Part shown: positions 1-64,000 of the stretch, piece by piece
Position numbering within the stretch: the first letter of the stretch is position 1
How the letters are laid out: every line of letters begins with the position of its first letter
Assembly: GCF_001561955.1 (NCBI RefSeq)
Contig: NZ_CP014223.1
Coordinates: forward strand, 1,736,001-1,800,000
Length of the DNA: 64,000 bases
Direction of reading: 5' to 3'
Source: Anaerotignum propionicum DSM 1682
GTDB taxonomy: Bacteria; Bacillota; Clostridia; Lachnospirales; Anaerotignaceae
Translations under genes and position numbers: made by a program
The notes under the pieces: generated by a model
Seen by the model: only the letters and a program-made list of their open reading frames with translations
Told to the model about the DNA's origin: nothing
Databases searched by the model: none

Positions 1-45
1 TTGCTTTTTTTAGATGTTATATTCCCAAAAAAGTCCGGTCCTCAT

Positions 46-59
46 TTGCATAAAGACGG
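46..59. repeat. 14-bp repeated motif, copy 1 of 3
   Basis: TTGCATAAAGACGG lies downstream of the flavodoxin gene. Its first 13 bases recur at 5056-5068, and the full motif recurs inverted at 13636-13649. All three copies are in non-coding stretches next to gene debris, so they may be ends of a decayed element. The rest of bases 1-138 shows nothing recognisable. Confidence 0.45.
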
Positions 60-138
60 AGAAAGCTTGAAGAAAAATATGATATATAATTTCAAAAAGC
101 TTAAATTATTCATTATTAAAATGAAAGTTATTTAGAAA

Positions 139-663
139 TTATAAGTCATTCACATAGGTGATTACCGAATCTATAGTTTGCCTATCCTCAAAATTTACTT
201 TTGAATTATAAGTGTTAAGAAATTCTTTGTCCTCTGGTTCTCGCTCAGATTCCGGTTTTCTTTGAATCATGCCCTTCATCATAGCCATCATGACTTTATG
301 GATAGGACCAAGCTTTTTGTAGTCAATCCCACCGCGCAGATGGAAGAATTTTGTTTTTGCGAGAAGCTCTGGTGTGAAGTTCTTATTTAGGATTGCACTG
401 TAGTCTGTTGTGTTGGGGTCGGCTAATCCAACGGTAAACACAATAAGATTTTCGCAGGAATTTTGGGTAACCAATTTTACACCTGCGATACCTCCTGCGT
501 ACAAACCGCCCCCATATATAATGACGTCGTATTGACTTAGAGCTTTTGGTTCAATCCTTTGGGCATCAAACAAATCTGCACTTAGTGCCGAAGCAATCCA
601 TTCAGCATACTTACGCGTTGAGCCGTACTTCGATGTATATGTGACTAAAATTTTTCTAGGCAT
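139..663 (-). CDS. Flavodoxin-domain protein
   Basis: A 174-aa protein with a flavodoxin-like fold. The N-terminal phosphate-binding loop for FMN is visible (TYTSKYGSTRKYAEWIA, about residues 8-24), followed by a typical second strand and glycine-rich loop (DVIIYGGGLYAGGI). No membrane segment or extra domain is seen. The family includes electron-transfer flavodoxins and HemG-like flavodoxin enzymes; the C-terminal half does not decide between them, so the substrate is unknown. Its ATG overlaps the stop of the upstream MarR gene by one base (TAATG), so the two genes are translationally coupled and presumably controlled by that MarR protein. Confidence 0.85.
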   Translation of the reverse strand: MPRKILVTYTSKYGSTRKYAEWIASALSADLFDAQRIEPKALSQYDVIIYGGGLYAGGIAGVKLVTQNSCENLIVFTVGLADPNTTDYSAILNKNFTPELLAKTKFFHLRGGIDYKKLGPIHKVMMAMMKGMIQRKPESEREPEDKEFLNTYNSKVNFEDRQTIDSVITYVNDL

Positions 664-1115
664 TAAGTTCCTCCATTTATGTTATCTAAATTATCAAATA
701 TCTTCATTAGCGAACTGCTTAAATCTGCAACTTCATCCATGCTCACGCCAGAGAACATGCTTTCAATAAATTGAGTTGCAATTTGTTCATTATCTTTATC
801 CCACTGCTCCCATTGCTCACTTGCTTTTATCCGCATCGACCTGCCGTCTTTCTCGTCGTTATGAACTGTCACAAAGCCCTTTTCGGCCAGCTTCATAACA
901 AGTTGCTTTGTGTTCTGGTGAGAAGTATCGCAAGCTGCCGCAAGCTGCTTTAGCGTGGGGGGCTGTTCAAATAATCCCAATACCAAAATTACGAACCATT
1001 GCTTGGCAGTTAGGTCTTTCATCTGCGCATCCATTTTGCTTTGAAGGCGATTAGCTACGCGAAACAGATAGCCAAATACGATCAGCCTTTTATCCATCTT
1101 ATCGAAATCGTACAT
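663..1115 (-). CDS. MarR-family transcriptional regulator
   Basis: A 150-aa winged-helix regulator of the MarR family. The central helix-turn-helix is clear (PPTLKQLAAACDTSHQNTKQL), followed by the wing with the usual D-x-R-like signature (NDEKDGRSMRI). The open frame runs upstream to a GTG, but the ATG at 1115 is preferred because GGAGGGG sits at the correct distance before it. It is the first gene of a two-gene operon with the flavodoxin. The upstream region holds inverted repeats that suit autorepression. MarR proteins often sense phenolics or oxidants, which fits a flavodoxin partner; the ligand is unknown. Confidence 0.9.
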   Translation of the reverse strand: MYDFDKMDKRLIVFGYLFRVANRLQSKMDAQMKDLTAKQWFVILVLGLFEQPPTLKQLAAACDTSHQNTKQLVMKLAEKGFVTVHNDEKDGRSMRIKASEQWEQWDKDNEQIATQFIESMFSGVSMDEVADLSSSLMKIFDNLDNINGGT

Positions 1116-1130
1116 CAACACCCCTCCATA

Positions 1131-1167
1131 AGGTAATATATTCCCTATATAGGTATTATATTACCTA
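1131..1167. promoter_or_regulatory. Probable MarR operator
   Basis: Ten-base arms AGGTAATATA (1131-1140) and TATATTACCT (1157-1166) form a perfect inverted repeat just upstream of the MarR start. A smaller palindrome, CCTATATAGG (1144-1153), lies inside it, and TAGGTA/TACCTA half-sites occupy 1150-1167. Position and symmetry suit an autoregulatory MarR site; binding is inferred. Confidence 0.6.
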
Positions 1168-1350
1168 TCTATCTCCCTTGTCAATAAACATATAGAAAAA
1201 AGAAATCATAGATTTATATAAACTTCAATTTAACTGGTAGTCAGAATTACTTGTTGTGAGCATAATTAGAACCATCTATTCGTTCGATGAGTATTAAAGG
1301 ACTAAATGGATTTTTATTTTCATGAACAACGTTACTTTCATATTGACATT

Positions 1351-1384
1351 TTTTGATTTGAAGCATATACTGTTCATATCAAAA
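1351..1384. promoter_or_regulatory. Probable ArsR operator
   Basis: Arms TTTTGATTTGAA (1351-1362) and TTCATATCAAAA (1373-1384) are complementary with one mismatch. They lie 24 bases before the arsR start, where an ArsR repressor would block transcription. The ATCAA/TTGAT core resembles known Gram-positive ars operators. Confidence 0.65.
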
Positions 1385-1408
1385 TAATTCGATTTGAGGT
1401 GATAAAAG

Positions 1409-1720
1409 TTGGAACTTACTCCGGAAAAAAACGCAAAGGTGTTCAAAGCTTTTTGTGATGAAAAGCGGCTTGCCATTTTGGAGCTTTTACGTAGCGGTGA
1501 AAAATGTGCTTGTGTTTTAATAGAACAAATGGAAATCGGACAGTCCTCCTTGTCCTATCACATGAAGATTCTATGTGAATCCGGTATTGTTGAAAGTAGA
1601 CAGGAAGGCAAGTGGACTCACTATAAAATCAGTGAACAAGGCAGCCAAGAGGCTATTCTCCTCTTAAAAGCAATTACCACTCCAAATGTAATCACTGAAG
1701 ATACACTTTGTTACAATTAA
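1409..1720 (+). CDS. arsR: ArsR-family arsenic-responsive repressor
   Basis: A 103-aa SmtB/ArsR winged-helix repressor. The As(III)/Sb(III) sensing site is visible as EKCACVLIE, with Cys33 and Cys35 placed as in the ELCVCDL motif of classic ArsR; Cys16 may also contribute. The recognition helix follows (IGQSSLSYHMKILCESGIV). The start is TTG at 1409, with GAGGTG six to seven bases upstream. It heads the arsenic-resistance operon and is separated from the next gene by a hairpin terminator, so repressor and transport genes may be transcribed at different levels. Autoregulation through the upstream palindrome is expected. Confidence 0.9.
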   Translation: MELTPEKNAKVFKAFCDEKRLAILELLRSGEKCACVLIEQMEIGQSSLSYHMKILCESGIVESRQEGKWTHYKISEQGSQEAILLLKAITTPNVITEDTLCYN

Positions 1721-1723
1721 TAA

Positions 1724-1752
1724 GAGCCATCTGATGATAGGTGGCTTTTATT
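1724..1752 (+). terminator. Terminator after arsR
   Basis: Stem AGCCATCT/AGGTGGCT (one G-U pair) with a six-base loop, followed by TTTTATT. It probably attenuates read-through from arsR into the permease gene. Confidence 0.7.
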
Positions 1753-1760
1753 CGGCACAA

Positions 1761-1796
1761 TATATCAATTTTTTTTGATGTGACTATATCATATAG
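1761..1796 (+). promoter_or_regulatory. Possible second ArsR site and promoter for arsP
   Basis: ATCAA (1764-1768) and TTGAT (1775-1779) flank a T run, and TTTTGATGTGA resembles the left arm of the operator before arsR. It sits 20-55 bases before the permease start, after the arsR terminator, so a second ArsR-controlled promoter is plausible. Confidence 0.45.
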
Positions 1797-1816
1797 TAAA
1801 AGAAAGGCGATACCCT

Positions 1817-2830
1817 ATGGAAACCCTTAAGTCTATGTGGCTGTTCTTTCAAGACCAAGTGCTTGGAATGAAATGGCTAAATGCTCTAATGGGCAATCTG
1901 CTCTCGCTTTTTGGTCTTGATGTAACAGGACGAATCGGCGGCAGTGTTCAATTCTTTATCTACGATGTACTAAAAATCACCGTGCTACTATGTGTACTGA
2001 TTTTCATTATCTCGTATATCCAAAGCTACTTCCCTCCGGAGCGTAGTAAAAAAATAATGAGCCGCTTTCACGGCGTGTGGGCAAATATCATGGCAGCTTT
2101 ACTTGGTACAGTAACGCCATTTTGCTCTTGCTCCTCTATTCCGCTGTTTATTGGCTTTACCAGTGCAGGGCTGCCACTTGGGGTAACCTTTTCGTTTTTG
2201 ATTTCCTCTCCCATGGTAGACCTTGGCTCTTTGGTTTTACTTATGAGCATCTTTGGTGCAAAGGTTGCTATTGTTTATGTAGTTGTAGGCCTAATTATTG
2301 CGGTTATTGGTGGTACTCTGATCGAAAAACTCCATATGGAAAACTATGTGGAGGACTTCATCCGCTCGGCAAACAGCGTAGATATTGAAGCTCCTGACTT
2401 AACCCGAAAAGAGCGTATCATTTATGCCAAGGAACAGGTGGGGTCAACTTTCAAAAAAGTACTGCCTTACATTCTCATTGGTGTTGGAATTGGTGCAATC
2501 ATTCACAATTGGATTCCTGAAAGTTGGATTGAAATGATCCTGGGTAGCAATAATCCATTTGGTGTAGTATTGGCAACCCTCCTTGGTGTTCCCATGTACG
2601 CCGATATTTTCGGAACCATACCAGTGGCCGAAGCGTTGCTATACAAAGGCGCACAGCTTGGTACTGTTCTCTCCTTCATGATGGCAGTAACAACACTGAG
2701 CCTTCCATCCATAATTATGTTACGTAAGGCAGTAAAACCTAAACTTCTGGTTACATTTATTTCCATATGTACAATTGGTATTATTATTATCGGCTATCTT
2801 TTTAATATATTTCAGTATTTACTGTTATAA
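1817..2830 (+). CDS. ArsP-type permease (DUF318 family)
   Basis: A 337-aa polytopic membrane protein of the DUF318/YraQ permease family. The family signature TPFCSCSSIPLFIGF is present (about residues 99-113), as is the second half-repeat motif (LLGVPMYADIFGTIPVAEAL). In Campylobacter ArsP, the same cysteine-rich motif is tied to export of trivalent organoarsenicals; other members export different metals or metalloids. The ars operon context favours arsenic. A charged cytoplasmic loop (about residues 170-215) separates the two halves, as is usual. The ATG at 1817 follows an AAAGGCG ribosome site. Confidence 0.85.
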   Translation: METLKSMWLFFQDQVLGMKWLNALMGNLLSLFGLDVTGRIGGSVQFFIYDVLKITVLLCVLIFIISYIQSYFPPERSKKIMSRFHGVWANIMAALLGTVTPFCSCSSIPLFIGFTSAGLPLGVTFSFLISSPMVDLGSLVLLMSIFGAKVAIVYVVVGLIIAVIGGTLIEKLHMENYVEDFIRSANSVDIEAPDLTRKERIIYAKEQVGSTFKKVLPYILIGVGIGAIIHNWIPESWIEMILGSNNPFGVVLATLLGVPMYADIFGTIPVAEALLYKGAQLGTVLSFMMAVTTLSLPSIIMLRKAVKPKLLVTFISICTIGIIIIGYLFNIFQYLLL

Positions 2831-2926
2831 AGTATGGCTAAAGCCATGCTGGACGATAGATACCTCTAATCAATTATATTTATTTTATTTAATTATGTAA
2901 ATTATAAATTTAAGGGGGATTTTATT

Positions 2927-3364
2927 ATGGCATTGTTTGGTTTTGGTAAAAAGAAAAATACAGAGAAAGAACTGGTTGTTCAGTGTGGTTGCGAAGGAAT
3001 GTGCAAACCCTCCGAAATTGCTGCAAAGAAAGATGTCGACACAGAAAATATAAAAAGTTCCCACTGTTGCTGTGAAGAAGCAGAAACCATGGCAGAAACT
3101 GAAAAGGTAAAAGTCAGCGGATTATCCGTTAAAGTGTTGGGTTCTGGCTGTACAAAGTGCAATCAACTGGAAACTGCTACTTTGGAAGCGTTGAAAGAGC
3201 TTGAAATGGATACCACCATTGATCATGTGACGGACTTTACGCAAATTGCCGCTTATGGCGTAATGACTACCCCTGCTCTTGTGGTGAACGGAAAGGTGGT
3301 TTCCTTTGGTAAGGTGCTGAAAAAAGATGAAGTTGTTAAAATTCTTCAAAAAGTAAGGGGGTAA
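2927..3364 (+). CDS. Thioredoxin-like protein with Cys-rich extension
   Basis: A 145-aa soluble protein in two parts. The C-terminal part (about residues 65-145) is a small thioredoxin-like redox domain (thioredoxin_3 type) with active site GCTKCNQ (Cys75, Cys78) and the cis-proline loop TTPALVVNG. The N-terminal part (1-60) has no fold I recognise but carries six cysteines in tight clusters: Cys20, 22, 26 and a Cys47-48-49 triplet. It has its own GGGGG ribosome site. Small thioredoxins of this type often accompany ArsP-like permeases. The extension could bind As(III) or another soft metal and pass it to the permease or ACR3 pump, or the protein could recycle ArsC; both roles are inference. 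Confidence 0.8.
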   Translation: MALFGFGKKKNTEKELVVQCGCEGMCKPSEIAAKKDVDTENIKSSHCCCEEAETMAETEKVKVSGLSVKVLGSGCTKCNQLETATLEALKELEMDTTIDHVTDFTQIAAYGVMTTPALVVNGKVVSFGKVLKKDEVVKILQKVRG

Positions 3365-3368
3365 CGCT

Positions 3369-4415
3369 ATGAAGGAAGATAAAATACAAGACATTGGTTT
3401 CTTTCAAAAATACCTCAGCGTATGGGTTGCACTCTGCATGGCGGCAGGTGTTCTGATTGGGAAATTTCTGCCTGCTGTTCCGGCTTTTTTAGGGCAATTT
3501 GAATATGCCAGAGTGTCCCTTCCTGTTGCAATACTTATTTGGGTAATGATATATCCCATGATGATGAAAGTGGATTTTCAGAGCATAAAAAACGTTGGCA
3601 AAAACCCCAAGGGATTATTTGTTACATGGGTAACCAATTGGCTCATCAAACCTTTCACCATGTACGCTATTGCTACACTGTTTTTCTATGTTGTTTTTAA
3701 GGGCTTTATTGCCCCAGACCTAGCTAAGGAGTATCTGGCTGGTGCGGTGCTCTTAGGTGCTGCACCCTGCACAGCGATGGTATTTGTGTGGAGTACACTC
3801 ACAAAAGGAAATCCTGCTTATACGGTAGTACAGGTGGCAACAAACGATTTAATTATCTTGATTGCCTTTGTGCCGATTGTAAAGTTTCTGCTGGGCGTTT
3901 CTAATGTGTCCGTACCTTGGGATACATTGATTTTATCAGTGGTCCTGTTTGTAGTAATTCCGTTAGCAGGTGGAATTTTGACCCATATGCTAGTAACAAA
4001 GCATAAGGGAGCAGAGTATTTTGAAAACACCTTTGTCCATAAATTTGATAACGTCACCAGCGTAGGGTTATTGCTCACTTTGGTGCTGCTTTTTTCATTT
4101 CAAGGTGATGTAATTCTGCGTAACCCGTTGCATATCTTACTAATTGCCGTTCCGCTAGTGCTGCAAACATTTCTCATTTTCTTCATAGCTTATTTTGCCT
4201 GCAAATGTTTAAAGTTGCCTCACAACATTGCCGCCCCTGCGGGTATGATTGGAGCTTCCAACTTTTTTGAGCTGTCGGTTGCCGTAGCAATTGCATTATT
4301 CGGCACTACCTCCCCTGCGGCACTTGCCACTGTAGTGGGCGTTTTGACTGAGGTTCCGGTCATGCTATTCCTTGTAAAAATCGCCAACAAAACGAAAGGA
4401 TGGTTTTCAGTATGA
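3369..4415 (+). CDS. acr3: ACR3-family arsenite efflux transporter
   Basis: A 348-aa protein with about ten membrane segments and the features of ACR3 (BASS superfamily) arsenite carriers. The family-conserved cysteine region is visible (LLGAAPCTAMVFVWSTLTKG, about residues 132-151), as is the glutamate-containing segment near the C-terminus (GASNFFELSVAVAIALFG). It exports arsenite using the membrane potential. The start lies four bases after the thioredoxin-like gene, and the stop overlaps the arsC start (ATGA), showing tight coupling: ArsC makes the arsenite that this pump removes. Confidence 0.92.
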   Translation: MKEDKIQDIGFFQKYLSVWVALCMAAGVLIGKFLPAVPAFLGQFEYARVSLPVAILIWVMIYPMMMKVDFQSIKNVGKNPKGLFVTWVTNWLIKPFTMYAIATLFFYVVFKGFIAPDLAKEYLAGAVLLGAAPCTAMVFVWSTLTKGNPAYTVVQVATNDLIILIAFVPIVKFLLGVSNVSVPWDTLILSVVLFVVIPLAGGILTHMLVTKHKGAEYFENTFVHKFDNVTSVGLLLTLVLLFSFQGDVILRNPLHILLIAVPLVLQTFLIFFIAYFACKCLKLPHNIAAPAGMIGASNFFELSVAVAIALFGTTSPAALATVVGVLTEVPVMLFLVKIANKTKGWFSV

Positions 4416-4819
4416 ATAAACCGAAAATAGCATTTATTTGTGTGCACAACTCATGCCGTAGTCAGATAGCTGAAGCACTGGGCAAACACCTCGCCGCCGA
4501 TGTTTTTGAAAGCTATTCTGCCGGAACGGAAACCAAGCCGCAGATTAATCAGGATGCAGTGCGTTTAATGAAACAGTTTTATGGCATTGATATGGAACAG
4601 AACCAGCGTAGCAAGCTCCTTGAGGAGATTCCACAAGTGGACATCGTGGTGACAATGGGCTGCAATGTGCAATGTCCTTTTTTGCCATGTAAACATCGAG
4701 AGGATTGGGGATTGGACGATCCCAGCGGGAAAGACGATGCAGTTTTCACAGAAACAATCTCATTGATTCAAAACAAAATCTTAGATATGAAAGAGCGTAT
4801 TCAAAAATATGAACTGTAA
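4412..4819 (+). CDS. arsC: Arsenate reductase, thioredoxin-coupled type
   Basis: A 135-aa arsenate reductase of the low-molecular-weight phosphatase fold. The catalytic P-loop CVHNSCRSQ (Cys10 to Arg16) starts near the N-terminus, and the resolving cysteines lie in MGCNVQCPFLPC (Cys84, 88, 93), just before the family motif WGLDDPSGK. It reduces arsenate to arsenite and is recycled by thioredoxin. An earlier in-frame ATG at 4400 was rejected because it overlaps the AAAGGA ribosome site; the ATG at 4412 overlaps the acr3 stop. It is the last gene of the ars operon. Confidence 0.93.
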   Translation: MNKPKIAFICVHNSCRSQIAEALGKHLAADVFESYSAGTETKPQINQDAVRLMKQFYGIDMEQNQRSKLLEEIPQVDIVVTMGCNVQCPFLPCKHREDWGLDDPSGKDDAVFTETISLIQNKILDMKERIQKYEL

Positions 4820-4856
4820 AAACAGCTGGCAGGTTATTAATCTTGCCAGCTGTTTT
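4819..4856 (+). terminator. Terminator of the ars operon
   Basis: A perfect 11-bp stem, AACAGCTGGCA (4821-4831) with TGCCAGCTGTT (4844-4854), followed by TTTG. It is a strong intrinsic terminator directly after arsC. Confidence 0.9.
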
Positions 4857-5193
4857 GCTCTACATCCCCAATATGGCCAGAGTGTCCTTGCAAATAGTTG
4901 GTGAACTATTTTCACTTTCATGAGGGGATTAACCCATACACGATAGATTGTTTAGATCCATACTACTTGGAGCTGCCCCTGCTCTAGGGGGCTGGCAGAT
5001 GCTTCGATGCCTGTCAGCCTTTTATTACATACCAAGTTTTTGCCCCGTCAATTTTTTGCATAAAGACGATAGAGAATTTCTAATTTTAACCCTTCAACCT
5101 ACATTAACTCTAAAAACTATGCGATTATTTATGGAAAATAAACCGTACTGTAGAACATTAATACGCCTTGAAATATAACAGAAGACTACTGCA
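4857..5193. other. Non-coding stretch between ars and fet loci
   Basis: I see no credible gene. A short open frame on the plus strand (4948-5178) lacks a ribosome site and resembles nothing known. The stretch contains copy 2 of the TTGCATAAAGACG motif (5056-5068) and a small GC-rich hairpin around 4970-5000. It may be debris of a lost element. Confidence 0.4.
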
Positions 5194-5970
5194 TTACTCA
5201 CATATAATCTGTGTGTTTTTGTCATACAAAGTCTTATAGCCAAAAAATAAGGTACCAAAACATGAGCAAGTTACAACTGTACAGATCGCAATCATAATAG
5301 CAATTTGATAGAGAATTGCAGTTGTGGGCAGTGTGCCTGCTAAAATCTGGCCTGTCATCATACCCGGTAGAGATACAATTCCCATTCCAACCATAGAATT
5401 AAGTGTAGGCAGCATTGCTGTTTCCAATGCTTGTTTGACAAATGGAAGTAAGATTGTAGAAGGAGATGCACCGATACAGAGTAATGCATGAATCTTAATC
5501 CGCTGCCCATCCATCAATTCACGAAAAGTCTTGACACCTAGAGAAACGCCGGTCATGGTATTCCCCATAATCATGCCTGAGATGGGGATTACATACTGCG
5601 GGTTAAAGACGCTTTCGCCTACAACCGCGCATACAAAATATACAATTACAAAGATACCGGAAAAGGTTATGGATGCAGCTATCACTGCTTTGAATCGCTT
5701 GCTAAGATCTTTGTTTTTTGACAGCACCCTATGAATGGAAAAGGAAATCATCGAGAAAAGATATGTCATAGTAAATACAGGGTGTGGGTTTTGAAAAATG
5801 TAGGTTAGAATCAGACCTGCCAGCACAAGCTGTACTGTCATTTTTATGCTTGCTAAAATTAAAAGTTTGGTCTGGTCAATTTTACATTTTCGCATAATAA
5901 GCGCCACGACAATCAGAAGAAGATAGATTAATAGAAACTGTCGTATTTGAAATTGAATCACAGGATTCAT
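5194..5970 (-). CDS. fetB: FetB-like ABC permease (UPF0014)
   Basis: A 258-aa membrane protein with six to seven hydrophobic segments, of the UPF0014/FetB family. Family-conserved stretches are visible: PISGMIMGNTMTGVSLG (about residues 135-151) and NSMVGMGIVSLPGMMTGQIL in the second half. In E. coli, FetAB exports iron and protects against oxidative stress; the exported metal is not shown here. The gene starts two bases after the ATPase stop, so the pair form one operon read leftward from 6599. Length fits the family (about 250-260 aa). Confidence 0.87.
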   Translation of the reverse strand: MNPVIQFQIRQFLLIYLLLIVVALIMRKCKIDQTKLLILASIKMTVQLVLAGLILTYIFQNPHPVFTMTYLFSMISFSIHRVLSKNKDLSKRFKAVIAASITFSGIFVIVYFVCAVVGESVFNPQYVIPISGMIMGNTMTGVSLGVKTFRELMDGQRIKIHALLCIGASPSTILLPFVKQALETAMLPTLNSMVGMGIVSLPGMMTGQILAGTLPTTAILYQIAIMIAICTVVTCSCFGTLFFGYKTLYDKNTQIICE

Positions 5971-5972
5971 TC

Positions 5973-6599
5973 CTATACCCCCAATCGAATTGTAAAATCC
6001 GAGAATCTTTGAATTAGTTCATCGTTGTGGCAAATACATACCACTGTGATATTTTCCTGCTTGCAAAATTCTTTGATATTAGACAGTAGCTCGAACGATG
6101 TTTTTTTATCCAATGCTGCAGTCGGCTCATCCAGCAAAAGCACCTGCGGAACACATGAAAGAAAAATCGCCAAAAACACACGCTGCTTTTCTCCGCCGGA
6201 AAGCGTTTTGCAATCCGTGGTCAGGGCGAAATTGGTACAACAGATATGCAAGAACTTCAACATTTCCTCATCTGTAAGCCGTTCGGTTTCTCTTGCATCA
6301 AAGTAATTATTGAAGTTGTCCTTAATTGTTCCGTCAAAAAGGAACACCTCCTGCGGCACGAGCAGGACACTCTTTCGATAAGACAGTACTGGCAATTCTT
6401 GTATATCCTTCCCTTGATAACAAATTGTTCCCGCAGAAGGAATAATTGTTCTGTTCAAAATTTTGAGATAAGTGCTTTTTCCGCACCCGCTTTTTCCTGC
6501 AATAAATGAAAAACTGTTTTCTTTAATTTGTATTTGGGGATAGATAATAAAATCCAAAAACTGCAAATCTGCCGATGATTGAATTAATGACATTTTCAT
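5973..6599 (-). CDS. fetA: FetA-like ABC transporter ATPase
   Basis: A 208-aa ABC nucleotide-binding protein. Walker A is GKSGCGKST, the signature is LSGGEKQR, Walker B is VLLLDEPTAALD and the switch histidine lies in VCICHNDE. The short length suits the compact FetA (YbbL) family. Two starts are possible, 6599 or 6593; the GAGGAG ribosome site is spaced better for 6593. It energises the adjacent permease. The operon diverges from a PadR regulator, which probably represses it. Confidence 0.87.
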   Translation of the reverse strand: MKMSLIQSSADLQFLDFIIYPQIQIKENSFSFIAGKSGCGKSTYLKILNRTIIPSAGTICYQGKDIQELPVLSYRKSVLLVPQEVFLFDGTIKDNFNNYFDARETERLTDEEMLKFLHICCTNFALTTDCKTLSGGEKQRVFLAIFLSCVPQVLLLDEPTAALDKKTSFELLSNIKEFCKQENITVVCICHNDELIQRFSDFTIRLGV

Positions 6600-6664
6600 T
6601 CACTCCTCTTTACTTATTCGAGCATTTCAAGTATAATGTTACTCGAAACACAATATAGACAATC

Positions 6665-6683
6665 AATATCGAAATTCGATATT
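6665..6683. promoter_or_regulatory. Probable PadR operator
   Basis: AATATCGAAATTCGATATT is a 19-base palindrome with one central mismatch. It lies in the 110-bp divergent region between the FetAB-like genes and padR, 27 bases before padR, so one site could control both directions. Confidence 0.65.
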
Positions 6684-6709
6684 ATCATTGTAACATTGGA
6701 GGAACCTAA

Positions 6710-7012
6710 ATGCAAGCACCTGTACTTAGAAAATTGTTTTTGGCTTTTATTGAAATTCATATTTTGCATCACGCTGCCAAGGAACCTATTTACGGCACTT
6801 GGATGATTGAGGAATTAAAGCATCACGGATATGAAATTAGTGCAGGAACAATTTATCCAATATTCCACAACCTTGAAAAAGCCGGGCTGCTCGTGTCAAA
6901 AAGTGAAAACGTAAATGGTAAAACCCGAAAATACTATACCATAACAGAACTTGGAATTGATGTATTAGGCAAAGCGAAGGTTAAAATTAAAGAACTAACA
7001 CATGAATTATGA
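6710..7012 (+). CDS. PadR-family transcriptional regulator
   Basis: A 100-aa regulator of the short PadR type. The winged-helix domain fills the protein: a YGTWMIEEL helix, the recognition helix and signature ISAGTIYPIFHNLEKAGLL, and the KTRKYYTIT wing. It has no effector domain beyond a short C-terminal helix. A GGAGG ribosome site precedes the ATG. It is transcribed divergently from the FetAB-like operon across a 19-bp palindrome and is the likely repressor of that operon and of itself. The inducer is unknown. Confidence 0.88.
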   Translation: MQAPVLRKLFLAFIEIHILHHAAKEPIYGTWMIEELKHHGYEISAGTIYPIFHNLEKAGLLVSKSENVNGKTRKYYTITELGIDVLGKAKVKIKELTHEL

Positions 7013-7073
7013 ATTATTTATTTACAGGGCATGGATTATGACCAGCACTATCGTTTTTATGCTATTTGATTAA
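7002..7073 (+). pseudogene. 23-codon membrane-protein stub after padR
   Basis: An ATG overlapping the padR stop opens a 23-codon frame with a hydrophobic segment (WIMTSTIVFMLF) and then a stop. PadR genes are often followed by a membrane-protein gene, so this may be the surviving start of a deleted partner. Too short to identify. Confidence 0.25.
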
Positions 7074-7339
7074 AATCTATTTATCTGAGAATTGAGCTAC
7101 TACACTTTTGAACCTGTGTAGTGGCTCTTTCTTATCCTTTAGACCCAATATCGTTCAAAGTATTCTTGTCAAAAGACGTTGTGGATATTTGCTTGCAAAT
7201 GACTTGTACCCTTTCTGTTCCTATTTGAAGTACTCTCTTTACTATGGTAAAATCATTAAGAACAAATTTAGGCAATTGAGCTTATTGTGTTTATAATCTA
7301 TGCCTTTACAAAAAGTTTTCAAAAATAAAGGGAGGAAAA
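7013..7339. other. Intergenic stretch between padR and the AraC gene
   Basis: It contains the membrane stub and a terminator (7089-7130). The remaining 200 bases show no gene or recognised motif. The AraC gene has its own GGGAGG ribosome site at the end of this stretch. Confidence 0.4.
7089..7130 (+). terminator. Terminator, left copy of a flanking pair
   Basis: Stem GAGCTACTACAC (7094-7105) with GTGTAGTGGCTC (7115-7126), one mismatch, followed by TTTCTT. The same 12-bp stem, perfectly paired, recurs at 9625-9659 on the other side of the AraC-MATE genes. Confidence 0.75.
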
Positions 7340-8170
7340 ATGATAGCAAATGAATATATAAATCGTGCAATAGATTACATCTTAGATCACATCAATGAGA
7401 ATATATCTGTTGATGACATTGCTTCTCACTGCAATTTTTCAAAATATTACTTTTCCAGAATGTTTAAAATAGAAACCGGAGAAAGCATCCATGAATTTAT
7501 CAAACGAGTAAAAATGGAGCAGAGTGCGTTTCGTATAAAAATTGAAAAAGGCAGAAGTATTACAGATATCGGCTGTGATTACGGGTTCAGCTCATCAAAT
7601 TACAGTTCTGCTTTTAAACAACATCATAAATTATCTCCCATTCAATTTAGACGCTGCATTAAGCAAAAATCTTTATTAAATCCGGTTTTTCGAAATTCCA
7701 TTGGTTTAGAGTCATTTGAAGAGTGCGACAAAAAGATTTCCATAGAAATTCTTGAGGATTTTCTTGTTATATACGAGCGTCATAAAGGAACTTATAGGAA
7801 CTTATCGGAGCATTGGGGAGTTTTTCAAGAAAAAAATAAGGATTATATTACTGATAAAACCCTGCTTCTTGAACGCACCTATGATGACCCTTCTATTACA
7901 AAAATAGAAGAATGTCTATATGACATATGTATAACCGTCCCCGAAGGCTGCACCCTTGAAAATACCTATGTGCTAAAAGGCGGAAAATTTGCTATTTATC
8001 ACTTTAAAGGCTTGGTAAATCAGATATACAGCTCTTTTCAAAATATATTTAATGTGTGGTTGCCCCAGAGTAACTTTGAAATTGACAATCGATATGGCTT
8101 TGAAATTTACAGAAAGATAGATTGTGATTCCATGTTTATGGAAATTGACCTTTGTATCCCAATCAAATAA
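7340..8170 (+). CDS. AraC-family regulator with GyrI-like domain
   Basis: A 276-aa protein. Residues 1-105 are an AraC double helix-turn-helix DNA-binding domain at the N-terminus (ISVDDIASHCNFSKYYFSRMF and ITDIGCDYGFSSSNYSSAF). Residues 125-276 resemble the GyrI-like/Rob effector-binding domain that binds hydrophobic drugs. This order is that of Rob- and SoxS-like multidrug regulators. It is followed by a MATE pump, the likely target: a drug binds the GyrI-like domain and the regulator activates the pump. A GGGAGG site precedes the ATG. Confidence 0.88.
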   Translation: MIANEYINRAIDYILDHINENISVDDIASHCNFSKYYFSRMFKIETGESIHEFIKRVKMEQSAFRIKIEKGRSITDIGCDYGFSSSNYSSAFKQHHKLSPIQFRRCIKQKSLLNPVFRNSIGLESFEECDKKISIEILEDFLVIYERHKGTYRNLSEHWGVFQEKNKDYITDKTLLLERTYDDPSITKIEECLYDICITVPEGCTLENTYVLKGGKFAIYHFKGLVNQIYSSFQNIFNVWLPQSNFEIDNRYGFEIYRKIDCDSMFMEIDLCIPIK

Positions 8171-8245
8171 AGCACAAAAACAGAAGTTTTATTTTGTTTT
8201 TTCCCTTATCATAACATGAACATAAGATATAGGGAGGAACTAGAA

Positions 8246-9583
8246 ATGAACTTAGAAAACATTCAAAGCAACAAAATGAGAACCATTTTGCAATTTTCAA
8301 TTCCATCGATTATCGCAATGATACTGACATCACTGATTACTGTTACCGATGGTTTTTTCATCGGAAACTTCGTGGGTAAAGAAGGTCTTGCTGCAATTAA
8401 CTTAGGACTGCCTATTGTCTATTTATTCCTTGCAGTGGGTCTCATGGTATCGGTAGGCGGTGTTGCAATCGCCGGAATGGCTCTTGGCAGTAATGATATT
8501 AACAAATGCAACAGTGTTTTTAATCAGACCATGTGTACAACAATGGTTGCGACCATCCTGCTCAGTGTCATCGTGTGGCTTAGCCTTGATCCGATGCTTC
8601 ATATCTTAAATGCTGATTCGCAGGTGGCAATGATTTTCACAGACTATTACGTCATTATGCTGTTGGAACTTCCTATTATGGTGATAAATGCATCCTTTGG
8701 TATGTTTATCCGCGGAGAGGGCAAACCACAGTATTTTATGAAAGTCAACATTTTGAACGTGTTGCTTAATATTCTACTGGATTATTTGTTTGTCCGTTGG
8801 TTTGCTTGGGGCGTAAAGGGAGTCGCTGTAGCCTCATTACTTTCTGCCCTTGTTACCCTTTTATACATTCTCTACTTTTTTATAAACAAGTCAAGCGTAT
8901 ACAAATTCGGTAGATTTACTTTTTCAGGTGACGTGCTGTGTAGCACACTACTCAATGGCAGCTCAGAATTTGTTGGTGAAATGTCAATGAGTATTTCTAT
9001 GTTTGCATATAATTATGTAATACTAAGGAACATCGGTGTGGATGGTGTGACTGCATTTACCATCGTTGGTTATATTGCCTATATTTTCAGCATGGTGATT
9101 ATTGGTTTTGGCCAAGGTGCAAGCCCTCTCATCAGTTTTACATATGGAGCAGAGGAACATTTTCTTGCAGTAAACCTGCGTAAGATAACCAACTTCATGG
9201 TGCTGACTGCAGGAGCAATGGTGCTTTTGCTTGTGCTGTTTGGTTCAAGGTGGTACAGCAGTCTGTTTGTAAAAAGTGCTGTCGTAGAACAGATGGTGCA
9301 TTCCGGTGTAATCATATATGCTGTTTCATTTCTATTTTCGGGAATTAATACAATTTCCTCTTTTTACTTTACATCAATTGGAAAAGCAAAGGAATCAGCT
9401 ATCATATCTTCTGCACGAGGTTTGGTTATTCTGCTCATTTGTATTTTTACTTTGCCATCGTTGTTTGGTATGACAGGTGTATGGCTTGTCTCTCCTATTA
9501 CAGAATTTCTGACCTTAATTTTAAGTTTGTTTTTAATAGGAAAAGAAAGTAAATACCTATCACGAAGATTAACACAAAGTTGA
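8246..9583 (+). CDS. MATE-family multidrug efflux transporter
   Basis: A 445-aa MATE transporter with about twelve membrane segments in two homologous halves. The N-terminal motif is visible (FSIPSIIAMILTSLITVTDG), as is the second-half start (LLNGSSEFVGEMSMSISMF). MATE proteins export cationic drugs in exchange for sodium or protons. The ATG at 8246 is chosen over 8216 because GGGAGG lies eight bases before it. The AraC/GyrI-like gene immediately upstream is the probable activator. The substrate is not predictable from sequence. Confidence 0.9.
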   Translation: MNLENIQSNKMRTILQFSIPSIIAMILTSLITVTDGFFIGNFVGKEGLAAINLGLPIVYLFLAVGLMVSVGGVAIAGMALGSNDINKCNSVFNQTMCTTMVATILLSVIVWLSLDPMLHILNADSQVAMIFTDYYVIMLLELPIMVINASFGMFIRGEGKPQYFMKVNILNVLLNILLDYLFVRWFAWGVKGVAVASLLSALVTLLYILYFFINKSSVYKFGRFTFSGDVLCSTLLNGSSEFVGEMSMSISMFAYNYVILRNIGVDGVTAFTIVGYIAYIFSMVIIGFGQGASPLISFTYGAEEHFLAVNLRKITNFMVLTAGAMVLLLVLFGSRWYSSLFVKSAVVEQMVHSGVIIYAVSFLFSGINTISSFYFTSIGKAKESAIISSARGLVILLICIFTLPSLFGMTGVWLVSPITEFLTLILSLFLIGKESKYLSRRLTQS

Positions 9584-10038
9584 TGTTTCAACCCACGCAT
9601 ATGAATCTTGATAACATTCAATTTGAGCCACTACACATTGCCTTTGGGTGTAGTGGCTCTTTGTTCATTATTAATCGTCTATAGTCCAAATAAAAAGAGG
9701 AGTCGTTAATGTAAATACCAAATAGGCAAAAAAAATTGCTGGGCCACTCCCTCAAATTGACCATGTTTGAGAAATCAATGTACGTCATCCCAAGCTTGGC
9801 AAAGATATACTGCAAGAATAAGTTCATTGCAGGGACTATTTATGAGGTCTGATAGGCACTTCACGGCGGTCAGGTGTCATCATGCTCTCCAAGCTTAGAC
9901 CCTATGGCTTTTGGTCCCTGCCTTTCAACAAACATCCCCTTGCATGAAGAAATAATTGTTTTTCTTAATTAAACTCAGCAATAGAGTTGTAAATATAGTC
10001 CAAGCTGTCGTTTTACGTGGCATCCTGTACTATGTTTT
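9584..10038. other. Intergenic stretch with terminator and possible debris
   Basis: A terminator occupies 9620-9664. The rest (9665-10038) has no credible gene. Short coding-like patches appear in the plus direction around 9755-9900 but are broken by stops and match nothing I recognise. Confidence 0.4.
9620..9664 (+). terminator. Terminator after MATE, right copy of a flanking pair
   Basis: A perfect 12-bp stem, GAGCCACTACAC (9625-9636) with GTGTAGTGGCTC (9648-9659), followed by TTTG. It matches the terminator at 7094-7126. Confidence 0.8.
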
Positions 10039-10932
10039 TTAATTATCTGACGTAATTATAAGAGAAGGAGCCTGGTTTCCACTGGCAGATGGGGCTGATT
10101 TTTGCTTCTGCGCAGACTCCTCCTGAGCCTTCTGTTCAAGCAGTTTCATGTATTCAAGTGTATATTTAAATTGCGCATTATAGCTAACAGCAAGCAAAGC
10201 CTTGTCGTATCTTGAGAAAGTCATTGAGGCAACCTCCCCATTTTCACCCTTGATATTTAATGTGATATTAGGGTCGTTATTTCCGTAGCCCTGGCAGTTA
10301 TATTCAACCGATGCGACAGCGCCATGAACCACATTGAGCTCCTCGGCAGTTTTCTTTGCCAGCGCTGCATATTCCTGCGGATTCTTTGCAAGTGCTGTGT
10401 CATATGCTACGGAAATATTTTTGTCCAGCGTTCTGCTACGGATCACAGCGAACAGATCACCTGTTACAGAGTCGACTTCAAAGCTGTAACTACGCTCCCC
10501 ATTGATCAGAACATCGGCATACCATCTTGAACGAGGAAGATCGTTCGTTGCTGGCTGGTAGCCCATTTCGATGACTTGCCCCTCCATGCTTAGGTCATAT
10601 ACGCTCCACAAAGCCTGCACTCCGATCTCGGCAGCATCTTTCTTTGCCATGTCCTTACTTGTCGGTGTTTGATTACGGTAAAACTCAAGGTCGATGTCCC
10701 TTACCGTATAGTTTGCTTTTTTATAGCCCTCGGGCAGGCTATTCTTCGCCGTATTGGATGACATATCCATGTAACTTACGTAGTTTGTGGGAATCGTATT
10801 TGTCTTGTTATATTCTGCCGCTGCGGCTAGCTGTGTAAATCCCTGAAACATCATTGTGTTGGCCCCGATGATCATGGCAGCTGCTAAAACCAACTTTTTA
10901 ACTTGTTTACCTTCCGATTTGTTTGTTTTCAT
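10039..10932 (-). CDS. Secreted protein with PepSY-like repeats
   Basis: A 297-aa exported protein. Residues 1-39 look like a signal peptide (KKLVLAAAMIIGANTMMFQ, then AAAAE). The mature part has two similar alpha/beta segments ending in patterns like SFEVDSVTGDLFAVIRS, reminiscent of PepSY/YcdB-type domains. The C-terminal 40 residues are Gln/Ser-rich and charged (KQKSAPSASGNQ). The gene lies directly downstream of a two-component system on the same strand, with its own GGAG site. PepSY-like proteins near sensor kinases often modulate proteases or sensing; the role here is inferred and the family call is tentative. Confidence 0.65.
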   Translation of the reverse strand: MKTNKSEGKQVKKLVLAAAMIIGANTMMFQGFTQLAAAAEYNKTNTIPTNYVSYMDMSSNTAKNSLPEGYKKANYTVRDIDLEFYRNQTPTSKDMAKKDAAEIGVQALWSVYDLSMEGQVIEMGYQPATNDLPRSRWYADVLINGERSYSFEVDSVTGDLFAVIRSRTLDKNISVAYDTALAKNPQEYAALAKKTAEELNVVHGAVASVEYNCQGYGNNDPNITLNIKGENGEVASMTFSRYDKALLAVSYNAQFKYTLEYMKLLEQKAQEESAQKQKSAPSASGNQAPSLIITSDN

Positions 10933-11021
10933 GTTAATATCTCCTTTATTTTTTAATAATTTTTTGTGATCACGAAACCAGTATATGGGACCTAAATTAT
11001 AGAATCGTAATCAGGTTATTA

Positions 11022-12416
11022 TTAAGTTGTAAAAGTTATTTTTGCCGTCGTCCCTTCCCCAGGACGGCTGCTAAAGCTCAGCTCCGCGTCATGGCTCAAT
11101 GCTATCTGCTTGCAGAGAGCAAGTCCCAATCCTGCCCCGCCGTCGCTCCGGTTCCGCGATCTTTCTCCCCGATAGAAAGGTTCCGTAATTTGCGAAAGGA
11201 TTTCAGGAGTCATACCTTTACCGTTGTCCCGGACACTGATCGTTTTCCTTTCGGCTTCCTTTTCCGCACTTACAATAATATGTCCACCCTTTCCGCACGC
11301 CTTTATCGCGTTGTCAATCAGATTGATCAGCATGCTTTCCATCAGGCAGGAGTCACCACGGATTGTCTCTATTTTACTGCTGAATTCTATCTGAACGTCT
11401 TTTCCCGCTGGCTTGCCGTTCTGCGTGAGACGGACGGTCTCAAAGAGGCTGGATACCTTCAGTTCTTCACAGGTAATCTGATTGTTCTGCAAATTTGCCA
11501 TCTCCAGCAATTGATACGCTACCGTTTGCAGTCGGCGGCTTTCAGACATGATATAATTCAGTGCCGCAAGTCTGTCATCTTCAGACAAAACGGCCTTTTG
11601 CATATATTCTGCATATCCGTAAATCGCTGTCAGCGGCGTGCGGAGCTCATGAGCAAAATTATCGACAAACTGTTGCTTTTTATCTGCGACGTCCTTTAGT
11701 TCCGTCATCTGGCGCTGGATTTCCTCCGCCATGTGATTGAAGCTTTGTGACATTTCGGTAAGCTCGTCATGTCCTGATACGGGAAGTCTAGTTTCATAGG
11801 CACCATTCGCAATATCCTTGGATATCCCAGAAATCTGTTTAAGAGGCCTGAATATTCGGTTCAGCACGAGAAGAAGACCGAAAGCGAACAGAGCTGAGAG
11901 GACAAATCCCGCGAAGAATAATATGTTTTTTAGGCGGCTCCATGAGTTTATGGCGTCCGTCGTATCGTAAAGATAAATCAGTGTGTAGGAATCATACGGG
12001 GCAGGAAGTTTTCCTGAGACGATAACATAAGTTCTATCGTCAACTTTCCGTATCGTTGCCAAGCGACTTCCGTTGCCCGGCGGCTCTATGAAATTGCTCT
12101 GCAGTACAGTCACATCTTTACTGGAATAGACAAGTTGATTATTCTTGTAAAATGCCAGCTCTGCCTTGTTATCCCCTGACAGATAGCTGTAGGGCTGAAG
12201 CAGTGAACTTAAAGAACCATCTATGTCGGTTCCACGCCCTTGCACGGCTTGGATATCCTTTATCAGAGCAGATGATATAAAATAGTGTTCACTAAGACTC
12301 CTACTTTCCGCGCGGTTCACCATATCCCTGAACATTGCCACGGAAACAATGAATATTCCGAGGTTAAAGCAGAAGAGAAAAAGAGCGAGAGTTGTTAAAA
12401 AGGTTCTCTGCTTCAT
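11022..12416 (-). CDS. Sensor histidine kinase, HAMP type
   Basis: A 464-aa membrane kinase: TM1 about 7-29, extracellular sensor about 30-160, TM2 about 164-186, HAMP about 187-240, dimerisation domain with phospho-acceptor His256 (NFAHELRTPLTAIYG), then the catalytic domain with N-box (LINLIDNAIKAC), G1 (VRDNGKGM) and G2 (GGAGLGLALC). All motifs needed for activity are present. Its start overlaps the regulator stop by four bases (ATGA), so the pair are co-translated. The signal is unknown; the downstream secreted protein is a candidate target or partner. Confidence 0.92.
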   Translation of the reverse strand: MKQRTFLTTLALFLFCFNLGIFIVSVAMFRDMVNRAESRSLSEHYFISSALIKDIQAVQGRGTDIDGSLSSLLQPYSYLSGDNKAELAFYKNNQLVYSSKDVTVLQSNFIEPPGNGSRLATIRKVDDRTYVIVSGKLPAPYDSYTLIYLYDTTDAINSWSRLKNILFFAGFVLSALFAFGLLLVLNRIFRPLKQISGISKDIANGAYETRLPVSGHDELTEMSQSFNHMAEEIQRQMTELKDVADKKQQFVDNFAHELRTPLTAIYGYAEYMQKAVLSEDDRLAALNYIMSESRRLQTVAYQLLEMANLQNNQITCEELKVSSLFETVRLTQNGKPAGKDVQIEFSSKIETIRGDSCLMESMLINLIDNAIKACGKGGHIIVSAEKEAERKTISVRDNGKGMTPEILSQITEPFYRGERSRNRSDGGAGLGLALCKQIALSHDAELSFSSRPGEGTTAKITFTT

Positions 12417-13066
12417 CGCCCTACCTCCAGACGGTAACCAAGCTTGTATACGGTTTTTATCTTGTCTTCCCAGCCCAGTTTTTTTCGCAATTTTTGTATA
12501 TGTACATCTACGGTCCGAGTGTCTCCTTCAAAATCGTAACCCCAAACCAATTCCAGCAGCTTTTCTCTGGAGAGCGCGATATTACGGTTATTCACAAGGA
12601 CTTCTAATAATTCATATTCCTTTGGCGTACATTCAACCAACTGTCCGTTATGAAATACCAGACGGCCGCTGAAATCAATTTTTACGTTTCCTGTTTCATA
12701 ACAACTTGCTGTTTTCTGCGTCCGCCTTAAGACTGCTTCCACACGGGCCAGTAGTTCCAACATTTCAAAAGGTTTTGTCAGATAATCATCCGCTCCCATT
12801 GAAAACCCCTTGATACGATCAGGCAGGCTGTTTTTCGCAGTCAGGAAAATTGTGGGCGTTTCATTTGATTGCTTAATCACCTCAAACCCGTCAAGCCCAG
12901 GCAGCATAATATCCAAAATCATCAAATCGTAAGACTGACGTTGTATTTTAGAAACGGCAGTTTTACCATCAAAGACGGAATGACATTGATGCCCCACGAG
13001 TTGTAGGTTTCTTTTTACAAGCTCATTGATTGCCGCTTCATCCTCAACAATTAAAATAGATGCCAA
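12413..13066 (-). CDS. OmpR-family response regulator
   Basis: A 217-aa regulator. The receiver domain (1-115) has acidic pocket EDE (residues 8-10), phospho-acceptor Asp52 in LMILDIMLPGLDG and the conserved Lys in DYLTKPF. The winged-helix trans_reg_C domain (about 125-217) has the VHIQKLRKKLG recognition helix. The start is TTG at 13066, with GGAGG seven bases upstream. It is the first gene of the operon with the sensor kinase. Confidence 0.93.
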   Translation of the reverse strand: MASILIVEDEAAINELVKRNLQLVGHQCHSVFDGKTAVSKIQRQSYDLMILDIMLPGLDGFEVIKQSNETPTIFLTAKNSLPDRIKGFSMGADDYLTKPFEMLELLARVEAVLRRTQKTASCYETGNVKIDFSGRLVFHNGQLVECTPKEYELLEVLVNNRNIALSREKLLELVWGYDFEGDTRTVDVHIQKLRKKLGWEDKIKTVYKLGYRLEVGR

Positions 13067-13635
13067 TTGACCACCTCCTCATTCAACAATATTATCAAGG
13101 TTTTGTTATAGAGTTGTAATGGATTCTGTTCTTTTTTGCCCAGTCACTATATTTCAACAGAAACATCCTGGCTAGATAAGCACTTCTGTCCAACATGTCA
13201 TGTTATGTGTCGGATTGCTACAGGGTACCGAGTTTTTTCACCAGTTACACACACTCTTTTGTGCTTTGCTCATAGAAAAACGCAAATTCCTTGTCTGCGA
13301 TTAGGTTGGTTTTGCAAAGTAGTCCTCAAGAATCTGCTGTTCGTCCTTCGGCTACTCGTGGTATATTCCAACACGTTCACTAAGCTTACCAACCTCAGCA
13401 TAAGGTTGCCGCTCTTCCACCGAAAGATTTTCATGGCAACCTTCTAGAACTTTTTTCGTCAGTACACGAAGGAATATTCCACTTCCTTCCTTGTCCATTT
13501 ACAAATTACCACCCTTTTGGAACAGAATAAATCATTTAAAGGAAGAAGTCGATACCTAAACAAAACAATTCTTGTCCTTTTTTCAAAGAATTGGAGAAGC
13601 CCACCCGTCGCACAAATGATCCTGATCTCTGTTTA

Positions 13636-13691
13636 CCGTCTTTATGCAAGGATTGTCCAGTCAATAATTGCATAAGGGCGGTGGTTTTTTT
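13636..13691 (+). terminator. Hairpin with inverted repeated motif
   Basis: CCGTCTTTATGCAA (13636-13649) pairs with TTGCATAAGGGCGG (13668-13681) with two G-U pairs, and GATTG/CAATA extends the stem inward. TGGTTTTTTT follows. It has terminator form, but no intact gene precedes it. The left arm is the inverse of the motif at 46-59 and 5056-5068. Confidence 0.55.
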
Positions 13692-13803
13692 GTTTCTATT
13701 TATGGCGAACCTCTCCTTACAACAAGATGCCATCACATTGGAAAGTATCTACACCCTACTGGGTAACTTCAATAAAGTGCTGATAAAATCAGCGATGAAG
13801 AGA

Positions 13804-13847
13804 AAAAATCTCTAATTTCTTTGCTAATCAAAGAAATAGAGATTTTT
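13804..13847. terminator. Bidirectional hairpin terminator
   Basis: AAAAATCTCTAATTTCTTTG pairs with CAAAGAAATAGAGATTTTT across a five-base loop. A and T runs on both sides allow termination in either direction. It may shield the MarR promoter from upstream transcription. Confidence 0.65.
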
Positions 13848-14113
13848 CCATGTGATAAATCAGAGTTGCCCCTGAAGTCTATTTTATTTAATTACTTCTG
13901 ATATTGAAAATTTGCATTTTATTCTATGTTACTAAGGTCTCTTAATTGCATTACATATTTAATAATACATGTCCTATCGTTCCCTTAAAATTAATAGATG
14001 GTGTTTCAAAATATTCAGCACCATAGCAATCCCTTTCATACTAAAATTTTAATTAATCCTTTTAAAATAGCAAATATTAGTATTGACAAGTTACGTTTTA
14101 ACTTATAATATAT

Positions 14114-14134
14114 TAGATAGAATTCAACCTATTT
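14114..14134. promoter_or_regulatory. MarR operator site 1
   Basis: GATAGAATTCAACCTAT is a near-palindrome overlapping the promoter of the MarR gene. On the reverse strand it reads ATAGGTTGAATTCTATC, matching the sites at 14618-14637 and 14684-14703. Confidence 0.6.
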
Positions 14135-14151
14135 AGAAAGGAATCCTAGTT

Positions 14152-14604
14152 ATGCAACGTCGCGATACACCTTCTCACGATTTTTATATCAAAAATATAG
14201 CTCATTTATTACGCTACAAAAGCGATCAACGATTAGCACCCTATGATATCACCGAGTCCCAAGCACGTCTTTTGGGGCACATATATGGTGCACAAAGATC
14301 AGAACAAGAAATAAGCCGCAGATACTTAAGTCAGGCCATGCAAATATCTGGTCCATCCGTAACGAGCTTACTTAACAATTTAGAAAAAAAGGGATTGATT
14401 TCGCGTTGTTCGGGCAGTGAAGATGGCAGGACAATGCGCATAGAACTTAGTCAAAAGGCAATGATTCTCCTTAATGAAATGTCTGATATTTTGAATATGA
14501 TAACACAAGATTTACTGGTCGGATTTTCAGAAGAAGAAAAAATCGCATTCTTGATGTTCTTAAAAAGGGCTTACAAAAATTTAGGCATGGACTCACACAT
14601 TTAA
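14152..14604 (+). CDS. MarR-family transcriptional regulator
   Basis: A 150-aa MarR-type winged-helix protein. The DNA-binding core is visible (RYLSQAMQISGPSVTSLL for the helix-turn-helix, GSEDGRTMRIELS for the wing), flanked by dimerisation helices. GAAAGGA precedes the ATG. It lies 119 bases upstream of a MATE pump on the same strand. Similar palindromes occur once before this gene and twice before the pump gene, which is good evidence that it represses both itself and the pump. Confidence 0.9.
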   Translation: MQRRDTPSHDFYIKNIAHLLRYKSDQRLAPYDITESQARLLGHIYGAQRSEQEISRRYLSQAMQISGPSVTSLLNNLEKKGLISRCSGSEDGRTMRIELSQKAMILLNEMSDILNMITQDLLVGFSEEEKIAFLMFLKRAYKNLGMDSHI

Positions 14605-14617
14605 AATTTTTAAACAA

Positions 14618-14703
14618 ATAGGTAGATTTATACCTATCAACAAATGCCTTATTTTTATAGTTCTTTAAGACTTTTATGACTAAATAGGTAGAATTAAACT
14701 TAT
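14618..14703. promoter_or_regulatory. MarR operator sites 2 and 3 before the MATE gene
   Basis: Site 2, ATAGGTAGATTTATACCTAT (14618-14637), has perfect 7-base arms. Site 3, ATAGGTAGAATTAAACTTAT (14684-14703), is a near-palindrome 20 bases before the MATE start. Both share the ATAGGTnGAATT core with site 1. Confidence 0.65.
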
Positions 14704-14723
14704 ATTTAAAGGAGATATCTATA

Positions 14724-16109
14724 ATGGAAAACAAACAAAAAGATGCAATGTATTATCTTGAACAAGCTCCTGTAACAAAAGCAATTATCCACATGGCAAT
14801 TCCTATGATTTTAGGCATGGTTGCCAACATGATTTACAACATTACGGACGCTTATTTTATCGGAATGCTCAAGAATACACCTATGCTGGCGTCCATCACA
14901 CTGGCTTTGCCTTTTACCACCATTCTTATGGCAATTGGGGAACTATTTGGTACGGGAGGAAGTACATATATCTCAAGATTGTTAGGCGAAAAAGACTTAA
15001 TTGGTGTGAGAAAGGCTTCCTCGGTAAACTTTTATCTTTCCTTACTTTCAGGAATTGTGTTTATGCTAATCTGTCTTCCCGCCTTATCTCCTATCTTGAA
15101 ACTCCTGGGAGCCACTGGCGAATCACTCCTTTATACGAGGTCTTATGTAATTGCTTATGCAATCGGTAGCCCGTTTGTAATTGCAAATTTTGCACTAGCC
15201 CAAATGGTTAGAAGTGAAGGTGCTGCCACCGAATCAATGATTGGAATGATAATAAGTGTCGTCATCAATATTATTCTTGACCCAGTTTTTATCTTTCTTT
15301 TCCATATGGATGTTATGGGTACTTCCGTTGCAACTGTCATTGGCAACGTCTGCGCGGTGGCTTATTATATTTACTATTTGAAAAGAAAAAGCCAATTCCA
15401 GAGTGTTAGTATCAAGGATTTTAAGCCTAACGGAGAAATACTCTTTAATATCTTCAAAATTGGCATTTCTGCTTTCCTTCTGTCCGGATTTTTGATTATT
15501 TCAAGCCTTATGTTCAACAACTATGCAATTATTTATGGAGATCATGTTGTTGCAGCATTTGGTGTAGCTAACCGTATATGCCAAATATCAGATTTTATTG
15601 GTATGGGGCTATATATGGGTGTTGTTCCATTGATTGCATTTTCTTATGCTTCCAATAATACACAGCGTTTGCAAGAGGTTTTGAAAAAAACTGCATTGTA
15701 TCTCGTAAGTATTATTCTTACGATTGCTTTTACTCTATTTTTATTGCGCACACAGATTATACAATTATTTAGCTCAGATAAAAATGTGATAGAAGTCGGT
15801 GTAATTATTCTTTCGGCACTACTGCTTTCAACATTGTTCGCAGGTATATCAGGGCTGTTAACTAGTATGTTTCAAGCCTTCGGAAAAGGTTTTCAATCCA
15901 ATATTATGTCGGTTTCAAGGGGTGTTGCTCTCATTCCAATCATCATCATAGCGAACTCTCTATTTCAGTTAAATGGAGTGATATGGTCTATGACTGTTTC
16001 CGAATTTTTTGCTTGCCTCACAGGCACAATTTTATGGCTTTTTTCAAAAAAAGCTATCAACGAAAAAGCTTTGCAAGAACGAATGACATTTGATACTGAT
16101 GTTATGTAA
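14724..16109 (+). CDS. MATE-family multidrug efflux transporter
   Basis: A 461-aa MATE transporter, about twelve membrane segments. The first half begins AIPMILGMVANMIYNITDAYF and the second half repeats the fold (LLSGFLIISSLMFNNYA). It resembles the Gram-positive MepA-like branch, which is also commonly controlled by a MarR protein. GGAG precedes the ATG. It is a different paralogue from the MATE at 8246, with its own regulator. Substrate unknown. Confidence 0.9.
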   Translation: MENKQKDAMYYLEQAPVTKAIIHMAIPMILGMVANMIYNITDAYFIGMLKNTPMLASITLALPFTTILMAIGELFGTGGSTYISRLLGEKDLIGVRKASSVNFYLSLLSGIVFMLICLPALSPILKLLGATGESLLYTRSYVIAYAIGSPFVIANFALAQMVRSEGAATESMIGMIISVVINIILDPVFIFLFHMDVMGTSVATVIGNVCAVAYYIYYLKRKSQFQSVSIKDFKPNGEILFNIFKIGISAFLLSGFLIISSLMFNNYAIIYGDHVVAAFGVANRICQISDFIGMGLYMGVVPLIAFSYASNNTQRLQEVLKKTALYLVSIILTIAFTLFLLRTQIIQLFSSDKNVIEVGVIILSALLLSTLFAGISGLLTSMFQAFGKGFQSNIMSVSRGVALIPIIIIANSLFQLNGVIWSMTVSEFFACLTGTILWLFSKKAINEKALQERMTFDTDVM

Positions 16110-16223
16110 AGAATATTTAGACAGCTTAATTAAGAATCTACAAGCTTAGCTTCAATGTTCGCAACACGGTAGCTTACTTTATTACGGAAGAACAAACTAT
16201 AATAATATCACTTTTTTCAATAT

Positions 16224-16274
16224 TAAAAGGCTAAGTACAAATTCATCAATTGGCCTATCACTTAGCCTTTTATT
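16224..16274. terminator. Bidirectional terminator between MATE and ndk
   Basis: A 12-bp stem, AAAAGGCTAAGT (16225-16236) with ACTTAGCCTTTT (16260-16271), serves the convergent MATE (plus) and ndk (minus) genes. Confidence 0.8.
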
Positions 16275-16318
16275 GCAAATTTAGCTTCATTTATAGCGTG
16301 ACGAAAAAAATCTCTCTT

Positions 16319-16729
16319 CTATCCGAAAAATCTTTTTATTTCTATTTCTGCATTTTCAACAGAGTCCGAACCATGAATTATATTAAATGTTGTGTCGGAA
16401 GCAAAATCTCCTCTTATTGTCCCTGCGACTGCATCTTCAAACTTTGTTGCACCGATTAAAATCCTCATTCCCTTAACAGCCTTTTCCCCTTCCACTATCA
16501 GCCCTACCACAGGACCGCTAGTCATATATTCAACAATTTCCGAAAAAAACGATTCACCACTTATGTGGCAATAATGCTCCTTTAAAATCTTTTCATCAAG
16601 ACTTATCATTTTGATATCGGCTATGGAGTATCCTTTTCTTTCAATGCGGGCTATAATTTCTCCCATAATACCTCTCTTTAGCACATCAGGCTTTAACATA
16701 ATATACGTTCTTTCATATGCCATAATCAT
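16319..16729 (-). CDS. ndk: Nucleoside diphosphate kinase
   Basis: A 136-aa nucleoside diphosphate kinase, which balances nucleoside triphosphate pools by phosphate transfer through a histidine. The catalytic motif NIIHGSDSVENAE is intact, as are the nucleotide-binding residues in YIMLKPDVLKRG and IRGDFA. Length is standard for bacterial Ndk (about 135-150). Start is 16729 or 16723 (M-A-Y-E-R); an AAAGGA site lies upstream and suits either. It appears monocistronic, a housekeeping gene within accessory DNA. Confidence 0.95.
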   Translation of the reverse strand: MIMAYERTYIMLKPDVLKRGIMGEIIARIERKGYSIADIKMISLDEKILKEHYCHISGESFFSEIVEYMTSGPVVGLIVEGEKAVKGMRILIGATKFEDAVAGTIRGDFASDTTFNIIHGSDSVENAEIEIKRFFG

Positions 16730-16809
16730 CCCTATCCTTTCGGTTTTATAAGTTGCGATTTAAAATATTTAGATAAATCGAGGTTTTTTTCAATTGCAGC
16801 TAAGGCTTA

Positions 16810-16838
16810 TTGACTGAATGAGTCAATAGCTATATAAT
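16810..16838 (+). promoter_or_regulatory. Promoter with overlapping TetR operator
   Basis: TTGACT (16810-16815) and TATAAT (16833-16838) are separated by 17 bases, an excellent vegetative promoter. The -35 is one arm of a palindrome, TTGACTGAATGAGTCAA (16810-16826), so a bound repressor would cover it. It drives the TetR-ABC operon. Confidence 0.8.
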
Positions 16839-16871
16839 GAAATTATAATAACATTGAAGGAGGCGAAGTTT

Positions 16872-17510
16872 GTGCAAATTCATTCAAGTATTGAAAACCA
16901 TAAAATTATGTCTATGGAAAAAGAAAAACGAAATATAATACTAAATGCTTCCATGTCTGAGTTTTCAAAAGGATTTAAAATGGCGTCCACTGATTTAATT
17001 GCACAAAAAGCAGGAATTTCCAAAGGGCTCCTTTTTCACTATTTTGGAACCAAAAGAGACTTATATCTTTTTATATTGGATTATGCCTTAGAAACGGTCA
17101 TGAATGAATATAAAAGTCTTCTCTATTCTGATGAGAAGGATTTATTAGAACGTATCTGGCAAATATCCTTGCTTAAAAAAGACCTATGCGGTCAATATCC
17201 TGACATCTTTGAATTTTTGACTGCGTCTTATTATCAAATTTCAGAGCAGCCAAATGACTTTGCCCTTAGATATATGGAGTTAAAGAAAGAATTATACAGA
17301 CTTCTTTACGATAACATTGACGAAGACTTACTTAAAGAAAATATCAACAAGGTTATGGCATCAAACATTATACGTTGGACGTTGGAAGGATTATCACAAA
17401 AAATGACCCATGAAAAGAAGTCATTTAAACAAATGAGTAAAGAGTTTGACACTTATCTTGAAGAAACAAAAAGCTATTTAAATTTGCTAAGGGAGTTATT
17501 GTACCGCTAA
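16872..17510 (+). CDS. TetR-family transcriptional regulator
   Basis: A 212-aa TetR-type repressor. The N-terminal helix-turn-helix is visible (STDLIAQKAGISKGLLFHYF), followed by an alpha-helical ligand domain. The frame extends upstream to a TTG at 16854, but GTG at 16872 is chosen because GGAGG lies eight bases before it. It is the first gene of a four-gene operon (regulator, ATPase, permease, adaptor). The overlapping promoter palindrome indicates autorepression of the operon, probably relieved by a substrate of the exporter. Confidence 0.9.
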   Translation: MQIHSSIENHKIMSMEKEKRNIILNASMSEFSKGFKMASTDLIAQKAGISKGLLFHYFGTKRDLYLFILDYALETVMNEYKSLLYSDEKDLLERIWQISLLKKDLCGQYPDIFEFLTASYYQISEQPNDFALRYMELKKELYRLLYDNIDEDLLKENINKVMASNIIRWTLEGLSQKMTHEKKSFKQMSKEFDTYLEETKSYLNLLRELLYR

Positions 17511-17526
17511 CAAGGAGGTGAAGGGA

Positions 17527-18237
17527 ATGGAAAAAGAACCGATTATTCAGCTTAAAAATATTACGAAAGAATATAAAATGGGTGAGGTTTCAGTTAAGGC
17601 CTTAAGGGGTGTCGACTTCTCCCTCTACGATAACGAGCTTGTAGTAATATTAGGCACAAGCGGTTCCGGAAAAAGCACGATGCTTAATATAATAGGCGGA
17701 ATTGACAAACCCACAAGGGGAGATATCCTCTATAACGGAAAAAATATTTCCTACGCCACTGAAGCGGAACTTACAAAGTTTCGTCGAGAGGCTGTTGGCT
17801 TTGTTTTTCAGTTTTATAACTTAATCCCTAACTTGACTGCCAGGGAAAATATTTTATTGGCATCAGAGCTGTCATCTTCCCCCATTTCTGCTGACGAACT
17901 TTTAAAGCAAATCGGTTTGGAGGAAAGAGGTGACCATTTTCCCTCTCAGTTATCAGGAGGTGAACAACAGCGGATTGCCATTGCAAGAGCCGTAAGTAAA
18001 AATCCTCCTATCCTTCTGTGTGACGAACCTACGGGAGCGTTGGATTTTAAAACGGGAATTCAAGTTTTGCGTATTTTAAAAGATTACCAGAAAACCCGCA
18101 AAAAAATAGTTGTAATTATTACACATAACTCTTCAATAGGAGAAATGGCCGACCGCGTTATACATGTAAGAGACGGCCTTATTGACAGCATAACAGAAAA
18201 TAAAAATCCTGTTTTGCCCGAAGAATTGAGGTGGTAG
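17527..18237 (+). CDS. ABC transporter ATPase, MacB/LolD type
   Basis: A 236-aa ABC ATPase. Walker A is GTSGSGKST, the Q-loop is FVFQFYNL, the signature is LSGGEQQR, Walker B is [12 protein letters not shown] and the H-loop is ITHNSS. The [15 protein letters not shown] stretch is typical of the MacB/LolD/FtsE class that partners FtsX-type permeases. The ATG at 17527 is used because AAGGAGGTG lies just before it. It works with the permease and adaptor that follow. Confidence 0.92.
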
Positions 18238-18238
18238 C

Positions 18239-20587
18239 ATGCTTCTTCGAAAAGCAAAGCGAACTTTATTAGCAAATAAAAAATCATATTTTGCCTGCAT
18301 GTTTTTAATTGCGGTTGGAATTATCATGCAAACCGCTTTATGTATTGCAGCTTCGGGACTTGAAAAATCCATGCTTGAATTTTATAAGTCTAATAATTTG
18401 GCAGATACATATGCAACTGTTCAATCTATGCCGGAAGACTATGTTGATACATTAGAAAAAATACCAGGTATTTCTTCCGCTGAAGGCAGATACATAGCCG
18501 AAATGCGTGCAGAAATTCCCAATTCGGATGAAACAATAACCTTAAGGCTTATTGCTGCAAATTCCATAGAGAATCCAACGCTTAACGCCTTAAACATAAC
18601 CGGTACTGCGCCTAAAAATAAAACTGAAATTTTAGTGAATCCTGCATTTTTCAAGGCAAACAATTTAAGTGAAGGTGACACTATTTCCATATTTTCAAAA
18701 GGAAAAGAATATACCTTTACTTTAACAGGCACTGCCATTAGTCCTGAATATGTTTATATAACAAAGGATATGACACAAATGCTGCCCGATGAAGCAGGCT
18801 TTGGAATTGGCTATATTACAACGGAAAGTATGGAGGCTCTCACAGGTTACGTCGGTGTGGCTAACAGTATTATTTTTCAGAGAGAAAAAGATGTTTCCTT
18901 TGATGATATAAAATTACAGTTAGAAGACTCCCTTTCCCGTTTCGGACTTAAGGAATTGTTTGATAAAGAAGACTTGTTAAGTTATTTCTTTTTGGACTTG
19001 GAAATAACCTCTATTCGTTCCATGTCAAGCTCTATGCCAACGGTCTTTTTACTTCTTGCCGCTGTAGTTCTGTATTTAATGCTAAAACGCGTCATTGACC
19101 AAGAGCGTACGCAAATCGGAACGCTGAAAGCCTTTGGTTACTCTAATATCCAGCTTATACTCCATTATCTAACCTACGGAGCTATAACAGGTACTATAGG
19201 CGGAATAACGGGCTGTATCTTAGGATATATGCTTTCAGGCCCTTATTTGGAAATGTTTCAACAATTTTTTATGCTCCCTAATATAGAAAGCAGCTTTGAC
19301 TTAAACATTATTATAAAAGCACTGAGTCTGGCAATTTTCAGCGGACTATTAGGAGCCTACGCCGGGGCGAGAAAAATGATTAGGCTAGCTCCTGCCGAGG
19401 CAATGCGCCCCGAAAGTCCAAAACCAATACGTTTTGATATCATAAAGTATTTGGGTGTTCTAAAACACTTCCTTAATTCACGGGGAAATATGTCTGTAAG
19501 AGGTATAACACGAAATCCCATAAGATCGACCTTTGTGGTTATAAGCATTATGTTTTCCTTTGGAATTATATCTATTGTGGGAAGCTTTAACGGTTTAATA
19601 GATAAAATGATTTTCAGTCAGCTTCAAGATATTCAGCGTTTTCAAGTGAAGCTGTCATTATCTCAACCCCTATCCTACGAATATGCCGTAAAAGACGCAT
19701 ACCGTTTAGAAAATATAACATATGCGGAGGGTATTTTGGAGCTCCCCTTTAAAATCTCTAATCGTCATTTGGTTGAAAATGCTATGGTTACAGGCATAAC
19801 AAAGGACTCTCAGCTTTATCATATTGTGGATACAAATACAAAAAGGACATTTGTTCCGCCTGCTGACAGCTTTATTGTCACGAACGGTCTTGCCGATCAG
19901 CTGCAGGTTAAAGCCGGGGATTATGTGACACTTTCTTCACCTTTACTTGAGAAAGATATTTCCGTTTTCGTATCAAAGGTTATCGAACAAAATATGGGAA
20001 GCGGCTGCTATACGCAGTTAGACTACCTGAGCAGTATTATAAATCATCAAAACATTGCCACATCCGTAATTTTAAATACAAATGATTTGCGAGAACTAAA
20101 AGAAACAATAAAAGGAAGCAACATTGTGACAACCATAGAAGATAAAGAAAACACTTTAAAAGGCTATCAAAAGATGATGGGAATGTTCTCCAGTCTTTAC
20201 GTTGCTCTTCAAGTTTTGGGTACATTGGTAGCTTTTGCAATTATTTATAATACAACAACGATTTCTTTGTCAGAACGTAAAAGGGAATATGCAACTTTAC
20301 GTGTTATTGGTCTTTCTGTGGGTGAGGTATCGGAAATTATGAACTTTGAGTATGCAATTCTCACATCTTTTGGCATTCTCTTAGGTATTCCTTTTACCAA
20401 ACTTCTTAACAGTTTAATGAATTTGATGGTAGATAGTGATATATACAGTATGCCTAGCACACTCCCCCTATCCGCCTATCTTATAGGTGCAAGCTGTTGC
20501 TTCTCAGCAATATTCTTGTCCGCCCGATCCGCAAGAAAAAGAATACAAACCTTTGATATGGTTGAAGTATTAAAAGAACGTGATTAA
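18239..20587 (+). CDS. ABC transporter permease with two FtsX domains
   Basis: A 782-aa membrane protein. TM1 lies near the N-terminus (about 15-37), followed by a large extracellular MacB-like domain (about 40-255), a first FtsX domain (about 260-380; TFLxAFG-like loop seen as IGTLKAFGYSNIQLI), a fourth membrane stretch near 420, a second extracellular domain (about 450-650) and a second FtsX domain (about 655-775, with YATLRVIGLSVGEV). Such long double-FtsX permeases export peptides or lipids or act in mechanotransmission. The ATG lies one base after the ATPase stop. Confidence 0.88.
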   Translation: MLLRKAKRTLLANKKSYFACMFLIAVGIIMQTALCIAASGLEKSMLEFYKSNNLADTYATVQSMPEDYVDTLEKIPGISSAEGRYIAEMRAEIPNSDETITLRLIAANSIENPTLNALNITGTAPKNKTEILVNPAFFKANNLSEGDTISIFSKGKEYTFTLTGTAISPEYVYITKDMTQMLPDEAGFGIGYITTESMEALTGYVGVANSIIFQREKDVSFDDIKLQLEDSLSRFGLKELFDKEDLLSYFFLDLEITSIRSMSSSMPTVFLLLAAVVLYLMLKRVIDQERTQIGTLKAFGYSNIQLILHYLTYGAITGTIGGITGCILGYMLSGPYLEMFQQFFMLPNIESSFDLNIIIKALSLAIFSGLLGAYAGARKMIRLAPAEAMRPESPKPIRFDIIKYLGVLKHFLNSRGNMSVRGITRNPIRSTFVVISIMFSFGIISIVGSFNGLIDKMIFSQLQDIQRFQVKLSLSQPLSYEYAVKDAYRLENITYAEGILELPFKISNRHLVENAMVTGITKDSQLYHIVDTNTKRTFVPPADSFIVTNGLADQLQVKAGDYVTLSSPLLEKDISVFVSKVIEQNMGSGCYTQLDYLSSIINHQNIATSVILNTNDLRELKETIKGSNIVTTIEDKENTLKGYQKMMGMFSSLYVALQVLGTLVAFAIIYNTTTISLSERKREYATLRVIGLSVGEVSEIMNFEYAILTSFGILLGIPFTKLLNSLMNLMVDSDIYSMPSTLPLSAYLIGASCCFSAIFLSARSARKRIQTFDMVEVLKERD

Positions 20588-20601
20588 TAAGGAGGGAAAC
20601 T

Positions 20602-21870
20602 ATGAAGAAAAAATTAATAAAAATATTGCTTGGTGTTATTATAGTAACGGCTGTTGCCGGTGGTATTTACTCGCTGAATGCGCCGAAAGAAGTTCCCTTA
20701 ACTAAAGTTGTATCAAAAACTGCAGAGCTTACCTTTACCGAACAGGGTTCTGTTGCCGGTGGAAAAACAATTCAAATATATCCTCTAAGCTCAGGCAAAG
20801 TATTAAGCGTTGAAGTAAAAAAGGGGCAGCATGTTAAAGAGGGAGATATTATATGTGTCATAGATTCTGAGGACATTAAAGAGAAAATTAACCAAACAAA
20901 CGGCTCGATAGCCGGATACAAGGCTCAGATGCAGACATGGCAAGCCCAAAACCAAAGCCAAAACCAAAGTGTCGTCGAAAAAAGAAAATTACAAAATATA
21001 ATAATCAAACAAAGTGAGAAAAATTTAGAGCTGGAAAAAAAGGATCTGGATCGGCTTCTGGTACTTTATGAAAACGGTTTTATTTCCAATGTTGACTTGG
21101 AGCAGGCCGAATCATCCGTCGAGCAGGCTGAATTAACATTGCAGAGCCATCAGCAGGAATTAGAGTTGATATCAAATGCTGATGAAAACAGCAAAATGTC
21201 AGATTATTACAAGGCATTGATTAATATAGAAGAAAGCAATTTGAAACTGCTGGAAAAAGAACTTTCACAAACTAATGTCACGGCTGTTACCGATGGAGTT
21301 ATTACAAACCTGCCTGTACAGGAAACAAATTATGTATCTGCCATGTCATCTGTTGCAGAGTTAACTGCCACAGATACGCTGTTTGTAGAAACATATGTAT
21401 CTACAAATGACATAAGCAATATTGCTCTTGGAGATTCAGTTGTATTAATAATAAAAAGACGAGATGGAGATGTTACCTTTGACGGAACAGTTTCTTATAT
21501 TGATGACACAGCAAACCTTATGATTTCTCCACTTGGATTAGAAGAAAGAAAGGTTAAGATAGAGGTAACTCCAAGTATTTCATTGACAGAAGAAAAGATT
21601 GGTATTGGGTATGATGTGGATGTACAGTTTTTACTTTACAAGGAAGAAAATAGCTTAGCCGTTCCTAAAACTGCATTATTTAAAGATAATGGAATTGATA
21701 AGGTTTGGATTGTTAATGGCAGAGCTTTGCACGCGATAGAAGTAAAAACAGGAATGGATCTACGCACCGAAACTGTAATTTTATCGGGGCTTGAATCTGA
21801 TAGCTTCGTTGTGACCGATTCAAATGACGAGATTTTAAAGGAAGGTCTTAAGGTTGTTACAAAAAAATAA
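20602..21870 (+). CDS. HlyD/MacA-like efflux adaptor protein
   Basis: A 422-aa membrane-fusion-type adaptor. One N-terminal membrane anchor (about 5-24) is followed by a biotinyl-lipoyl-like half motif (GGKTIQIYPLSSGKVLSVEV), a long coiled-coil hairpin (about 90-220, Gln/Glu/Lys-rich) and a beta-barrel with the second lipoyl half (TNVTAVTDGVITNL). In Gram-positive bacteria such adaptors extend from the membrane next to an ABC exporter. GGAGGG precedes the ATG, 14 bases after the permease stop. Confidence 0.88.
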   Translation: MKKKLIKILLGVIIVTAVAGGIYSLNAPKEVPLTKVVSKTAELTFTEQGSVAGGKTIQIYPLSSGKVLSVEVKKGQHVKEGDIICVIDSEDIKEKINQTNGSIAGYKAQMQTWQAQNQSQNQSVVEKRKLQNIIIKQSEKNLELEKKDLDRLLVLYENGFISNVDLEQAESSVEQAELTLQSHQQELELISNADENSKMSDYYKALINIEESNLKLLEKELSQTNVTAVTDGVITNLPVQETNYVSAMSSVAELTATDTLFVETYVSTNDISNIALGDSVVLIIKRRDGDVTFDGTVSYIDDTANLMISPLGLEERKVKIEVTPSISLTEEKIGIGYDVDVQFLLYKEENSLAVPKTALFKDNGIDKVWIVNGRALHAIEVKTGMDLRTETVILSGLESDSFVVTDSNDEILKEGLKVVTKK

Positions 21871-22000
21871 TATATTCAACTTATAAACTTACATAAATTT
21901 ATTTTCTTCATTTAAATACCTCCTTATGAACCCCTATTTACTCTTAGATTTAATAATATTCTTCTTTAGGAATTCCCCTTATGAAATAAATTATAAAGAC

Positions 22001-22040
22001 AAAGGAACTGATAGTGAAAACTTTCACTATCAGTTCCTTT
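22001..22040. terminator. 40-bp perfect palindrome, likely terminator
   Basis: Nineteen-base arms (22001-22019, beginning AAAGGAACTGATAG, and 22022-22040) pair perfectly around a two-base loop (AC). It lies 130 bases after the adaptor gene and abuts the RND relic. The U tract is weak (TTTGTTT), so it could also be a cruciform or an element end. Confidence 0.6.
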
Positions 22041-22380
22041 GTTTCAGTTTGAATGTTTTATCAATCTGTTTCATTATCATGGTTACAGTTCCATGGTATT
22101 TACTGGAACAATACCCCCTTTTCCATTAATGGTGAACCCATTAGTATGATGACAATGATTGCCTGTCTAGTGCTTGTAGGCATCGTTGTAAACAATGATA
22201 TCATTTTAAAGGCCTTATCACAATTTCATGAGACGGATGGAACTGATGGAAGCCGATTGATGGCCTTCCCAACCGGACCCCCCCGATACTTATGGCATCT
22301 CTGACAACAATTTAAGAGCAGTTCCCTATCATTTTCTCAACCAGTGTCAACAGTGAAATGCTTCGTGGAATGGGAACAAA
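22041..22380 (+). pseudogene. Decayed RND efflux pump fragment (AcrB-like)
   Basis: Broken reading frames match the late conserved region of RND transporters: NTPFSINGEPISMMTMIACL then VLVGIVVNNDIIL, and after frameshifts PILMASLTTI, AVP and SVNSEMLRGMGT. Intact pumps run over 1000 residues; only about 110 codons remain. It follows the TetR-ABC-adaptor operon and could be the remnant of a pump once associated with that adaptor. Confidence 0.75.
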
Positions 22381-22552
22381 AGGATTGTTGCTGATTTATC
22401 AAAAAACAGAAAAAAGAATTATGATTTTCTTATAATAGAGGACTCACGTCTTATAAAGCACGTTGTGTTACGTAAACAGTTTTATTCGTTAGTGTATTAT
22501 CCATAGCAATAAATTTTTTCTTCACCTGCAGACCTGGTGCTTCTTAAATAAT

Positions 22553-22606
22553 TTAACCCAACAATAACACCTTTGATTTCAGGTCCTATTGTTGGGTTGC
22601 TTTTTC
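22553..22606 (-). terminator. Terminator of the pan/OPT operon
   Basis: A perfect 12-bp stem, AACCCAACAATA (22555-22566) with TATTGTTGGGTT (22587-22598), follows the P1 peptidase on the minus strand. The T run (GCTTTTTCG) is on the plus side; on the minus side the stem is followed by AAATTATTT, so it may act in both directions. Confidence 0.65.
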
Positions 22607-22648
22607 GTTTACCACTCTTAATTATACCTTGTTTGCAGAAGCACAGCA

Positions 22649-23611
22649 TTATTTAAAATCTTTTGCTGCTTTCAGTCCATAAGCCGGTTCAGCTGCCTTT
22701 ACCCCTCGACAGATTGCTCTTGCCATAACTTCCGTTGCGAGTGCACCAAGAGCATCCGGCCCGACTTCCACTTCTCCGGTTGCCATAACAAAAATCGTAT
22801 CTCCATCAACAGAAGTATGAACCGGATTAATGGCCTTGGCATACCCATTATGGGTAATGCTGGCAAGCTTATTTGCCTGAACCTTCGTAAGCTTTGCATT
22901 GGTTATAACACAACCAATTGTTGTATTACCCGAAAAAACATTTCGCTTTCTGCCAATTTCGGCATACATCACTTCCTCTGTGCTCGATAAAGCTGTTTTA
23001 TCTTCTGTTATAATTCCTGCGATTCGTTTTCCCGTATCATAATCAATCACATCTCCAAGAGCATTGACCGCAACCACTGCCCCACACTGAACATCGCCAA
23101 TCTGCACTGCGTGGATTCCAAGCCCACTTTTCATCATTCTTTCAGGACCCAGAAACTTGCCTACAGATGCACCTGTTCCTGCACCTACATTTCCCTCCGC
23201 TGGCTCGCATGTTCCTGCCGCTTCGCAAGCTTCGTAACCCATGGCTTTATCTGGTCTGCATTTCGGATCGCCAACGACTAAATCAAAGAGGGATGCTCCG
23301 CAAACAATAGGCACAACTCCAACACCAACATCGAAACCAACTCCCTGCTCTTCCAAATACTCCATTGCACCGTCCCCCGCCGCAAGGCCGTAAGCACTGC
23401 CGCCGGAAAGCATAACACAATGAATCTGCTGAACCATATTGACGGGCTTTAACAGCTCTGTCTCCCTGGAAGCCGGCCCGCTCCCACGCACATCAACTCC
23501 CGCTACTGCTCCAGCTTCGCAAATTATGGCAGTACATCCCGTTGCACCTTTAAAATTCTGCGCATGTCCAATCTTAATTCCCTTTATTTCTGAAATTTTA
23601 ATTTCCTTCAT
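22649..23611 (-). CDS. P1-family (DmpA-like) N-terminal nucleophile peptidase
   Basis: A 320-aa member of the P1/DmpA family (peptidase S58): self-cleaving hydrolases acting on D-amino-acid amides, beta-aminoacyl peptides and related amides. Visible family blocks are GIKIGHAQ at the start, CVMLSGGSAYGL, GNVGAGTGASVGK and the autoprocessing region SGNTTIGCVITNAKLTK, where cleavage before a Thr would expose the nucleophile. The ATG at 23611 is preferred over 23617, which almost touches the AAAGGAA site. It is the last gene of the operon. Because some P1 enzymes cut beta-alanyl bonds, it is one candidate for releasing beta-alanine from pantothenate or a pantothenyl compound; this is inference. 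Confidence 0.85.
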   Translation of the reverse strand: MKEIKISEIKGIKIGHAQNFKGATGCTAIICEAGAVAGVDVRGSGPASRETELLKPVNMVQQIHCVMLSGGSAYGLAAGDGAMEYLEEQGVGFDVGVGVVPIVCGASLFDLVVGDPKCRPDKAMGYEACEAAGTCEPAEGNVGAGTGASVGKFLGPERMMKSGLGIHAVQIGDVQCGAVVAVNALGDVIDYDTGKRIAGIITEDKTALSSTEEVMYAEIGRKRNVFSGNTTIGCVITNAKLTKVQANKLASITHNGYAKAINPVHTSVDGDTIFVMATGEVEVGPDALGALATEVMARAICRGVKAAEPAYGLKAAKDFK

Positions 23612-23674
23612 ACACATTTCCTTTCTTCAGATGAGGGCGGCTTTTGCCGCCCTCATCTTCTGTCGTCTTTTTAA

Positions 23675-25330
23675 TTACGCAATAAACTGCACTGCCATGA
23701 TAATTGCAATAATAACACCTACCACCGCTTCGCCACCCAAAAGCCCTGCACCAATAATGGTACCTTTTCCTTCCCTTTCAAACTGGGGATAAACTTTGTC
23801 AAGAATGAAGCGGATGGCTGCTCCGATAAAAGCCGTAAAGGATAAATAGAACGGCAGATAAACGCCAAGTCCAAGGGTCATAACAGGATAAAATCCTACA
23901 ATATAAAGAATGGCAGCTACCACAAGTCCAGTTATAAACGCTGGTACATGAGAAATTCCTCCGGCCATAGCTGCTACAGCAGATGCCTGCGCTGCAGGGA
24001 AAAGTTCCGGATTGCCAAAAGCAGAAGGACCATAGGCCTGAATAATAGCCATGATGACAAATACGGATACAACCGCCCCAACAAGACCACCGATTAATTC
24101 TCCTGTCCACTGGGCTTTGGGGCTGGACTTCAAAATGCTCCCTGCTTTAAAATCGTTCATAACATCGCCCACAAGACCGCAGGCAATTGCAACAATAGCT
24201 GCAATACAAATGGCTGCAACTTCTGTAATTCCGGGAGAACAAAGCTTTGCAAGAATCAGTACGAAAATACCAAACACTTCCATAGGGTTAATGGCGGACA
24301 TACCAACCGTTTGACAAGACATGGCAGTTGCAAGCCAAACCCCTATAATTGTAATAATTGCAGCAACAACCGGAACGTCAACAATAATTACAAAAAGTGC
24401 TGCAAAAAGTGCCATCAAGATTGGTGCCCATCTCAAGGGGACAATTGAATCCCCAATGGAATCCTTGGATACCATAGACCCAAAGATTGCCTTAAAATTT
24501 GGAAAGATGTTTTTAATAAACACACCCACGCCCGTTCCTACCATCATCCCAAGTCCCAGTCCACTTTTGATATTTGCTGCTGTCGTTGCGTCAAAAAAAC
24601 CTAACCGCTGACCGCCGATTAAAATACCCACATCACCGATAAGTGCTCCAAAGAACCATACACCCACAAATATAGGGCCTACAAGGTAGCCAACAGATAC
24701 AAGCATCGGCGAAAGCCAAACACCTCCGTAGGAACCATAATTCAGCCAACTGCCGCCGCCAAACCAAAGGACAGCCGGAATCTTCATGAACCAGTCACGA
24801 AGAGCAGTCCAAATAGCAGCGAAGCCCAATGCCCCAAAGAGTGTATGTGCCTTTTTCCCTCCTTCGTCGCCAACGATCAGGGCCTCTGCAGCTGCCTGAC
24901 CCATGGCATAGGGAAGTTTTGATGTTTCTATGAACTGTTTTCTCATAAGAGATGTAAATATAAGCCCCAGCATAGTACCACTAATTGTGATGACAAGCAA
25001 TTTAGCCAAACCTAATTCCGAATTGGGATACAGCATATAAATTGCCGGAATGGTAAAGGCTACGCCACCGGCCACCATTGAACCGGCTGACATTGCGGTG
25101 TGTGTTACATTGATTTCATTAATATTGGTTCTTCCCAATGCTTTTAATGCAAACATGGATACGAGCGCAACAAACATAATGGGGAATGGTAACGATGATG
25201 CTTTCAATGCTATAAACATAGATGAACATGTTACAATGACTACGCCGATGACACCAATTATCATACCACGAACAGTTAGCTGTTCCTTATACGATGTGGC
25301 ATATTTGACGCTCTTCGATTCTTGAGCCAT
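23675..25330 (-). CDS. OPT-family oligopeptide transporter
   Basis: A 551-aa membrane protein with about fourteen hydrophobic segments, of the OPT family (bacterial oligopeptide branch). Recognisable stretches are TVRGMIIGVIGVVIVTCSS near the N-terminus, KLPYAMGQAAAEALIVGDEG and, near the C-terminus, VGFYPVMTLGLGVYLPFYLS. OPT proteins use proton symport to take up small peptides or metal chelates. It sits between a P1 peptidase and an amidohydrolase, so imported amide-bonded compounds could be cut by either enzyme. GGGGG precedes the ATG. Confidence 0.9.
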   Translation of the reverse strand: MAQESKSVKYATSYKEQLTVRGMIIGVIGVVIVTCSSMFIALKASSLPFPIMFVALVSMFALKALGRTNINEINVTHTAMSAGSMVAGGVAFTIPAIYMLYPNSELGLAKLLVITISGTMLGLIFTSLMRKQFIETSKLPYAMGQAAAEALIVGDEGGKKAHTLFGALGFAAIWTALRDWFMKIPAVLWFGGGSWLNYGSYGGVWLSPMLVSVGYLVGPIFVGVWFFGALIGDVGILIGGQRLGFFDATTAANIKSGLGLGMMVGTGVGVFIKNIFPNFKAIFGSMVSKDSIGDSIVPLRWAPILMALFAALFVIIVDVPVVAAIITIIGVWLATAMSCQTVGMSAINPMEVFGIFVLILAKLCSPGITEVAAICIAAIVAIACGLVGDVMNDFKAGSILKSSPKAQWTGELIGGLVGAVVSVFVIMAIIQAYGPSAFGNPELFPAAQASAVAAMAGGISHVPAFITGLVVAAILYIVGFYPVMTLGLGVYLPFYLSFTAFIGAAIRFILDKVYPQFEREGKGTIIGAGLLGGEAVVGVIIAIIMAVQFIA

Positions 25331-25412
25331 AGTTCAGCGCCCCCTTTCCTATATCACGATAAACCAACACCTTACTAATTTTATCTGACAGGCTTATATA
25401 GCACAAAGACTT

Positions 25413-27059
25413 TTACTTTTGATATTCAATAACACCATCAATCATAGTCATTTCCACTTCCAAGTTCATAATGCTCATAGTTGGGATGGAAAGAATATCA
25501 TCTGTGAGAACAATCAAATCTGCCAGTTTTCCGACCTCAACACTGCCTTTAATATCTTCTTCAAAAGAACTATAAGCTCCATTTAACGTAGCACAACGAA
25601 TTGCTTCAAGAACGGATACAGCCTGGGTTTTATCACACTGGAATCCCACTGACCTATCGTAGCGGTTTACAGCAGCATCTAATAGGGCAAGCCCCCCAGG
25701 ATACGATGGCGTATCACTATGTAAAGAGCATTTTACTCCGGCATCCAGCATGCTTCGTATAGCACAGATATATTTATTTCGATTCTCACCATAGAAATCA
25801 ACGAATTTTGCTCCCATCTTCTGAATAGAAGATACATTTACACTTGGACAGATATTCATTTTTGCCATGCGGTTTACTAGGTCTTGATCCACAATGGTAC
25901 AATGCTCAATCCTATGGCGAAGATCCGGTCTGGGATTTGTTTCAAAGGCTTTTTCATATCCCTCAACCATAAATTCAATTGCTAAATCTCCAATGGCATG
26001 GGCAGTTGCCTGACACTCGGCATCGTTGATTTTTTTAATATACTCCGCTACTTCCTTCTTCTCCCATGCTCTTTCCCTCGGAAGGTTGTGATTGTGGGAA
26101 AAAGGCTCTCTCGTTGCACAAGAGGGGCCTCCGGAGCCGCCGTCAATCATAAATTTTGAACTGCCAATCTTAAAGTGTTCATCTCCAAGACCACTGGTTA
26201 AACCTAATTCCAGAAAATGTTCGTTATCCATTAAAGAATATCTTTTACCAAAAATGCTGTGTAACATCATGTAGGAACGGACTTTAAACTTACCCTCTTT
26301 GCATAGTTTCTGCATAATATGATACGACGGTTTGTCGCATTCTCCACAGTCGTGAATAGATGTAATACCGTTCTCCAAACAATGTTGATGTGCTTTCATT
26401 GCCGCCTTTGCCTGAGCTTCTTGTGTATATTCAACTTTACCCCAGAGCCAGAAATGGGTACTTCCCCTAACCATTCCTGTCAATTTTCCTTCGACTACTT
26501 CCACTTCATTTTCTGGATACTTTTTAGCATCCTGTGGAGAATGCACATCTAAATATTCCAATGCTTTGGAGTTATACATGCAGATATGTCCTCCCCCATG
26601 CATACAGTGCACAGGGTTGTTTGGTGCTACGTCATCCAATTCATCAATGGTAGGATGACGCTGTTCCGGAAAAAGGGTAGGCTCATAGCCCATCATGGAA
26701 ATCCATTGTCCCGGCTTTTTTAATTTTGCAGCCTCCCGAGCCATATTCAACATGTCGGAAAGAGATTTGCAATTCCCATAAAAGGTATCAATCATGGGTG
26801 CATCCAAATCCTTTCCTAAAAGACCGGAGAGAATGGGGTGGTAATGAGAGTCTATCAATCCCGGCATTAAAGTCTTGCCCTTCAAATCAATTATTTTTGT
26901 TTTATCTGTTGTAATCTTTAAAATTTCCTCATTCGAACCAACAAAAACTATTTTATTTCGTTTAATCCCAACAGCTTCTGCAATTTCATCTCTATCATTT
27001 ACAGTAATCACCTTGCCACCTATAAAAGCCGTGTCTATATATGAAAAATCAAACTTCAT
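25413..27059 (-). CDS. YtcJ-like metal-dependent amidohydrolase
   Basis: A 548-aa amidohydrolase of the YtcJ/amidohydro_3 family, which hydrolyses amide or formamide bonds. The metal-binding pattern is complete: GLIDSHYHP near residue 70, ATAHAIGD and RHRIEHCTI in the barrel, and LHSDTPSYPGG late. An N-terminal beta-sandwich (about 1-60) and its C-terminal return (about 500-548, KLADLIVLTDDIL) flank the barrel. GGAGGAG precedes the ATG. In this operon it is a second candidate for cleaving the amide of pantothenate or a pantothenyl compound; the true substrate is unknown. Confidence 0.88.
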   Translation of the reverse strand: MKFDFSYIDTAFIGGKVITVNDRDEIAEAVGIKRNKIVFVGSNEEILKITTDKTKIIDLKGKTLMPGLIDSHYHPILSGLLGKDLDAPMIDTFYGNCKSLSDMLNMAREAAKLKKPGQWISMMGYEPTLFPEQRHPTIDELDDVAPNNPVHCMHGGGHICMYNSKALEYLDVHSPQDAKKYPENEVEVVEGKLTGMVRGSTHFWLWGKVEYTQEAQAKAAMKAHQHCLENGITSIHDCGECDKPSYHIMQKLCKEGKFKVRSYMMLHSIFGKRYSLMDNEHFLELGLTSGLGDEHFKIGSSKFMIDGGSGGPSCATREPFSHNHNLPRERAWEKKEVAEYIKKINDAECQATAHAIGDLAIEFMVEGYEKAFETNPRPDLRHRIEHCTIVDQDLVNRMAKMNICPSVNVSSIQKMGAKFVDFYGENRNKYICAIRSMLDAGVKCSLHSDTPSYPGGLALLDAAVNRYDRSVGFQCDKTQAVSVLEAIRCATLNGAYSSFEEDIKGSVEVGKLADLIVLTDDILSIPTMSIMNLEVEMTMIDGVIEYQK

Positions 27060-27249
27060 TGTCTCCTCCCCCCAATTAAAATCCTCATAGCAGAAGGTAT
27101 TAACAACACTAATTTATTCAGTGAAAGTTTGCGTGCCTCACTACATGTAGAAGCTAACGCCCCACCAAAAGGCGGAGCTCCCTTCTGTTCAATGACACAA
27201 TCCCTGTTGTTCATAAGCTTACTTTAATTTTCATTTTTGATTTTATAGC
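27060..27249. other. Intergenic hairpin between panF and amidohydrolase
   Basis: AGCT and CGCC (27152-27162) pair with GGCG and AGCT (27171-27179) around CCACCAAAA; CTACATGTAG (27141-27150) is also self-complementary. The hairpin may be a processing or attenuation site splitting the operon into two expression levels. Confidence 0.4.
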
Positions 27250-28755
27250 TTATGAATAGAACAATTTCATTATTTCTTCATCTGGTTTTTTACCTATCAA
27301 ACTGCCAATAACAAATACCACAATTGAAATCACAATAGATGGTACAATGGGGGTGGTACCAAAAATACTTACTTTATAAGTAGTCATAAGCAAGAAAGAA
27401 ACAACGCCGATAACACTGGATAAAACTGCACCTGTGGCATTTGCTCTCTTCCAATATAATCCAAATAAGATTGGACATAAGAATGCACATTCAAGGCCAC
27501 CCATAGCGAAAAGATTAATCCAAACAATTAAATCAGGTGGATAAATTGTAAATACGAATACAATAACACCTACAAACAATGTGGTAATCATACTCATCTT
27601 TCCAATTTTCTTTTCAAATTTTGCGTCTGTCTTATCCACATTGCCTTTCTCCTTTGCAATGTAGTTTAAATAAATATCCTTGATAATCGCCGCAGAAGCC
27701 AAAATCAACAGAGAAGATACTGTTGACATAACTGCAGATAGAGGTGCTGCAATAAATAAGCCCGCCACAACTGGATTCATATATTTCAACACCAAAGTAG
27801 GCACAACATAGTCAGAAGAAGAAATCTCACTTGGATCTAAAATTGCAGGTGCAAATGCCCCTGAGATATGCATAACCAGCATCAAAAATCCGACTACGAT
27901 GGTGCCATAAATCATAGCACTGTGGAGGGATTTTGTATCCTTGAAGCCCATGCCTCTTACGGCAGTTTGGGGTAGACCCAACACGCCGATACCAACAAGT
28001 ACCCAGAAAGACATTACGTATGCCTTTGGTGTTGTACCACCTACGGTAGGGTCATTCCAAGTGGGATTCACAACGTTAAGTTTCTCAACAATCGCTTCAA
28101 ATCCTCCGCCTACCTTTACAATGGTGAACAAAATAATGAACCCGCCCATTACCATAACCAATCCCTGTATGGTGTCCGTAGTTACTACCGCCTTAAACCC
28201 ACCAATGGTTGTATAAAGGATGACAATAGCTCCAAAGAGAAGCAAGCCATACACATAAGGAAGCCCTGTAATTGTCTGGAATAAAACGGCCCCACCAATA
28301 AATTGAGACATCATCTGTGCAATAAAGAACAAAACAAGGGCTATGGAAGAAATGATAACCACTGCAGGTGATTTATATCTTGCTTTTAAATAGTCCGTCA
28401 CCGTTACAGCGTTTGTCTTTCTTGAAATAATGGCAAACTTCTTGCCCAAAATTCCTAAAATGATGAAAGCTGTGGGAACCTGAATGATAGATAAGTATAC
28501 CCAAACAAGTCCTTTGGAATATGCAACACCAGGGCCACCGATAAAACTACTGGCACTTGTGAAAGTAGCAATCAACGTCATCGCCAGAACAAGACCACCC
28601 ATAGACCTTCCACCAATAAAGTAGTTATTAATAAACCCAGTCCCAGCTTCAGCATCTATCTTAGCCTGTTTTTTGCTGATAAAAAGGCCAATGCCCAAGT
28701 TTGCAAGGAGATAGAGCACTAAAACAGTCATTAAAATTATCGTATATGAACTCAT
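27250..28755 (-). CDS. panF: Sodium/pantothenate symporter
   Basis: A 501-aa sodium:solute symporter with about thirteen membrane segments. The N-terminal pattern FIGGRSMGGLVLAMTLIATF and the following TSASSFIGGPG are those of the PanF branch of the SSS family, as are ISRKTNAVTVTDYL and TTIGGFKAVVTTDTIQG. It imports pantothenate with sodium. Its start overlaps the yhdT stop (ATGA). The YhdT partner strengthens the PanF call over other SSS members. Confidence 0.9.
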   Translation of the reverse strand: MSSYTIILMTVLVLYLLANLGIGLFISKKQAKIDAEAGTGFINNYFIGGRSMGGLVLAMTLIATFTSASSFIGGPGVAYSKGLVWVYLSIIQVPTAFIILGILGKKFAIISRKTNAVTVTDYLKARYKSPAVVIISSIALVLFFIAQMMSQFIGGAVLFQTITGLPYVYGLLLFGAIVILYTTIGGFKAVVTTDTIQGLVMVMGGFIILFTIVKVGGGFEAIVEKLNVVNPTWNDPTVGGTTPKAYVMSFWVLVGIGVLGLPQTAVRGMGFKDTKSLHSAMIYGTIVVGFLMLVMHISGAFAPAILDPSEISSSDYVVPTLVLKYMNPVVAGLFIAAPLSAVMSTVSSLLILASAAIIKDIYLNYIAKEKGNVDKTDAKFEKKIGKMSMITTLFVGVIVFVFTIYPPDLIVWINLFAMGGLECAFLCPILFGLYWKRANATGAVLSSVIGVVSFLLMTTYKVSIFGTTPIVPSIVISIVVFVIGSLIGKKPDEEIMKLFYS

Positions 28756-29048
28756 CCTTCATCCTCCTCTCCTTTGTCCTCATCCGCTACTTCATCAAGA
28801 CTAAAGTCTTTGAAAAACAGCTTGACAACAACAATTACAGCAATACTGAATAATACATAGCCCACAACGCAGCTTAGGAAGAACCAAAGGGGTAATCCCA
28901 TAATATAAATATACTCTTTGGAAGCTTCTGCCAAACCATAGCCAGCAAAATACCACCATAAAAAGAAAGCAACATAAAGACCAATGGAAATAAGAGCTTC
29001 CTTTTTAATCTGAAGATTTCTCTCCTTTTCCGTCAGTTTCGGCACCAT
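28752..29048 (-). CDS. yhdT: YhdT-family small membrane protein
   Basis: A 98-aa protein with two membrane segments (ISIGLYVAFFLWWYFAGYGL and FFLSCVVGYVLFSIAVIVVV) and an acidic tail. This is the pattern of YhdT (DUF997), a small protein found next to PanF in many bacteria and thought to be its accessory subunit. The frame is open to 29099, but the ATG at 29048 follows AAAGGAGGG and is preferred. Confidence 0.85.
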   Translation of the reverse strand: MVPKLTEKERNLQIKKEALISIGLYVAFFLWWYFAGYGLAEASKEYIYIMGLPLWFFLSCVVGYVLFSIAVIVVVKLFFKDFSLDEVADEDKGEEDEG

Positions 29049-29120
29049 ATCTTTCCCTCCTTTAATCATGTTATAACACCTATGCAACCATACTTGCAAA
29101 TAACCGCAAAATTGGTATAC

Positions 29121-30041
29121 TTACTCCTTTCTTTCGAAATAATGAATTAGAGCACAAAGCACTTGGTTTACTGGGGTGGCAAGGCCTGTGCTTTTGCCTT
29201 CTCTCACAATTGCACCATTAATCATATCAATTTCTGTTCGCTTATGATGCAACACATCCTGAAGCATAGATGATTTATTGGCTGCCGTCGCTTTGCAAAC
29301 CTCCTTGGTATGTGCCACAGGATCTGTAAACCCTAAAACAATTCCCTTGGCATTTGCAACCGCAATACCTTCCTTCACAGCCTCTTCCAATATTCCTTCG
29401 ATTTCAGGATGCGCAAGTATTTCTCCGTTTGTCAGCTTCGTAATTCCCGTTAATGCATTAATACCCACATTTACAAGAAGTTTATCCCACACAAGCCCCA
29501 ATACGTTTTCCGAAACTTCAACTTCCAATCCTGCTGCAGAAAAAACTTCTGCGATCTCATTTATTCTTTTGCTTCTTACTCCGGAAAGCTCGCCAATCAT
29601 TGTTTTTCCTACGCCCGCATGGCGTATCTTTCCAGGTCCCAACATGGTAGCACCGTGAGCGGTGGTTCCCGCCATTACATTTTCTGCCCCAATCAAGGAA
29701 CCGATACTTTCGATGTTGCCTACCCCATTTTGCAAGGTAATTGCGATTGTATTACCCCCAAAGACAGCTTTATTCGCTTCTACAGCCTGCTCCGTCAACG
29801 TGGATTTCACGAATATAATTGCCAAGTCAACAATGCCAACCGCCACGGCATCTGTGGCAGCTGTCAAATGATTATAACACAACAACGCACCGTTTTCTTC
29901 CATATGAAGACCATCATTGTTAATGGCGTTTACATGCTCTTTCCAAATGTCAAGGAGATAGACTTGGTTGCCAGGCACTGTAGATAATTTAGCCCCATAA
30001 AGGCATCCCATTGCTCCTGCACCAATGATCGCAATTTTCAT
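29121..30041 (-). CDS. panE: 2-dehydropantoate 2-reductase
   Basis: A 306-aa ketopantoate reductase, interconverting ketopantoate and pantoate with NADP(H). The Rossmann loop is GAGAMGCLYGAKL at the N-terminus; LQNGVGN, the catalytic lysine region WDKLLVNVGINALTGI and the substrate-side glutamate in SSMLQDVLHHKRTEIDMING are all present. Length is normal. PanE homologues include reductases for other 2-keto acids, but the neighbouring panB supports ketopantoate. In the context of a PanF importer and no panC or panD, it may run in the oxidative direction. Confidence 0.88.
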   Translation of the reverse strand: MKIAIIGAGAMGCLYGAKLSTVPGNQVYLLDIWKEHVNAINNDGLHMEENGALLCYNHLTAATDAVAVGIVDLAIIFVKSTLTEQAVEANKAVFGGNTIAITLQNGVGNIESIGSLIGAENVMAGTTAHGATMLGPGKIRHAGVGKTMIGELSGVRSKRINEIAEVFSAAGLEVEVSENVLGLVWDKLLVNVGINALTGITKLTNGEILAHPEIEGILEEAVKEGIAVANAKGIVLGFTDPVAHTKEVCKATAANKSSMLQDVLHHKRTEIDMINGAIVREGKSTGLATPVNQVLCALIHYFERKE

Positions 30042-30102
30042 TTGACCGATTCCCTTTCTACATTATGATATATGATGATATATGCTAAACCGTTTTGTTC
30101 CA

Positions 30103-30933
30103 TTAATACAATTTTGGAATATCTACTTGTTTATTAAAAGAGAATTCAGGAGACGGGAAAGTTCCCTCCAGTGTCTCCTTATGAAATTCGTTCAGCCCTT
30201 CAATCATAACCTGTCTAACCTGTGCGAATTGCTTCACAAATTTGGGTTTAAAATCGCCGTACATGCCAAGAAGATCTTGGGTCACAAGAACCTGGCAGTC
30301 AACATGGGGGCCTGCTCCAATTCCCAGAATTGGGATTTCCACAGCTTCCGATACTGCTTTGCCAACCCCAGAAGGGACACATTCCAATACAATTGAAAAG
30401 CATCCAGCTTTTTCTAATTCTATTGCATCCTTAATTAGCTTTGCAGCGCTTTCAGGAGTACCGCCCTGCACCTTAAATCCCCCCAGCGAAGAGGCTGTTT
30501 GTGGTGTCAGTCCGATGTGCCCCATAACATTGATACCAGCTCCGACAATCGCCTTAATCTGCGGAAGCATTTCAACGCCGCCCTCCAGTTTAACGCAGTC
30601 ACAATTTGTCTCCTTGATGAGGCGGACAGCATTGGCAACTGCAATTTCTGGTGTAATATAGGACCCAAAGGGCATATCGCCAATAATCCATGTATTGGGA
30701 GCGCCCTTTACCACTGGGCGGATGTGATGCACCATATCATCCATCGTTACAGATTCTGTCCCTTTGTAACCCAACATAATCATACCTAAAGAATCTCCTA
30801 CTAGGATAATATTGCAATCGCTTTCATCAACAATTGTTGCTGTTGTATAGTCATAAGCGGTTACAAAGCTAAATCTCTTTCCCTCCTTTTTAAATTTCTT
30901 AAAATCTCCCACCGTCATTTTTACTTTTGCCAT
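30103..30933 (-). CDS. panB: 3-methyl-2-oxobutanoate hydroxymethyltransferase
   Basis: A 276-aa PanB, which adds a hydroxymethyl group from methylene-tetrahydrofolate to 2-oxoisovalerate to give ketopantoate; the reaction is reversible. Conserved blocks are VGDSLGMIMLGY with the metal-binding Asp, VKLEGGVEML, NVMGHIGLTPQTASSLGGF, and SIVLECVPSGVGKAV with the catalytic Glu, then LGIGAGP. All are intact and the length is usual. AAGGAGGG precedes the ATG. It lies between iclR and panE. Confidence 0.95.
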   Translation of the reverse strand: MAKVKMTVGDFKKFKKEGKRFSFVTAYDYTTATIVDESDCNIILVGDSLGMIMLGYKGTESVTMDDMVHHIRPVVKGAPNTWIIGDMPFGSYITPEIAVANAVRLIKETNCDCVKLEGGVEMLPQIKAIVGAGINVMGHIGLTPQTASSLGGFKVQGGTPESAAKLIKDAIELEKAGCFSIVLECVPSGVGKAVSEAVEIPILGIGAGPHVDCQVLVTQDLLGMYGDFKPKFVKQFAQVRQVMIEGLNEFHKETLEGTFPSPEFSFNKQVDIPKLY

Positions 30934-31137
30934 GGTCTTATCCCTCCTTTAATAGTTTTAGCACCTAATAAATTGCTGTTCTTTCTCCTAAAGAAACGCT
31001 GATGTAATAGAGGGTGCGCAGATAGTCGAGGAAACTTTTCTATTGGCAAGGAAAAAACGCAAGAATAGCAGCTACTACGAATTTTTTTGACGCAGCCAAG
31101 AGGAAAATTTACTCATTAGATGTGTGCACGTAATGAT

Positions 31138-31914
31138 CTAGCGTTTCCCTAACTCTTTTGACAGTAGCTCCGCCGTATCCTTTACAAGACTTACATAATA
31201 CTCCCTGTTTTCCGCTTCGTTATATCTAAGCTTCGGCATGGAAATGCTGAGGGCAGCAACAGGGTTATTCCTGTAATCAAAAATCGGTGCAGCAAAAGAA
31301 ATTAGTCCATAGACATATTCTTCTTCATCTTTGGCATAACCATTTTTTCTGACAAGCTCCAACTGGTCAATGAGGGCTTCCCTACTGGCAACCGTCTTTT
31401 CTGTACGCTTTTGAAAACTTGTGTTATTCATAATTTCATTCTGAATATCTTCAGGAAGAAAAGCAAGAATCGCCTTCCCCATTCCAGTACAATACATAGG
31501 AATGGCTGTTCCGGTTTTAATACCCACCTTTATGGCAGAATTACTCTCAATCTTGTCAACATAAACGATATTATTGCCACTATGCATACTTAAATTAATT
31601 GTCTCCTTCGTTTCTTTTGCAACAGCTTCTATGTATGGCCTGGCGATTTCTTTCAAACCTGTTCTTTCGATTATGCTACTTCCAATGGTAAAAAGCTTAA
31701 TACTGTTTGAATATTTTCTGGTATACGGATTCTGCACAATATATCCGGCCTCTTTTATGGTACTAATCAAACGATGTACAGTGGTTTTATCCATGGAAAG
31801 CGCATGGCTTAACTGCCCAATGGAAAGTTCTCCAAATCTATCTAATTCCTCAATAATCTGAAACGCCTTTAATATGGACTTGACACTATTTTCCCGTTTA
31901 GTAACAGCATTCAT
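31138..31914 (-). CDS. IclR-family transcriptional regulator
   Basis: A 258-aa IclR-type regulator: winged-helix domain (about 10-75, with LSIGQLSHALSMDKTTVHRL) and a C-terminal effector domain (about 90-255, with GTAIPMYCTGMGKAILAFLP). IclR proteins mostly govern catabolic operons and bind small acids. It is upstream of panB on the same strand, 204 bases away, and is the probable regulator of the operon. A 37-bp palindrome lies 220 bases before it. A pantothenate-related effector (pantoate, ketopantoate or 2-oxoisovalerate) is inferred. Confidence 0.9.
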   Translation of the reverse strand: MNAVTKRENSVKSILKAFQIIEELDRFGELSIGQLSHALSMDKTTVHRLISTIKEAGYIVQNPYTRKYSNSIKLFTIGSSIIERTGLKEIARPYIEAVAKETKETINLSMHSGNNIVYVDKIESNSAIKVGIKTGTAIPMYCTGMGKAILAFLPEDIQNEIMNNTSFQKRTEKTVASREALIDQLELVRKNGYAKDEEEYVYGLISFAAPIFDYRNNPVAALSISMPKLRYNEAENREYYVSLVKDTAELLSKELGKR

Positions 31915-32136
31915 TTTATTCTATCCTCCCATAGCACCTTTCTTTTATAAGCAATTCGGTTAAACAATAACCCCACCACTTATGATATTTTCCCGGTGAC
32001 AATCAATAAAATGTTTGATGAAGTCATTCATCTTCTCAATCAAAAAACCAAGACGTCGCCTTCGTTTTTTCAATGCCATCTAAGAGTAAAACCTAACCTC
32101 TGTGGATTTTCATAACTTCATTATATTTTCACCCTC

Positions 32137-32173
32137 ATATCATAATACGAAATAATATTTCGTATTATGATAT
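32137..32173. promoter_or_regulatory. 37-bp palindrome, possible IclR operator
   Basis: Seventeen-base arms (ATATCATAATACGAAAT, 32137-32153, and its complement, 32157-32173) are perfectly complementary around a three-base centre. The core ATACGAAAT-n3-ATTTCGTAT has the size and symmetry of IclR-family sites. It is 220 bases upstream of iclR, with only a doubtful small frame between. Confidence 0.5.
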
Positions 32174-32359
32174 CTCTTTAAGAGAACAATCTAAAATTTA
32201 AAATTATTATTTTCGCGTTCAACCTTTCTCTCCTTGTTAATGGAAACAACATTTAAAATTCAGCGTATTTGAATCTCTTTAAGAATTACAGTTTAAATTA
32301 GTAGATTATGTGTACTGGTTTAATAACCATTGTTTTCATTCATCGTTAGTCTATGTAAC

Positions 32360-32660
32360 ATCAGCTGCATTCATATGCCAACCTCATCCTCTCCTGAATA
32401 CAAAAAATCCGAGAGTCAGGAAAATATTCCCAGCTCCCGGAAACCCCATATTTCAAGGCTTTTTCAAGCACTTATATGTCCCCTCCCGGCAGCAATCACT
32501 ATGCCGCTAATGAGAACAAGCGTAGGGACTGATGGCACACCAAAAGGCATACAACCTAAAACCTATAGAATGAATGCGTAATTCCAACCCAATGTAGCTG
32601 CATGGTTTAATAGTGCTTCTTCAGAAGCTGGATCATGCAGCGAAACGCACAAGTAAAACC
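32360..32660 (-). pseudogene. Decayed membrane-protein fragment
   Basis: The minus strand reads with interruptions as coding sequence: DPASEEALLNHAATLGWNYA, a stop, then MPFGVPSVPTLVLISGIVIA and AAGRGHISA. The hydrophobic segment suggests a transporter remnant, but I could not assign the family. Confidence 0.35.
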
Positions 32661-32732
32661 TGTAGCTTTTGTCAATATCAAAAGCTTTGATTGACTCAGA
32701 TAGAGCCCTGTTTAGCCTTCAGGAGCAGTAAT

Positions 32733-32787
32733 AAAAATCCCGATAAAGTGTCCCTTTCATATGCAGGAACACCCTATCAGGATTTTG
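32733..32787. terminator. Terminator-like long hairpin
   Basis: AAAATCC-GATA-GTGT-CC on the left arm (32734-32753) pairs with GG-ACAC-TATC-GGATTTT (32765-32786), with small interruptions. It lies downstream of the EAL-HDOD gene on the minus strand and probably ends that transcript. Confidence 0.65.
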
Positions 32788-32938
32788 ATATAGAAGAAAG
32801 GCAACACGTTTGGCCGGCAGTCTAACTGGCAGGAAATCTTTTCTTATAGATTTGGACAGGACGGCCGTGCCGGGAGGCGTTGGTATTCCGCATCCGATGC
32901 TGTTTTATATGTGCCCTATTTTGCTTTGACCGGAACAA

Positions 32939-34261
32939 TTATACGTTCTCGTCAGGGGGATTTGCGGGAGCGGTAATCCGTGCCCAGATCATATTCGCGC
33001 GATCCACAGAATCAAAATACAAACTAGTGAGCAGGTTAGTAGGGATATGAAGTTCGTCTGCCAAAGTAGTGATGCGATTCCAGTCGGCCCGTTCATAGCT
33101 GAGAAGCAAAGAAAACAGTTTGCCGGCGGACCCCTTTTGGTAGAGCAAGGCATCTCTGACTTCATCTGCAACTGGGACTTCAGACAAAATTTCTTCCATG
33201 GGTGCGTCTACCAGACAGCCCAGAGTAGAAAACATACCGATCAGATAGGCGTCACCCTTAGTGATGGAGAGCGTATTCTGCGTGTAATCACTTAGATCAC
33301 TGCAGAAATTCGCCCGCAAGAAAGACAACTTGAGGAACTCCTCACACGAAGGATCGATTTCATTTTCCACATTGCTGGCACTGAGAAAATAGATCCATTG
33401 ACGTAACTGACCAAGCCCCAGAGTCATAATGGCCTGGCGGATGGTGGTAGATCGGTGCTTGGAAGAAAAATAGACGGAGTTTGCCATTCGCAGCAGGCCG
33501 AAGACCATGGAAGCGTCTTGGGAGACCAGTTGCTCAATCTCGTCAATATCCGGTTCATCCTGCGTGATGGCCACTATCAGTCGGAAAAAGTTGCTTTGCA
33601 GATATCCGCTGGTGTGTGCTTTGGATGAGAGCTTTTCTGCCACAAAAGTCCCCTCCAACGCATCTACGCGCAGATTTATTGCGCAATTGTAAAGCTCCTC
33701 GCTGGTAATATTTGTTGCGATACATTTCTTGTCCATGCTATGGGCAAGCTCAATGATGTTGGACAATGTCGACACCGGAGTCGTGGAAAAATTCAGCTTG
33801 ATATAATGAATCTTGTCCATCAGAGCTAAATAACGAGGAGCAAATCTGAATTCGTTTACCGCGATTTTGTACCCCTCTTTTGCAAACTTCTGGACGAAAT
33901 TCATGGCCAGCGGATAGATGATTGCATTATCTTCAATCTGAATAACCAATTCAGACTTTTTGAATATCCGGGGTGCGTTCTTCATTAGCAGAGTAGGTGT
34001 GAAAGTCATGAAATTCAAAGTCCCCGTCAGAGATTTATCGGTATTCTGCGTTAAAAAATTATAAATGGCATTTGCCGCGGCAAAGTCATTTCTAAAAGCC
34101 GGAGCATTGGATGCAGAAGGAGTGGAGGCGTCGCCCCCTCCCGAAGAAGATGGGTAGTCAGCGCCAAATGCCTGATTTTCTCCGTAGTAGAGAAGTTCAT
34201 AGCCGATGACATTGCTGTCCCTGTCTTTAATTGGCTGTCGTACAATATACTTGCTGTTCAC
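32939..34261 (-). CDS. EAL-HDOD signalling protein
   Basis: A 440-aa protein with an N-terminal EAL-type domain (about 1-225) and a C-terminal HDOD domain (about 230-425, with DASMVFGLLRMANSVYFSS). The EAL domain starts in the YuxH style (IVRQPIKDRDSNVIGYELLY), but the EAL motif reads ELL and several catalytic acids are not obvious, so cyclic-di-GMP hydrolysis is doubtful and binding or protein contact is more likely. A low-complexity insert (SSSGGGDASTPSASN) lies in the first 60 residues. The start is GTG at 34261 with AAAGGAG upstream. Confidence 0.85.
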   Translation of the reverse strand: MNSKYIVRQPIKDRDSNVIGYELLYYGENQAFGADYPSSSGGGDASTPSASNAPAFRNDFAAANAIYNFLTQNTDKSLTGTLNFMTFTPTLLMKNAPRIFKKSELVIQIEDNAIIYPLAMNFVQKFAKEGYKIAVNEFRFAPRYLALMDKIHYIKLNFSTTPVSTLSNIIELAHSMDKKCIATNITSEELYNCAINLRVDALEGTFVAEKLSSKAHTSGYLQSNFFRLIVAITQDEPDIDEIEQLVSQDASMVFGLLRMANSVYFSSKHRSTTIRQAIMTLGLGQLRQWIYFLSASNVENEIDPSCEEFLKLSFLRANFCSDLSDYTQNTLSITKGDAYLIGMFSTLGCLVDAPMEEILSEVPVADEVRDALLYQKGSAGKLFSLLLSYERADWNRITTLADELHIPTNLLTSLYFDSVDRANMIWARITAPANPPDENV

Positions 34262-34684
34262 TGTATTCTCCTTTCGGCAGGCTTCGGTAGCGTTCTTTTT
34301 TACGTCCGTTACACCTGTTTTTTATGTAGAATAGCATCTTTATATTATATTAATCGGCAAGATTTAGAAAGAAATAACACTTTTTTGAGTTTTACAGACA
34401 ATTGCAATATTTTTCACCCAAAAACAATATTCAACACAAATAGTCAGCAACCTGTCCTAGTCAACCAAAATTGTAGTACCACAATACAAGAAAGGACGGT
34501 GTACGGCATATGGTAGCCCTCATTATAAGAGTATGGTCTGACGTGGTAATTTTTCACATCAGTTAAATTTCATTGAGAATACCTGAAAAACAAAATGAGC
34601 CTTTACACTTAAAAGGCTCATTTTTATAAGTAAAAAAAGATATTCAGTTAAAATTCACTCTGACAAACGGGAGACAGTGCTCTT
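34262..34684. other. Intergenic stretch before the EAL-HDOD gene
   Basis: It holds the EAL-HDOD upstream region and a terminator (34592-34624). I see no gene or other motif. Confidence 0.5.
34588..34626. terminator. Terminator after the AgrC/AgrA-like pair
   Basis: A perfect 13-bp stem, AAAATGAGCCTTT (34592-34604) with AAAGGCTCATTTT (34612-34624), has A and T runs on both sides. It ends the minus-strand kinase operon. Confidence 0.8.
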
Positions 34685-35971
34685 TTACACCAAAATACGC
34701 ACACGAAAAACACTTTTTTCGATTTTATAAAGCAATTCGCCATCATATTTTTTCACAAAGGCAATCACTCCTTTGGTGCCAATTCCATGTCCTTCTTCGC
34801 GCGCAATAGGATAGCCCTTCTCATCCAGTACAGTATCCTCTGTGCATGGATTTTCAATTTCCAGCAGCAGCCGTCCCACGCTTCGGCAGGTAAAGCGCAG
34901 ATAGGAAGCCTGATTTCTCGGCAGTCTTCTACAGGCTGAAATTGCGTTTTCCATCAAGTTTGAAACCACCATGGCCAGCTCTAAGGAATCCAAAGCCAGC
35001 TTTGTTGAAATGTCCAATTCAATGTCTGTGGGAATACTCTCCTGCTCCGCAAGACCCGCATAATGGCAGACAGCGGCGTTCACGGCGGGGTTCTCGCAAT
35101 AGACCTTACTGATTTCATGTGTCGTCTGATTTTGACTTTGCAGCAAAGCGCTAGCCTCGCCGGTTTTCCCCTGCTCTAAAAGCTCCAGAAGAATATTGTT
35201 GAAATGACGTCGATCATGGGCGGCGCGGCTGTTTTGCGCCGATACCTCTACCATGAGCTCAAGACGCTGAGACATATTTCCTGCGGCTAATTGCAGATAT
35301 TCCTGCTCCGCCTGTATTTTCTGGTTTTCTTCCTTCACTCGAAACTCCCGCTGAAGGTTTTTAAGAGAGAGCAAAATAGAGCCGTAGGCGGCAAGTCCAA
35401 TAAAAATAACAAGAATCAGCGGTATGGCCTGTTCTGCCAGCATTACTACAACATCATCCGCAGTTAGCACATAGTAGTTAAAGGTAATGTAAAGTCCCAA
35501 TGCCACGGTAAAATACGTCGTCCAATGTTCTACCGCCTGCCGATACAGTGGACGCACATAACGCAATAAAACCAGCAGGAAAGTGCCAAACAGGACAATG
35601 CGCAGCAATGAATTTGCATATGCAGGATAAGGTAAATGCCTTGAGCCAAGGAAGCTTAAAATAATCACGGTGTCACTGATATTTTGAAGGGTGATATACG
35701 AAAACAACCACTGCATGAAGTTATCCTTGAACATTGGGCGCACGGCGATGCAAAGCACCGCAAACAAGATAATATCAAGCTTTGAAAGCAATGTTAGGTT
35801 TCCGCTGAGATAACAGTAAATAGCAGTACCCAAATCAGCCGCAAGAACGCCGAGCATAGTGAGCAGCGTTACTTTTTTAGAATATTTCGGCTGCAAAAGG
35901 GATGCCATCAGCAGAACATTGGCGGTAGTAGAAATGATTCCTCGTAACAGATCCGGAAAAATTTCAATCAT
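34685..35971 (-). CDS. AgrC-like GHKL sensor histidine kinase
   Basis: A 428-aa kinase. The N-terminal 205 residues hold about six membrane segments; then a coiled coil (about 205-245), the dimerisation helix with AAHDRRHFNNILLELL (His252 or His256 as phospho-acceptor) and a GHKL ATPase with N-box SNLMENAISAC and GHGIGTKGVIAFVKKYDG. This is the class that partners LytTR regulators and often senses peptides. No agrB or agrD-like peptide gene is visible nearby. Its start overlaps the regulator stop by eight bases. Confidence 0.87.
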   Translation of the reverse strand: MIEIFPDLLRGIISTTANVLLMASLLQPKYSKKVTLLTMLGVLAADLGTAIYCYLSGNLTLLSKLDIILFAVLCIAVRPMFKDNFMQWLFSYITLQNISDTVIILSFLGSRHLPYPAYANSLLRIVLFGTFLLVLLRYVRPLYRQAVEHWTTYFTVALGLYITFNYYVLTADDVVVMLAEQAIPLILVIFIGLAAYGSILLSLKNLQREFRVKEENQKIQAEQEYLQLAAGNMSQRLELMVEVSAQNSRAAHDRRHFNNILLELLEQGKTGEASALLQSQNQTTHEISKVYCENPAVNAAVCHYAGLAEQESIPTDIELDISTKLALDSLELAMVVSNLMENAISACRRLPRNQASYLRFTCRSVGRLLLEIENPCTEDTVLDEKGYPIAREEGHGIGTKGVIAFVKKYDGELLYKIEKSVFRVRILV

Positions 35972-36704
35972 TGCTACTCCCCCTTGCCATTAGGTAGTCC
36001 ATATAGGTATCTCGTACCGCCGCATATTGCTTTACGGCAATGGGGATAATCTTGCCTCCACACAATGTAAAACTATCCTTGGCAAAGCGCTCTACCCGAC
36101 GCAGATTGACTACAAATGCAGTATGACATTGCAAAAAATGCCTGTCTTTCAAAATAAGCGAGGTGTATTTCGCAAAACTCTCTCGAATCGTGCGGCTTTG
36201 CACCTCCTCTCCGTTTGACAGGAAAAATAGGACAGTATGATTTCTGTACTCACAACAGACGATTTCGGACAGCTTTATTACTCGCAGGCTGTCCGCAGTT
36301 TTCACCGCATAAGTCTGTTCCTCGGCAAGGTCTGCCTTAGAGATGGCAAGAGTTAAGGTATCAAACAACTGAGCTTTATTAATTGGCTTCACAAGATAAT
36401 TGATGGGACTTGCAGCATATGCCTGCAAAGCAAACTGCGGCTCGGTGGTAGCATAAATAATTTGCGCTTCACGGTCAATGCGGCGAATTTCTTTGCCGAG
36501 TTCGATACCGCTCACCATGGGCATAACAATATCCAGTATGTAAAGATGAAAGCTCTCGGTTTCAATGGTAGTCAGTATTTTATCAGGATGGGAGAACTCT
36601 TTTATCTCTGCTTCCAACGTATGAGTGTCAAGGTATTCTCTTATGTATTCGCTGTTGACTTCCAACTCTTCCGGATGGTCGTCACAGATGGCAATACGCA
36701 GCAT
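35964..36704 (-). CDS. LytTR-family (AgrA-like) response regulator
   Basis: A 246-aa regulator: receiver domain (about 1-120; CDDHPEE acidic pocket, phospho-acceptor Asp58 in LYILDIVMPMVSG) and a C-terminal LytTR DNA-binding domain (about 140-240, with HFLQCHTAFVVNLRRVERF). The frame is open upstream to 36845, but ATG 36704 follows AAGGAAGTG and begins at the receiver domain, so it is preferred. It forms an operon with the AgrC-like kinase. Its targets are unknown; the shared element before three surface-protein genes (41.3, 49.0 and 50.6 kb) is a candidate. Confidence 0.88.
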   Translation of the reverse strand: MLRIAICDDHPEELEVNSEYIREYLDTHTLEAEIKEFSHPDKILTTIETESFHLYILDIVMPMVSGIELGKEIRRIDREAQIIYATTEPQFALQAYAASPINYLVKPINKAQLFDTLTLAISKADLAEEQTYAVKTADSLRVIKLSEIVCCEYRNHTVLFFLSNGEEVQSRTIRESFAKYTSLILKDRHFLQCHTAFVVNLRRVERFAKDSFTLCGGKIIPIAVKQYAAVRDTYMDYLMARGSSND

Positions 36705-37242
36705 AGATGTCACTTCCTTATAATATTTTGTGGTCAGTAGGCTTTTTTGCATCAGCGGCAATGAGCTAAGAACGCTCAAAACAGGAAACTCCAAGGATGT
36801 GTTTGGCTTGGCAGTAATGATGCATAAACCGTTCCGATACTCCACATTTATATGACGCTTCTCGCGCCGAGATACCCTGCAAACTGCTCACCACTTTCCC
36901 CTACATGTAAATATAAAAACACAAGATATATTATATACGAATATCTGTATAGTCTCAATTATTACTCCTGTTTTTTTCCTCTGTCAGTAATACTGTGATC
37001 ACTTTTTAACCGTTTTCTATACCGTATGGAAGCAAAATCTCACCCTTTTGATGAAGACAATACTCAAGCTCAACCTCATTGGCTCTTTGCTTTTGTTCTT
37101 TAGTAAAGTACATATATTAACCCATAGCCAATACCGCCTTTACGATTTTTTACCGATTTTACATGAAAGACTGTTCTTTTGAGAGGACAGTCAGTCTGTT
37201 CGTTGAGAAAATCAATCTAAGCGGCATAATTACACTTGCATT
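36705..37242. other. Intergenic stretch with DUF3991 relic
   Basis: Apart from the pseudogene at 36965-37113 and the presumed promoter region of the LytTR operon (36840-36960), nothing is recognised. Confidence 0.45.
36965..37113 (-). pseudogene. N-terminal relic of a DUF3991/toprim mobile-element protein
   Basis: From ATG 37113 the minus strand reads MYFTKEQKQRANEVELEYCL then HQKGEILLPYG, and after one frameshift KSDHSITDRG. This matches the start of DUF3991/TOPRIM-domain proteins carried by conjugative elements. Only about 50 codons survive, without the rest of an element. Confidence 0.6.
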
Positions 37243-39381
37243 CTAATATTTATTTCCATCATCCATTCTGTACTGGCTTGATTCTATAGTATTATCCTGT
37301 GTTTTTATAAACTTATGAAAATGAATGTTAACATCCTTTTGAACTTGAAATTGGTCCACGTGTTGCTTTAACAAATCAGCTTGTCCACTAAGTTGCTCAC
37401 TTGCTGCCGCACTTTCTTCTGCAGTTGCACTATTGCTTTGAATAACAGAAGATATCTGTTCAACCCCTATTAATATCTGAGATACTGCATCTGATTGTTC
37501 TTTAGAAGTACGAGCAATTTCATTAACAAACTCTCGCACTTGATCTGATCCTGACACAACATTTATCATTGATTGTGCGGTAATATCAACAATTTTAGAT
37601 CCCCGCTCAACCGCTAGTACCGTTTCTTCAATGAGCATAGTGGTATTCTTTGCCGCATCTGCTGATTTCTGAGCCAAATTTCGAACTTCATCCGCAACGA
37701 CAGCAAATCCTTTTCCAGCAGAACCAGCTCTCGCAGCTTCAACAGCAGCATTTAGTGCCAAAATATTCGTTTGGAATGCAATATCCTCAATCGTTTTAAT
37801 GATTTTACTGATTTCAGCTGATTTTGCATTGATATTATTCATAGCCAATTTCATTTCTTGCATTTGACTATTACTATTTATAACCTCTTCAGAAGTAGAC
37901 ACAACTTCTCTGTTAGCCAAATTAGCATTGTTTGCAGTATTTTTAATTTGCAGTGAAATATCTGCAATCGTTGCCGAAAACTCCTCAATGCTGCTTGCTT
38001 GCTCCGTTGTTCCTTGGGCAAGGGATTGCGCTCCCGATGATACCTGATTGGCAGCCATTGCAATTTGTTCTGATGATGTTTTAACATTTTCAATTGTCAG
38101 GGAAAGATTCTCTGAAATGTTTAGAAGAGAATCCTTTATCTTTGAAAACTCTCCTATATATTCTTGTTTCAATTCAAAACATAAATTCCCCTGTGCAATA
38201 AGATTCAAAATATGTGCTATCTCTTGAATATACTCTTTATACTCAATTAAAGTTATTCCTATCCTTTTAAATGAATCAATAAGTTCACCTACTTCGCCAT
38301 TTGCTTTAGTTTCTAATTGCACATAAAAATCTCCTCCAGCTATTTTATTGGCAGCTTTGGATACTTCCTTTATTGGTTTTGAGATTTTTAGACTTGTAAT
38401 TATCCCAAACAAAATAGCTAATAATGACACAATAGAAATAATAATCATTTCCAACCTAATTAAATTTGTAATGGGGCTAAGTATGTCATCCTTATCCAAA
38501 AGCGCAACATATCGCCAATTTGTCTTGTCACTTTCTATAGACTTAACTAAATAAGCTTTATTATCCACTTCCACTTCATTGAAATCAGCACCTGATAAAA
38601 TAAGATTACTTAATTCATTTCCATATGCCTCTACCACATTCTTAAAATTATTTTCACTGTTACTTGGATCTGCAATAATCGTTCCGCTATCATCAACAAC
38701 GATAAAATGTCCTTTTGTATCTTTCCCTGCCTTGTCAACCATTTCTGTAATCTTATCTAAACTCATATCTAATGCAACAACACCGATTACATTTCCATTG
38801 GCATCTTTCAAAACTTGAGAAGCACCTAAAATAACAATGTCATCCGTTGCAAAGTAGTAAGGATCTCCTAAGACTGCTTTATCTGGATTATTACGGGCAA
38901 TAGGGTACCATGGTCTTTGTCGTGGATCATATGGCCCTTCCATTTTCCCTTCCGGATATTGAACATATCCTCCCGATTCCACCCCCATATACACATATTG
39001 ATAATTAGAATGTGTTTCTCCAAATTCTTTAAATCGCTGGTAGATTTCCTGTTCGACTCCTCCATTTTTACTAGGTGTCATTTGCGTAATACCATTATTA
39101 TTTAAATAACTTGTTAGAGATCCATCTGCCTGTTTTATTATTGCTTCGTTTGCAAACCCACTTGTATTATTCATTAATTCTTCAATGATTGAATCAATAT
39201 TACTATTAAACATTTCAAGCTGCTTATTGGACGCTCTCTCTTGTTCCGACATTATACTTTTACTCGTAAAATTTATAAATATTGTAGAAACTAGAATTAA
39301 TGGACATAATGAAAACAGCAAAATAATTATACTAAGCTTAACCTTCAAACTGAAGTTCATTTTTTTGATCATCATGATCAT
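37243..39381 (-). CDS. Methyl-accepting chemotaxis protein, dCache type
   Basis: A 712-aa chemoreceptor: TM1 about 14-36, extracellular double-Cache domain about 40-300 (QRPWYPIARNNPDKAVLGDP is a typical dCache stretch), TM2 about 309-331, HAMP about 332-385, and a cytoplasmic signalling domain whose hairpin tip is intact (AFQTNILALNAAVEAARAG). Methylation helices flank the tip. The dCache_1 class commonly binds amino acids or small carboxylates. It is monocistronic. Confidence 0.93.
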   Translation of the reverse strand: MIMMIKKMNFSLKVKLSIIILLFSLCPLILVSTIFINFTSKSIMSEQERASNKQLEMFNSNIDSIIEELMNNTSGFANEAIIKQADGSLTSYLNNNGITQMTPSKNGGVEQEIYQRFKEFGETHSNYQYVYMGVESGGYVQYPEGKMEGPYDPRQRPWYPIARNNPDKAVLGDPYYFATDDIVILGASQVLKDANGNVIGVVALDMSLDKITEMVDKAGKDTKGHFIVVDDSGTIIADPSNSENNFKNVVEAYGNELSNLILSGADFNEVEVDNKAYLVKSIESDKTNWRYVALLDKDDILSPITNLIRLEMIIISIVSLLAILFGIITSLKISKPIKEVSKAANKIAGGDFYVQLETKANGEVGELIDSFKRIGITLIEYKEYIQEIAHILNLIAQGNLCFELKQEYIGEFSKIKDSLLNISENLSLTIENVKTSSEQIAMAANQVSSGAQSLAQGTTEQASSIEEFSATIADISLQIKNTANNANLANREVVSTSEEVINSNSQMQEMKLAMNNINAKSAEISKIIKTIEDIAFQTNILALNAAVEAARAGSAGKGFAVVADEVRNLAQKSADAAKNTTMLIEETVLAVERGSKIVDITAQSMINVVSGSDQVREFVNEIARTSKEQSDAVSQILIGVEQISSVIQSNSATAEESAAASEQLSGQADLLKQHVDQFQVQKDVNIHFHKFIKTQDNTIESSQYRMDDGNKY

Positions 39382-40077
39382 CCCTTTCTATAAAGTCAGT
39401 GTACAATATCTCCTAAAATCTATTTTTGTTTTTTTGTTGAATGATTCAATTCATAACATAAGTTACACAAATCAAATTATCACTTTATCTATATTAACTT
39501 TTTTCTTCCTAAGTTTACATAATATTGCCAACCACCGCCTTTCAAATATAAATCCAAAAAATATATTTATATTATCTTTTTCATATTTTTCTTTTCATTA
39601 GGAAGAAATAAGAAACAACACCAAGGAAATGGAAGTTCCTAGATAATTTTGTGTTTAACAACTTAGTTAAAAAAAGAATCATTATTACTGACCAAATTAA
39701 CAAGATTTGAGTTAAATAAAAGTTGTTTTAAAAAGTGATACACAGAATTGTTTGCTGCATTAAATTTTTCTATTTTTTACTACATTTACTACAATTTTCT
39801 ACAAAATTCTACAAATCTATTATATTGTATTTACAAAATTTATGCAACAAATTCTTATGTCCCCCATGATGATCCCCTAGAAATTTAAAATAGAATAAAA
39901 GGCATATCTTTAACAATAGCCTAATTATCTTCTGGCCTGTTTCCCAGCATTGATAATTAGGCTATTTTATTAATTATTCGATTAAAAACAATTATCTCAT
40001 CAATCTACACAAAGCTAATCCGCTACGTTCCATACTTTAGCGTTAATTGTAACTACAATTATTACAACTTCTATATT
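39382..40077. other. AT-rich intergenic region with hairpin
   Basis: It contains the chemoreceptor upstream region, an AT-rich stretch with five irregular CTACA repeats (39779-39816) and a long hairpin at 39915-39966. No gene is supported. Confidence 0.45.
39912..39970. terminator. Bidirectional hairpin terminator
   Basis: A perfect 15-bp stem, AATAGCCTAATTATC (39915-39929) with GATAATTAGGCTATT (39952-39966), lies downstream of the beta-helix lipoprotein gene on the minus strand. Confidence 0.75.
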
Positions 40078-41193
40078 CTAGGCATCTGCGTTTTTCTTTG
40101 TTACGTCGGAAGTTTGTATAGAGGAAGAGCCTTGTTCAAACTTAAGATATTTGTATTTTGTGATGTTCTTCGGATTGAAATCCACCGTCGGCGTTCCGTT
40201 TATGTCAAAGCCAGCCACTACCTGTACACCGTCGCCCAAATCTGGTGCTGCGTCAATCGCCATGCCACCACCTATGATAACGAGTGGCTCGCAATTTTCC
40301 TGGATAGGCAGAGTCTCATTAAGAATGGAGACAGTTCCACCATATTCGTTACATATTGCCGTACCCATATCGTAGTTATTGCGAATTGTGCCGCCGTTGA
40401 TAGTTACGGTACCGGTGTCATTGTTCAAAATTCCATGACTGTCCGCTCCATTGCAGGATACGGTACCAGCAGAAATATTCACGCTGCCGATTCCGAAGTT
40501 GTAAATCGCTGCACTGTACCTCCCCTCTGCGTAAACTGATCCACCAGCAACATTTATACTGCCATTGCCTTCATTCCAAATGGCGTAACCGCTATCCGTC
40601 GTACCCACTGCACCGCCTGCTACGATTACTTCGCCTTCGCCGTTTTTAATAGCCGTGCCGCCAGTTGTTGCGTTCACGTCGCCGCCTGCAATAAATACAC
40701 TGCCAGAGCCTAGATTAAAAATCCCAATTCCACCATCAGCGGTAATCATGGCGCAATCAGATAAGACCAGATTACCGCCGTTGCCTATACCAACTGTGGC
40801 CACATTCTCGCCACCTGCTGACCTAACCTTTCCGATACTAACTCCACCGCCAGAACTGTCGGTGATGTTCAATATCCCTGTGCCATCATGTTGGATGGCC
40901 ATATTACTGCCGCCGTCCAGTGTCTTACCGTTTAGGTCAAGGATAAAACTTATGTCACTTCCAATATAAATAGCTTCCTCTAGGGTGATGTCTTCCAGCA
41001 ATGTAATCGTATTATCATCCGTTACCGCTTTTATCGCGTCTTGTAGGGTAACGTATCCTATATTGCCAATACAAGCTTCGTCTCCCGGCGTAATCTGGCG
41101 CCCGTTATCTATGGAGGTTTTCGAGCAAGCAGCAAGAAAGAAGCCTAGGACAAAAAGTATTGCAAGCAGTTTTTTTTGTTTCATAGTTTTCAT
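40078..41193 (-). CDS. Beta-helix surface lipoprotein
   Basis: A 371-aa exported lipoprotein. The signal peptide ends in a lipobox (LGFFLAACSK). The mature protein has one copy of the IGYVTLQDAIKAV module followed by short repeats (GGNLVLSDC, GSGSVFIAGG, GEGEVIVAGG and similar) that form a parallel beta-helix. It is closely related to the two N-terminal modules of the neighbouring 2155-aa SLH protein and probably arose by duplication. The frame is open to 41295, but ATG 41193 is preferred, with GGGAG nine bases upstream. Function unknown; likely surface display. Confidence 0.82.
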   Translation of the reverse strand: MKTMKQKKLLAILFVLGFFLAACSKTSIDNGRQITPGDEACIGNIGYVTLQDAIKAVTDDNTITLLEDITLEEAIYIGSDISFILDLNGKTLDGGSNMAIQHDGTGILNITDSSGGGVSIGKVRSAGGENVATVGIGNGGNLVLSDCAMITADGGIGIFNLGSGSVFIAGGDVNATTGGTAIKNGEGEVIVAGGAVGTTDSGYAIWNEGNGSINVAGGSVYAEGRYSAAIYNFGIGSVNISAGTVSCNGADSHGILNNDTGTVTINGGTIRNNYDMGTAICNEYGGTVSILNETLPIQENCEPLVIIGGGMAIDAAPDLGDGVQVVAGFDINGTPTVDFNPKNITKYKYLKFEQGSSSIQTSDVTKKNADA

Positions 41194-41255
41194 TGTAATT
41201 AACTCCCTTCTCACATTGTATTTCTCACATATTTTCATTACAGCAGTTGTACCTA

Positions 41256-41292
41256 CAAAACGCCGTCTTCTGTTTGAAACATGAATTCTATT
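41256..41292 (-). promoter_or_regulatory. Shared upstream element, copy C
   Basis: On the minus strand this reads ATTCATGTTTCA, then ACAG-AGACGG and TTTTG, similar to copies at 48979-49030 and 50558-50605. It lies 65-97 bases before the beta-helix lipoprotein gene. It is the most divergent of the three. Confidence 0.45.
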
Positions 41293-41476
41293 CAATTTTA
41301 TGGTTTATCTGCCAAAACGATTCAAACCTTTTTGTGTTCGGCAGAAAGAATCGGCTGTTACACTTTTTTAGGATTTATTCAAGAATATACGCAAAAATAT
41401 GACAAGAATCCACCTTCAGAATCAAGAGTAGGCTCTTTTATAACATTAGTCTTTCATTGTACGTCGCGCTTAGCCC

Positions 41477-44400
41477 CTACATGGTGTCACTTGAATCCAT
41501 CAGCTTCACAAAACGAGAAAGAACGGCTGAAACCTCGGCACGAGTGGCAGTTCCCTGAGGATCGAAGAGATTGCCATTTTTACCGCTGAGAATGCCCAAT
41601 ATCTGCCCCTGTTTCACAGCATCATTAGCATAAGCGCTTATTTTGGTGCTATCAGCAAAGATGTTTTCTGCTTGAACCTGTGGCAGCTTAATGTTCATGG
41701 TCTTAGCATAGTTATTCATAATCACAGCCATCTGCTCACGGCTAATGGACTGATCTGGGGCAAATTTCCCATTTCCAGAGCCCTTTACGATACTGTTTTC
41801 CCTTGCCCATTCAATGTAACCTATGTAGTAAGCATTACTTTTTACATCAGTGAAGCTGCTATGCTTATGGTTGCTCACATCGGCATTTGCCAACCTCCCC
41901 AGTACGGTGACGAACATTCCTCTTGTTATCGTCATGTTCGGGCTGAAGGTATGGTCTGAAGTCCCACTAAACAATCCACGTTCTACCACAAATGCAATAT
42001 TTTCTTTTGCCCAGTTGTCTTCAATATCCATGAATGCAGTGCTAGGCTGTTTATAGCCCACGCCGTAGGTGGAAAAATGATTGGTGCTGAAGCGCAATAC
42101 CTTTTCCCTGCTGTCAAAAATAGAGTCTGTGAGCCATTCTACACTGCCATTCACATTCACATAAACAGCGCAAACATTCTCTGCCTTTTCATTTTCACCA
42201 AGGGTGTAAGGGATGGTCACCAAAACGTTACCTTCACCAAAATTTTCTACCTGTTTTCCGCTACCGTAGTTTACGTTAAGATCAAATACCGGGCGACTAC
42301 CAATAACCCTTTTGGCATCGTCCGTCAGCTTGCTATTGTCTGGGCGGGTTGCAGTAATGTTGACATCAGTGCTTGCCTGCTTGTTGATTTCTTTCACTGT
42401 CGCTAGGTCCATACCAATTTTGATATTGGGGTTATCTACCACTACGATGGTGTTGACGATATTTCTCTGAATAATGGTATCCTGCGCAGTTTTAGGCAGA
42501 TTGATGGTAACATGAGATGCCGTATTGCTGTTTAGGCCTGCTCTAAGAACCACGGCAATGCCGTTTTGCTCGTTACCGCTTTTCTTTGCGTCGGCGTAAG
42601 CTTTGTCAAAGGCATGGGTCACGATTTTATCAGTGATGTTTACTGTAACATTGCCCTTGCCGTCTGCCATGGCAGGAACTTTGATTTCACCCTGTGTGGG
42701 GGCAGTGGGTTTATCGGCAGTGGGTGGGATAATGATGACGGTGCTGCTGTTATCATTGGAGGAGCTTCCGCCTCCACTCCCAGAGCCACCGCCACCGATG
42801 AAAGTCCAATGGGCATAGTAGGTCACATTTGCACTGACGGTTGTGCTTGCGGAGATTTGAGTTCCTCCGCTTGCTGCCGTATACCAGCCGTTAAAGCTGT
42901 AACTGCCAGAATGTGTCGGTGTCGGGAGTGCTCCTACCGCCGTACCGGGTGCAACCGAGCGAGAAGCTTCACTGACCGTGCCTCCATTCGGGTTAAAGGT
43001 GACTGTGAGGTAATTTGCGGCCGCAGGTTCCTCAATTACGACACTGAACGCCGTAGAGGTTGTACCGTCAAGCGTCAGCACAAGTGTGCCGGTCGTTCCC
43101 GCTACCGCCGTGTCCGCAACGGTCAGTGTCAGCGTTCCGCTGTTGCCTGAAACCGTCACATTGCCGCTGTTGCCGACGGTTACGCCTGTCGGCAGGTTTG
43201 CCACACTCACAGCATATATTCCGTTGGCAATATTCTCCGTCGTCACAGTATAGGTTAAACTTCCCGCTGTTCCCGCAGTGGCTGTACCGATTTGTGAGCT
43301 GACAGACACAATTTTTATGGGTGTATTATTTACAGTCAGGGTGAACGACGCGATCCCTGGGGCATACTCACCCGGAACCATGGCCGCATTTGCAGTAATG
43401 GTTGTGGTTCCCGCACCGACAATCGCCACTGCGCCGTTTGTGGGATGCACGGTGGCAACACCCCCATTGCTGCTTGAATAGGTTACTGCACCAGTACCAA
43501 CACTGTGGGTGAGCGCGTTTGTGAATACAGGATCACCCACGGTCTTTGTGACTGCGCTTTCCTCAAAGGAGAGTGTTTGCGCCGTGCCGCTGACGATTGT
43601 AACCACGCACGAACCTGTCTTGGGTGTTGTAACATAGCCTGCTGTGGTTGCGGTAAAGCTCCAATACAGCGTGACGGAGCCGCCGACGCTTAACGAGCTG
43701 ATGTCGGTGTCAAGGGCCGCAATTGTGCATTCGCTGTTTGAGTACCAAGTCAGCGTACCATTTGCCGTTGCTGAGTTTGCTGTGGGAAGGGATGACAATC
43801 CCGAGCCCTGTGCCACGCTCTTGGCAGAACCTACCGTAATGCTGTAATCCTTTGCGGCAACCGCAAAAGTAGCTATGCTTGTGATTGTTCCTTTATATGC
43901 CCCTGTTCCCGTTACGGTTAGTGTGATTGTTTTGCCAATGTCGGCAGCTTTGACCTCATATGTCGCATCGGTGCCGACTTGCGAGCCGTTCACTTTCCAA
44001 CTGCATGAGACGGTTGCACAGCTTGGCAGGATTGTTGCAGAAAGTGTATCTCCGAATGTGGGTGCAGTGTTGCTGATTGATACAGAGGTCAACTCTGTCC
44101 GTGTGTCAACAATCGTCAGCTCAAGGGCGGGGCTTGTACCACCGCTCATCTGGAAGGTGATGATCGTGGCGCCCTCACCTAAGGATGAAAGATAGCTTTT
44201 TTTAAGCGTGTAGATGTTACCGTTGACAGAATAGTGAGACATGATTAAAAGAGGTACTCCGCCGTTTTTGATTGACATACAATTATAGCTACCCTGCGTA
44301 AGTGTTATGTCAATGTCCTTGTAGTTTGCCCCGTTTGGGTTCAGGTCAAAGGTAGCCGAAATCGGGGAGATGCTTGCGTTGACAGGTGGAGCAGTGGTAA

Positions 44401-47400
44401 TCGCCGCGCTTGCCACAGCGGTTCCCGCATTGTAGCCTGGTTTTGCCGCAGTCCGCGCCCAGATATAATAAGTCGTACTATGCATAATGGAGGCAAAGGA
44501 CAACCCCGTTTGCCAGCCGGTAGTCGGCGCAGTCAAATTGCTGAGACTGATTGCATATTCAATGGTCTGATTGCCCGGATTATGGCTTGCTACAGCCGGA
44601 AAGACGATTATTTGGTCACTGGACACAAAGTCGGCAGTTGCGACGGTGGTGATGGCTGCACCTGTAGCATTCACAATTACGCCACTGGTAATGCCTACGC
44701 TGTTCAACGTCAAAGTCGCATTTTTTCCTGCGGTATCCTTGATGGTGCCGCCGTTGAGATTCAGAGAGCCCACGGAGATACCATCGCTATCGCTGTCGTC
44801 TCCCTTCACCGTATAACAAAAGAGCAGTGCTGATGTGCCGCTGCCGCTGGCATAATCGGCCAGCCTTGTTTGCGAGCCGACAGTCAGTGAGAGAGCCGGT
44901 GTGCCGGTAACATTGACATTCTCACTAAAGTTTACTGTGAACTCCAAATTGTTTCCGGCAGAATAGGTTCCGTTCGTTGGCACCGCTACCGAAGTGACGA
45001 CAGGAGGTGCCGACCACTGTGCCGTCAAGCCTGTCACAGAATCAGAAACCGTGGCTCCCGCATGGTAAGTTGTACCGCTTGTATCCTTCCAGCCGTCAAA
45101 CGTCTTACCGACTGGCGCAGTCAGCCCCTCACCGCTGGGAGCAGTAAATTCATCCCCCGTGCAGATAATCTGGATAGGCGCAGTGTTTTCCTTTAGCTTG
45201 CCGCCGTTTAAGTTCAGCGTTACTACCTTTAAGCCCTCAGAGCCCAACGTTACAGGGTTCAGCACTTCAAGGGCAGGGCGGAAGCCCATGTCCGTAGTAT
45301 AACTGATATCGTTACTACCCCAGTAATGCACCGAGTTGTACCCTCGCCTAACGCTTCTGGAAGCATTTGAAGAACTATCCTGTCCCCAGGAGTATAGGCC
45401 GTTCCAGTTTTTTATCCATTCCGTTGCATAGCCGTCTGAATTTGATTTTTTTAAAATCTGATCCCATTCATTGAAATTGGGCTGTCCAATATGATCACTG
45501 CTATCGTCTTTATAACCAACTTTGCTGCTCCCTGCGCTCAAAGAGCGCAGTTTATAATTTGTATCAAAGTCTTTGCCGAAGATAAGACCATTTGTATTTA
45601 AACTGTTCCAGCTGATACTTCTGCCAATGACATAATCCCCAACAAACAGGCTGCGGTCGAATTTGTTTGCGTTTGCATAGACTTCAGTTGTTGTCATTTG
45701 ACTTGCCAGGCTATAGGCATTCACTGTGCCTGCGTAGGTAAAGGGCACATAGTGCAGGCTTATGTCAGGTAGGGCGGTATTTACCGTGCCGATGTTACTT
45801 TTTTCGCTGGAAAGGTCGAAATAGTAGGTGCCTCCGGGAGCGAGATTAAATTGCTCCGAAACGGTCGGTGCAGGCTCAAATTTTAAGTATTTGTAATCGT
45901 ATTTTTTCTCCGGATCGTAAGCCACCGGCGAACTTCCGTCGTATTCGGTGCTTGCTGTGGCCTGCGTACCGGTGTCGATATTTATGGTGGAAGAAAATAA
46001 TGCTCTGCTATTGCCTTTTACGATTGCAGAACCGCTGGAGACATTCACGTTTATAATGTTAATAATGCTATTTAAAGCAGTATATTTAGAGTCAATTGTT
46101 CCGCCGCAGATATTAAAATAGGATCCGCCTGTTATATAAATTGTGGTAAAGCTTGAACCATCAGAGTTAATTGTTCCGCCGTTTATCGTTGCCGTCCCAC
46201 CGCTTTGAACAAAAACTGCATTACCGTACCTCGAGTAGATTCTGCCGCCGTTTATTATTAAGTTTCCGTAGGCACACTCAACGGCTGTGCCCGCTGGATT
46301 ACCACTATCGACCTGACCTCCACTTGCACTAACGGTACCGCCGCCCGCACTATCTTCGATTGTCAGTGTGGCGCCAGAGGTATTGATAAGAATTGTAGAC
46401 ACACTCTCACTTGACCCGGAAATCGTATAACCGTTCAGATTAAGTGTTATCTCTTTGTCTGTTGCTAATACCACCGCACTAATGCCGGAATCTGCCGTAA
46501 TATTGGCAAGTAACGTAACCGTCTGTCCATCCACAGCCGCATCAATTGCGGCTTGCAGAGTGAGATAGCTTGTGCTGCCGATTTGCGCCACATTGGTGAC
46601 GGTCCCGCCTTCTGCAAGAGTCAGGTATTTGTATGTGGCAATGGCCCCCACATCATAAGCAGTTGTGGGCAAGCCGCTGTATTCGGTGCTGGCCGTAATT
46701 TCTACATTTGTATAATCGCTCAAATCCGGAGCTATGTCCATTGCACAGGTTTCGCCTTTAATAATGGGAGAACCGCTTGGAATGACGATTTTACCGGTTG
46801 AATCGTTATAAATCCCAGTACCTTTTCCACCATCTACTACACCGCTGGAGACAGACACTTCGCCATCCCACATGTTTGCAATCGCTTGACCTGCTGACGA
46901 GCCAGTAAGTTTCACTTCACCGCCCGAAATACTCACCTTGCCATTAGAATTGTTTATAATTGCACGGAAACCGGAGCTTACTGTGCCATCTGAAACGCTC
47001 ACGGAGCTAGTTGAATGGTTTGCAATTCCAAAGCCATAACTTCCAGGTGCCGTAACCGTGCCGCCATTCACCAACACGCTGCCGCTGTTGTTATTAGAAA
47101 CCGCGGCACAGGACTTGGAAGTATTCGTATTTTCTACCGTTCCGCTTATAATAACAAGGCTTCCGCCGTTTAAATGTATCGTTCCGTCTGCAACCATACT
47201 GGTTACCTTGCCTCCGCCTTCGGTATCATCGACGGTCAGCGTACCACCGTTGTGCTGAATCGCGATGGCATTGCCGCCATTTAGTGTCTTGCCGTTTAAG
47301 TCAAGGATGAAGCTTTTTGTACTGCCGCTGGCGATGATGACAGTATCTGTAAGGTCTATGTTCTCCAGAAGCTGAATGGTATCCCCGTCGGCAACAGCAT

Positions 47401-47944
47401 CAAGCGCCGCCTGCAGCGTGGCATAGCCTTTCTCGCCAATTGCGGCGACGTCGCCGGCATTCATTGCCAACGGCTGTATTCCCAATGCGGCAGAAGCGGG
47501 TTCACCCACCGTCACGGTAATCCGCGGCAGCGGGGCGCTGACTGTATAGCCCTTAATTACCGGTGTAAAGACATACTCACCTTCGATGTTCATGTCAAAT
47601 TCCGGTGCGGATTCCCATTTCACCGGAATGTCCACGGTGGTCTCAACCCATTCTTGTTGGGCCACTGTTGTAGTAGTCGTCGTTTCTGGGTTCTCGGAAT
47701 CCTGCACGGAACCTTCCTTGATAGGCATGGCTATCCGCACCGTAGCAGTCAGTTTTTCGGGCAATTCCAAATCCTCTGTGGATGTGCTCGGTGATACCTT
47801 TTTTTCTGTTTCTGCAAGCGGCACAAAGCTAATAATTTCTCCGCTTGTGTCCATAGGCGTATGTATTTCTTCTGCCATTGCCGATACCGGCAGCAGGGTC
47901 ATTACCATACAAAGCGCAAGAAACATACTAAGTATTCTTTTCAT
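41477..47944 (-). CDS. Giant SLH-anchored surface protein
   Basis: A 2155-aa exported protein with signal peptide at 1-24 (MFLALCMVMTLLPVSAMA). Modules in order: two beta-helix modules starting GYATLQAALDAVADGDT and YLTLQAAIDAAVDGQT (about 165-690); a segment ending in DMGFRPALEVLNP, a pattern seen in clostridial surface proteins; Listeria-Bacteroides (InlB B-type) repeats (GWKDTSGTTYHAGATVS, and later FNPNGGTVSEASRSVAPGT to YYAHW); Ig-like and CBM-X2-like modules (SISPISATFDLNPNG); and three C-terminal SLH domains (about 1960-2150) for non-covalent attachment to cell-wall polymers. ATG 47944 follows AAGGAGGG. It overlaps the zinc-ribbon gene stop by four bases. Likely an adhesin or S-layer-associated protein. 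Confidence 0.88.
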   Translation of the reverse strand: MKRILSMFLALCMVMTLLPVSAMAEEIHTPMDTSGEIISFVPLAETEKKVSPSTSTEDLELPEKLTATVRIAMPIKEGSVQDSENPETTTTTTVAQQEWVETTVDIPVKWESAPEFDMNIEGEYVFTPVIKGYTVSAPLPRITVTVGEPASAALGIQPLAMNAGDVAAIGEKGYATLQAALDAVADGDTIQLLENIDLTDTVIIASGSTKSFILDLNGKTLNGGNAIAIQHNGGTLTVDDTEGGGKVTSMVADGTIHLNGGSLVIISGTVENTNTSKSCAAVSNNNSGSVLVNGGTVTAPGSYGFGIANHSTSSVSVSDGTVSSGFRAIINNSNGKVSISGGEVKLTGSSAGQAIANMWDGEVSVSSGVVDGGKGTGIYNDSTGKIVIPSGSPIIKGETCAMDIAPDLSDYTNVEITASTEYSGLPTTAYDVGAIATYKYLTLAEGGTVTNVAQIGSTSYLTLQAAIDAAVDGQTVTLLANITADSGISAVVLATDKEITLNLNGYTISGSSESVSTILINTSGATLTIEDSAGGGTVSASGGQVDSGNPAGTAVECAYGNLIINGGRIYSRYGNAVFVQSGGTATINGGTINSDGSSFTTIYITGGSYFNICGGTIDSKYTALNSIINIINVNVSSGSAIVKGNSRALFSSTINIDTGTQATASTEYDGSSPVAYDPEKKYDYKYLKFEPAPTVSEQFNLAPGGTYYFDLSSEKSNIGTVNTALPDISLHYVPFTYAGTVNAYSLASQMTTTEVYANANKFDRSLFVGDYVIGRSISWNSLNTNGLIFGKDFDTNYKLRSLSAGSSKVGYKDDSSDHIGQPNFNEWDQILKKSNSDGYATEWIKNWNGLYSWGQDSSSNASRSVRRGYNSVHYWGSNDISYTTDMGFRPALEVLNPVTLGSEGLKVVTLNLNGGKLKENTAPIQIICTGDEFTAPSGEGLTAPVGKTFDGWKDTSGTTYHAGATVSDSVTGLTAQWSAPPVVTSVAVPTNGTYSAGNNLEFTVNFSENVNVTGTPALSLTVGSQTRLADYASGSGTSALLFCYTVKGDDSDSDGISVGSLNLNGGTIKDTAGKNATLTLNSVGITSGVIVNATGAAITTVATADFVSSDQIIVFPAVASHNPGNQTIEYAISLSNLTAPTTGWQTGLSFASIMHSTTYYIWARTAAKPGYNAGTAVASAAITTAPPVNASISPISATFDLNPNGANYKDIDITLTQGSYNCMSIKNGGVPLLIMSHYSVNGNIYTLKKSYLSSLGEGATIITFQMSGGTSPALELTIVDTRTELTSVSISNTAPTFGDTLSATILPSCATVSCSWKVNGSQVGTDATYEVKAADIGKTITLTVTGTGAYKGTITSIATFAVAAKDYSITVGSAKSVAQGSGLSSLPTANSATANGTLTWYSNSECTIAALDTDISSLSVGGSVTLYWSFTATTAGYVTTPKTGSCVVTIVSGTAQTLSFEESAVTKTVGDPVFTNALTHSVGTGAVTYSSSNGGVATVHPTNGAVAIVGAGTTTITANAAMVPGEYAPGIASFTLTVNNTPIKIVSVSSQIGTATAGTAGSLTYTVTTENIANGIYAVSVANLPTGVTVGNSGNVTVSGNSGTLTLTVADTAVAGTTGTLVLTLDGTTSTAFSVVIEEPAAANYLTVTFNPNGGTVSEASRSVAPGTAVGALPTPTHSGSYSFNGWYTAASGGTQISASTTVSANVTYYAHWTFIGGGGSGSGGGSSSNDNSSTVIIIPPTADKPTAPTQGEIKVPAMADGKGNVTVNITDKIVTHAFDKAYADAKKSGNEQNGIAVVLRAGLNSNTASHVTINLPKTAQDTIIQRNIVNTIVVVDNPNIKIGMDLATVKEINKQASTDVNITATRPDNSKLTDDAKRVIGSRPVFDLNVNYGSGKQVENFGEGNVLVTIPYTLGENEKAENVCAVYVNVNGSVEWLTDSIFDSREKVLRFSTNHFSTYGVGYKQPSTAFMDIEDNWAKENIAFVVERGLFSGTSDHTFSPNMTITRGMFVTVLGRLANADVSNHKHSSFTDVKSNAYYIGYIEWARENSIVKGSGNGKFAPDQSISREQMAVIMNNYAKTMNIKLPQVQAENIFADSTKISAYANDAVKQGQILGILSGKNGNLFDPQGTATRAEVSAVLSRFVKLMDSSDTM

Positions 47945-48120
47945 AGAGTCTGTCCCTCCTTGATTCGTAAAGTTGGTTTTCCTTGTTCCAATAGTTTCTG
48001 TAGCCACCCGATTTCGTCCTCGGTGGCAGAACGGATGTTATTTTTCTCACAGGAAGGGCATTCCTTTGCCGCTCCCACACGGCAGAATAAAAAGCCGCAG
48101 TCCTCGCAAGAATAAGTCAT
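47941..48120 (-). CDS. Small zinc-ribbon protein
   Basis: A 59-aa protein with two CxxC pairs (CEDCG and CPSCE) forming a zinc ribbon or rubredoxin-like knuckle, followed by a short helix. The frame is open to 48216, but ATG 48120 with AAAGGGGG upstream is preferred. Its stop overlaps the start of the giant SLH protein gene by four bases, so the two are translationally coupled. Function unknown. Confidence 0.65.
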   Translation of the reverse strand: MTYSCEDCGFLFCRVGAAKECPSCEKNNIRSATEDEIGWLQKLLEQGKPTLRIKEGQTL

Positions 48121-48157
48121 CTCATGCCCCCTTTCCGCAGATCCATGTAGGTTTTCA

Positions 48158-48241
48158 TCAAATACCAAGTAGTTGCTTTTTCTTAGCGTCAAACTCCTGC
48201 TGGGAAATAACGCCATCCTCCATGAGTACCCATGGCAATCC
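48158..48241 (-). pseudogene. SHOCT-domain C-terminal relic
   Basis: The minus strand reads LMEDGVISQQEFDAKKKQLL then G-I and a stop, a clear SHOCT domain, the short C-terminal helix pair found on many small proteins. An in-frame stop lies just upstream (around 48250), so the body of the gene is missing. Confidence 0.7.
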
Positions 48242-48337
48242 TACCTAGGGCTTCCTAGATAATCCCTTCCTGATGCATCACATCATGCGGCGTAGATTTT
48301 GCCGTGATGACGCTTCTTTTTGATTTTATTGTTACAA

Positions 48338-48480
48338 TCAGTGTTTCACTTTCGTGCTTGGATAGCCCTTGGTCAAATCCAAAAGAACCGTCAGAGCGTC
48401 AAAACGGCTTGAAAACTGCACGCCGATCTGGCTCATGGCATTTCTGATATTCTCATCCAGTACCACCAGTCTGCGCTTGT
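48338..48480 (-). pseudogene. Truncated LemA-family gene
   Basis: The minus strand reads LVVLDENIRNAMSQIGVQFS then SRFDALTVLLDLTKGY, the conserved N-terminal part of LemA-family proteins, and then stops. Intact LemA proteins are about 180-200 aa, so about three quarters is lost. The upstream end has no start of its own and merges into the end of the lipoprotein gene. Confidence 0.7.
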
Positions 48481-48522
48481 GGTGATTGTCCTTAGCACAA
48501 TGGCTGAGGTGTATAGGAAATA

Positions 48523-48924
48523 TCAATGACCGATTTCTTCTAGAGCGGCATTGGCTTCAGCGATGAATGTACGGCCTACTTCAATGGCTACCGTCAGGGC
48601 ACCCATAACTTCAGGTGTAAGCGTTTCGGGGCTGGCAAAGCATTCGTCCGCCTTGATAATTTCATCGGCAAGGTCGTTCATTGCAGTGACAAGCTCCTCA
48701 TCCTCTAAAAGATCAGGGCTTGCATTTACCTTGTCAGCAATTGCATCATATTCTTCTGCCATGCTCATAAAATCCTCGGCAAGGGCTTGCTGTTCTTCCG
48801 TAAATTCCACTTCAACTTGTTCGGGTGTGGAAGGTACCGCTGTGGGAGCAGCATTGCTTCCTCCGCAGGCTGCAAGACTTAGCGTCATGGCAAGTGCCAT
48901 TATAAGTACCAGTAATCTTTTCAT
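48523..48924 (-). CDS. Small helical lipoprotein
   Basis: A 133-aa exported lipoprotein. The signal peptide ends in a lipobox (MTLSLAACGG, acylated Cys about 20). A Ser/Pro/Ala linker is followed by an acidic helical domain (about 40-133). I recognise no family. ATG 48924 follows GGAGG; an earlier in-frame start at 48978 is unlikely because it would precede the signal peptide. Its upstream region carries copy A of the shared element. Confidence 0.8.
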   Translation of the reverse strand: MKRLLVLIMALAMTLSLAACGGSNAAPTAVPSTPEQVEVEFTEEQQALAEDFMSMAEEYDAIADKVNASPDLLEDEELVTAMNDLADEIIKADECFASPETLTPEVMGALTVAIEVGRTFIAEANAALEEIGH

Positions 48925-48978
48925 TATAATTCCTCCATTTTCTATTGGGTTGTATAGGGTAAATTTCTCTGCGGTCAC

Positions 48979-49030
48979 TCTATCAAAAATCTGCCCCTAA
49001 AACCGTCCACTGCATGAAACATGAATTTTA
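48979..49030 (-). promoter_or_regulatory. Shared upstream element, copy A
   Basis: On the minus strand: ATTCATGTTTCATGCAG, GACGGTTTTAGGGG, then TTTTTGATAG. It lies 56-106 bases before the lipoprotein gene at 48924. Copy B (50558-50605) matches at most positions, and its distance to its gene is nearly the same. Confidence 0.6.
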
Positions 49031-49368
49031 ATTGGATATAAAAAAGAGGATTCGCTCCTTTTTGACCATCACTATGATGCTAACCCTTTTAGGCCATGCT
49101 GGGTTAAATAACTGCTGACCTGCTATACTATCCCAGTACACGTTGCATTGAGATGCTGTACTGGAGAGAGTTTCTATGCAAACTTGCGCAGTTGGAGGTA
49201 GTTAGTGGGGCGTATAAAAATGTAAATTTCAGGGTACATCTTGAACTTCGTGCCGTTCTGCCTGACATACGTTGTTTTTTGGTACTTTGTTTCGGTAACT
49301 GCGCCGCTGCTATTTATGGTGTACTCCGCTGTAACAGATACGGGCTTGCTGTTTATAACAAAACTCGT
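48979..49368. other. Intergenic region with shared element A and a hairpin
   Basis: Element A occupies 48979-49030. A small hairpin (CCAGTACA 49133-49140 with TGTACTGG 49157-49164) may end the ricin-like gene transcript. Bases 49174-49368 are the in-frame continuation of that gene beyond its TAG stop. Confidence 0.55.
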
Positions 49369-50502
49369 CTAGCTTGGGGTGGCTATGACTGCGGGTGCAG
49401 GTTGCGTGACCAGAGCAGGAGTCCAACCATTCGTCTTCGGGATTTCATCGCCGCTTAATTCCCAAAAAACGACGTCGGAGCGACCATAATCCCCCTTATG
49501 TTTAAACACTGTGATAGGATCTCCTAACGTGTAATTGACTGTGAATGCTCTGAGTGCCAAGCCAGTGTCAGATACCGGGCGCAAGCTGTATTTACGGTGG
49601 TTGTTTGCTACCCCCAGGCTTTCTGAGTAGGTATTCCAAGCAAACGGGTTTTTCACGGCCGCCACCTTCCACCCGTAATCGGAAACAGCTTCGGTGCCCA
49701 CTCCCAAATACCTTCCGTCTGCAAGTCTCAACGTTATTTGATTGTTTCCCTTGTTTTCAACATAAAACGCTCGCGTCCAAGGCGTTGCACAGTTCCAGCT
49801 GTTAAGCTCCACCAGGTCGGCTCTTATGACGTCAATAATACTGAAAGCTTCGTGAACGTCAAAGCGGAGGCTGTACCAACCGTCAGCGGGTGTTTGCGGA
49901 GTACCAGGAGCCGTAGCTCCCGCTGGGGTATCCGCGGGGATAAACCTGAACTCGCTATGTTCGGGCCCGTCAGGGACAGGATCAGCCGGACAAACCCATT
50001 TATCTATATGGCTCCATAAAATAATAGGAGTTCCGTCCGCTTTTTTCTGACCAGTGGCATTTAATAACATATCTTTATTGGCCATTAGGCGCAGACTGCT
50101 AATATCTTTGCTGGGTTTATTTTCACCGCAGAGCTGCCAACTCAGCAAATGATTATTATCTGGGCTACGCACCAACGCCTTTACCCGCGCTCCATTGGAT
50201 GCTTTGTCAACACCCAAATACCTTCCGTCCTCCGTCTCTAAAGCGTAGGCATCACCAATTCCACCGTTTCCGAGGTAGTGCAGACGAAACTTCGCGTTTC
50301 CTTTTGGGGTGTCAGTTTTGTCGCGCAATTCTGCATTGCCATCGACATCTATATTGAGATAGTTGCCCATACACCGAAGATAGTACCAGCGGTCTTTTTT
50401 AGGTGTTGGGTTGTTAGGATGGGATGCATTTGCAGTCGTCGCCTGCAGCAAGGTAAGTACCATGCACAGGGCGAGCAGGATGCTCACAAATTGCTTTTTC
50501 AT
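49174..50502 (-). pseudogene. Ricin-like secreted protein, interrupted by a TAG stop
   Basis: A signal peptide (1-26, ILLALCMVLTLLQATTANA) is followed by two beta-trefoil or ricin-like regions (about 37-190 and 205-355, with repeated DGRYLGVD/DGRYLGVG motifs). The first open frame ends at a TAG (49369-49371) after 377 codons. The same frame then continues for 64 codons to a second TAG (49174), encoding SFVINSKPVSVTAEYTINSS and ending NYLQLRKFA, which resembles the copper-amine-oxidase N-terminal or stalk domain. The 377-residue protein may still be made and exported. GGAGG precedes the ATG. Confidence 0.7.
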
Positions 50503-50557
50503 GATGGTTTTCCTCCTAAGAAATTTTGCATATAGATTTTATATCACAGCTTGACGC

Positions 50558-50605
50558 TATCAAAAAAAATCCTCCGAAAACCATTCTCTGCATGAATCAT
50601 GTTTT
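50558..50605 (-). promoter_or_regulatory. Shared upstream element, copy B
   Basis: On the minus strand: CATGATTCATGCAGAGAATG, GGTTTTCGGAGGATT, then TTTTTTGATAG. It lies 57-103 bases before the ricin-like gene and 85 bases from the divergent LytTR regulator relic. Confidence 0.6.
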
Positions 50606-50689
50606 TTTCGACATGAATTATAGTTTTGAAATTTTATTTTTATGGTAATTAGCTTAGTGAAGTGGAGCTAAAGAAACGGAGGAATGCTT

Positions 50690-51030
50690 ATGCATAAAAT
50701 TGCAGTCTGTGATGACAATATTGACGAACTAGCCAATATGATAAAGCTGATAGACCTGTACCGAACATCTAAACTGCGAACACGCCGTCTTTCCAAATGG
50801 ATTTGAGCTAGTTTCGGCCTTGGAAAAAAGATAGCCGTATGATATATATTGTTTGGATTTTATTATGACGGGGTTTACAGGTATTGATGTTGCAAAGGAA
50901 ATCCCCACGTTTGACAAAACCGCGCCGATTCTGTTCTTTACATCATCACCTGAATTTGCCTTGGAGAGCTACTCGGTGAAGCTATTAACTACATACTAAG
51001 CCAATCTCAAAGAAAAAATTGTTTTGGAAC
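50690..51030 (+). pseudogene. Broken LytTR/AgrA-like response regulator
   Basis: It begins MHKIAVCDDNIDELANMIKL after a GGAGGA site, the start of a receiver domain. After frameshifts it reads LDFIMTGFTGIDVAKEIP (with the phospho-acceptor Asp) and TAPILFFTSSPEFALESYSV, then is lost before a recognisable LytTR domain. It is divergent from the ricin-like gene and adjacent to element B, so it may once have regulated that element. Confidence 0.75.
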
Positions 51031-51139
51031 ATACAGCATGACTCATATCATTGAATAGCATAGTGGTGTATTTCAGTTTTCGGTTAAGATGGCTGGTTTA
51101 TATTTCAGACCACTGTTTAAGAGAATATTCATGTTATAA

Positions 51140-51182
51140 ACCAAGAGCCTGCCCTTATAAAAAAGGGCAGGCTCTGTTGTTT
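51140..51182 (+). terminator. Intrinsic terminator after the broken regulator
   Basis: A perfect 13-bp stem, AGAGCCTGCCCTT (51144-51156) with AAGGGCAGGCTCT (51163-51175), followed by GTTGTTTTT. Confidence 0.85.
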
Positions 51183-51385
51183 TTCTCGACCATACTATTA
51201 TAATATAATGTCAGATAACACCTTATATCCTCAGCTTTATTTCCCCGACCGTTTACTTCTCCGGTACCGAAGCACATCACCCGAATGAATCAGAGCAAAT
51301 CTGTTTCTGATATTCAGCCGTTCCAATACAGATATAGGCTACACTTTACCAGAAAAAATTTTTCAACCAGCAGATAATGTATCCA

Positions 51386-51418
51386 TCCCTATCGCTACGC
51401 AGTGCGTAGCGATAGGGA
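51386..51418. repeat. 33-bp near-perfect palindrome
   Basis: Arms TCCCTATCGCTACGCA (51386-51401) and its complement (51403-51418) are separated by one base. There is no U tract on the minus side, so it is not a standard terminator for the ABC operon that ends at 51496. It could be a binding site or a cruciform. Confidence 0.5.
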
Positions 51419-51495
51419 AAATCAAATCAATACATACTCTCCTTTTATATACCGGATGACAATTTTGCTTTATAAAAATGACATCCTTTCTATTT

Positions 51496-52228
51496 TTAAG
51501 CAACTACATCAGATTTACCCATCCGGCGTATTGCACCTGCACTAATAATAATAAGATACAGCAGATTTATTATGATAAACAAAAGGTCCTCTCCAGGCGA
51601 AAGGCTTGTTTGACTGAGTACCCCCATACCAGTAGTCAATAGTGAGTGGGGAAAAAACAGTCCCAAGTGTATGACGTACATGCCTAGGCCAATGAAAACA
51701 GCACATAAACCAATTCCAATCGGAGCAGCGAAGCTGCGGATACGCATAGACAAAGTTAATTGCAGGGCGCTGATTGTAAGGGCTGATATGCAGCCACGGA
51801 GTAGCCATCCAAGCAATTCTCCTGGAAGTTCTGAGGTTATACCCACCAGTTTACCTCCTAAAAAATATAATATAAAAAAGAATATCTGAACTAAAATCAT
51901 TAGTACACCAACTACTATTAATTTTAGATAGAAAAATACTGGTGGTTGACACAGGTGCAGTCATGATCATATTCCAGTTCTTATTATGATGCTCCAGTCT
52001 CCACATGTATGCACAGCAAATTGCAATAAGAATGGGAAAGAAGAATTCTCCATAAAACAAACCCACTTGAGACCATAGACTGTACCATTCTTTTGTTAAT
52101 ACACCTTGGTTCATATAAAAGTTAGCACTGCCAATCAAAACGCTTAATATGGGAAGAATCATCAAGATTATCCATATATGGGAATGGTGTAGCTTCATCC
52201 ATTCTGCAGAAATACAACGTCTTAACAT
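51496..52228 (-). pseudogene. Lantibiotic-immunity-type ABC permease, frameshifted
   Basis: Two overlapping frames together encode one six-segment permease of about 243 aa of the MutG/EpiG type. The first (from ATG 52228 after AAGGAGG) runs MLRRCISAEWMKLHHSH to PVSTTSIFLSK. The second resumes as LIVVGVLMILVQIFFFILYF and continues to 51496. The shift falls at a run of four A (minus strand) at 51921-51925, where one extra base would explain it. It may be a true mutation, a sequencing error or slippage. It lies downstream of the other permease and the ATPase. Confidence 0.75.
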
Positions 52229-52240
52229 AATCAATCCTCC

Positions 52241-52996
52241 TTATACTTCCTGCCTGGATACGTGGATACTTCCAGCCAGATAAATCCCAATTCCAGCTAC
52301 AGTCAATATCCCCACTGCAGGCAGTAACGAACTTATATCACGTACCATAAACTGCATTTTTTCACTTATATAGCTTTGTGTGACGGGACTTAAACCCGTG
52401 TAGTAAGACCATACAAAAATCTTACGTACTCCTGACGGCAGCATGTCTGCTACCAAGCCAATGAATCCACCCACCATACCAAGCGATAATGCAAAAGCTT
52501 GGTTTTTTACTGCCATGGATACCCATTGCTGCAATGCTATCACGACCATATTGGTTAAAACCGTGCCTATAAAGAATAGGATTATTAAAAATAATGGCAC
52601 AGGCTGTTCAATACCATTGATAATACCAAATGCTATAATAGCAATCACTTGTAGCATGAATGCCCACAATATGACGATAGCTGCAGAAATATATTTTGCT
52701 CCATAGAGCTGACTACGCCTTACAGAAGCAGTCAGCAATAGCTTCCACGTGTTTCCTTTATGCTCCATGTCACAGATGCGAGATACACATATCGCTGAGA
52801 GAATGGGTAAGAACAAACCATTCATTGAGGATAACATCGCAATAAGCAACTCCCATCGGGCATTATCCGAATTGCGTGAAATCGACATACTTGCTGCCAT
52901 GAACGCCCATCCAATTTCCACAAATAAAAATAATGTTACCATCAAAAACAGATGCTTATGACGCAATTTATACCATTCAAGACCAACCATTTTCAT
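52241..52996 (-). CDS. Lantibiotic-immunity-type ABC permease (MutE/EpiE-like)
   Basis: A 251-aa membrane protein with six hydrophobic segments. The N-terminal VGLEWYKLRHKHLFLMVTLF and the central CDMEHKGNTWKLLLTASVRR are typical of LanE/MutE-type permeases, which with LanF and LanG remove lantibiotics or bacitracin-like peptides from the membrane. Its start overlaps the ATPase stop (TAATG). The second permease of the pair, downstream, is frameshifted. Confidence 0.82.
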   Translation of the reverse strand: MKMVGLEWYKLRHKHLFLMVTLFLFVEIGWAFMAASMSISRNSDNARWELLIAMLSSMNGLFLPILSAICVSRICDMEHKGNTWKLLLTASVRRSQLYGAKYISAAIVILWAFMLQVIAIIAFGIINGIEQPVPLFLIILFFIGTVLTNMVVIALQQWVSMAVKNQAFALSLGMVGGFIGLVADMLPSGVRKIFVWSYYTGLSPVTQSYISEKMQFMVRDISSLLPAVGILTVAGIGIYLAGSIHVSRQEV

Positions 52997-53907
52997 TACA
53001 AGCTATGCCCCTTTCCTGTAATATCAAGAAAAATACTCTCCAAATTCATCTTGTGTTCTTCAATACGCAACACATCAATATTCGCTTCAACTAAGCTTTT
53101 ATTTGCCAGCGCCACCTGTTTGTTCGTCAAGTATTCAAATACCAAAGCGTCTTCTCGTTCCTTGGGAGAAAAACCTTTATCAAAAAGCAACTGATACGCC
53201 AACTTGTTGTTCTGTGTCTTTAACGAAATCGTTGGACGATTTTTGTTTTTTAAATCTTCCATACTACCTTGATACATCAATAACCCATCGTTGATAATAC
53301 CCACTGTGGTTGCCATCTGCTCAATTTCAGAAAGCAAATGACTGGAAATCAACACTGTCATTTCATAACGCTCGGGCAGCGATTTAATCAGTTCTCGGAT
53401 TTCACCAATACCAGCAGGATCAAGACCATTTGTTGGTTCATCCAAAATCAAAAGCTTTGGAAAAGACAAGAGCCCCATGGCAATCCCCAGGCGTTGCTTC
53501 ATGCCCAGGGAATACTGTTCCACTTTTTTATCCTTTTGATTTTCTAATCGGACAATTTTTAAAGCCTCCCACACATTCTTATCGGGTACATCCTTGAGCC
53601 TCTGAATAACACGCATATTTTCTAATCCTGTTAGATGCCCATAATAGGATGGCGATTCTATGAGTGATCCGGTTTCGCTCAAAATGAGACGGCGGTTTGC
53701 TCCAAGATCCTTTCCAAATATCCTCACTTCGCCATCAGTCGGTCGTGTAAGCCCCAAAATCATTTTTAATGTGGTGGATTTTCCTGCCCCGTTAGGACCA
53801 AGAAATCCATAAATATCTCCTTCACATACTGCCAAATTTACATCTTTCACTCTATATGTATTGCCATATCGTTTTGAAAGGTTATGTGTAGAAATAATCT
53901 GATTCAT
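52996..53907 (-). CDS. ABC ATPase of a lantibiotic-immunity-type transporter
   Basis: A 303-aa ATPase: Walker A GPNGAGKST, signature YSLGMKQR (the variant common in LanF/BcrA-type ATPases), Walker B LLILDEPTNGLD, H-loop ISSHLL. The C-terminal 80 residues form the accessory domain of the BcrA/MutF group. The ATG at 53907 is preferred over 53922 because GGAGGG lies between them. It is first in the operon and diverges from a two-component system that likely controls it. Confidence 0.88.
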   Translation of the reverse strand: MNQIISTHNLSKRYGNTYRVKDVNLAVCEGDIYGFLGPNGAGKSTTLKMILGLTRPTDGEVRIFGKDLGANRRLILSETGSLIESPSYYGHLTGLENMRVIQRLKDVPDKNVWEALKIVRLENQKDKKVEQYSLGMKQRLGIAMGLLSFPKLLILDEPTNGLDPAGIGEIRELIKSLPERYEMTVLISSHLLSEIEQMATTVGIINDGLLMYQGSMEDLKNKNRPTISLKTQNNKLAYQLLFDKGFSPKEREDALVFEYLTNKQVALANKSLVEANIDVLRIEEHKMNLESIFLDITGKGHSL

Positions 53908-53922
53908 TTTGATTCCCTCCAT

Positions 53923-54074
53923 TTTGTTCGTTATTGAACTTAGGTTATAGTATAAATAATTAACCTTTCTTCAAGCTGACAATGACCTTACGCCAACCTT
54001 AAATCTTAAAATAAAAGCAATGTAATGGTGGAATAATATTAAAAGTAATATATAATTAATGTGGGTGATATTAC
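53923..54074. promoter_or_regulatory. Divergent promoter region between ABC and two-component genes
   Basis: AGGTTA (53942-53947) and TAACCT (53961-53966) form an inverted repeat, and AACCTTA-like half-sites recur at 53985-54003. These are candidate binding sites for the adjacent OmpR-type regulator. The assignment is tentative. Confidence 0.4.
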
Positions 54075-54785
54075 ATGAATGATTTAAAGAACAAAAAACT
54101 GCTCATCGTAGATGATGAGCGTGAAATAAGAAATATGATGGATAATTTCTTACGTAAAGAAGGCTTTATACGTATTTATCAAGCTTCCGATTGTATGGAG
54201 GCTTTAGAAACTTGTCGGTCTGTAAAACCTGACATTGCCATTTTAGATGTTATGCTACCAGATGGAGACGGTTTCTCCCTTCTGTCCTCATTGCGACAAA
54301 TATCAAATATGCCCGTCCTTTTTTTATCCGCAAGAGGAGAAGACGAGGACCGTCTATTGGGGCTTGGCCTTGGTGCAGATGACTATATTGTAAAACCATT
54401 TTTGCCACGAGAACTCATTCTGCGTTTAACGGCAATTCTGAGAAGGGTTTATGCACCGCCAAAGCAGGAGCAACGGCCTGCCTTCCAATTAGGAGAGCGT
54501 ACTATTAATCTAGAGGGTGGTATTGTCCGAGATGGCATCACTGAAAATCCTTTGACAGCAAAAGAACTTGTATTGCTGTTAAAGCTTTATGAAAATAGAA
54601 ATCGTATCGTAACCAGTGATGCCCTTTGCCAAGCTGCCTGGGGAGATGATTATTATGGCTACGAAAATACACTAATGGTTCATATCAGGCGCATCCGTGA
54701 AAAGATTGAGGCTAACCCATCCAATCCAGAATATTTGCTTACCATTAGAGGGTTAGGTTACAAGTTGATGGTTGGGGGGGTGTAA
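54075..54785 (+). CDS. OmpR-family response regulator (LanR-like)
   Basis: A 236-aa regulator: receiver domain with VDDE pocket, phospho-acceptor Asp58 (IAILDVMLPDGDG) and Lys in DYIVKPF, then a winged-helix domain (about 135-232, with MVHIRRIREKIE). It is divergent from the lantibiotic-immunity-type ABC genes and two bases upstream of its kinase gene, the arrangement of antimicrobial-peptide-sensing modules. It probably induces the transporter. Confidence 0.9.
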   Translation: MNDLKNKKLLIVDDEREIRNMMDNFLRKEGFIRIYQASDCMEALETCRSVKPDIAILDVMLPDGDGFSLLSSLRQISNMPVLFLSARGEDEDRLLGLGLGADDYIVKPFLPRELILRLTAILRRVYAPPKQEQRPAFQLGERTINLEGGIVRDGITENPLTAKELVLLLKLYENRNRIVTSDALCQAAWGDDYYGYENTLMVHIRRIREKIEANPSNPEYLLTIRGLGYKLMVGGV

Positions 54786-54787
54786 AG

Positions 54788-56176
54788 ATGGAGGGAACAA
54801 CACAAATCTTAAGACGCTTTATTGGTTCAACCATTATTCTTTCCATCCTTCTCTTAATTTTCAATTTTATTCTGTTCGCTACCTGGGTATCCAAAGGGAT
54901 GAACGATGTAAACTCTCCAAGTGCTGTTGTTCAAAACGTAGCAGAAAGTTTGCATTCATTGCCCAATTCCTATTCTTTAGATTCATCCTCAGTGAAACTT
55001 TTGAAACAGAATAATGGATGGGCAATGCTGATTGACAATACAGGACACGTAGCATGGAATTATATGCTTCCCGAAGAACTAAATAAAACATATTCTTTAG
55101 TCGACGTGGCAAAATTTACTCGTTACTACTTGATGGATTATCCTGTTTTTGTGTGGGAACATGATAAAGGGTTGGTAGTTGTCGGATATCCAAAAAAAGG
55201 TATGACAAAATACCAGCATATACTTCCTACAAGCTGGGTATCTTCTTTGCCGCTGCGAATTACTTCTTTACTAGTTGGAAATATTGCACTAGCATTACTT
55301 TTTTCTCTTTTCATCGGCTCCAGATTGATTCGATCTATCCATCCGCTAACTCAGGGTATTCAAGATCTTGCTGAAGATAAAAATATATATGTAGAGCCAA
55401 AAGGAGTCTTAGCCAATCTTGCACAAAGTGTAAACCGTACCTCAGCTTTATTAAAACAAAAAAACGATAGTTTGCAAACCAGAGACGAAGCTCGTTCAAA
55501 CTGGATTGCAGGTATTTCACATGATATTCGAACTCCTCTTTCTATGGTACTTGGATATGCAAGTAATCTGGAGGAAAATAATGATCTTCCAACAGAACAA
55601 AGACGGCAAGCAGGTATCATACGCCAGCAGGCAGAAAAACTGCGCTCTCTTATTAGCGACTTAAATCTGGTTTCAATGCTGGAATATGAAATGCAGCCTC
55701 TTAATAAAAAGCCCATTCGCCTATCAGTATTAGCAAGACAAATCGCTTCTGAATTCCTGAACAGCGGATTAGATGAACATTTTATACTGGAAGTAGAAAT
55801 TTTAGATGAAAACGCACAGGTTAATGGAGATGAGCAGCTATTAACACGAGCCATTACTAATCTGATACAAAACAGCATTAAACATAATCCTGGAGGTTGC
55901 CTGATACTGTTACAAATATCCTTTGATGCAGACAATAACACTTGTAGTTTCATCGTAGATGATAAAGGCAAGGGAATTCCTCAAAATGAACTTCCTGATC
56001 TATTGGAATTGCCCTTTTCTTCTAAAAGAAAACGTCCTCGACAGAATGGGCATGGGTTGGGACTACCAATGGTTGCAAGAATTGCAAAAGCGCATAAGGG
56101 ACATTTGATTTTATCCAGCGATACAAGTAGTGGGCTGAAAGCAGAAATTATATTGCCATCTATAAAGATTGGTTAA
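54788..56176 (+). CDS. Sensor histidine kinase (LanK-like)
   Basis: A 462-aa kinase: TM1 about 10-32, extracellular sensor about 33-155, TM2 about 157-178, short linker, His245 in GISHDIRTPLSMVLGYA, N-box ITNLIQNSIKHN, G1 VDDKGKGIP and G2 GHGLGLPMVARIAK. The extracellular region of about 120 residues is larger than in BceS kinases, suggesting direct ligand sensing. A GGGGGG run lies just before the start. Confidence 0.9.
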   Translation: MEGTTQILRRFIGSTIILSILLLIFNFILFATWVSKGMNDVNSPSAVVQNVAESLHSLPNSYSLDSSSVKLLKQNNGWAMLIDNTGHVAWNYMLPEELNKTYSLVDVAKFTRYYLMDYPVFVWEHDKGLVVVGYPKKGMTKYQHILPTSWVSSLPLRITSLLVGNIALALLFSLFIGSRLIRSIHPLTQGIQDLAEDKNIYVEPKGVLANLAQSVNRTSALLKQKNDSLQTRDEARSNWIAGISHDIRTPLSMVLGYASNLEENNDLPTEQRRQAGIIRQQAEKLRSLISDLNLVSMLEYEMQPLNKKPIRLSVLARQIASEFLNSGLDEHFILEVEILDENAQVNGDEQLLTRAITNLIQNSIKHNPGGCLILLQISFDADNNTCSFIVDDKGKGIPQNELPDLLELPFSSKRKRPRQNGHGLGLPMVARIAKAHKGHLILSSDTSSGLKAEIILPSIKIG

Positions 56177-56778
56177 GGTATAAAGGATGTACTCAATGAA
56201 GATAAATATCAGTCTTTCGTCAATTTTAAATAACAAACTAACGGTAATTAGCTTGATTTAGCACTTTTTACTTGTGAAATGACGAGAATCGTGATTGTCA
56301 CATATAAAAGGTTATGAGAGACGCCGAAGAGCAAATGCTGAACCACCTTAAGAAAGACGTTTTATGACATTGTGTTGCCATAATTACAGTCTTCATTATA
56401 TTTTATTTTTATTATGAATAACATGTATCATCACAACCAACGGGATAAAAATTCTTAAACAAATTGCCTTTTTAGAAAGCAAGCAAAGGGAGCATCTCTT
56501 ACCCCCTGAAGCGCTTATTAGCCAAATGACTATTCAAAATACTGTTCTAGAGAATACAAGTTGGTATGCTCAGATTTTTTAGAATAAATATTACTTCTTT
56601 AATTTTCCTATCATGTATTCCAAGGGTATTTTCAATACTAGATAACGATGTTTACAATAGTAAACCTCCTAATAAAATAATATCTGTTTTATGGCATATA
56701 AAAAAGGCTAAGTTGAGGTTATAACTGACCTGCAATTTAGCCTTTTCATTATAAATTTCTTTAAACAGCTATACCTAA
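56177..56778. other. Intergenic region with unidentified coding relics
   Basis: Short broken frames on the plus strand look coding (MRDAEEQMLNHLKKDVL near 56315-56365, FLESKQREHLLPPEALISQM near 56468-56527), perhaps the ends of a lost gene. A terminator for the DUF4347 gene lies at 56702-56746. Confidence 0.4.
56698..56750. terminator. Bidirectional terminator after the DUF4347 gene
   Basis: AAAAGGCTAA (56702-56711) pairs with TTAGCCTTTT (56737-56746), with an inner AGGT/ACCT stem. It follows the minus-strand SLH gene. Confidence 0.75.
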
Positions 56779-59700
56779 CTACTTATTAATTAAATTTGAT
56801 TCCACCAGCAAGTTCCTTATAGCCTGCGCCGCTTCTGCATAGGTTAAACTTGCCTTTGGTGAAATTTTAGTTTCTGTTGTACCATTAAAGACATGTGATG
56901 ATAATACTTCCTTAACATATGTTGCTGCCCATTCACTTACCTGACTGTAGTCAGTGTAGTTCTGATAACGATTTTCATCACTCCCTACAAGTTTCGTAAT
57001 CTTCATGGCTCTTTTGTACATAGCCATGGCTTCTTCTCTTGTAATCTGGTTATCTCCTCTAAATGTACCATCAGCGTATCCTGAAACAACTCCATACTCA
57101 TTTGCTATTAATATTGCTAAGGTTCTTTCCCCTGTAGCAGTTACATCTTTAAAATTATTCTTATGGGTTGAGCCTTCTCTATACAACCCCAATCCTCTAA
57201 CAATATACTCTGCAAAATCTGCTCTTGTTATAGCTTTATCTGGCTCAAAAGTCTCTGAATTAAAAATAACTAATCTGGAAGCCATATCGTTTACTGCATC
57301 TTTTGACCAATGATTTTCAACAGACCTTACAGTTATTGGATTCCAAATGACTGAATAATCGGAGTTGGTAAGTGAATTCAGCTTTGCATACCATTTACCA
57401 CCTTTTTGATATACTTCTGTGGGGACATGGCTATAGGTACCATCTACATTAAATACAATACCTGTTGTAATTTTACTAGGGTCAACACCAGATGGAATCT
57501 CCATAACTCTTTCTACATAGTTACTAAACTTATTGATTGAGTGCTCTTTAGTTGTTCCGTCAATGTTTGTGGTCTTTGCTGTAATTTCAAATTGCACTGG
57601 TGAAAATACCAGTTCTGCACCATTTGTCTTTGCAACCTCGTTGTACTTTTCAACAACCTTTTCATCCAGCTTAGTGATTTTCACTTCCACCTTAATGTCA
57701 GCAAGAGCTTTTTCCTGTATTCCAAGGTTTGCTGCTACTTTGCTTATTGTGAATTCAGCCGCAGGAATTATGTATTCTACGTTATCACGTTTTACGGATA
57801 CATCAAATGTGTTCTCCTCCAGTTTTTTAACAATATCGCCAGTAAGTTCAACTTTAGCCACTTCAGATTTTGTATCAGCTACTGGAACTTGAATAACATT
57901 GCCTAACCCAGTGGTATTTGTTTTAATGGCTTCATCAATTTTATTATCAATAGCTTTATTATCAATAGCTACTGTTACTGTTGATTTTCCGTCTTCAGTT
58001 TTCTGTGTTTCTTTTCCTGCATTTTGCTCTTTACCATTCACAACAACAACTGTATTTTGGCTTGTAACCTGACTTGGCTGGGTTGTTGTGGCAGAGCTGC
58101 CGCTACCGCCGCTGCTACCGCTAGATGCAGAGGTTACTGTTACCTTTACTTTGTAATAATTTACAATTAATGTATCCTCTGCTGTCACCTTTATAATAAA
58201 GAAATCCCCATTACTAATTGCCTGATTGGCATAAGCTGTATCCGACGCAAAGCCTGCTGTTGAAGCACCTGATGCATACTTCACTACTTTCACCGTTGCA
58301 TTAGTATTGTTCTTTTCAAACAGCGTGATGAAGCTACCTGTATTGCTAGTGTCTGCAGCCTTTGCTGCTGTTATGGTCACAGTACCCCCTGTTACAGAAC
58401 CCAACGTTGAACTTGGCGTACCTAGGCTTGTCACTGTCTGCCCCTTAATCGTTGAAGATATTTTCAGTGTTGCATCGTTGCTTGCTACTGTCCCCGTAAT
58501 AACCACTTCTACTGTTGCAGTGTAGTCATTGGGATTTGCATAACCTGATGGAATTGATCCCAAGATTGCTGTGAAGGTATAGCTACCTGCTACTGCTGGA
58601 TTATATCCATCTGTATCTACCCATGCAGTTACTGGTACTGTTACTGCACCTGCGTTGGCAGTTACATTTTCAAGTAGTGCTGCTTGCACCTCTGCTACAC
58701 TTGCATAAGTCGCACTTCCTGCTGTTCCTGCGCTTACGTTTGATATTGCATCAAAGCCTGTAATTTCTAGATCTTCCGGTTCTGACACTACCACTTCCAC
58801 TGTTGCTGTATAGTCATTTGGATTTGCATAGCCTGATGGAATTGCTCCCAAGATTGCTGTGAAGGTATAGCTACCTGCTACTGCTGGATTATATCCATCT
58901 GCATCTACCCATGCAGTTACTGGTACTGTCACTGCACCTGCGTTGGCAGTTACATTTTCATGTAGTGCTGCTTGTACCTCTGCTACACTTGAATAAGTTG
59001 CACCTCCTGCTGTTCCTGCGCTTACGTTTGATATTGCATCAAAGCCTGTAATTTCTACATCTTCCGGTGCTGACACTACCACTTCCACTGTTGCTGTATA
59101 GTCATTTGGATTTGCATAGCCTGATGGAATTGCTCCCAAGATTGCTGTGAAGGTATAGCTACCTGCTACTGCTGGATTATATCCATCTGTATCTACCCAT
59201 GCAGTTACTGGTACTGTCACTGCACCTGCGTTGGCAGTTACATTTTCATGTAGTGCTGCTTGTACCTCTGCTACACTTGAATAAGTTGCACTTCCTGCTG
59301 TTCCTGCGCTTACGTTTGATATTGCATCAAATCCTGTAATTTCTACATCTTCCGGTGCTGACACTACCACTTCCACTGTTGCTGTGTAGTCATTTGGATT
59401 TGCATAGCCTGATGGAATTGCTCCCAAGGTTGCTGTGAAGGTATAGCTACCTGCTACTGCTGGATTATATCCATCTGTATCTACCCATGCAGTTACTGGT
59501 ACTGTCACTGCACCTGCGTTGGCAGTTACATTTTCATGTAGTGCTGCTTGTACCTCTGCTACACTTGAATAAGTTGCACTTCCTGCTGTTCCTGCGCTTA
59601 CGTTTGATATTGCATCAAAGCCTGTAATTTCTACATCTTCCGGCGCTAATGTGCCTAAACCAAAATCGTCACTTGTTCCAGTCAAGCTACTGATTTTCTT

Positions 59701-61407
59701 CAACTCACCATGTAACATTACCAGCATAAAGTTACCAGATGAATCAACAACAAATTCCCTTTCGTCTTCATAGCCCCCCACTTCGACTAAAGCTGGAATA
59801 ATTGTTTTTGTACCTTTAAACCATCCGCTTCCATAGTCAGCCATCGCAAAAAAATAGTTCTCCGACCAGTCTGCTGAAAATGAATGCATTAATAAATACT
59901 TCTTTGAGTTAACAACATATACACCTATCGGGCTAGTCATTCTAACATTATCATAATTTACTTGTGTACTCTGCCAACTGCCAGACTTATTTGTGTTCAG
60001 GTAAGAAGTAGTATTTTGAAATGCATAAGATTCATCATACGATTCTTCATAATAAGCGAAGTATAAGGAATTGGAACTATCACTTACTAAAGGAGTATAA
60101 TAGTAGTTTTTCCCTTGTGAAACAGCATCAATCAGCTTTTGTGCCGTAGGGAAATTGGTCTCTCCTATGGTCTTTTTAGTATAATAATAATTGCCAAAAC
60201 AATCATTTTGATTATCTTCTTTGACATAAGAAACATGAACTATGTTATTTCCATCGATTACGATACCAGGGTTATGAATTTCATCGATACCACCGCTCGC
60301 ACCCACAACAACAGTACTAGTAACCCAAGAACCAGAACGATTAGTTGCATATTTTAAATAATATCCAGTAGAATCCGAATAAAGATATACCATATGTGCA
60401 AAACCTTCAGAATCCACCGCAATTGACGGGTCATCGAAGTTTTTCCCCCCGCTCGGGTCGCTATAAGCCTCTATTTCTGCAAACGTCCAACTCGATCCAT
60501 TGTATAATCCATATTTTACACCTCTAAGGCTGGTTACACCTGAACCGATATTATGCCTAAAAGCTATATGCAGTTTATTATTTGAATCAACCGCTAAATC
60601 AAGATCATCGGAAAAACCTGTATCCCCCGTATTAGCTGTCGTTATACTTGGTAAAGGGCTCCAACTTGTACCATTCCATTCTTTAACAGCTATTTCGGTA
60701 CCACTTACCTTATGGGTAAGGTAAATAGTCCCATCAGGATCAACCGCCAATTTGTTAAACGCCCAGGTATTCTGAGAATATGTATGAATTAAATCTTCCT
60801 TAACCTCTAAAAGAAAAGGGTATGTATCCATATTTGAAAATAAACCGGTTCTTGTATCTATTATCCCAGACTGAAATTCTAATATCCAATTTCCACCTTG
60901 TGCCGCAGAACCTGTCTCATCCTCTGATGCCGCCACATCTGCGTCTGTAATTCGTGCTACATTTTCTACAAACTGTTTGCCTAATCCCCCAGAAGCAACA
61001 TCGCAGCCATATAAAAGAAGATCCCCATTTTCCTTCAAACTTTGTCCAATAATATCAAGTTTTTCTAAATAGCTTCCCATGGTTTGAGAATTCAACACAG
61101 CAGTTCCAACACTTATTTCACCGGCACCTCCATGGGAAATAATGTGGATGGCATCTAAATCATTCTTATTTTTTAGGTACTCTGCCATTTGTTCTATTCC
61201 ATCCTTCTTGCCATCCAGTACCACAACCCGAACCCCTTCTGGAATCGAATCCATCAGCATTTTGTAGTCCTCAAGTGCATCGTCTACGAACACAATTTCG
61301 TCCACAAATGCACCGTAGGCTGCAATGCTACCTGACGTCAGTAAAACGATTACCATTAACATAATTAATGGTAATCTCATTGTAATTTGTTTGAAACAAG
61401 TCATCAT
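56779..61407 (-). CDS. SLH-anchored DUF4347 (caspase-like) surface protein
   Basis: A 1542-aa exported protein. Signal peptide about 1-33; DUF4347 domain about 36-200 with a possible His92 (IHIISHGGAGEI) and Cys135 (LLLYGCDVASG) dyad as in CHAT/caspase-fold proteins; beta-propeller-like region about 205-570 (repeated DSSGNFMLVM or DSNNKLHIAF strands); four 96-aa tandem Ig-like repeats about 587-971; a cadherin-like segment ending in a Ser/Gly linker (SSGSSGGSGSSATTTQ, about 1090); a mixed domain about 1110-1350; and three SLH domains about 1360-1540. ATG 61407 follows AAGGGG. Likely a cell-surface protein; protease activity is inferred. Confidence 0.87.
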   Translation of the reverse strand: MMTCFKQITMRLPLIMLMVIVLLTSGSIAAYGAFVDEIVFVDDALEDYKMLMDSIPEGVRVVVLDGKKDGIEQMAEYLKNKNDLDAIHIISHGGAGEISVGTAVLNSQTMGSYLEKLDIIGQSLKENGDLLLYGCDVASGGLGKQFVENVARITDADVAASEDETGSAAQGGNWILEFQSGIIDTRTGLFSNMDTYPFLLEVKEDLIHTYSQNTWAFNKLAVDPDGTIYLTHKVSGTEIAVKEWNGTSWSPLPSITTANTGDTGFSDDLDLAVDSNNKLHIAFRHNIGSGVTSLRGVKYGLYNGSSWTFAEIEAYSDPSGGKNFDDPSIAVDSEGFAHMVYLYSDSTGYYLKYATNRSGSWVTSTVVVGASGGIDEIHNPGIVIDGNNIVHVSYVKEDNQNDCFGNYYYTKKTIGETNFPTAQKLIDAVSQGKNYYYTPLVSDSSNSLYFAYYEESYDESYAFQNTTSYLNTNKSGSWQSTQVNYDNVRMTSPIGVYVVNSKKYLLMHSFSADWSENYFFAMADYGSGWFKGTKTIIPALVEVGGYEDEREFVVDSSGNFMLVMLHGELKKISSLTGTSDDFGLGTLAPEDVEITGFDAISNVSAGTAGSATYSSVAEVQAALHENVTANAGAVTVPVTAWVDTDGYNPAVAGSYTFTATLGAIPSGYANPNDYTATVEVVVSAPEDVEITGFDAISNVSAGTAGSATYSSVAEVQAALHENVTANAGAVTVPVTAWVDTDGYNPAVAGSYTFTAILGAIPSGYANPNDYTATVEVVVSAPEDVEITGFDAISNVSAGTAGGATYSSVAEVQAALHENVTANAGAVTVPVTAWVDADGYNPAVAGSYTFTAILGAIPSGYANPNDYTATVEVVVSEPEDLEITGFDAISNVSAGTAGSATYASVAEVQAALLENVTANAGAVTVPVTAWVDTDGYNPAVAGSYTFTAILGSIPSGYANPNDYTATVEVVITGTVASNDATLKISSTIKGQTVTSLGTPSSTLGSVTGGTVTITAAKAADTSNTGSFITLFEKNNTNATVKVVKYASGASTAGFASDTAYANQAISNGDFFIIKVTAEDTLIVNYYKVKVTVTSASSGSSGGSGSSATTTQPSQVTSQNTVVVVNGKEQNAGKETQKTEDGKSTVTVAIDNKAIDNKIDEAIKTNTTGLGNVIQVPVADTKSEVAKVELTGDIVKKLEENTFDVSVKRDNVEYIIPAAEFTISKVAANLGIQEKALADIKVEVKITKLDEKVVEKYNEVAKTNGAELVFSPVQFEITAKTTNIDGTTKEHSINKFSNYVERVMEIPSGVDPSKITTGIVFNVDGTYSHVPTEVYQKGGKWYAKLNSLTNSDYSVIWNPITVRSVENHWSKDAVNDMASRLVIFNSETFEPDKAITRADFAEYIVRGLGLYREGSTHKNNFKDVTATGERTLAILIANEYGVVSGYADGTFRGDNQITREEAMAMYKRAMKITKLVGSDENRYQNYTDYSQVSEWAATYVKEVLSSHVFNGTTETKISPKASLTYAEAAQAIRNLLVESNLINK
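58495..59646 (-). repeat. Four tandem 288-bp repeats
   Basis: Units run 59646-59359, 59358-59071, 59070-58783 and 58782-58495, each encoding 96 residues beginning APEDVEITGFDAISNVSAGT (EPEDLEITGF in the last). The first three units are nearly identical; the last, at the C-terminal end, is the most divergent, consistent with recent copy-number change by unequal crossing-over. Confidence 0.95.
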
Positions 61408-61749
61408 GATATCAGCCCCTTCTTATGATATTACTAGTATTTGCGAAAATATTCTATAAGCTAAAGTTCCTTTGTTTTCGTACAACCAGTAAGATTATGT
61501 ATAACTCCCCTTCCTTTTACGGCTGGCATTTAACTAAATTGAAAGATTGCATGCGTCCTGTTAGCGTGAATCCTTGCAAAAGTATAATTTGGACCCTTGT
61601 CACTATGCAACTTACAAAATTTTAGTTATGAATCCCTTCCTTGATTTAAACTGCCCTACTGGGTTTTCAAAACAGACCCAAGCCGACGTCCGAATGATAA
61701 TTTTGAACGACTTGATGATAATTCTAGCGCTAATTATATCATATTTTAG

Positions 61750-62161
61750 TATTAATTGTCAGCACATTTCTTGCATGATAATTTTACTTTAGATTCTAAA
61801 CCAGACTTAAATTTTCCAAAAATTTATCCTCACAGACCCTTATTTTTCAATCAGCTTCTTAACAGTTGTTCATCATAAATATTAATTTGCTCCAACTCTC
61901 CATTTAGAAATCCCGCCATTGCAGCAATCCTCTGTTTCAAACCCTCATGCTAGGAATATTCCGGTAACACATTCTGCTTTTCTTCCCTTAATCGGTATAT
62001 CTCATCCGCAATATCATTATATTCTACTGTCCCATTTGTCCTTTGTAGCAGTTCCTTTTGTAGGCTTTCCAGCTTAGCATGATATTTTCCGCTGATGTTG
62101 CATCTTCCTGTTGTAAAACACATTCAATGTTCCCCTGCAACATTCTGAAATCATTCTTCAT
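61750..62161 (-). pseudogene. C-terminal relic of a large serine recombinase
   Basis: The minus strand reads MKNDFRMLQGNIECVLQQED, then in another frame KLESLQKELLQRTNG and DIADEIYRLREEKQNVL, a stop, then GLKQRIAAMAGFLNGELEQI, YDEQLLKKLIEK and FKSGLESK. This is the coiled-coil C-terminus of TnpX-type large serine recombinases of clostridial mobile elements. The catalytic N-terminal domain is absent, and several frameshifts and stops are present. Confidence 0.75.
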
Positions 62162-62339
62162 AGTGATCTAGGATACCAATTTACCTCTTGGGCTTTTGTA
62201 TTTTTACTATAAATCACATCATGTGGTTCAAAATATGAGCAAAGCCGAATGTCTCTATGAAACGAATAGGCTACAATAAACTGGGCAGTTATTTTAAGGA
62301 AATGTAATATTATCTTATTAAACCAAAGGGGCACTAATC

Positions 62340-62505
62340 ATGACCGAATCAAGGAGACCACGTCGAACTTATACCCCTGAGTTTAAAAGCCAACGTTGCT
62401 CTCTATTAAAATAGTAAAAGGAAATGCGACATAACTAAGAATATGATATTTCCGCTTCTCTGTTGGATAAATGGATAGTCCAATCTAGCTGTGCGATTAC
62501 GTGAA
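62340..62505 (+). pseudogene. IS3-family transposase OrfA relic
   Basis: From ATG 62340 (AAAGGGG upstream) it reads MTESRRPRRTYTPEFKSQ, the usual OrfA start, then stops; in another frame EYDISASLLDKWIVQS, the helix-turn-helix part, follows. No OrfB or clear terminal repeats were seen. Confidence 0.7.
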
Positions 62506-62821
62506 TTGGTTTAGCAATCATAGAATTCATTCTTCTTTGTGATATTTGGCACCGTATGTATACAAGCAAATTTCCAACATGGTTAACATAAATACTAGCT
62601 ATATTAATACTTATTTATTTTTAAATATTCTACATCGCTCACCTAGTTTACTTTCAAACTCATCACTTCTATACATAGAGAATCAGTAACTTTATCTACT
62701 AATCATAACATAAAGCCGTCATTTCTGGACATATTTACACTATAGAATAATTTTTTTCAACCACATTAGATATTGTAGTTTCAAGAATACTAAATTACAT
62801 TGCGATAAATGAGGTAAAACC

Positions 62822-64000
62822 ATGACATTTGAAGACCTATATAATAGACTTTTGAAGGCTGCTGTTAATAGTAAAATGCCTGAAGAATTAAACTTAATAG
62901 AGAATGAGGGCTATGATCCTCATCATTTAGACTGCCTTATAAATCCATACAAGCATGAGGTGGTTCTTCGTACAGGTCAATGCAATTGTACCCCAGAGGA
63001 GAAAGATGAATGTAAGGGAAAATGTTTGTTTGATGCACTGTTTATAAATCCTGATGGAAATATCGATATTAACGGCGAGAATTGCGTTGGTTGCGGGGAT
63101 TGCGTTAAAAATTGTAAAAAAGCAAACATGATTGAGAGCAAGGATTCCTTGGCAATGTTAGAAGCACTTTATAATGCCAATAGGCCCGTATATGCAATGA
63201 TTGCACCTGCATTTGTAAACCAGTACTCAGATGAGATCACTCCAGGCAAATTGCGTGCTGCATTTAAAAGAATCGGCTTTACTGGAATGGTAGAAGTTGC
63301 TCTGTTTGCTGATATCTTGACCCTGAAGGAAGCGTTAGAGTTTGATAGAAATATTAAGACGGAAGAGGATTTTCAGTTAACGAGTTGCTGCTGCCCTATG
63401 TGGATTGCTATGATCAGAAAGGTATATTCTCAGCTGGTTTCTCATGTCCCTGCGGCTGTTTCACCCATGGTAGCTTGTGGACGTTCCATAAAGGAACTTT
63501 ATCCCGGAGCAATAACGGTTTTTATCGGCCCATGTATGGCAAAAAAGGCAGAAGCAAAGGAAAAGGATGTTAGAGATTCTACGGATTTTGTCTTAACATT
63601 TAAAGAGATTCAAGATATCTTTGACTTTGCAGGACTTAATCTAAAAGAAATGAAAGAAGATGAACGGGACCATTCTTCTAAGGCAGGCAGAATTTATGCG
63701 GGAACAGGCGGTGTCAGTGAAGCGGTGCGTGAAGCCGTAGAGCGCATTAATCCAACCAGAGAGATTACTGTAAAAACACGACATGCAGATGGAGTTGCGG
63801 GATGCAAGAAGATGCTCAATGATATTCTCGCAGGAGCAGGCAATGCCAACTTCTATGAAGGAATGGGCTGTGTTGGTGGTTGCGTAGGGGGCCCAAAAGC
63901 GTTAATTCCGAAAGAAGAAGGGAAGGAAAGTGTTCGTCGATATGGAGAAGAAGCAATTTACAAAACTCCATTTGATAGTCCTTACGTAGTTAAAATGTTG
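62822..64000 (+). CDS. [FeFe]-hydrogenase-like protein, partial
   Basis: At least 393 codons, open to the window edge. The N-terminal part has a cysteine cluster (CNCTPEEKDECKGKC) and one 4Fe-4S ferredoxin motif (CVGCGDCVKNC). The hydrogenase H-cluster motifs follow: L1 as TSCCCPMW, L2 as FIGPCMAKKAE and L3 as EGMGCVGGCVGGP. The variants suggest a non-classical (sensory or group C/D-like) [FeFe] hydrogenase rather than the main fermentative enzyme. Start ATG 62822 after GAGG. The 3' end, which may hold PAS or other sensory domains, is missing. Confidence 0.88.
   Translation, partial: MTFEDLYNRLLKAAVNSKMPEELNLIENEGYDPHHLDCLINPYKHEVVLRTGQCNCTPEEKDECKGKCLFDALFINPDGNIDINGENCVGCGDCVKNCKKANMIESKDSLAMLEALYNANRPVYAMIAPAFVNQYSDEITPGKLRAAFKRIGFTGMVEVALFADILTLKEALEFDRNIKTEEDFQLTSCCCPMWIAMIRKVYSQLVSHVPAAVSPMVACGRSIKELYPGAITVFIGPCMAKKAEAKEKDVRDSTDFVLTFKEIQDIFDFAGLNLKEMKEDERDHSSKAGRIYAGTGGVSEAVREAVERINPTREITVKTRHADGVAGCKKMLNDILAGAGNANFYEGMGCVGGCVGGPKALIPKEEGKESVRRYGEEAIYKTPFDSPYVVKML

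Follow-up and report, generated by a model that had tools for sequence, protein, structure and literature searches.

The locus analysed here raises the question of whether enzymes named for the synthesis of pantothenate (vitamin B5) may, in some anaerobes, be used to break it down. Within a 64,000 nt stretch of the Anaerotignum propionicum DSM 1682 genome (hereafter the window), homologues of PanB and PanE lie in a gene cluster at 22649..32173 together with a pantothenate importer and an IclR-type regulator. An earlier note on this DNA had read the cluster as biosynthesis run backwards. Judging from gene content and from the clusters of relatives, we consider it likely that the eight genes constitute an IclR-controlled pantothenate-degrading operon in which the PanE and PanB steps are reversed.

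Gene content and organization

All eight reading frames are open and lie on the minus strand, from 31914 down to 22649, in the order iclR–panB–panE–yhdT–panF–amidohydrolase–OPT–S58, as the earlier note had them (Table 1).

Table 1. Genes of the putative pantothenate-degrading operon, with positions in the window and supporting profile matches.
Gene product	Position	Strand	Profile evidence
IclR-type regulator, operon gene 1	31138..31914	-	IclR_C 173.9 bits, and HTH_IclR
PanB2, ketopantoate hydroxymethyltransferase paralogue	30103..30933	-	TIGR00222 292.2 bits (cut-off 207.55); PF02548 also above cut-off
PanE2, ketopantoate reductase family	29121..30041	-	TIGR00745 277.1 bits (cut-off 141.35)
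YhdT/DUF997 small membrane protein	28752..29099	-	PF06196 97.5 bits; start probably 29048 by eye
PanF, sodium/pantothenate symporter	27250..28755	-	TIGR02119 580.4 bits (cut-off 328.05)
YtcJ-like Amidohydro_3 metal hydrolase	25413..27059	-	PF07969 270.1 bits
OPT-family transporter	23675..25330	-	PF03169 155.9 bits
Peptidase_S58 (P1) hydrolase	22649..23617	-	PF03576 123.6 bits (cut-off 23.9)

The tight spacing described earlier holds for most junctions (panB–panE, 61 bases; panE–yhdT, 21 to 72 bases depending on the yhdT start; yhdT–panF, a 4-base overlap; amidohydrolase–OPT, 82; OPT–S58, 57), but fails at iclR–panB and panF–amidohydrolase because of the gaps measured there (204 and 190 bases respectively). 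All eight genes occur in the same order in Anaerotignum MB30-C6, where the iclR–panB distance is only 44 bases, and seven of the eight are clustered in Chakrabartyella piscis, in a different arrangement and with no match to IclR. The grouping kept across these two genomes exceeds chance. IclR is found at the equivalent position in loci L052, L053 and L055, while YhdT lies immediately 5' of PanF in the window and in L052, L054, L059, L167, L170 and L173; we regard YhdT as a putative PanF partner.

No Rfam riboswitch family scored above its gathering score between window positions 20000 and 35000, and scans for promoters (29 versus 25.4 expected) and terminators (10 versus 8.4 expected) gave counts close to chance. 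Upstream of iclR, the window and MB30-C6 sequences agree at 47% in alignment, so that no operator can be named for IclR. A plasmid search in ‘near’ mode returned zero matches.

Proposed pathway

We suggest that PanF, with YhdT, would import pantothenate, and that one of the amide hydrolases, S58 being the likeliest, would cut it to D-pantoate and beta-alanine. PanE2 would then oxidize pantoate to ketopantoate with NAD, and PanB2, acting as a retro-aldolase, would split ketopantoate into 2-oxoisovalerate and methylene-tetrahydrofolate (methylene-THF). The former could pass to isobutyryl-CoA via a ferredoxin oxidoreductase and the C1 unit via FolD and FTHFS to formate, with a gain of ATP, while beta-alanine could enter the acryloyl-CoA route, which is known in this bacterial group. 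The steps other than hydrolysis are reversible in principle.

Distribution and content of related clusters

Related loci were surveyed with S58 as query (80 loci, some of which end at contig ends) and with PanE as query (391 Clostridia genomes, 10 further matches). PanB occurred in 12 of the 80 S58-seeded loci, PanE in 12 and either in 13, where fewer than one PanB would be expected by chance across all of them (18 above-cut-off PanB per ~40 Mb, in at most 1.7 Mb of locus). The other 67 lack both genes, and six of these consist of OPT–S58 alone. Among the PanE-seeded loci, PanB adjoins PanE in nine of 10, with one gene (M20) intervening in the other (L163), and PanC was seen in none of the 10 stretches covered (4 to 19 kb each). 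IclR is present in six, TRAP in five, PanF in three and an M20 deacylase in two. A search over part of the frames gave no match to S58, M20 or the window-type amidohydrolase in seven of the 10; L173 carries another Amidohydro_3 protein. The idea that S58 belongs to every such cluster was dropped, as PanE as query recovered it in two of 10 loci; its apparent universality arose because S58 had been the query.

S58 homologues are also found outside such clusters. In Spirochaetota, S58 was matched at E 1e-60 in 30 of 247 genomes, 29 of them without PanE or PanB within 1.5 kb, the query itself being the only match that adjoins both. At E 1e-115 or better it was matched in five of 391 Clostridia genomes, A. 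propionicum included, and G473 alone of the other four has the cluster. A first map took in 17 regions from relatives and the second S58 locus of A. propionicum; 11 regions with S58 at 53% or less (L040–L050) showed no PanB or PanE, and PanF in one (L049).

Ferredoxin–VorABC genes lie between PanE and OPT–S58 in L053 and L061, and farther upstream in L121. The order in L063 is FTHFS–cyclodeaminase–FolD–PanB–PanE–OPT–S58 and in L059 YhdT–PanF–S58–FTHFS–cyclodeaminase–FolD, while L118 contains FolD–PanB as well as acetate-type kinase–S58–PanE. Thus some relatives' clusters encode users of 2-oxoisovalerate (ferredoxin–VorABC) and of methylene-THF (FolD, cyclodeaminase, FTHFS), which favours the catabolic reading. 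VOR, FolD and FTHFS genes are all missing from the window operon; a VorA relative (52%) is present in the A. propionicum genome. We think it reasonably probable that these clusters represent a recurring, scattered pathway by which anaerobes of the Bacillota, Spirochaetota and Atribacterota ferment vitamin B5. It would comprise uptake (PanF, OPT, TRAP or ABC), a pantothenase of the S58, M20 or amidohydrolase type, an NAD-linked PanE and a retro-aldol PanB, followed by VOR and FolD–FTHFS, and would yield isobutyrate, formate and ATP, beta-alanine being fermented separately.

Candidates for the amide hydrolase

For the opening hydrolysis we lean somewhat towards the S58 enzyme as first-choice pantothenase candidate. 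Its Asn231-Thr232 pair, which we take to be the S58 processing pair, matches those of ThnT and a nylon hydrolase and is kept in 13 of 15 rows, the other two being gapped there. S58 genes lie near PanE, PanB or PanF in loci from three phyla, and OPT immediately precedes S58 in 16 of the 80 S58 loci. The YtcJ-like amidohydrolase, whose best solved relatives are uncharacterised proteins and whose window type recurs in three of 13 related S58 loci (L052, L054, L101), is a second and rather unlikely candidate. The pantothenyl peptides that the earlier note put forward as further substrates find no support, the OPT gene aside.

The S58 relative ThnT trims a pantetheinyl group to cysteamine, and L170 has the order PanB–PanE–M20–YhdT–PanF without an S58 match. 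All three M20 enzymes tested in relatives scored above the ArgE/DapE deacylase cut-off, and pantothenate itself belongs to the N-acyl amino acids. These observations would fit the same catabolism with a different division of labour, in which S58 would be a pantetheine hydrolase feeding in pantothenate, while the role of true pantothenase would fall to the amidohydrolase in the window or, among relatives, to an M20 deacylase of the ArgE/DapE type. We consider this a possible but unlikely arrangement, as L053, L061 and L063 contain PanB, PanE and OPT–S58 with no match to M20 or to the window-type amidohydrolase, and PanF adjoins S58 in L059.

Cofactor and direction of PanE2 and PanB2

Both enzymes retain intact residues at the positions expected to matter for catalysis. 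PanE K187, N105 and E270, presumably the catalytic Lys, Asn and Glu, are conserved in 23 of 23 rows; PanB D86, K115, E117, H139 and E184 are likewise present in 23 of 23, and D47 in 22 with one gap, positions that we take to include the metal ligands and the catalytic Glu. PanB2 is predicted to act as a retro-aldolase. In NADPH-type PanE, strand 2 of the nucleotide fold ends in a residue other than Asp; all 23 cluster PanEs have Asp there, and the closest solved relatives (3hwr, 5hws) lack it. This Asp suggests NAD as the PanE2 cofactor, and we predict from the alignment that PanE2 is an NAD-linked pantoate dehydrogenase. The PanE equilibrium lies toward pantoate, so that pantoate oxidation would have to be pulled.

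The same Asp is common to the KPR-family proteins PDB 8wl1 and 8wl3, which presumably may use other D-2-hydroxy acids. This would fit another reading, in which the module degrades a different D-2-hydroxy or hydroxymethyl acid imported by PanF (e.g. pantoate, pantolactone or some N-acyl beta-amino acid of unknown identity). In keeping with it, four of the five PanE-seeded loci in which TRAP genes accompany PanE–PanB have no match to S58, M20 or the window-type amidohydrolase, and L166 carries two PanBs beside a UxaA-like dehydratase. Another substrate nevertheless seems improbable to us, the window PanF lying far above the pantothenate symporter cut-off and PanB above the panB equivalog cut-off.

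A separate biosynthetic locus

A biosynthetic operon would be expected to hold panC and panD within the cluster, and the window cluster, as previously remarked, holds neither. Instead panC lies elsewhere in the genome (C1:938862) beside another panB, in a DUF2520 reductase–PanB1–PanC locus, and panD gave no match anywhere in the A. propionicum genome. This set makes PanB2 of the window an additional copy. The earlier note had named panC and panD elsewhere, co-regulated under pantothenate starvation, as evidence against degradation; as far as gene content shows, this does not apply: panC is there with a panB of its own, and panD was not found.

In a PanB tree of 30 rows, the window PanB falls within a group of eight cluster PanBs (support 100/99), and the panC-linked PanBs (four of four) form a single group (98/97), with three spirochaete cluster PanBs and one L166 PanB on the panC-linked side. 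Genomes G061, G064 and G068 have a single PanB, inside the cluster, and PanC elsewhere, so that their PanB may work in either direction; the sole PanB of G065 and of G066 adjoins PanC. Of 25 examined genomes carrying cluster genes, 12 have no PanC above cut-off, among them C. piscis (single contig) and three genomes rated 97–100% complete.

It is very improbable that the cluster is biosynthetic, forming pantoate from 2-oxoisovalerate and methylene-THF with S58 or another amidase in place of PanC: absence of PanC is the usual sign of enzyme displacement and every step but hydrolysis can run either way, but PanC is present in the window genome and in 13 of the 25, no PanD was found in 14 of 15, the window has an importer and an IclR regulator, an ATP-free hydrolase would need to form an amide in water, and dedicated VOR, FTHFS and FolD copies appear oversized for a trace vitamin. 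Catabolism by reversed biosynthesis, as the earlier note proposed, draws support from the extra PanB, the downstream genes in relatives, the 12 genomes without PanC and the NAD-type Asp, with direction, substrate and amidase as its predicted elements.

Relation to known systems

The cluster resembles the panB/panC/panD/panE biosynthetic system in its PanB and PanE families and their retained catalytic residues; it differs in its importer, its IclR gene and the placing of PanC, with a further PanB, elsewhere, and in the C1 and VOR genes that join it in some relatives. ThnT of the thienamycin pathway shares with the window S58 enzyme its family, the Asn-Thr pair and amide hydrolysis on a pantothenate-containing compound, but serves antibiotic synthesis and frees cysteamine, thus cutting another amide bond, whereas the window gene lies among PanB, PanE and PanF.

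In Pseudomonas, the later steps of pantothenate degradation proceed by other oxidations, pantoate being oxidized at its 4-hydroxyl to aldopantoate, and are not known to go through reversed PanE and PanB. According to PMC10393543, degradation in Pseudomonas fluorescens likewise starts with a pantothenase (EC 3.5.1.22) that hydrolyses pantothenate, giving pantoate and beta-alanine. The reference list of that article takes publications on this hydrolysis in Pseudomonas back to 1966, and the protein responsible is described there, in 2023, as unknown. The article also reports that E. coli and other prototrophs cleave pantothenate in this way and rebuild it, with beta-alanine recycled for CoA, whereas the window operon would carry pantoate onward. 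This article alone proved relevant to pantothenate catabolism in a literature search judged by titles and abstract openings, in which few subscription journals were covered.

If the proposed pathway is correct, it would provide the gene, so far lacking, of a bacterial pantothenase as well as an instance of a vitamin pathway wholly reversed for energy, and some anaerobes would consume a vitamin needed by their neighbours. Annotation of PanB and PanE as B5 synthesis would then probably be wrong for such operons, especially in genomes without PanC. The clusters name two or three directly testable pantothenase candidates.

Operon structure and a separate panB–panC locus

The earlier note had proposed a possible operon for pantothenate breakdown in which PanE and PanB run in reverse. 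All eight of its genes are named by Pfam, and their order on one strand is confirmed: iclR, panB, panE, yhdT, panF, a YtcJ-like amidohydrolase gene, an OPT transporter gene and a Peptidase_S58 hydrolase gene (S58). The window proteins exceed the curated cut-offs for PanB (TIGR00222), PanE (TIGR00745) and PanF (TIGR02119); the OPT protein fell below its NCBIfam cut-offs, and S58 matched no NCBIfam family. Spacing is tight, as had been claimed, over most of the operon (yhdT and panF overlap by 4 bases), but not between iclR and panB (204 bases) or between panF and the amidohydrolase gene (190 bases). In MB30-C6 (G004, same genus) the iclR–panB gap is 44 bases, leaving ~160 additional bases in the window. 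By eye, GC-rich hairpins lie in two other gaps, possibly serving RNA processing or partial termination within the operon.

Locations and gene orders of window features and of loci in relatives (L-numbers)
Feature	Coordinates	Content
Window operon	31914 down to 22649, minus strand	iclR to S58
iclR–panB gap	window 30933-31138	longer than in MB30-C6
panF–amidohydrolase gap	window 27059-27249	hairpin
OPT–S58 gap	window 23617-23674	hairpin; also in MB30-C6, bases changed
Frame just beyond operon end	window 22053-22304	83 codons; by eye resembles RND efflux protein fragment
L034, own genome	7485-8414 (G000:C1:810487-811401)	second S58 gene, ~50% identical; no PanB, PanE or PanF within 16 kb
L053		IclR-PanB-PanE-(one frame)-ferredoxin-VorABC-OPT-S58
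L058		FTHFS-PanB-PanE-M20-OPT-S58
L059		YhdT-PanF-S58-FTHFS-cyclodeaminase-FolD
L060		FTHFS-cyclodeaminase-FolD-S58
L061		ferredoxin-VorABC placed as in L053
L063		FTHFS-cyclodeaminase-FolD-PanB-PanE-OPT-S58
L068		FTHFS-FolD-OPT-S58
L118		FTHFS, FolD-PanB, acetate/propionate-family kinase overlapping S58
L121		ferredoxin-VorABC further upstream
L163	1725-7354	uracil-type permease, dihydropyrimidinase-type and dihydropyrimidine dehydrogenase-type genes beside PanB-M20-PanE-OPT-S58-IclR
L166	6882-17386	two PanBs, PanE, FTHFS, UxaA-like dehydratase, Lar_N-domain protein, branched-chain-type ABC transporter

Elsewhere in the own genome (3.12 Mb, one contig) a second panB follows a DUF2520-domain gene and directly precedes panC; DUF2520-type reductases can replace PanE (PanG). 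Because the genome holds this other panB with panC, the window operon is not the biosynthetic set. As the note states, panC and panD are absent from the window; panD was not found in the own genome, and the presence of panC elsewhere in it strengthens the case for the catabolic reading. MB30-C6 likewise has both a window-type cluster and the second panB locus. In a midpoint-rooted tree of 30 PanBs, with a small reference set and a cluster label that is loose for L057 and L180, the four panC-linked PanBs cluster together (98/97), and a different group, of eight PanBs from similar clusters (100/99), includes that of the window; three spirochaete cluster PanBs and one from L166 fall on the panC-linked side.

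PanB was present in all 15 genomes with S58-type loci, PanC over the cut-off in seven and PanD in one, completeness of these genomes not being stated; PanC was present in six of ten genomes found with the window PanE as query. No PanC exceeded the cut-off in 12 of these 25 genomes combined; PanB and PanE would not serve the usual synthesis there. The single PanC match in Chakrabartyella piscis (one chromosome) scored 19.8 against a cut-off of 20.7 bits and has two internal stops. Rated completeness is 99% for G459, 100% for G561 and 97% for G644 (6% contamination). Counting against a non-biosynthetic PanB, the sole PanB lies in the cluster with PanC elsewhere in three genomes (G061, G064, G068), and beside PanC in two (G065, G066).

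Downstream genes and reaction direction

Run backwards, PanB would yield 2-oxoisovalerate and methylene-tetrahydrofolate, both of which would be used by the ferredoxin oxidoreductase (VOR) and C1 enzymes encoded nearby in relatives, and we infer from these neighbours a catabolic direction. VOR and the C1 enzymes are each reversible on their own; dedicated copies of such central enzymes would not be needed for a trace vitamin. A VorA relative (52%) occurs in the own genome. C. propionicum is an Anaerotignum under present naming. Its fermentation of beta-alanine follows the acryloyl-CoA pathway (PMC4832176).

Catalytic positions of PanB and PanE are invariant across 23 aligned rows each, one gap excepted. 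Each of the 23 PanEs carries Asp where the second strand of the nucleotide fold ends; this residue is absent from the nearest solved relatives (3hwr, 5hws) and present in 8wl1 and 8wl3. Asp at this position usually accompanies NAD, and such an NAD-type PanE would suit pantoate oxidation.

Distribution among relatives

An S58 alignment scan of the genome collection kept the best 80 of at least 153 confirmed relatives; PanB occurs in 12 of these 80 loci, PanE in 12 and at least one of them in 13. By record titles and tree labels, the 13 belong to Bacillota, Spirochaetota (L118, L123, L128) and Atribacterota (L121). In L118 and L128 the S58 and PanE genes share four bases, and in L123 two bases separate them. 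The pan-linked genes require at least three changes by the starred branches of the S58 tree, implying that separate lineages gained or retained the link. Neither PanB nor PanE was found in the other 67 loci, many of which end at contig ends; six are OPT-S58 alone, and L059 pairs YhdT-PanF with S58. Of eight genomes of the genus, own included, three have a close S58 copy (78% or more): the own one, G004 and G006. The trait is rare and patchy.

Free of S58 bias, a search of 391 Clostridia genomes with the window PanE gave ten others at E 1e-55 or better. PanB adjoins PanE in nine, with one gene between in L163, and PanC had no match within the fetched stretches (4 to 19 kb). IclR occurs in six loci, TRAP transporter genes in five, YhdT-PanF in three, FTHFS and FolD in two each, cyclodeaminase in one, and a weaker VorABC (30-33% identity) in L166. 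S58 was found in two (L163; L168, at a contig end) and an M20 deacylase in two (L163; L170, PanB-PanE-M20-YhdT-PanF); among the part of the frames searched, seven loci had no match to S58, M20 or the window-type amidohydrolase. A different Amidohydro_3 protein adjoins formiminotransferase genes in L173, and L174 encodes a Peptidase_M29. Transporter and amidase thus vary while PanB, PanE and often IclR are constant.

TRAP genes immediately adjoin PanE-PanB in five loci (L167, L168, L169, L171, L172), of which four also have IclR and only L168 has S58. These loci may serve pantoate uptake and breakdown, and the four without an amidase match may import pantoate itself. The L166 set may break down another hydroxymethyl or hydroxy acid. 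Uracil degradation also ends in beta-alanine, so that both the uracil set and the pan operon of L163 would yield it.

Candidate pantothenases

Sequence comparison thus supports the catabolic reading with two changes: panC lies elsewhere, and the pantothenase has more than one candidate. In the literature searched, which covers few subscription journals, no title or abstract start describes genes clustered for pantothenate catabolism. One study reports that E. coli and other isolates cleave pantothenate supplied to them and recycle the beta-alanine; the protein responsible for Pseudomonas pantothenase activity is stated there to be unknown (PMC10393543). S58 is our first-choice candidate because it alone of the three amidase types was detected in the L053, L061 and L063 clusters, and because it adjoins PanF in L059. 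It retains an Asn-Thr pair that a nylon hydrolase and ThnT also have; the latter cuts a pantetheinyl group down to cysteamine (PMC6097109). The M20 enzyme, as in L170, and the window amidohydrolase are real rivals to S58. In Brevibacillus and another Bacillota genome, an M20 deacylase gene (60-61% to that of the clusters) comes after S58, without PanB or PanE (L127, L129, L131), and an aldehyde dehydrogenase gene lies after the pair in L129 and upstream in L127.
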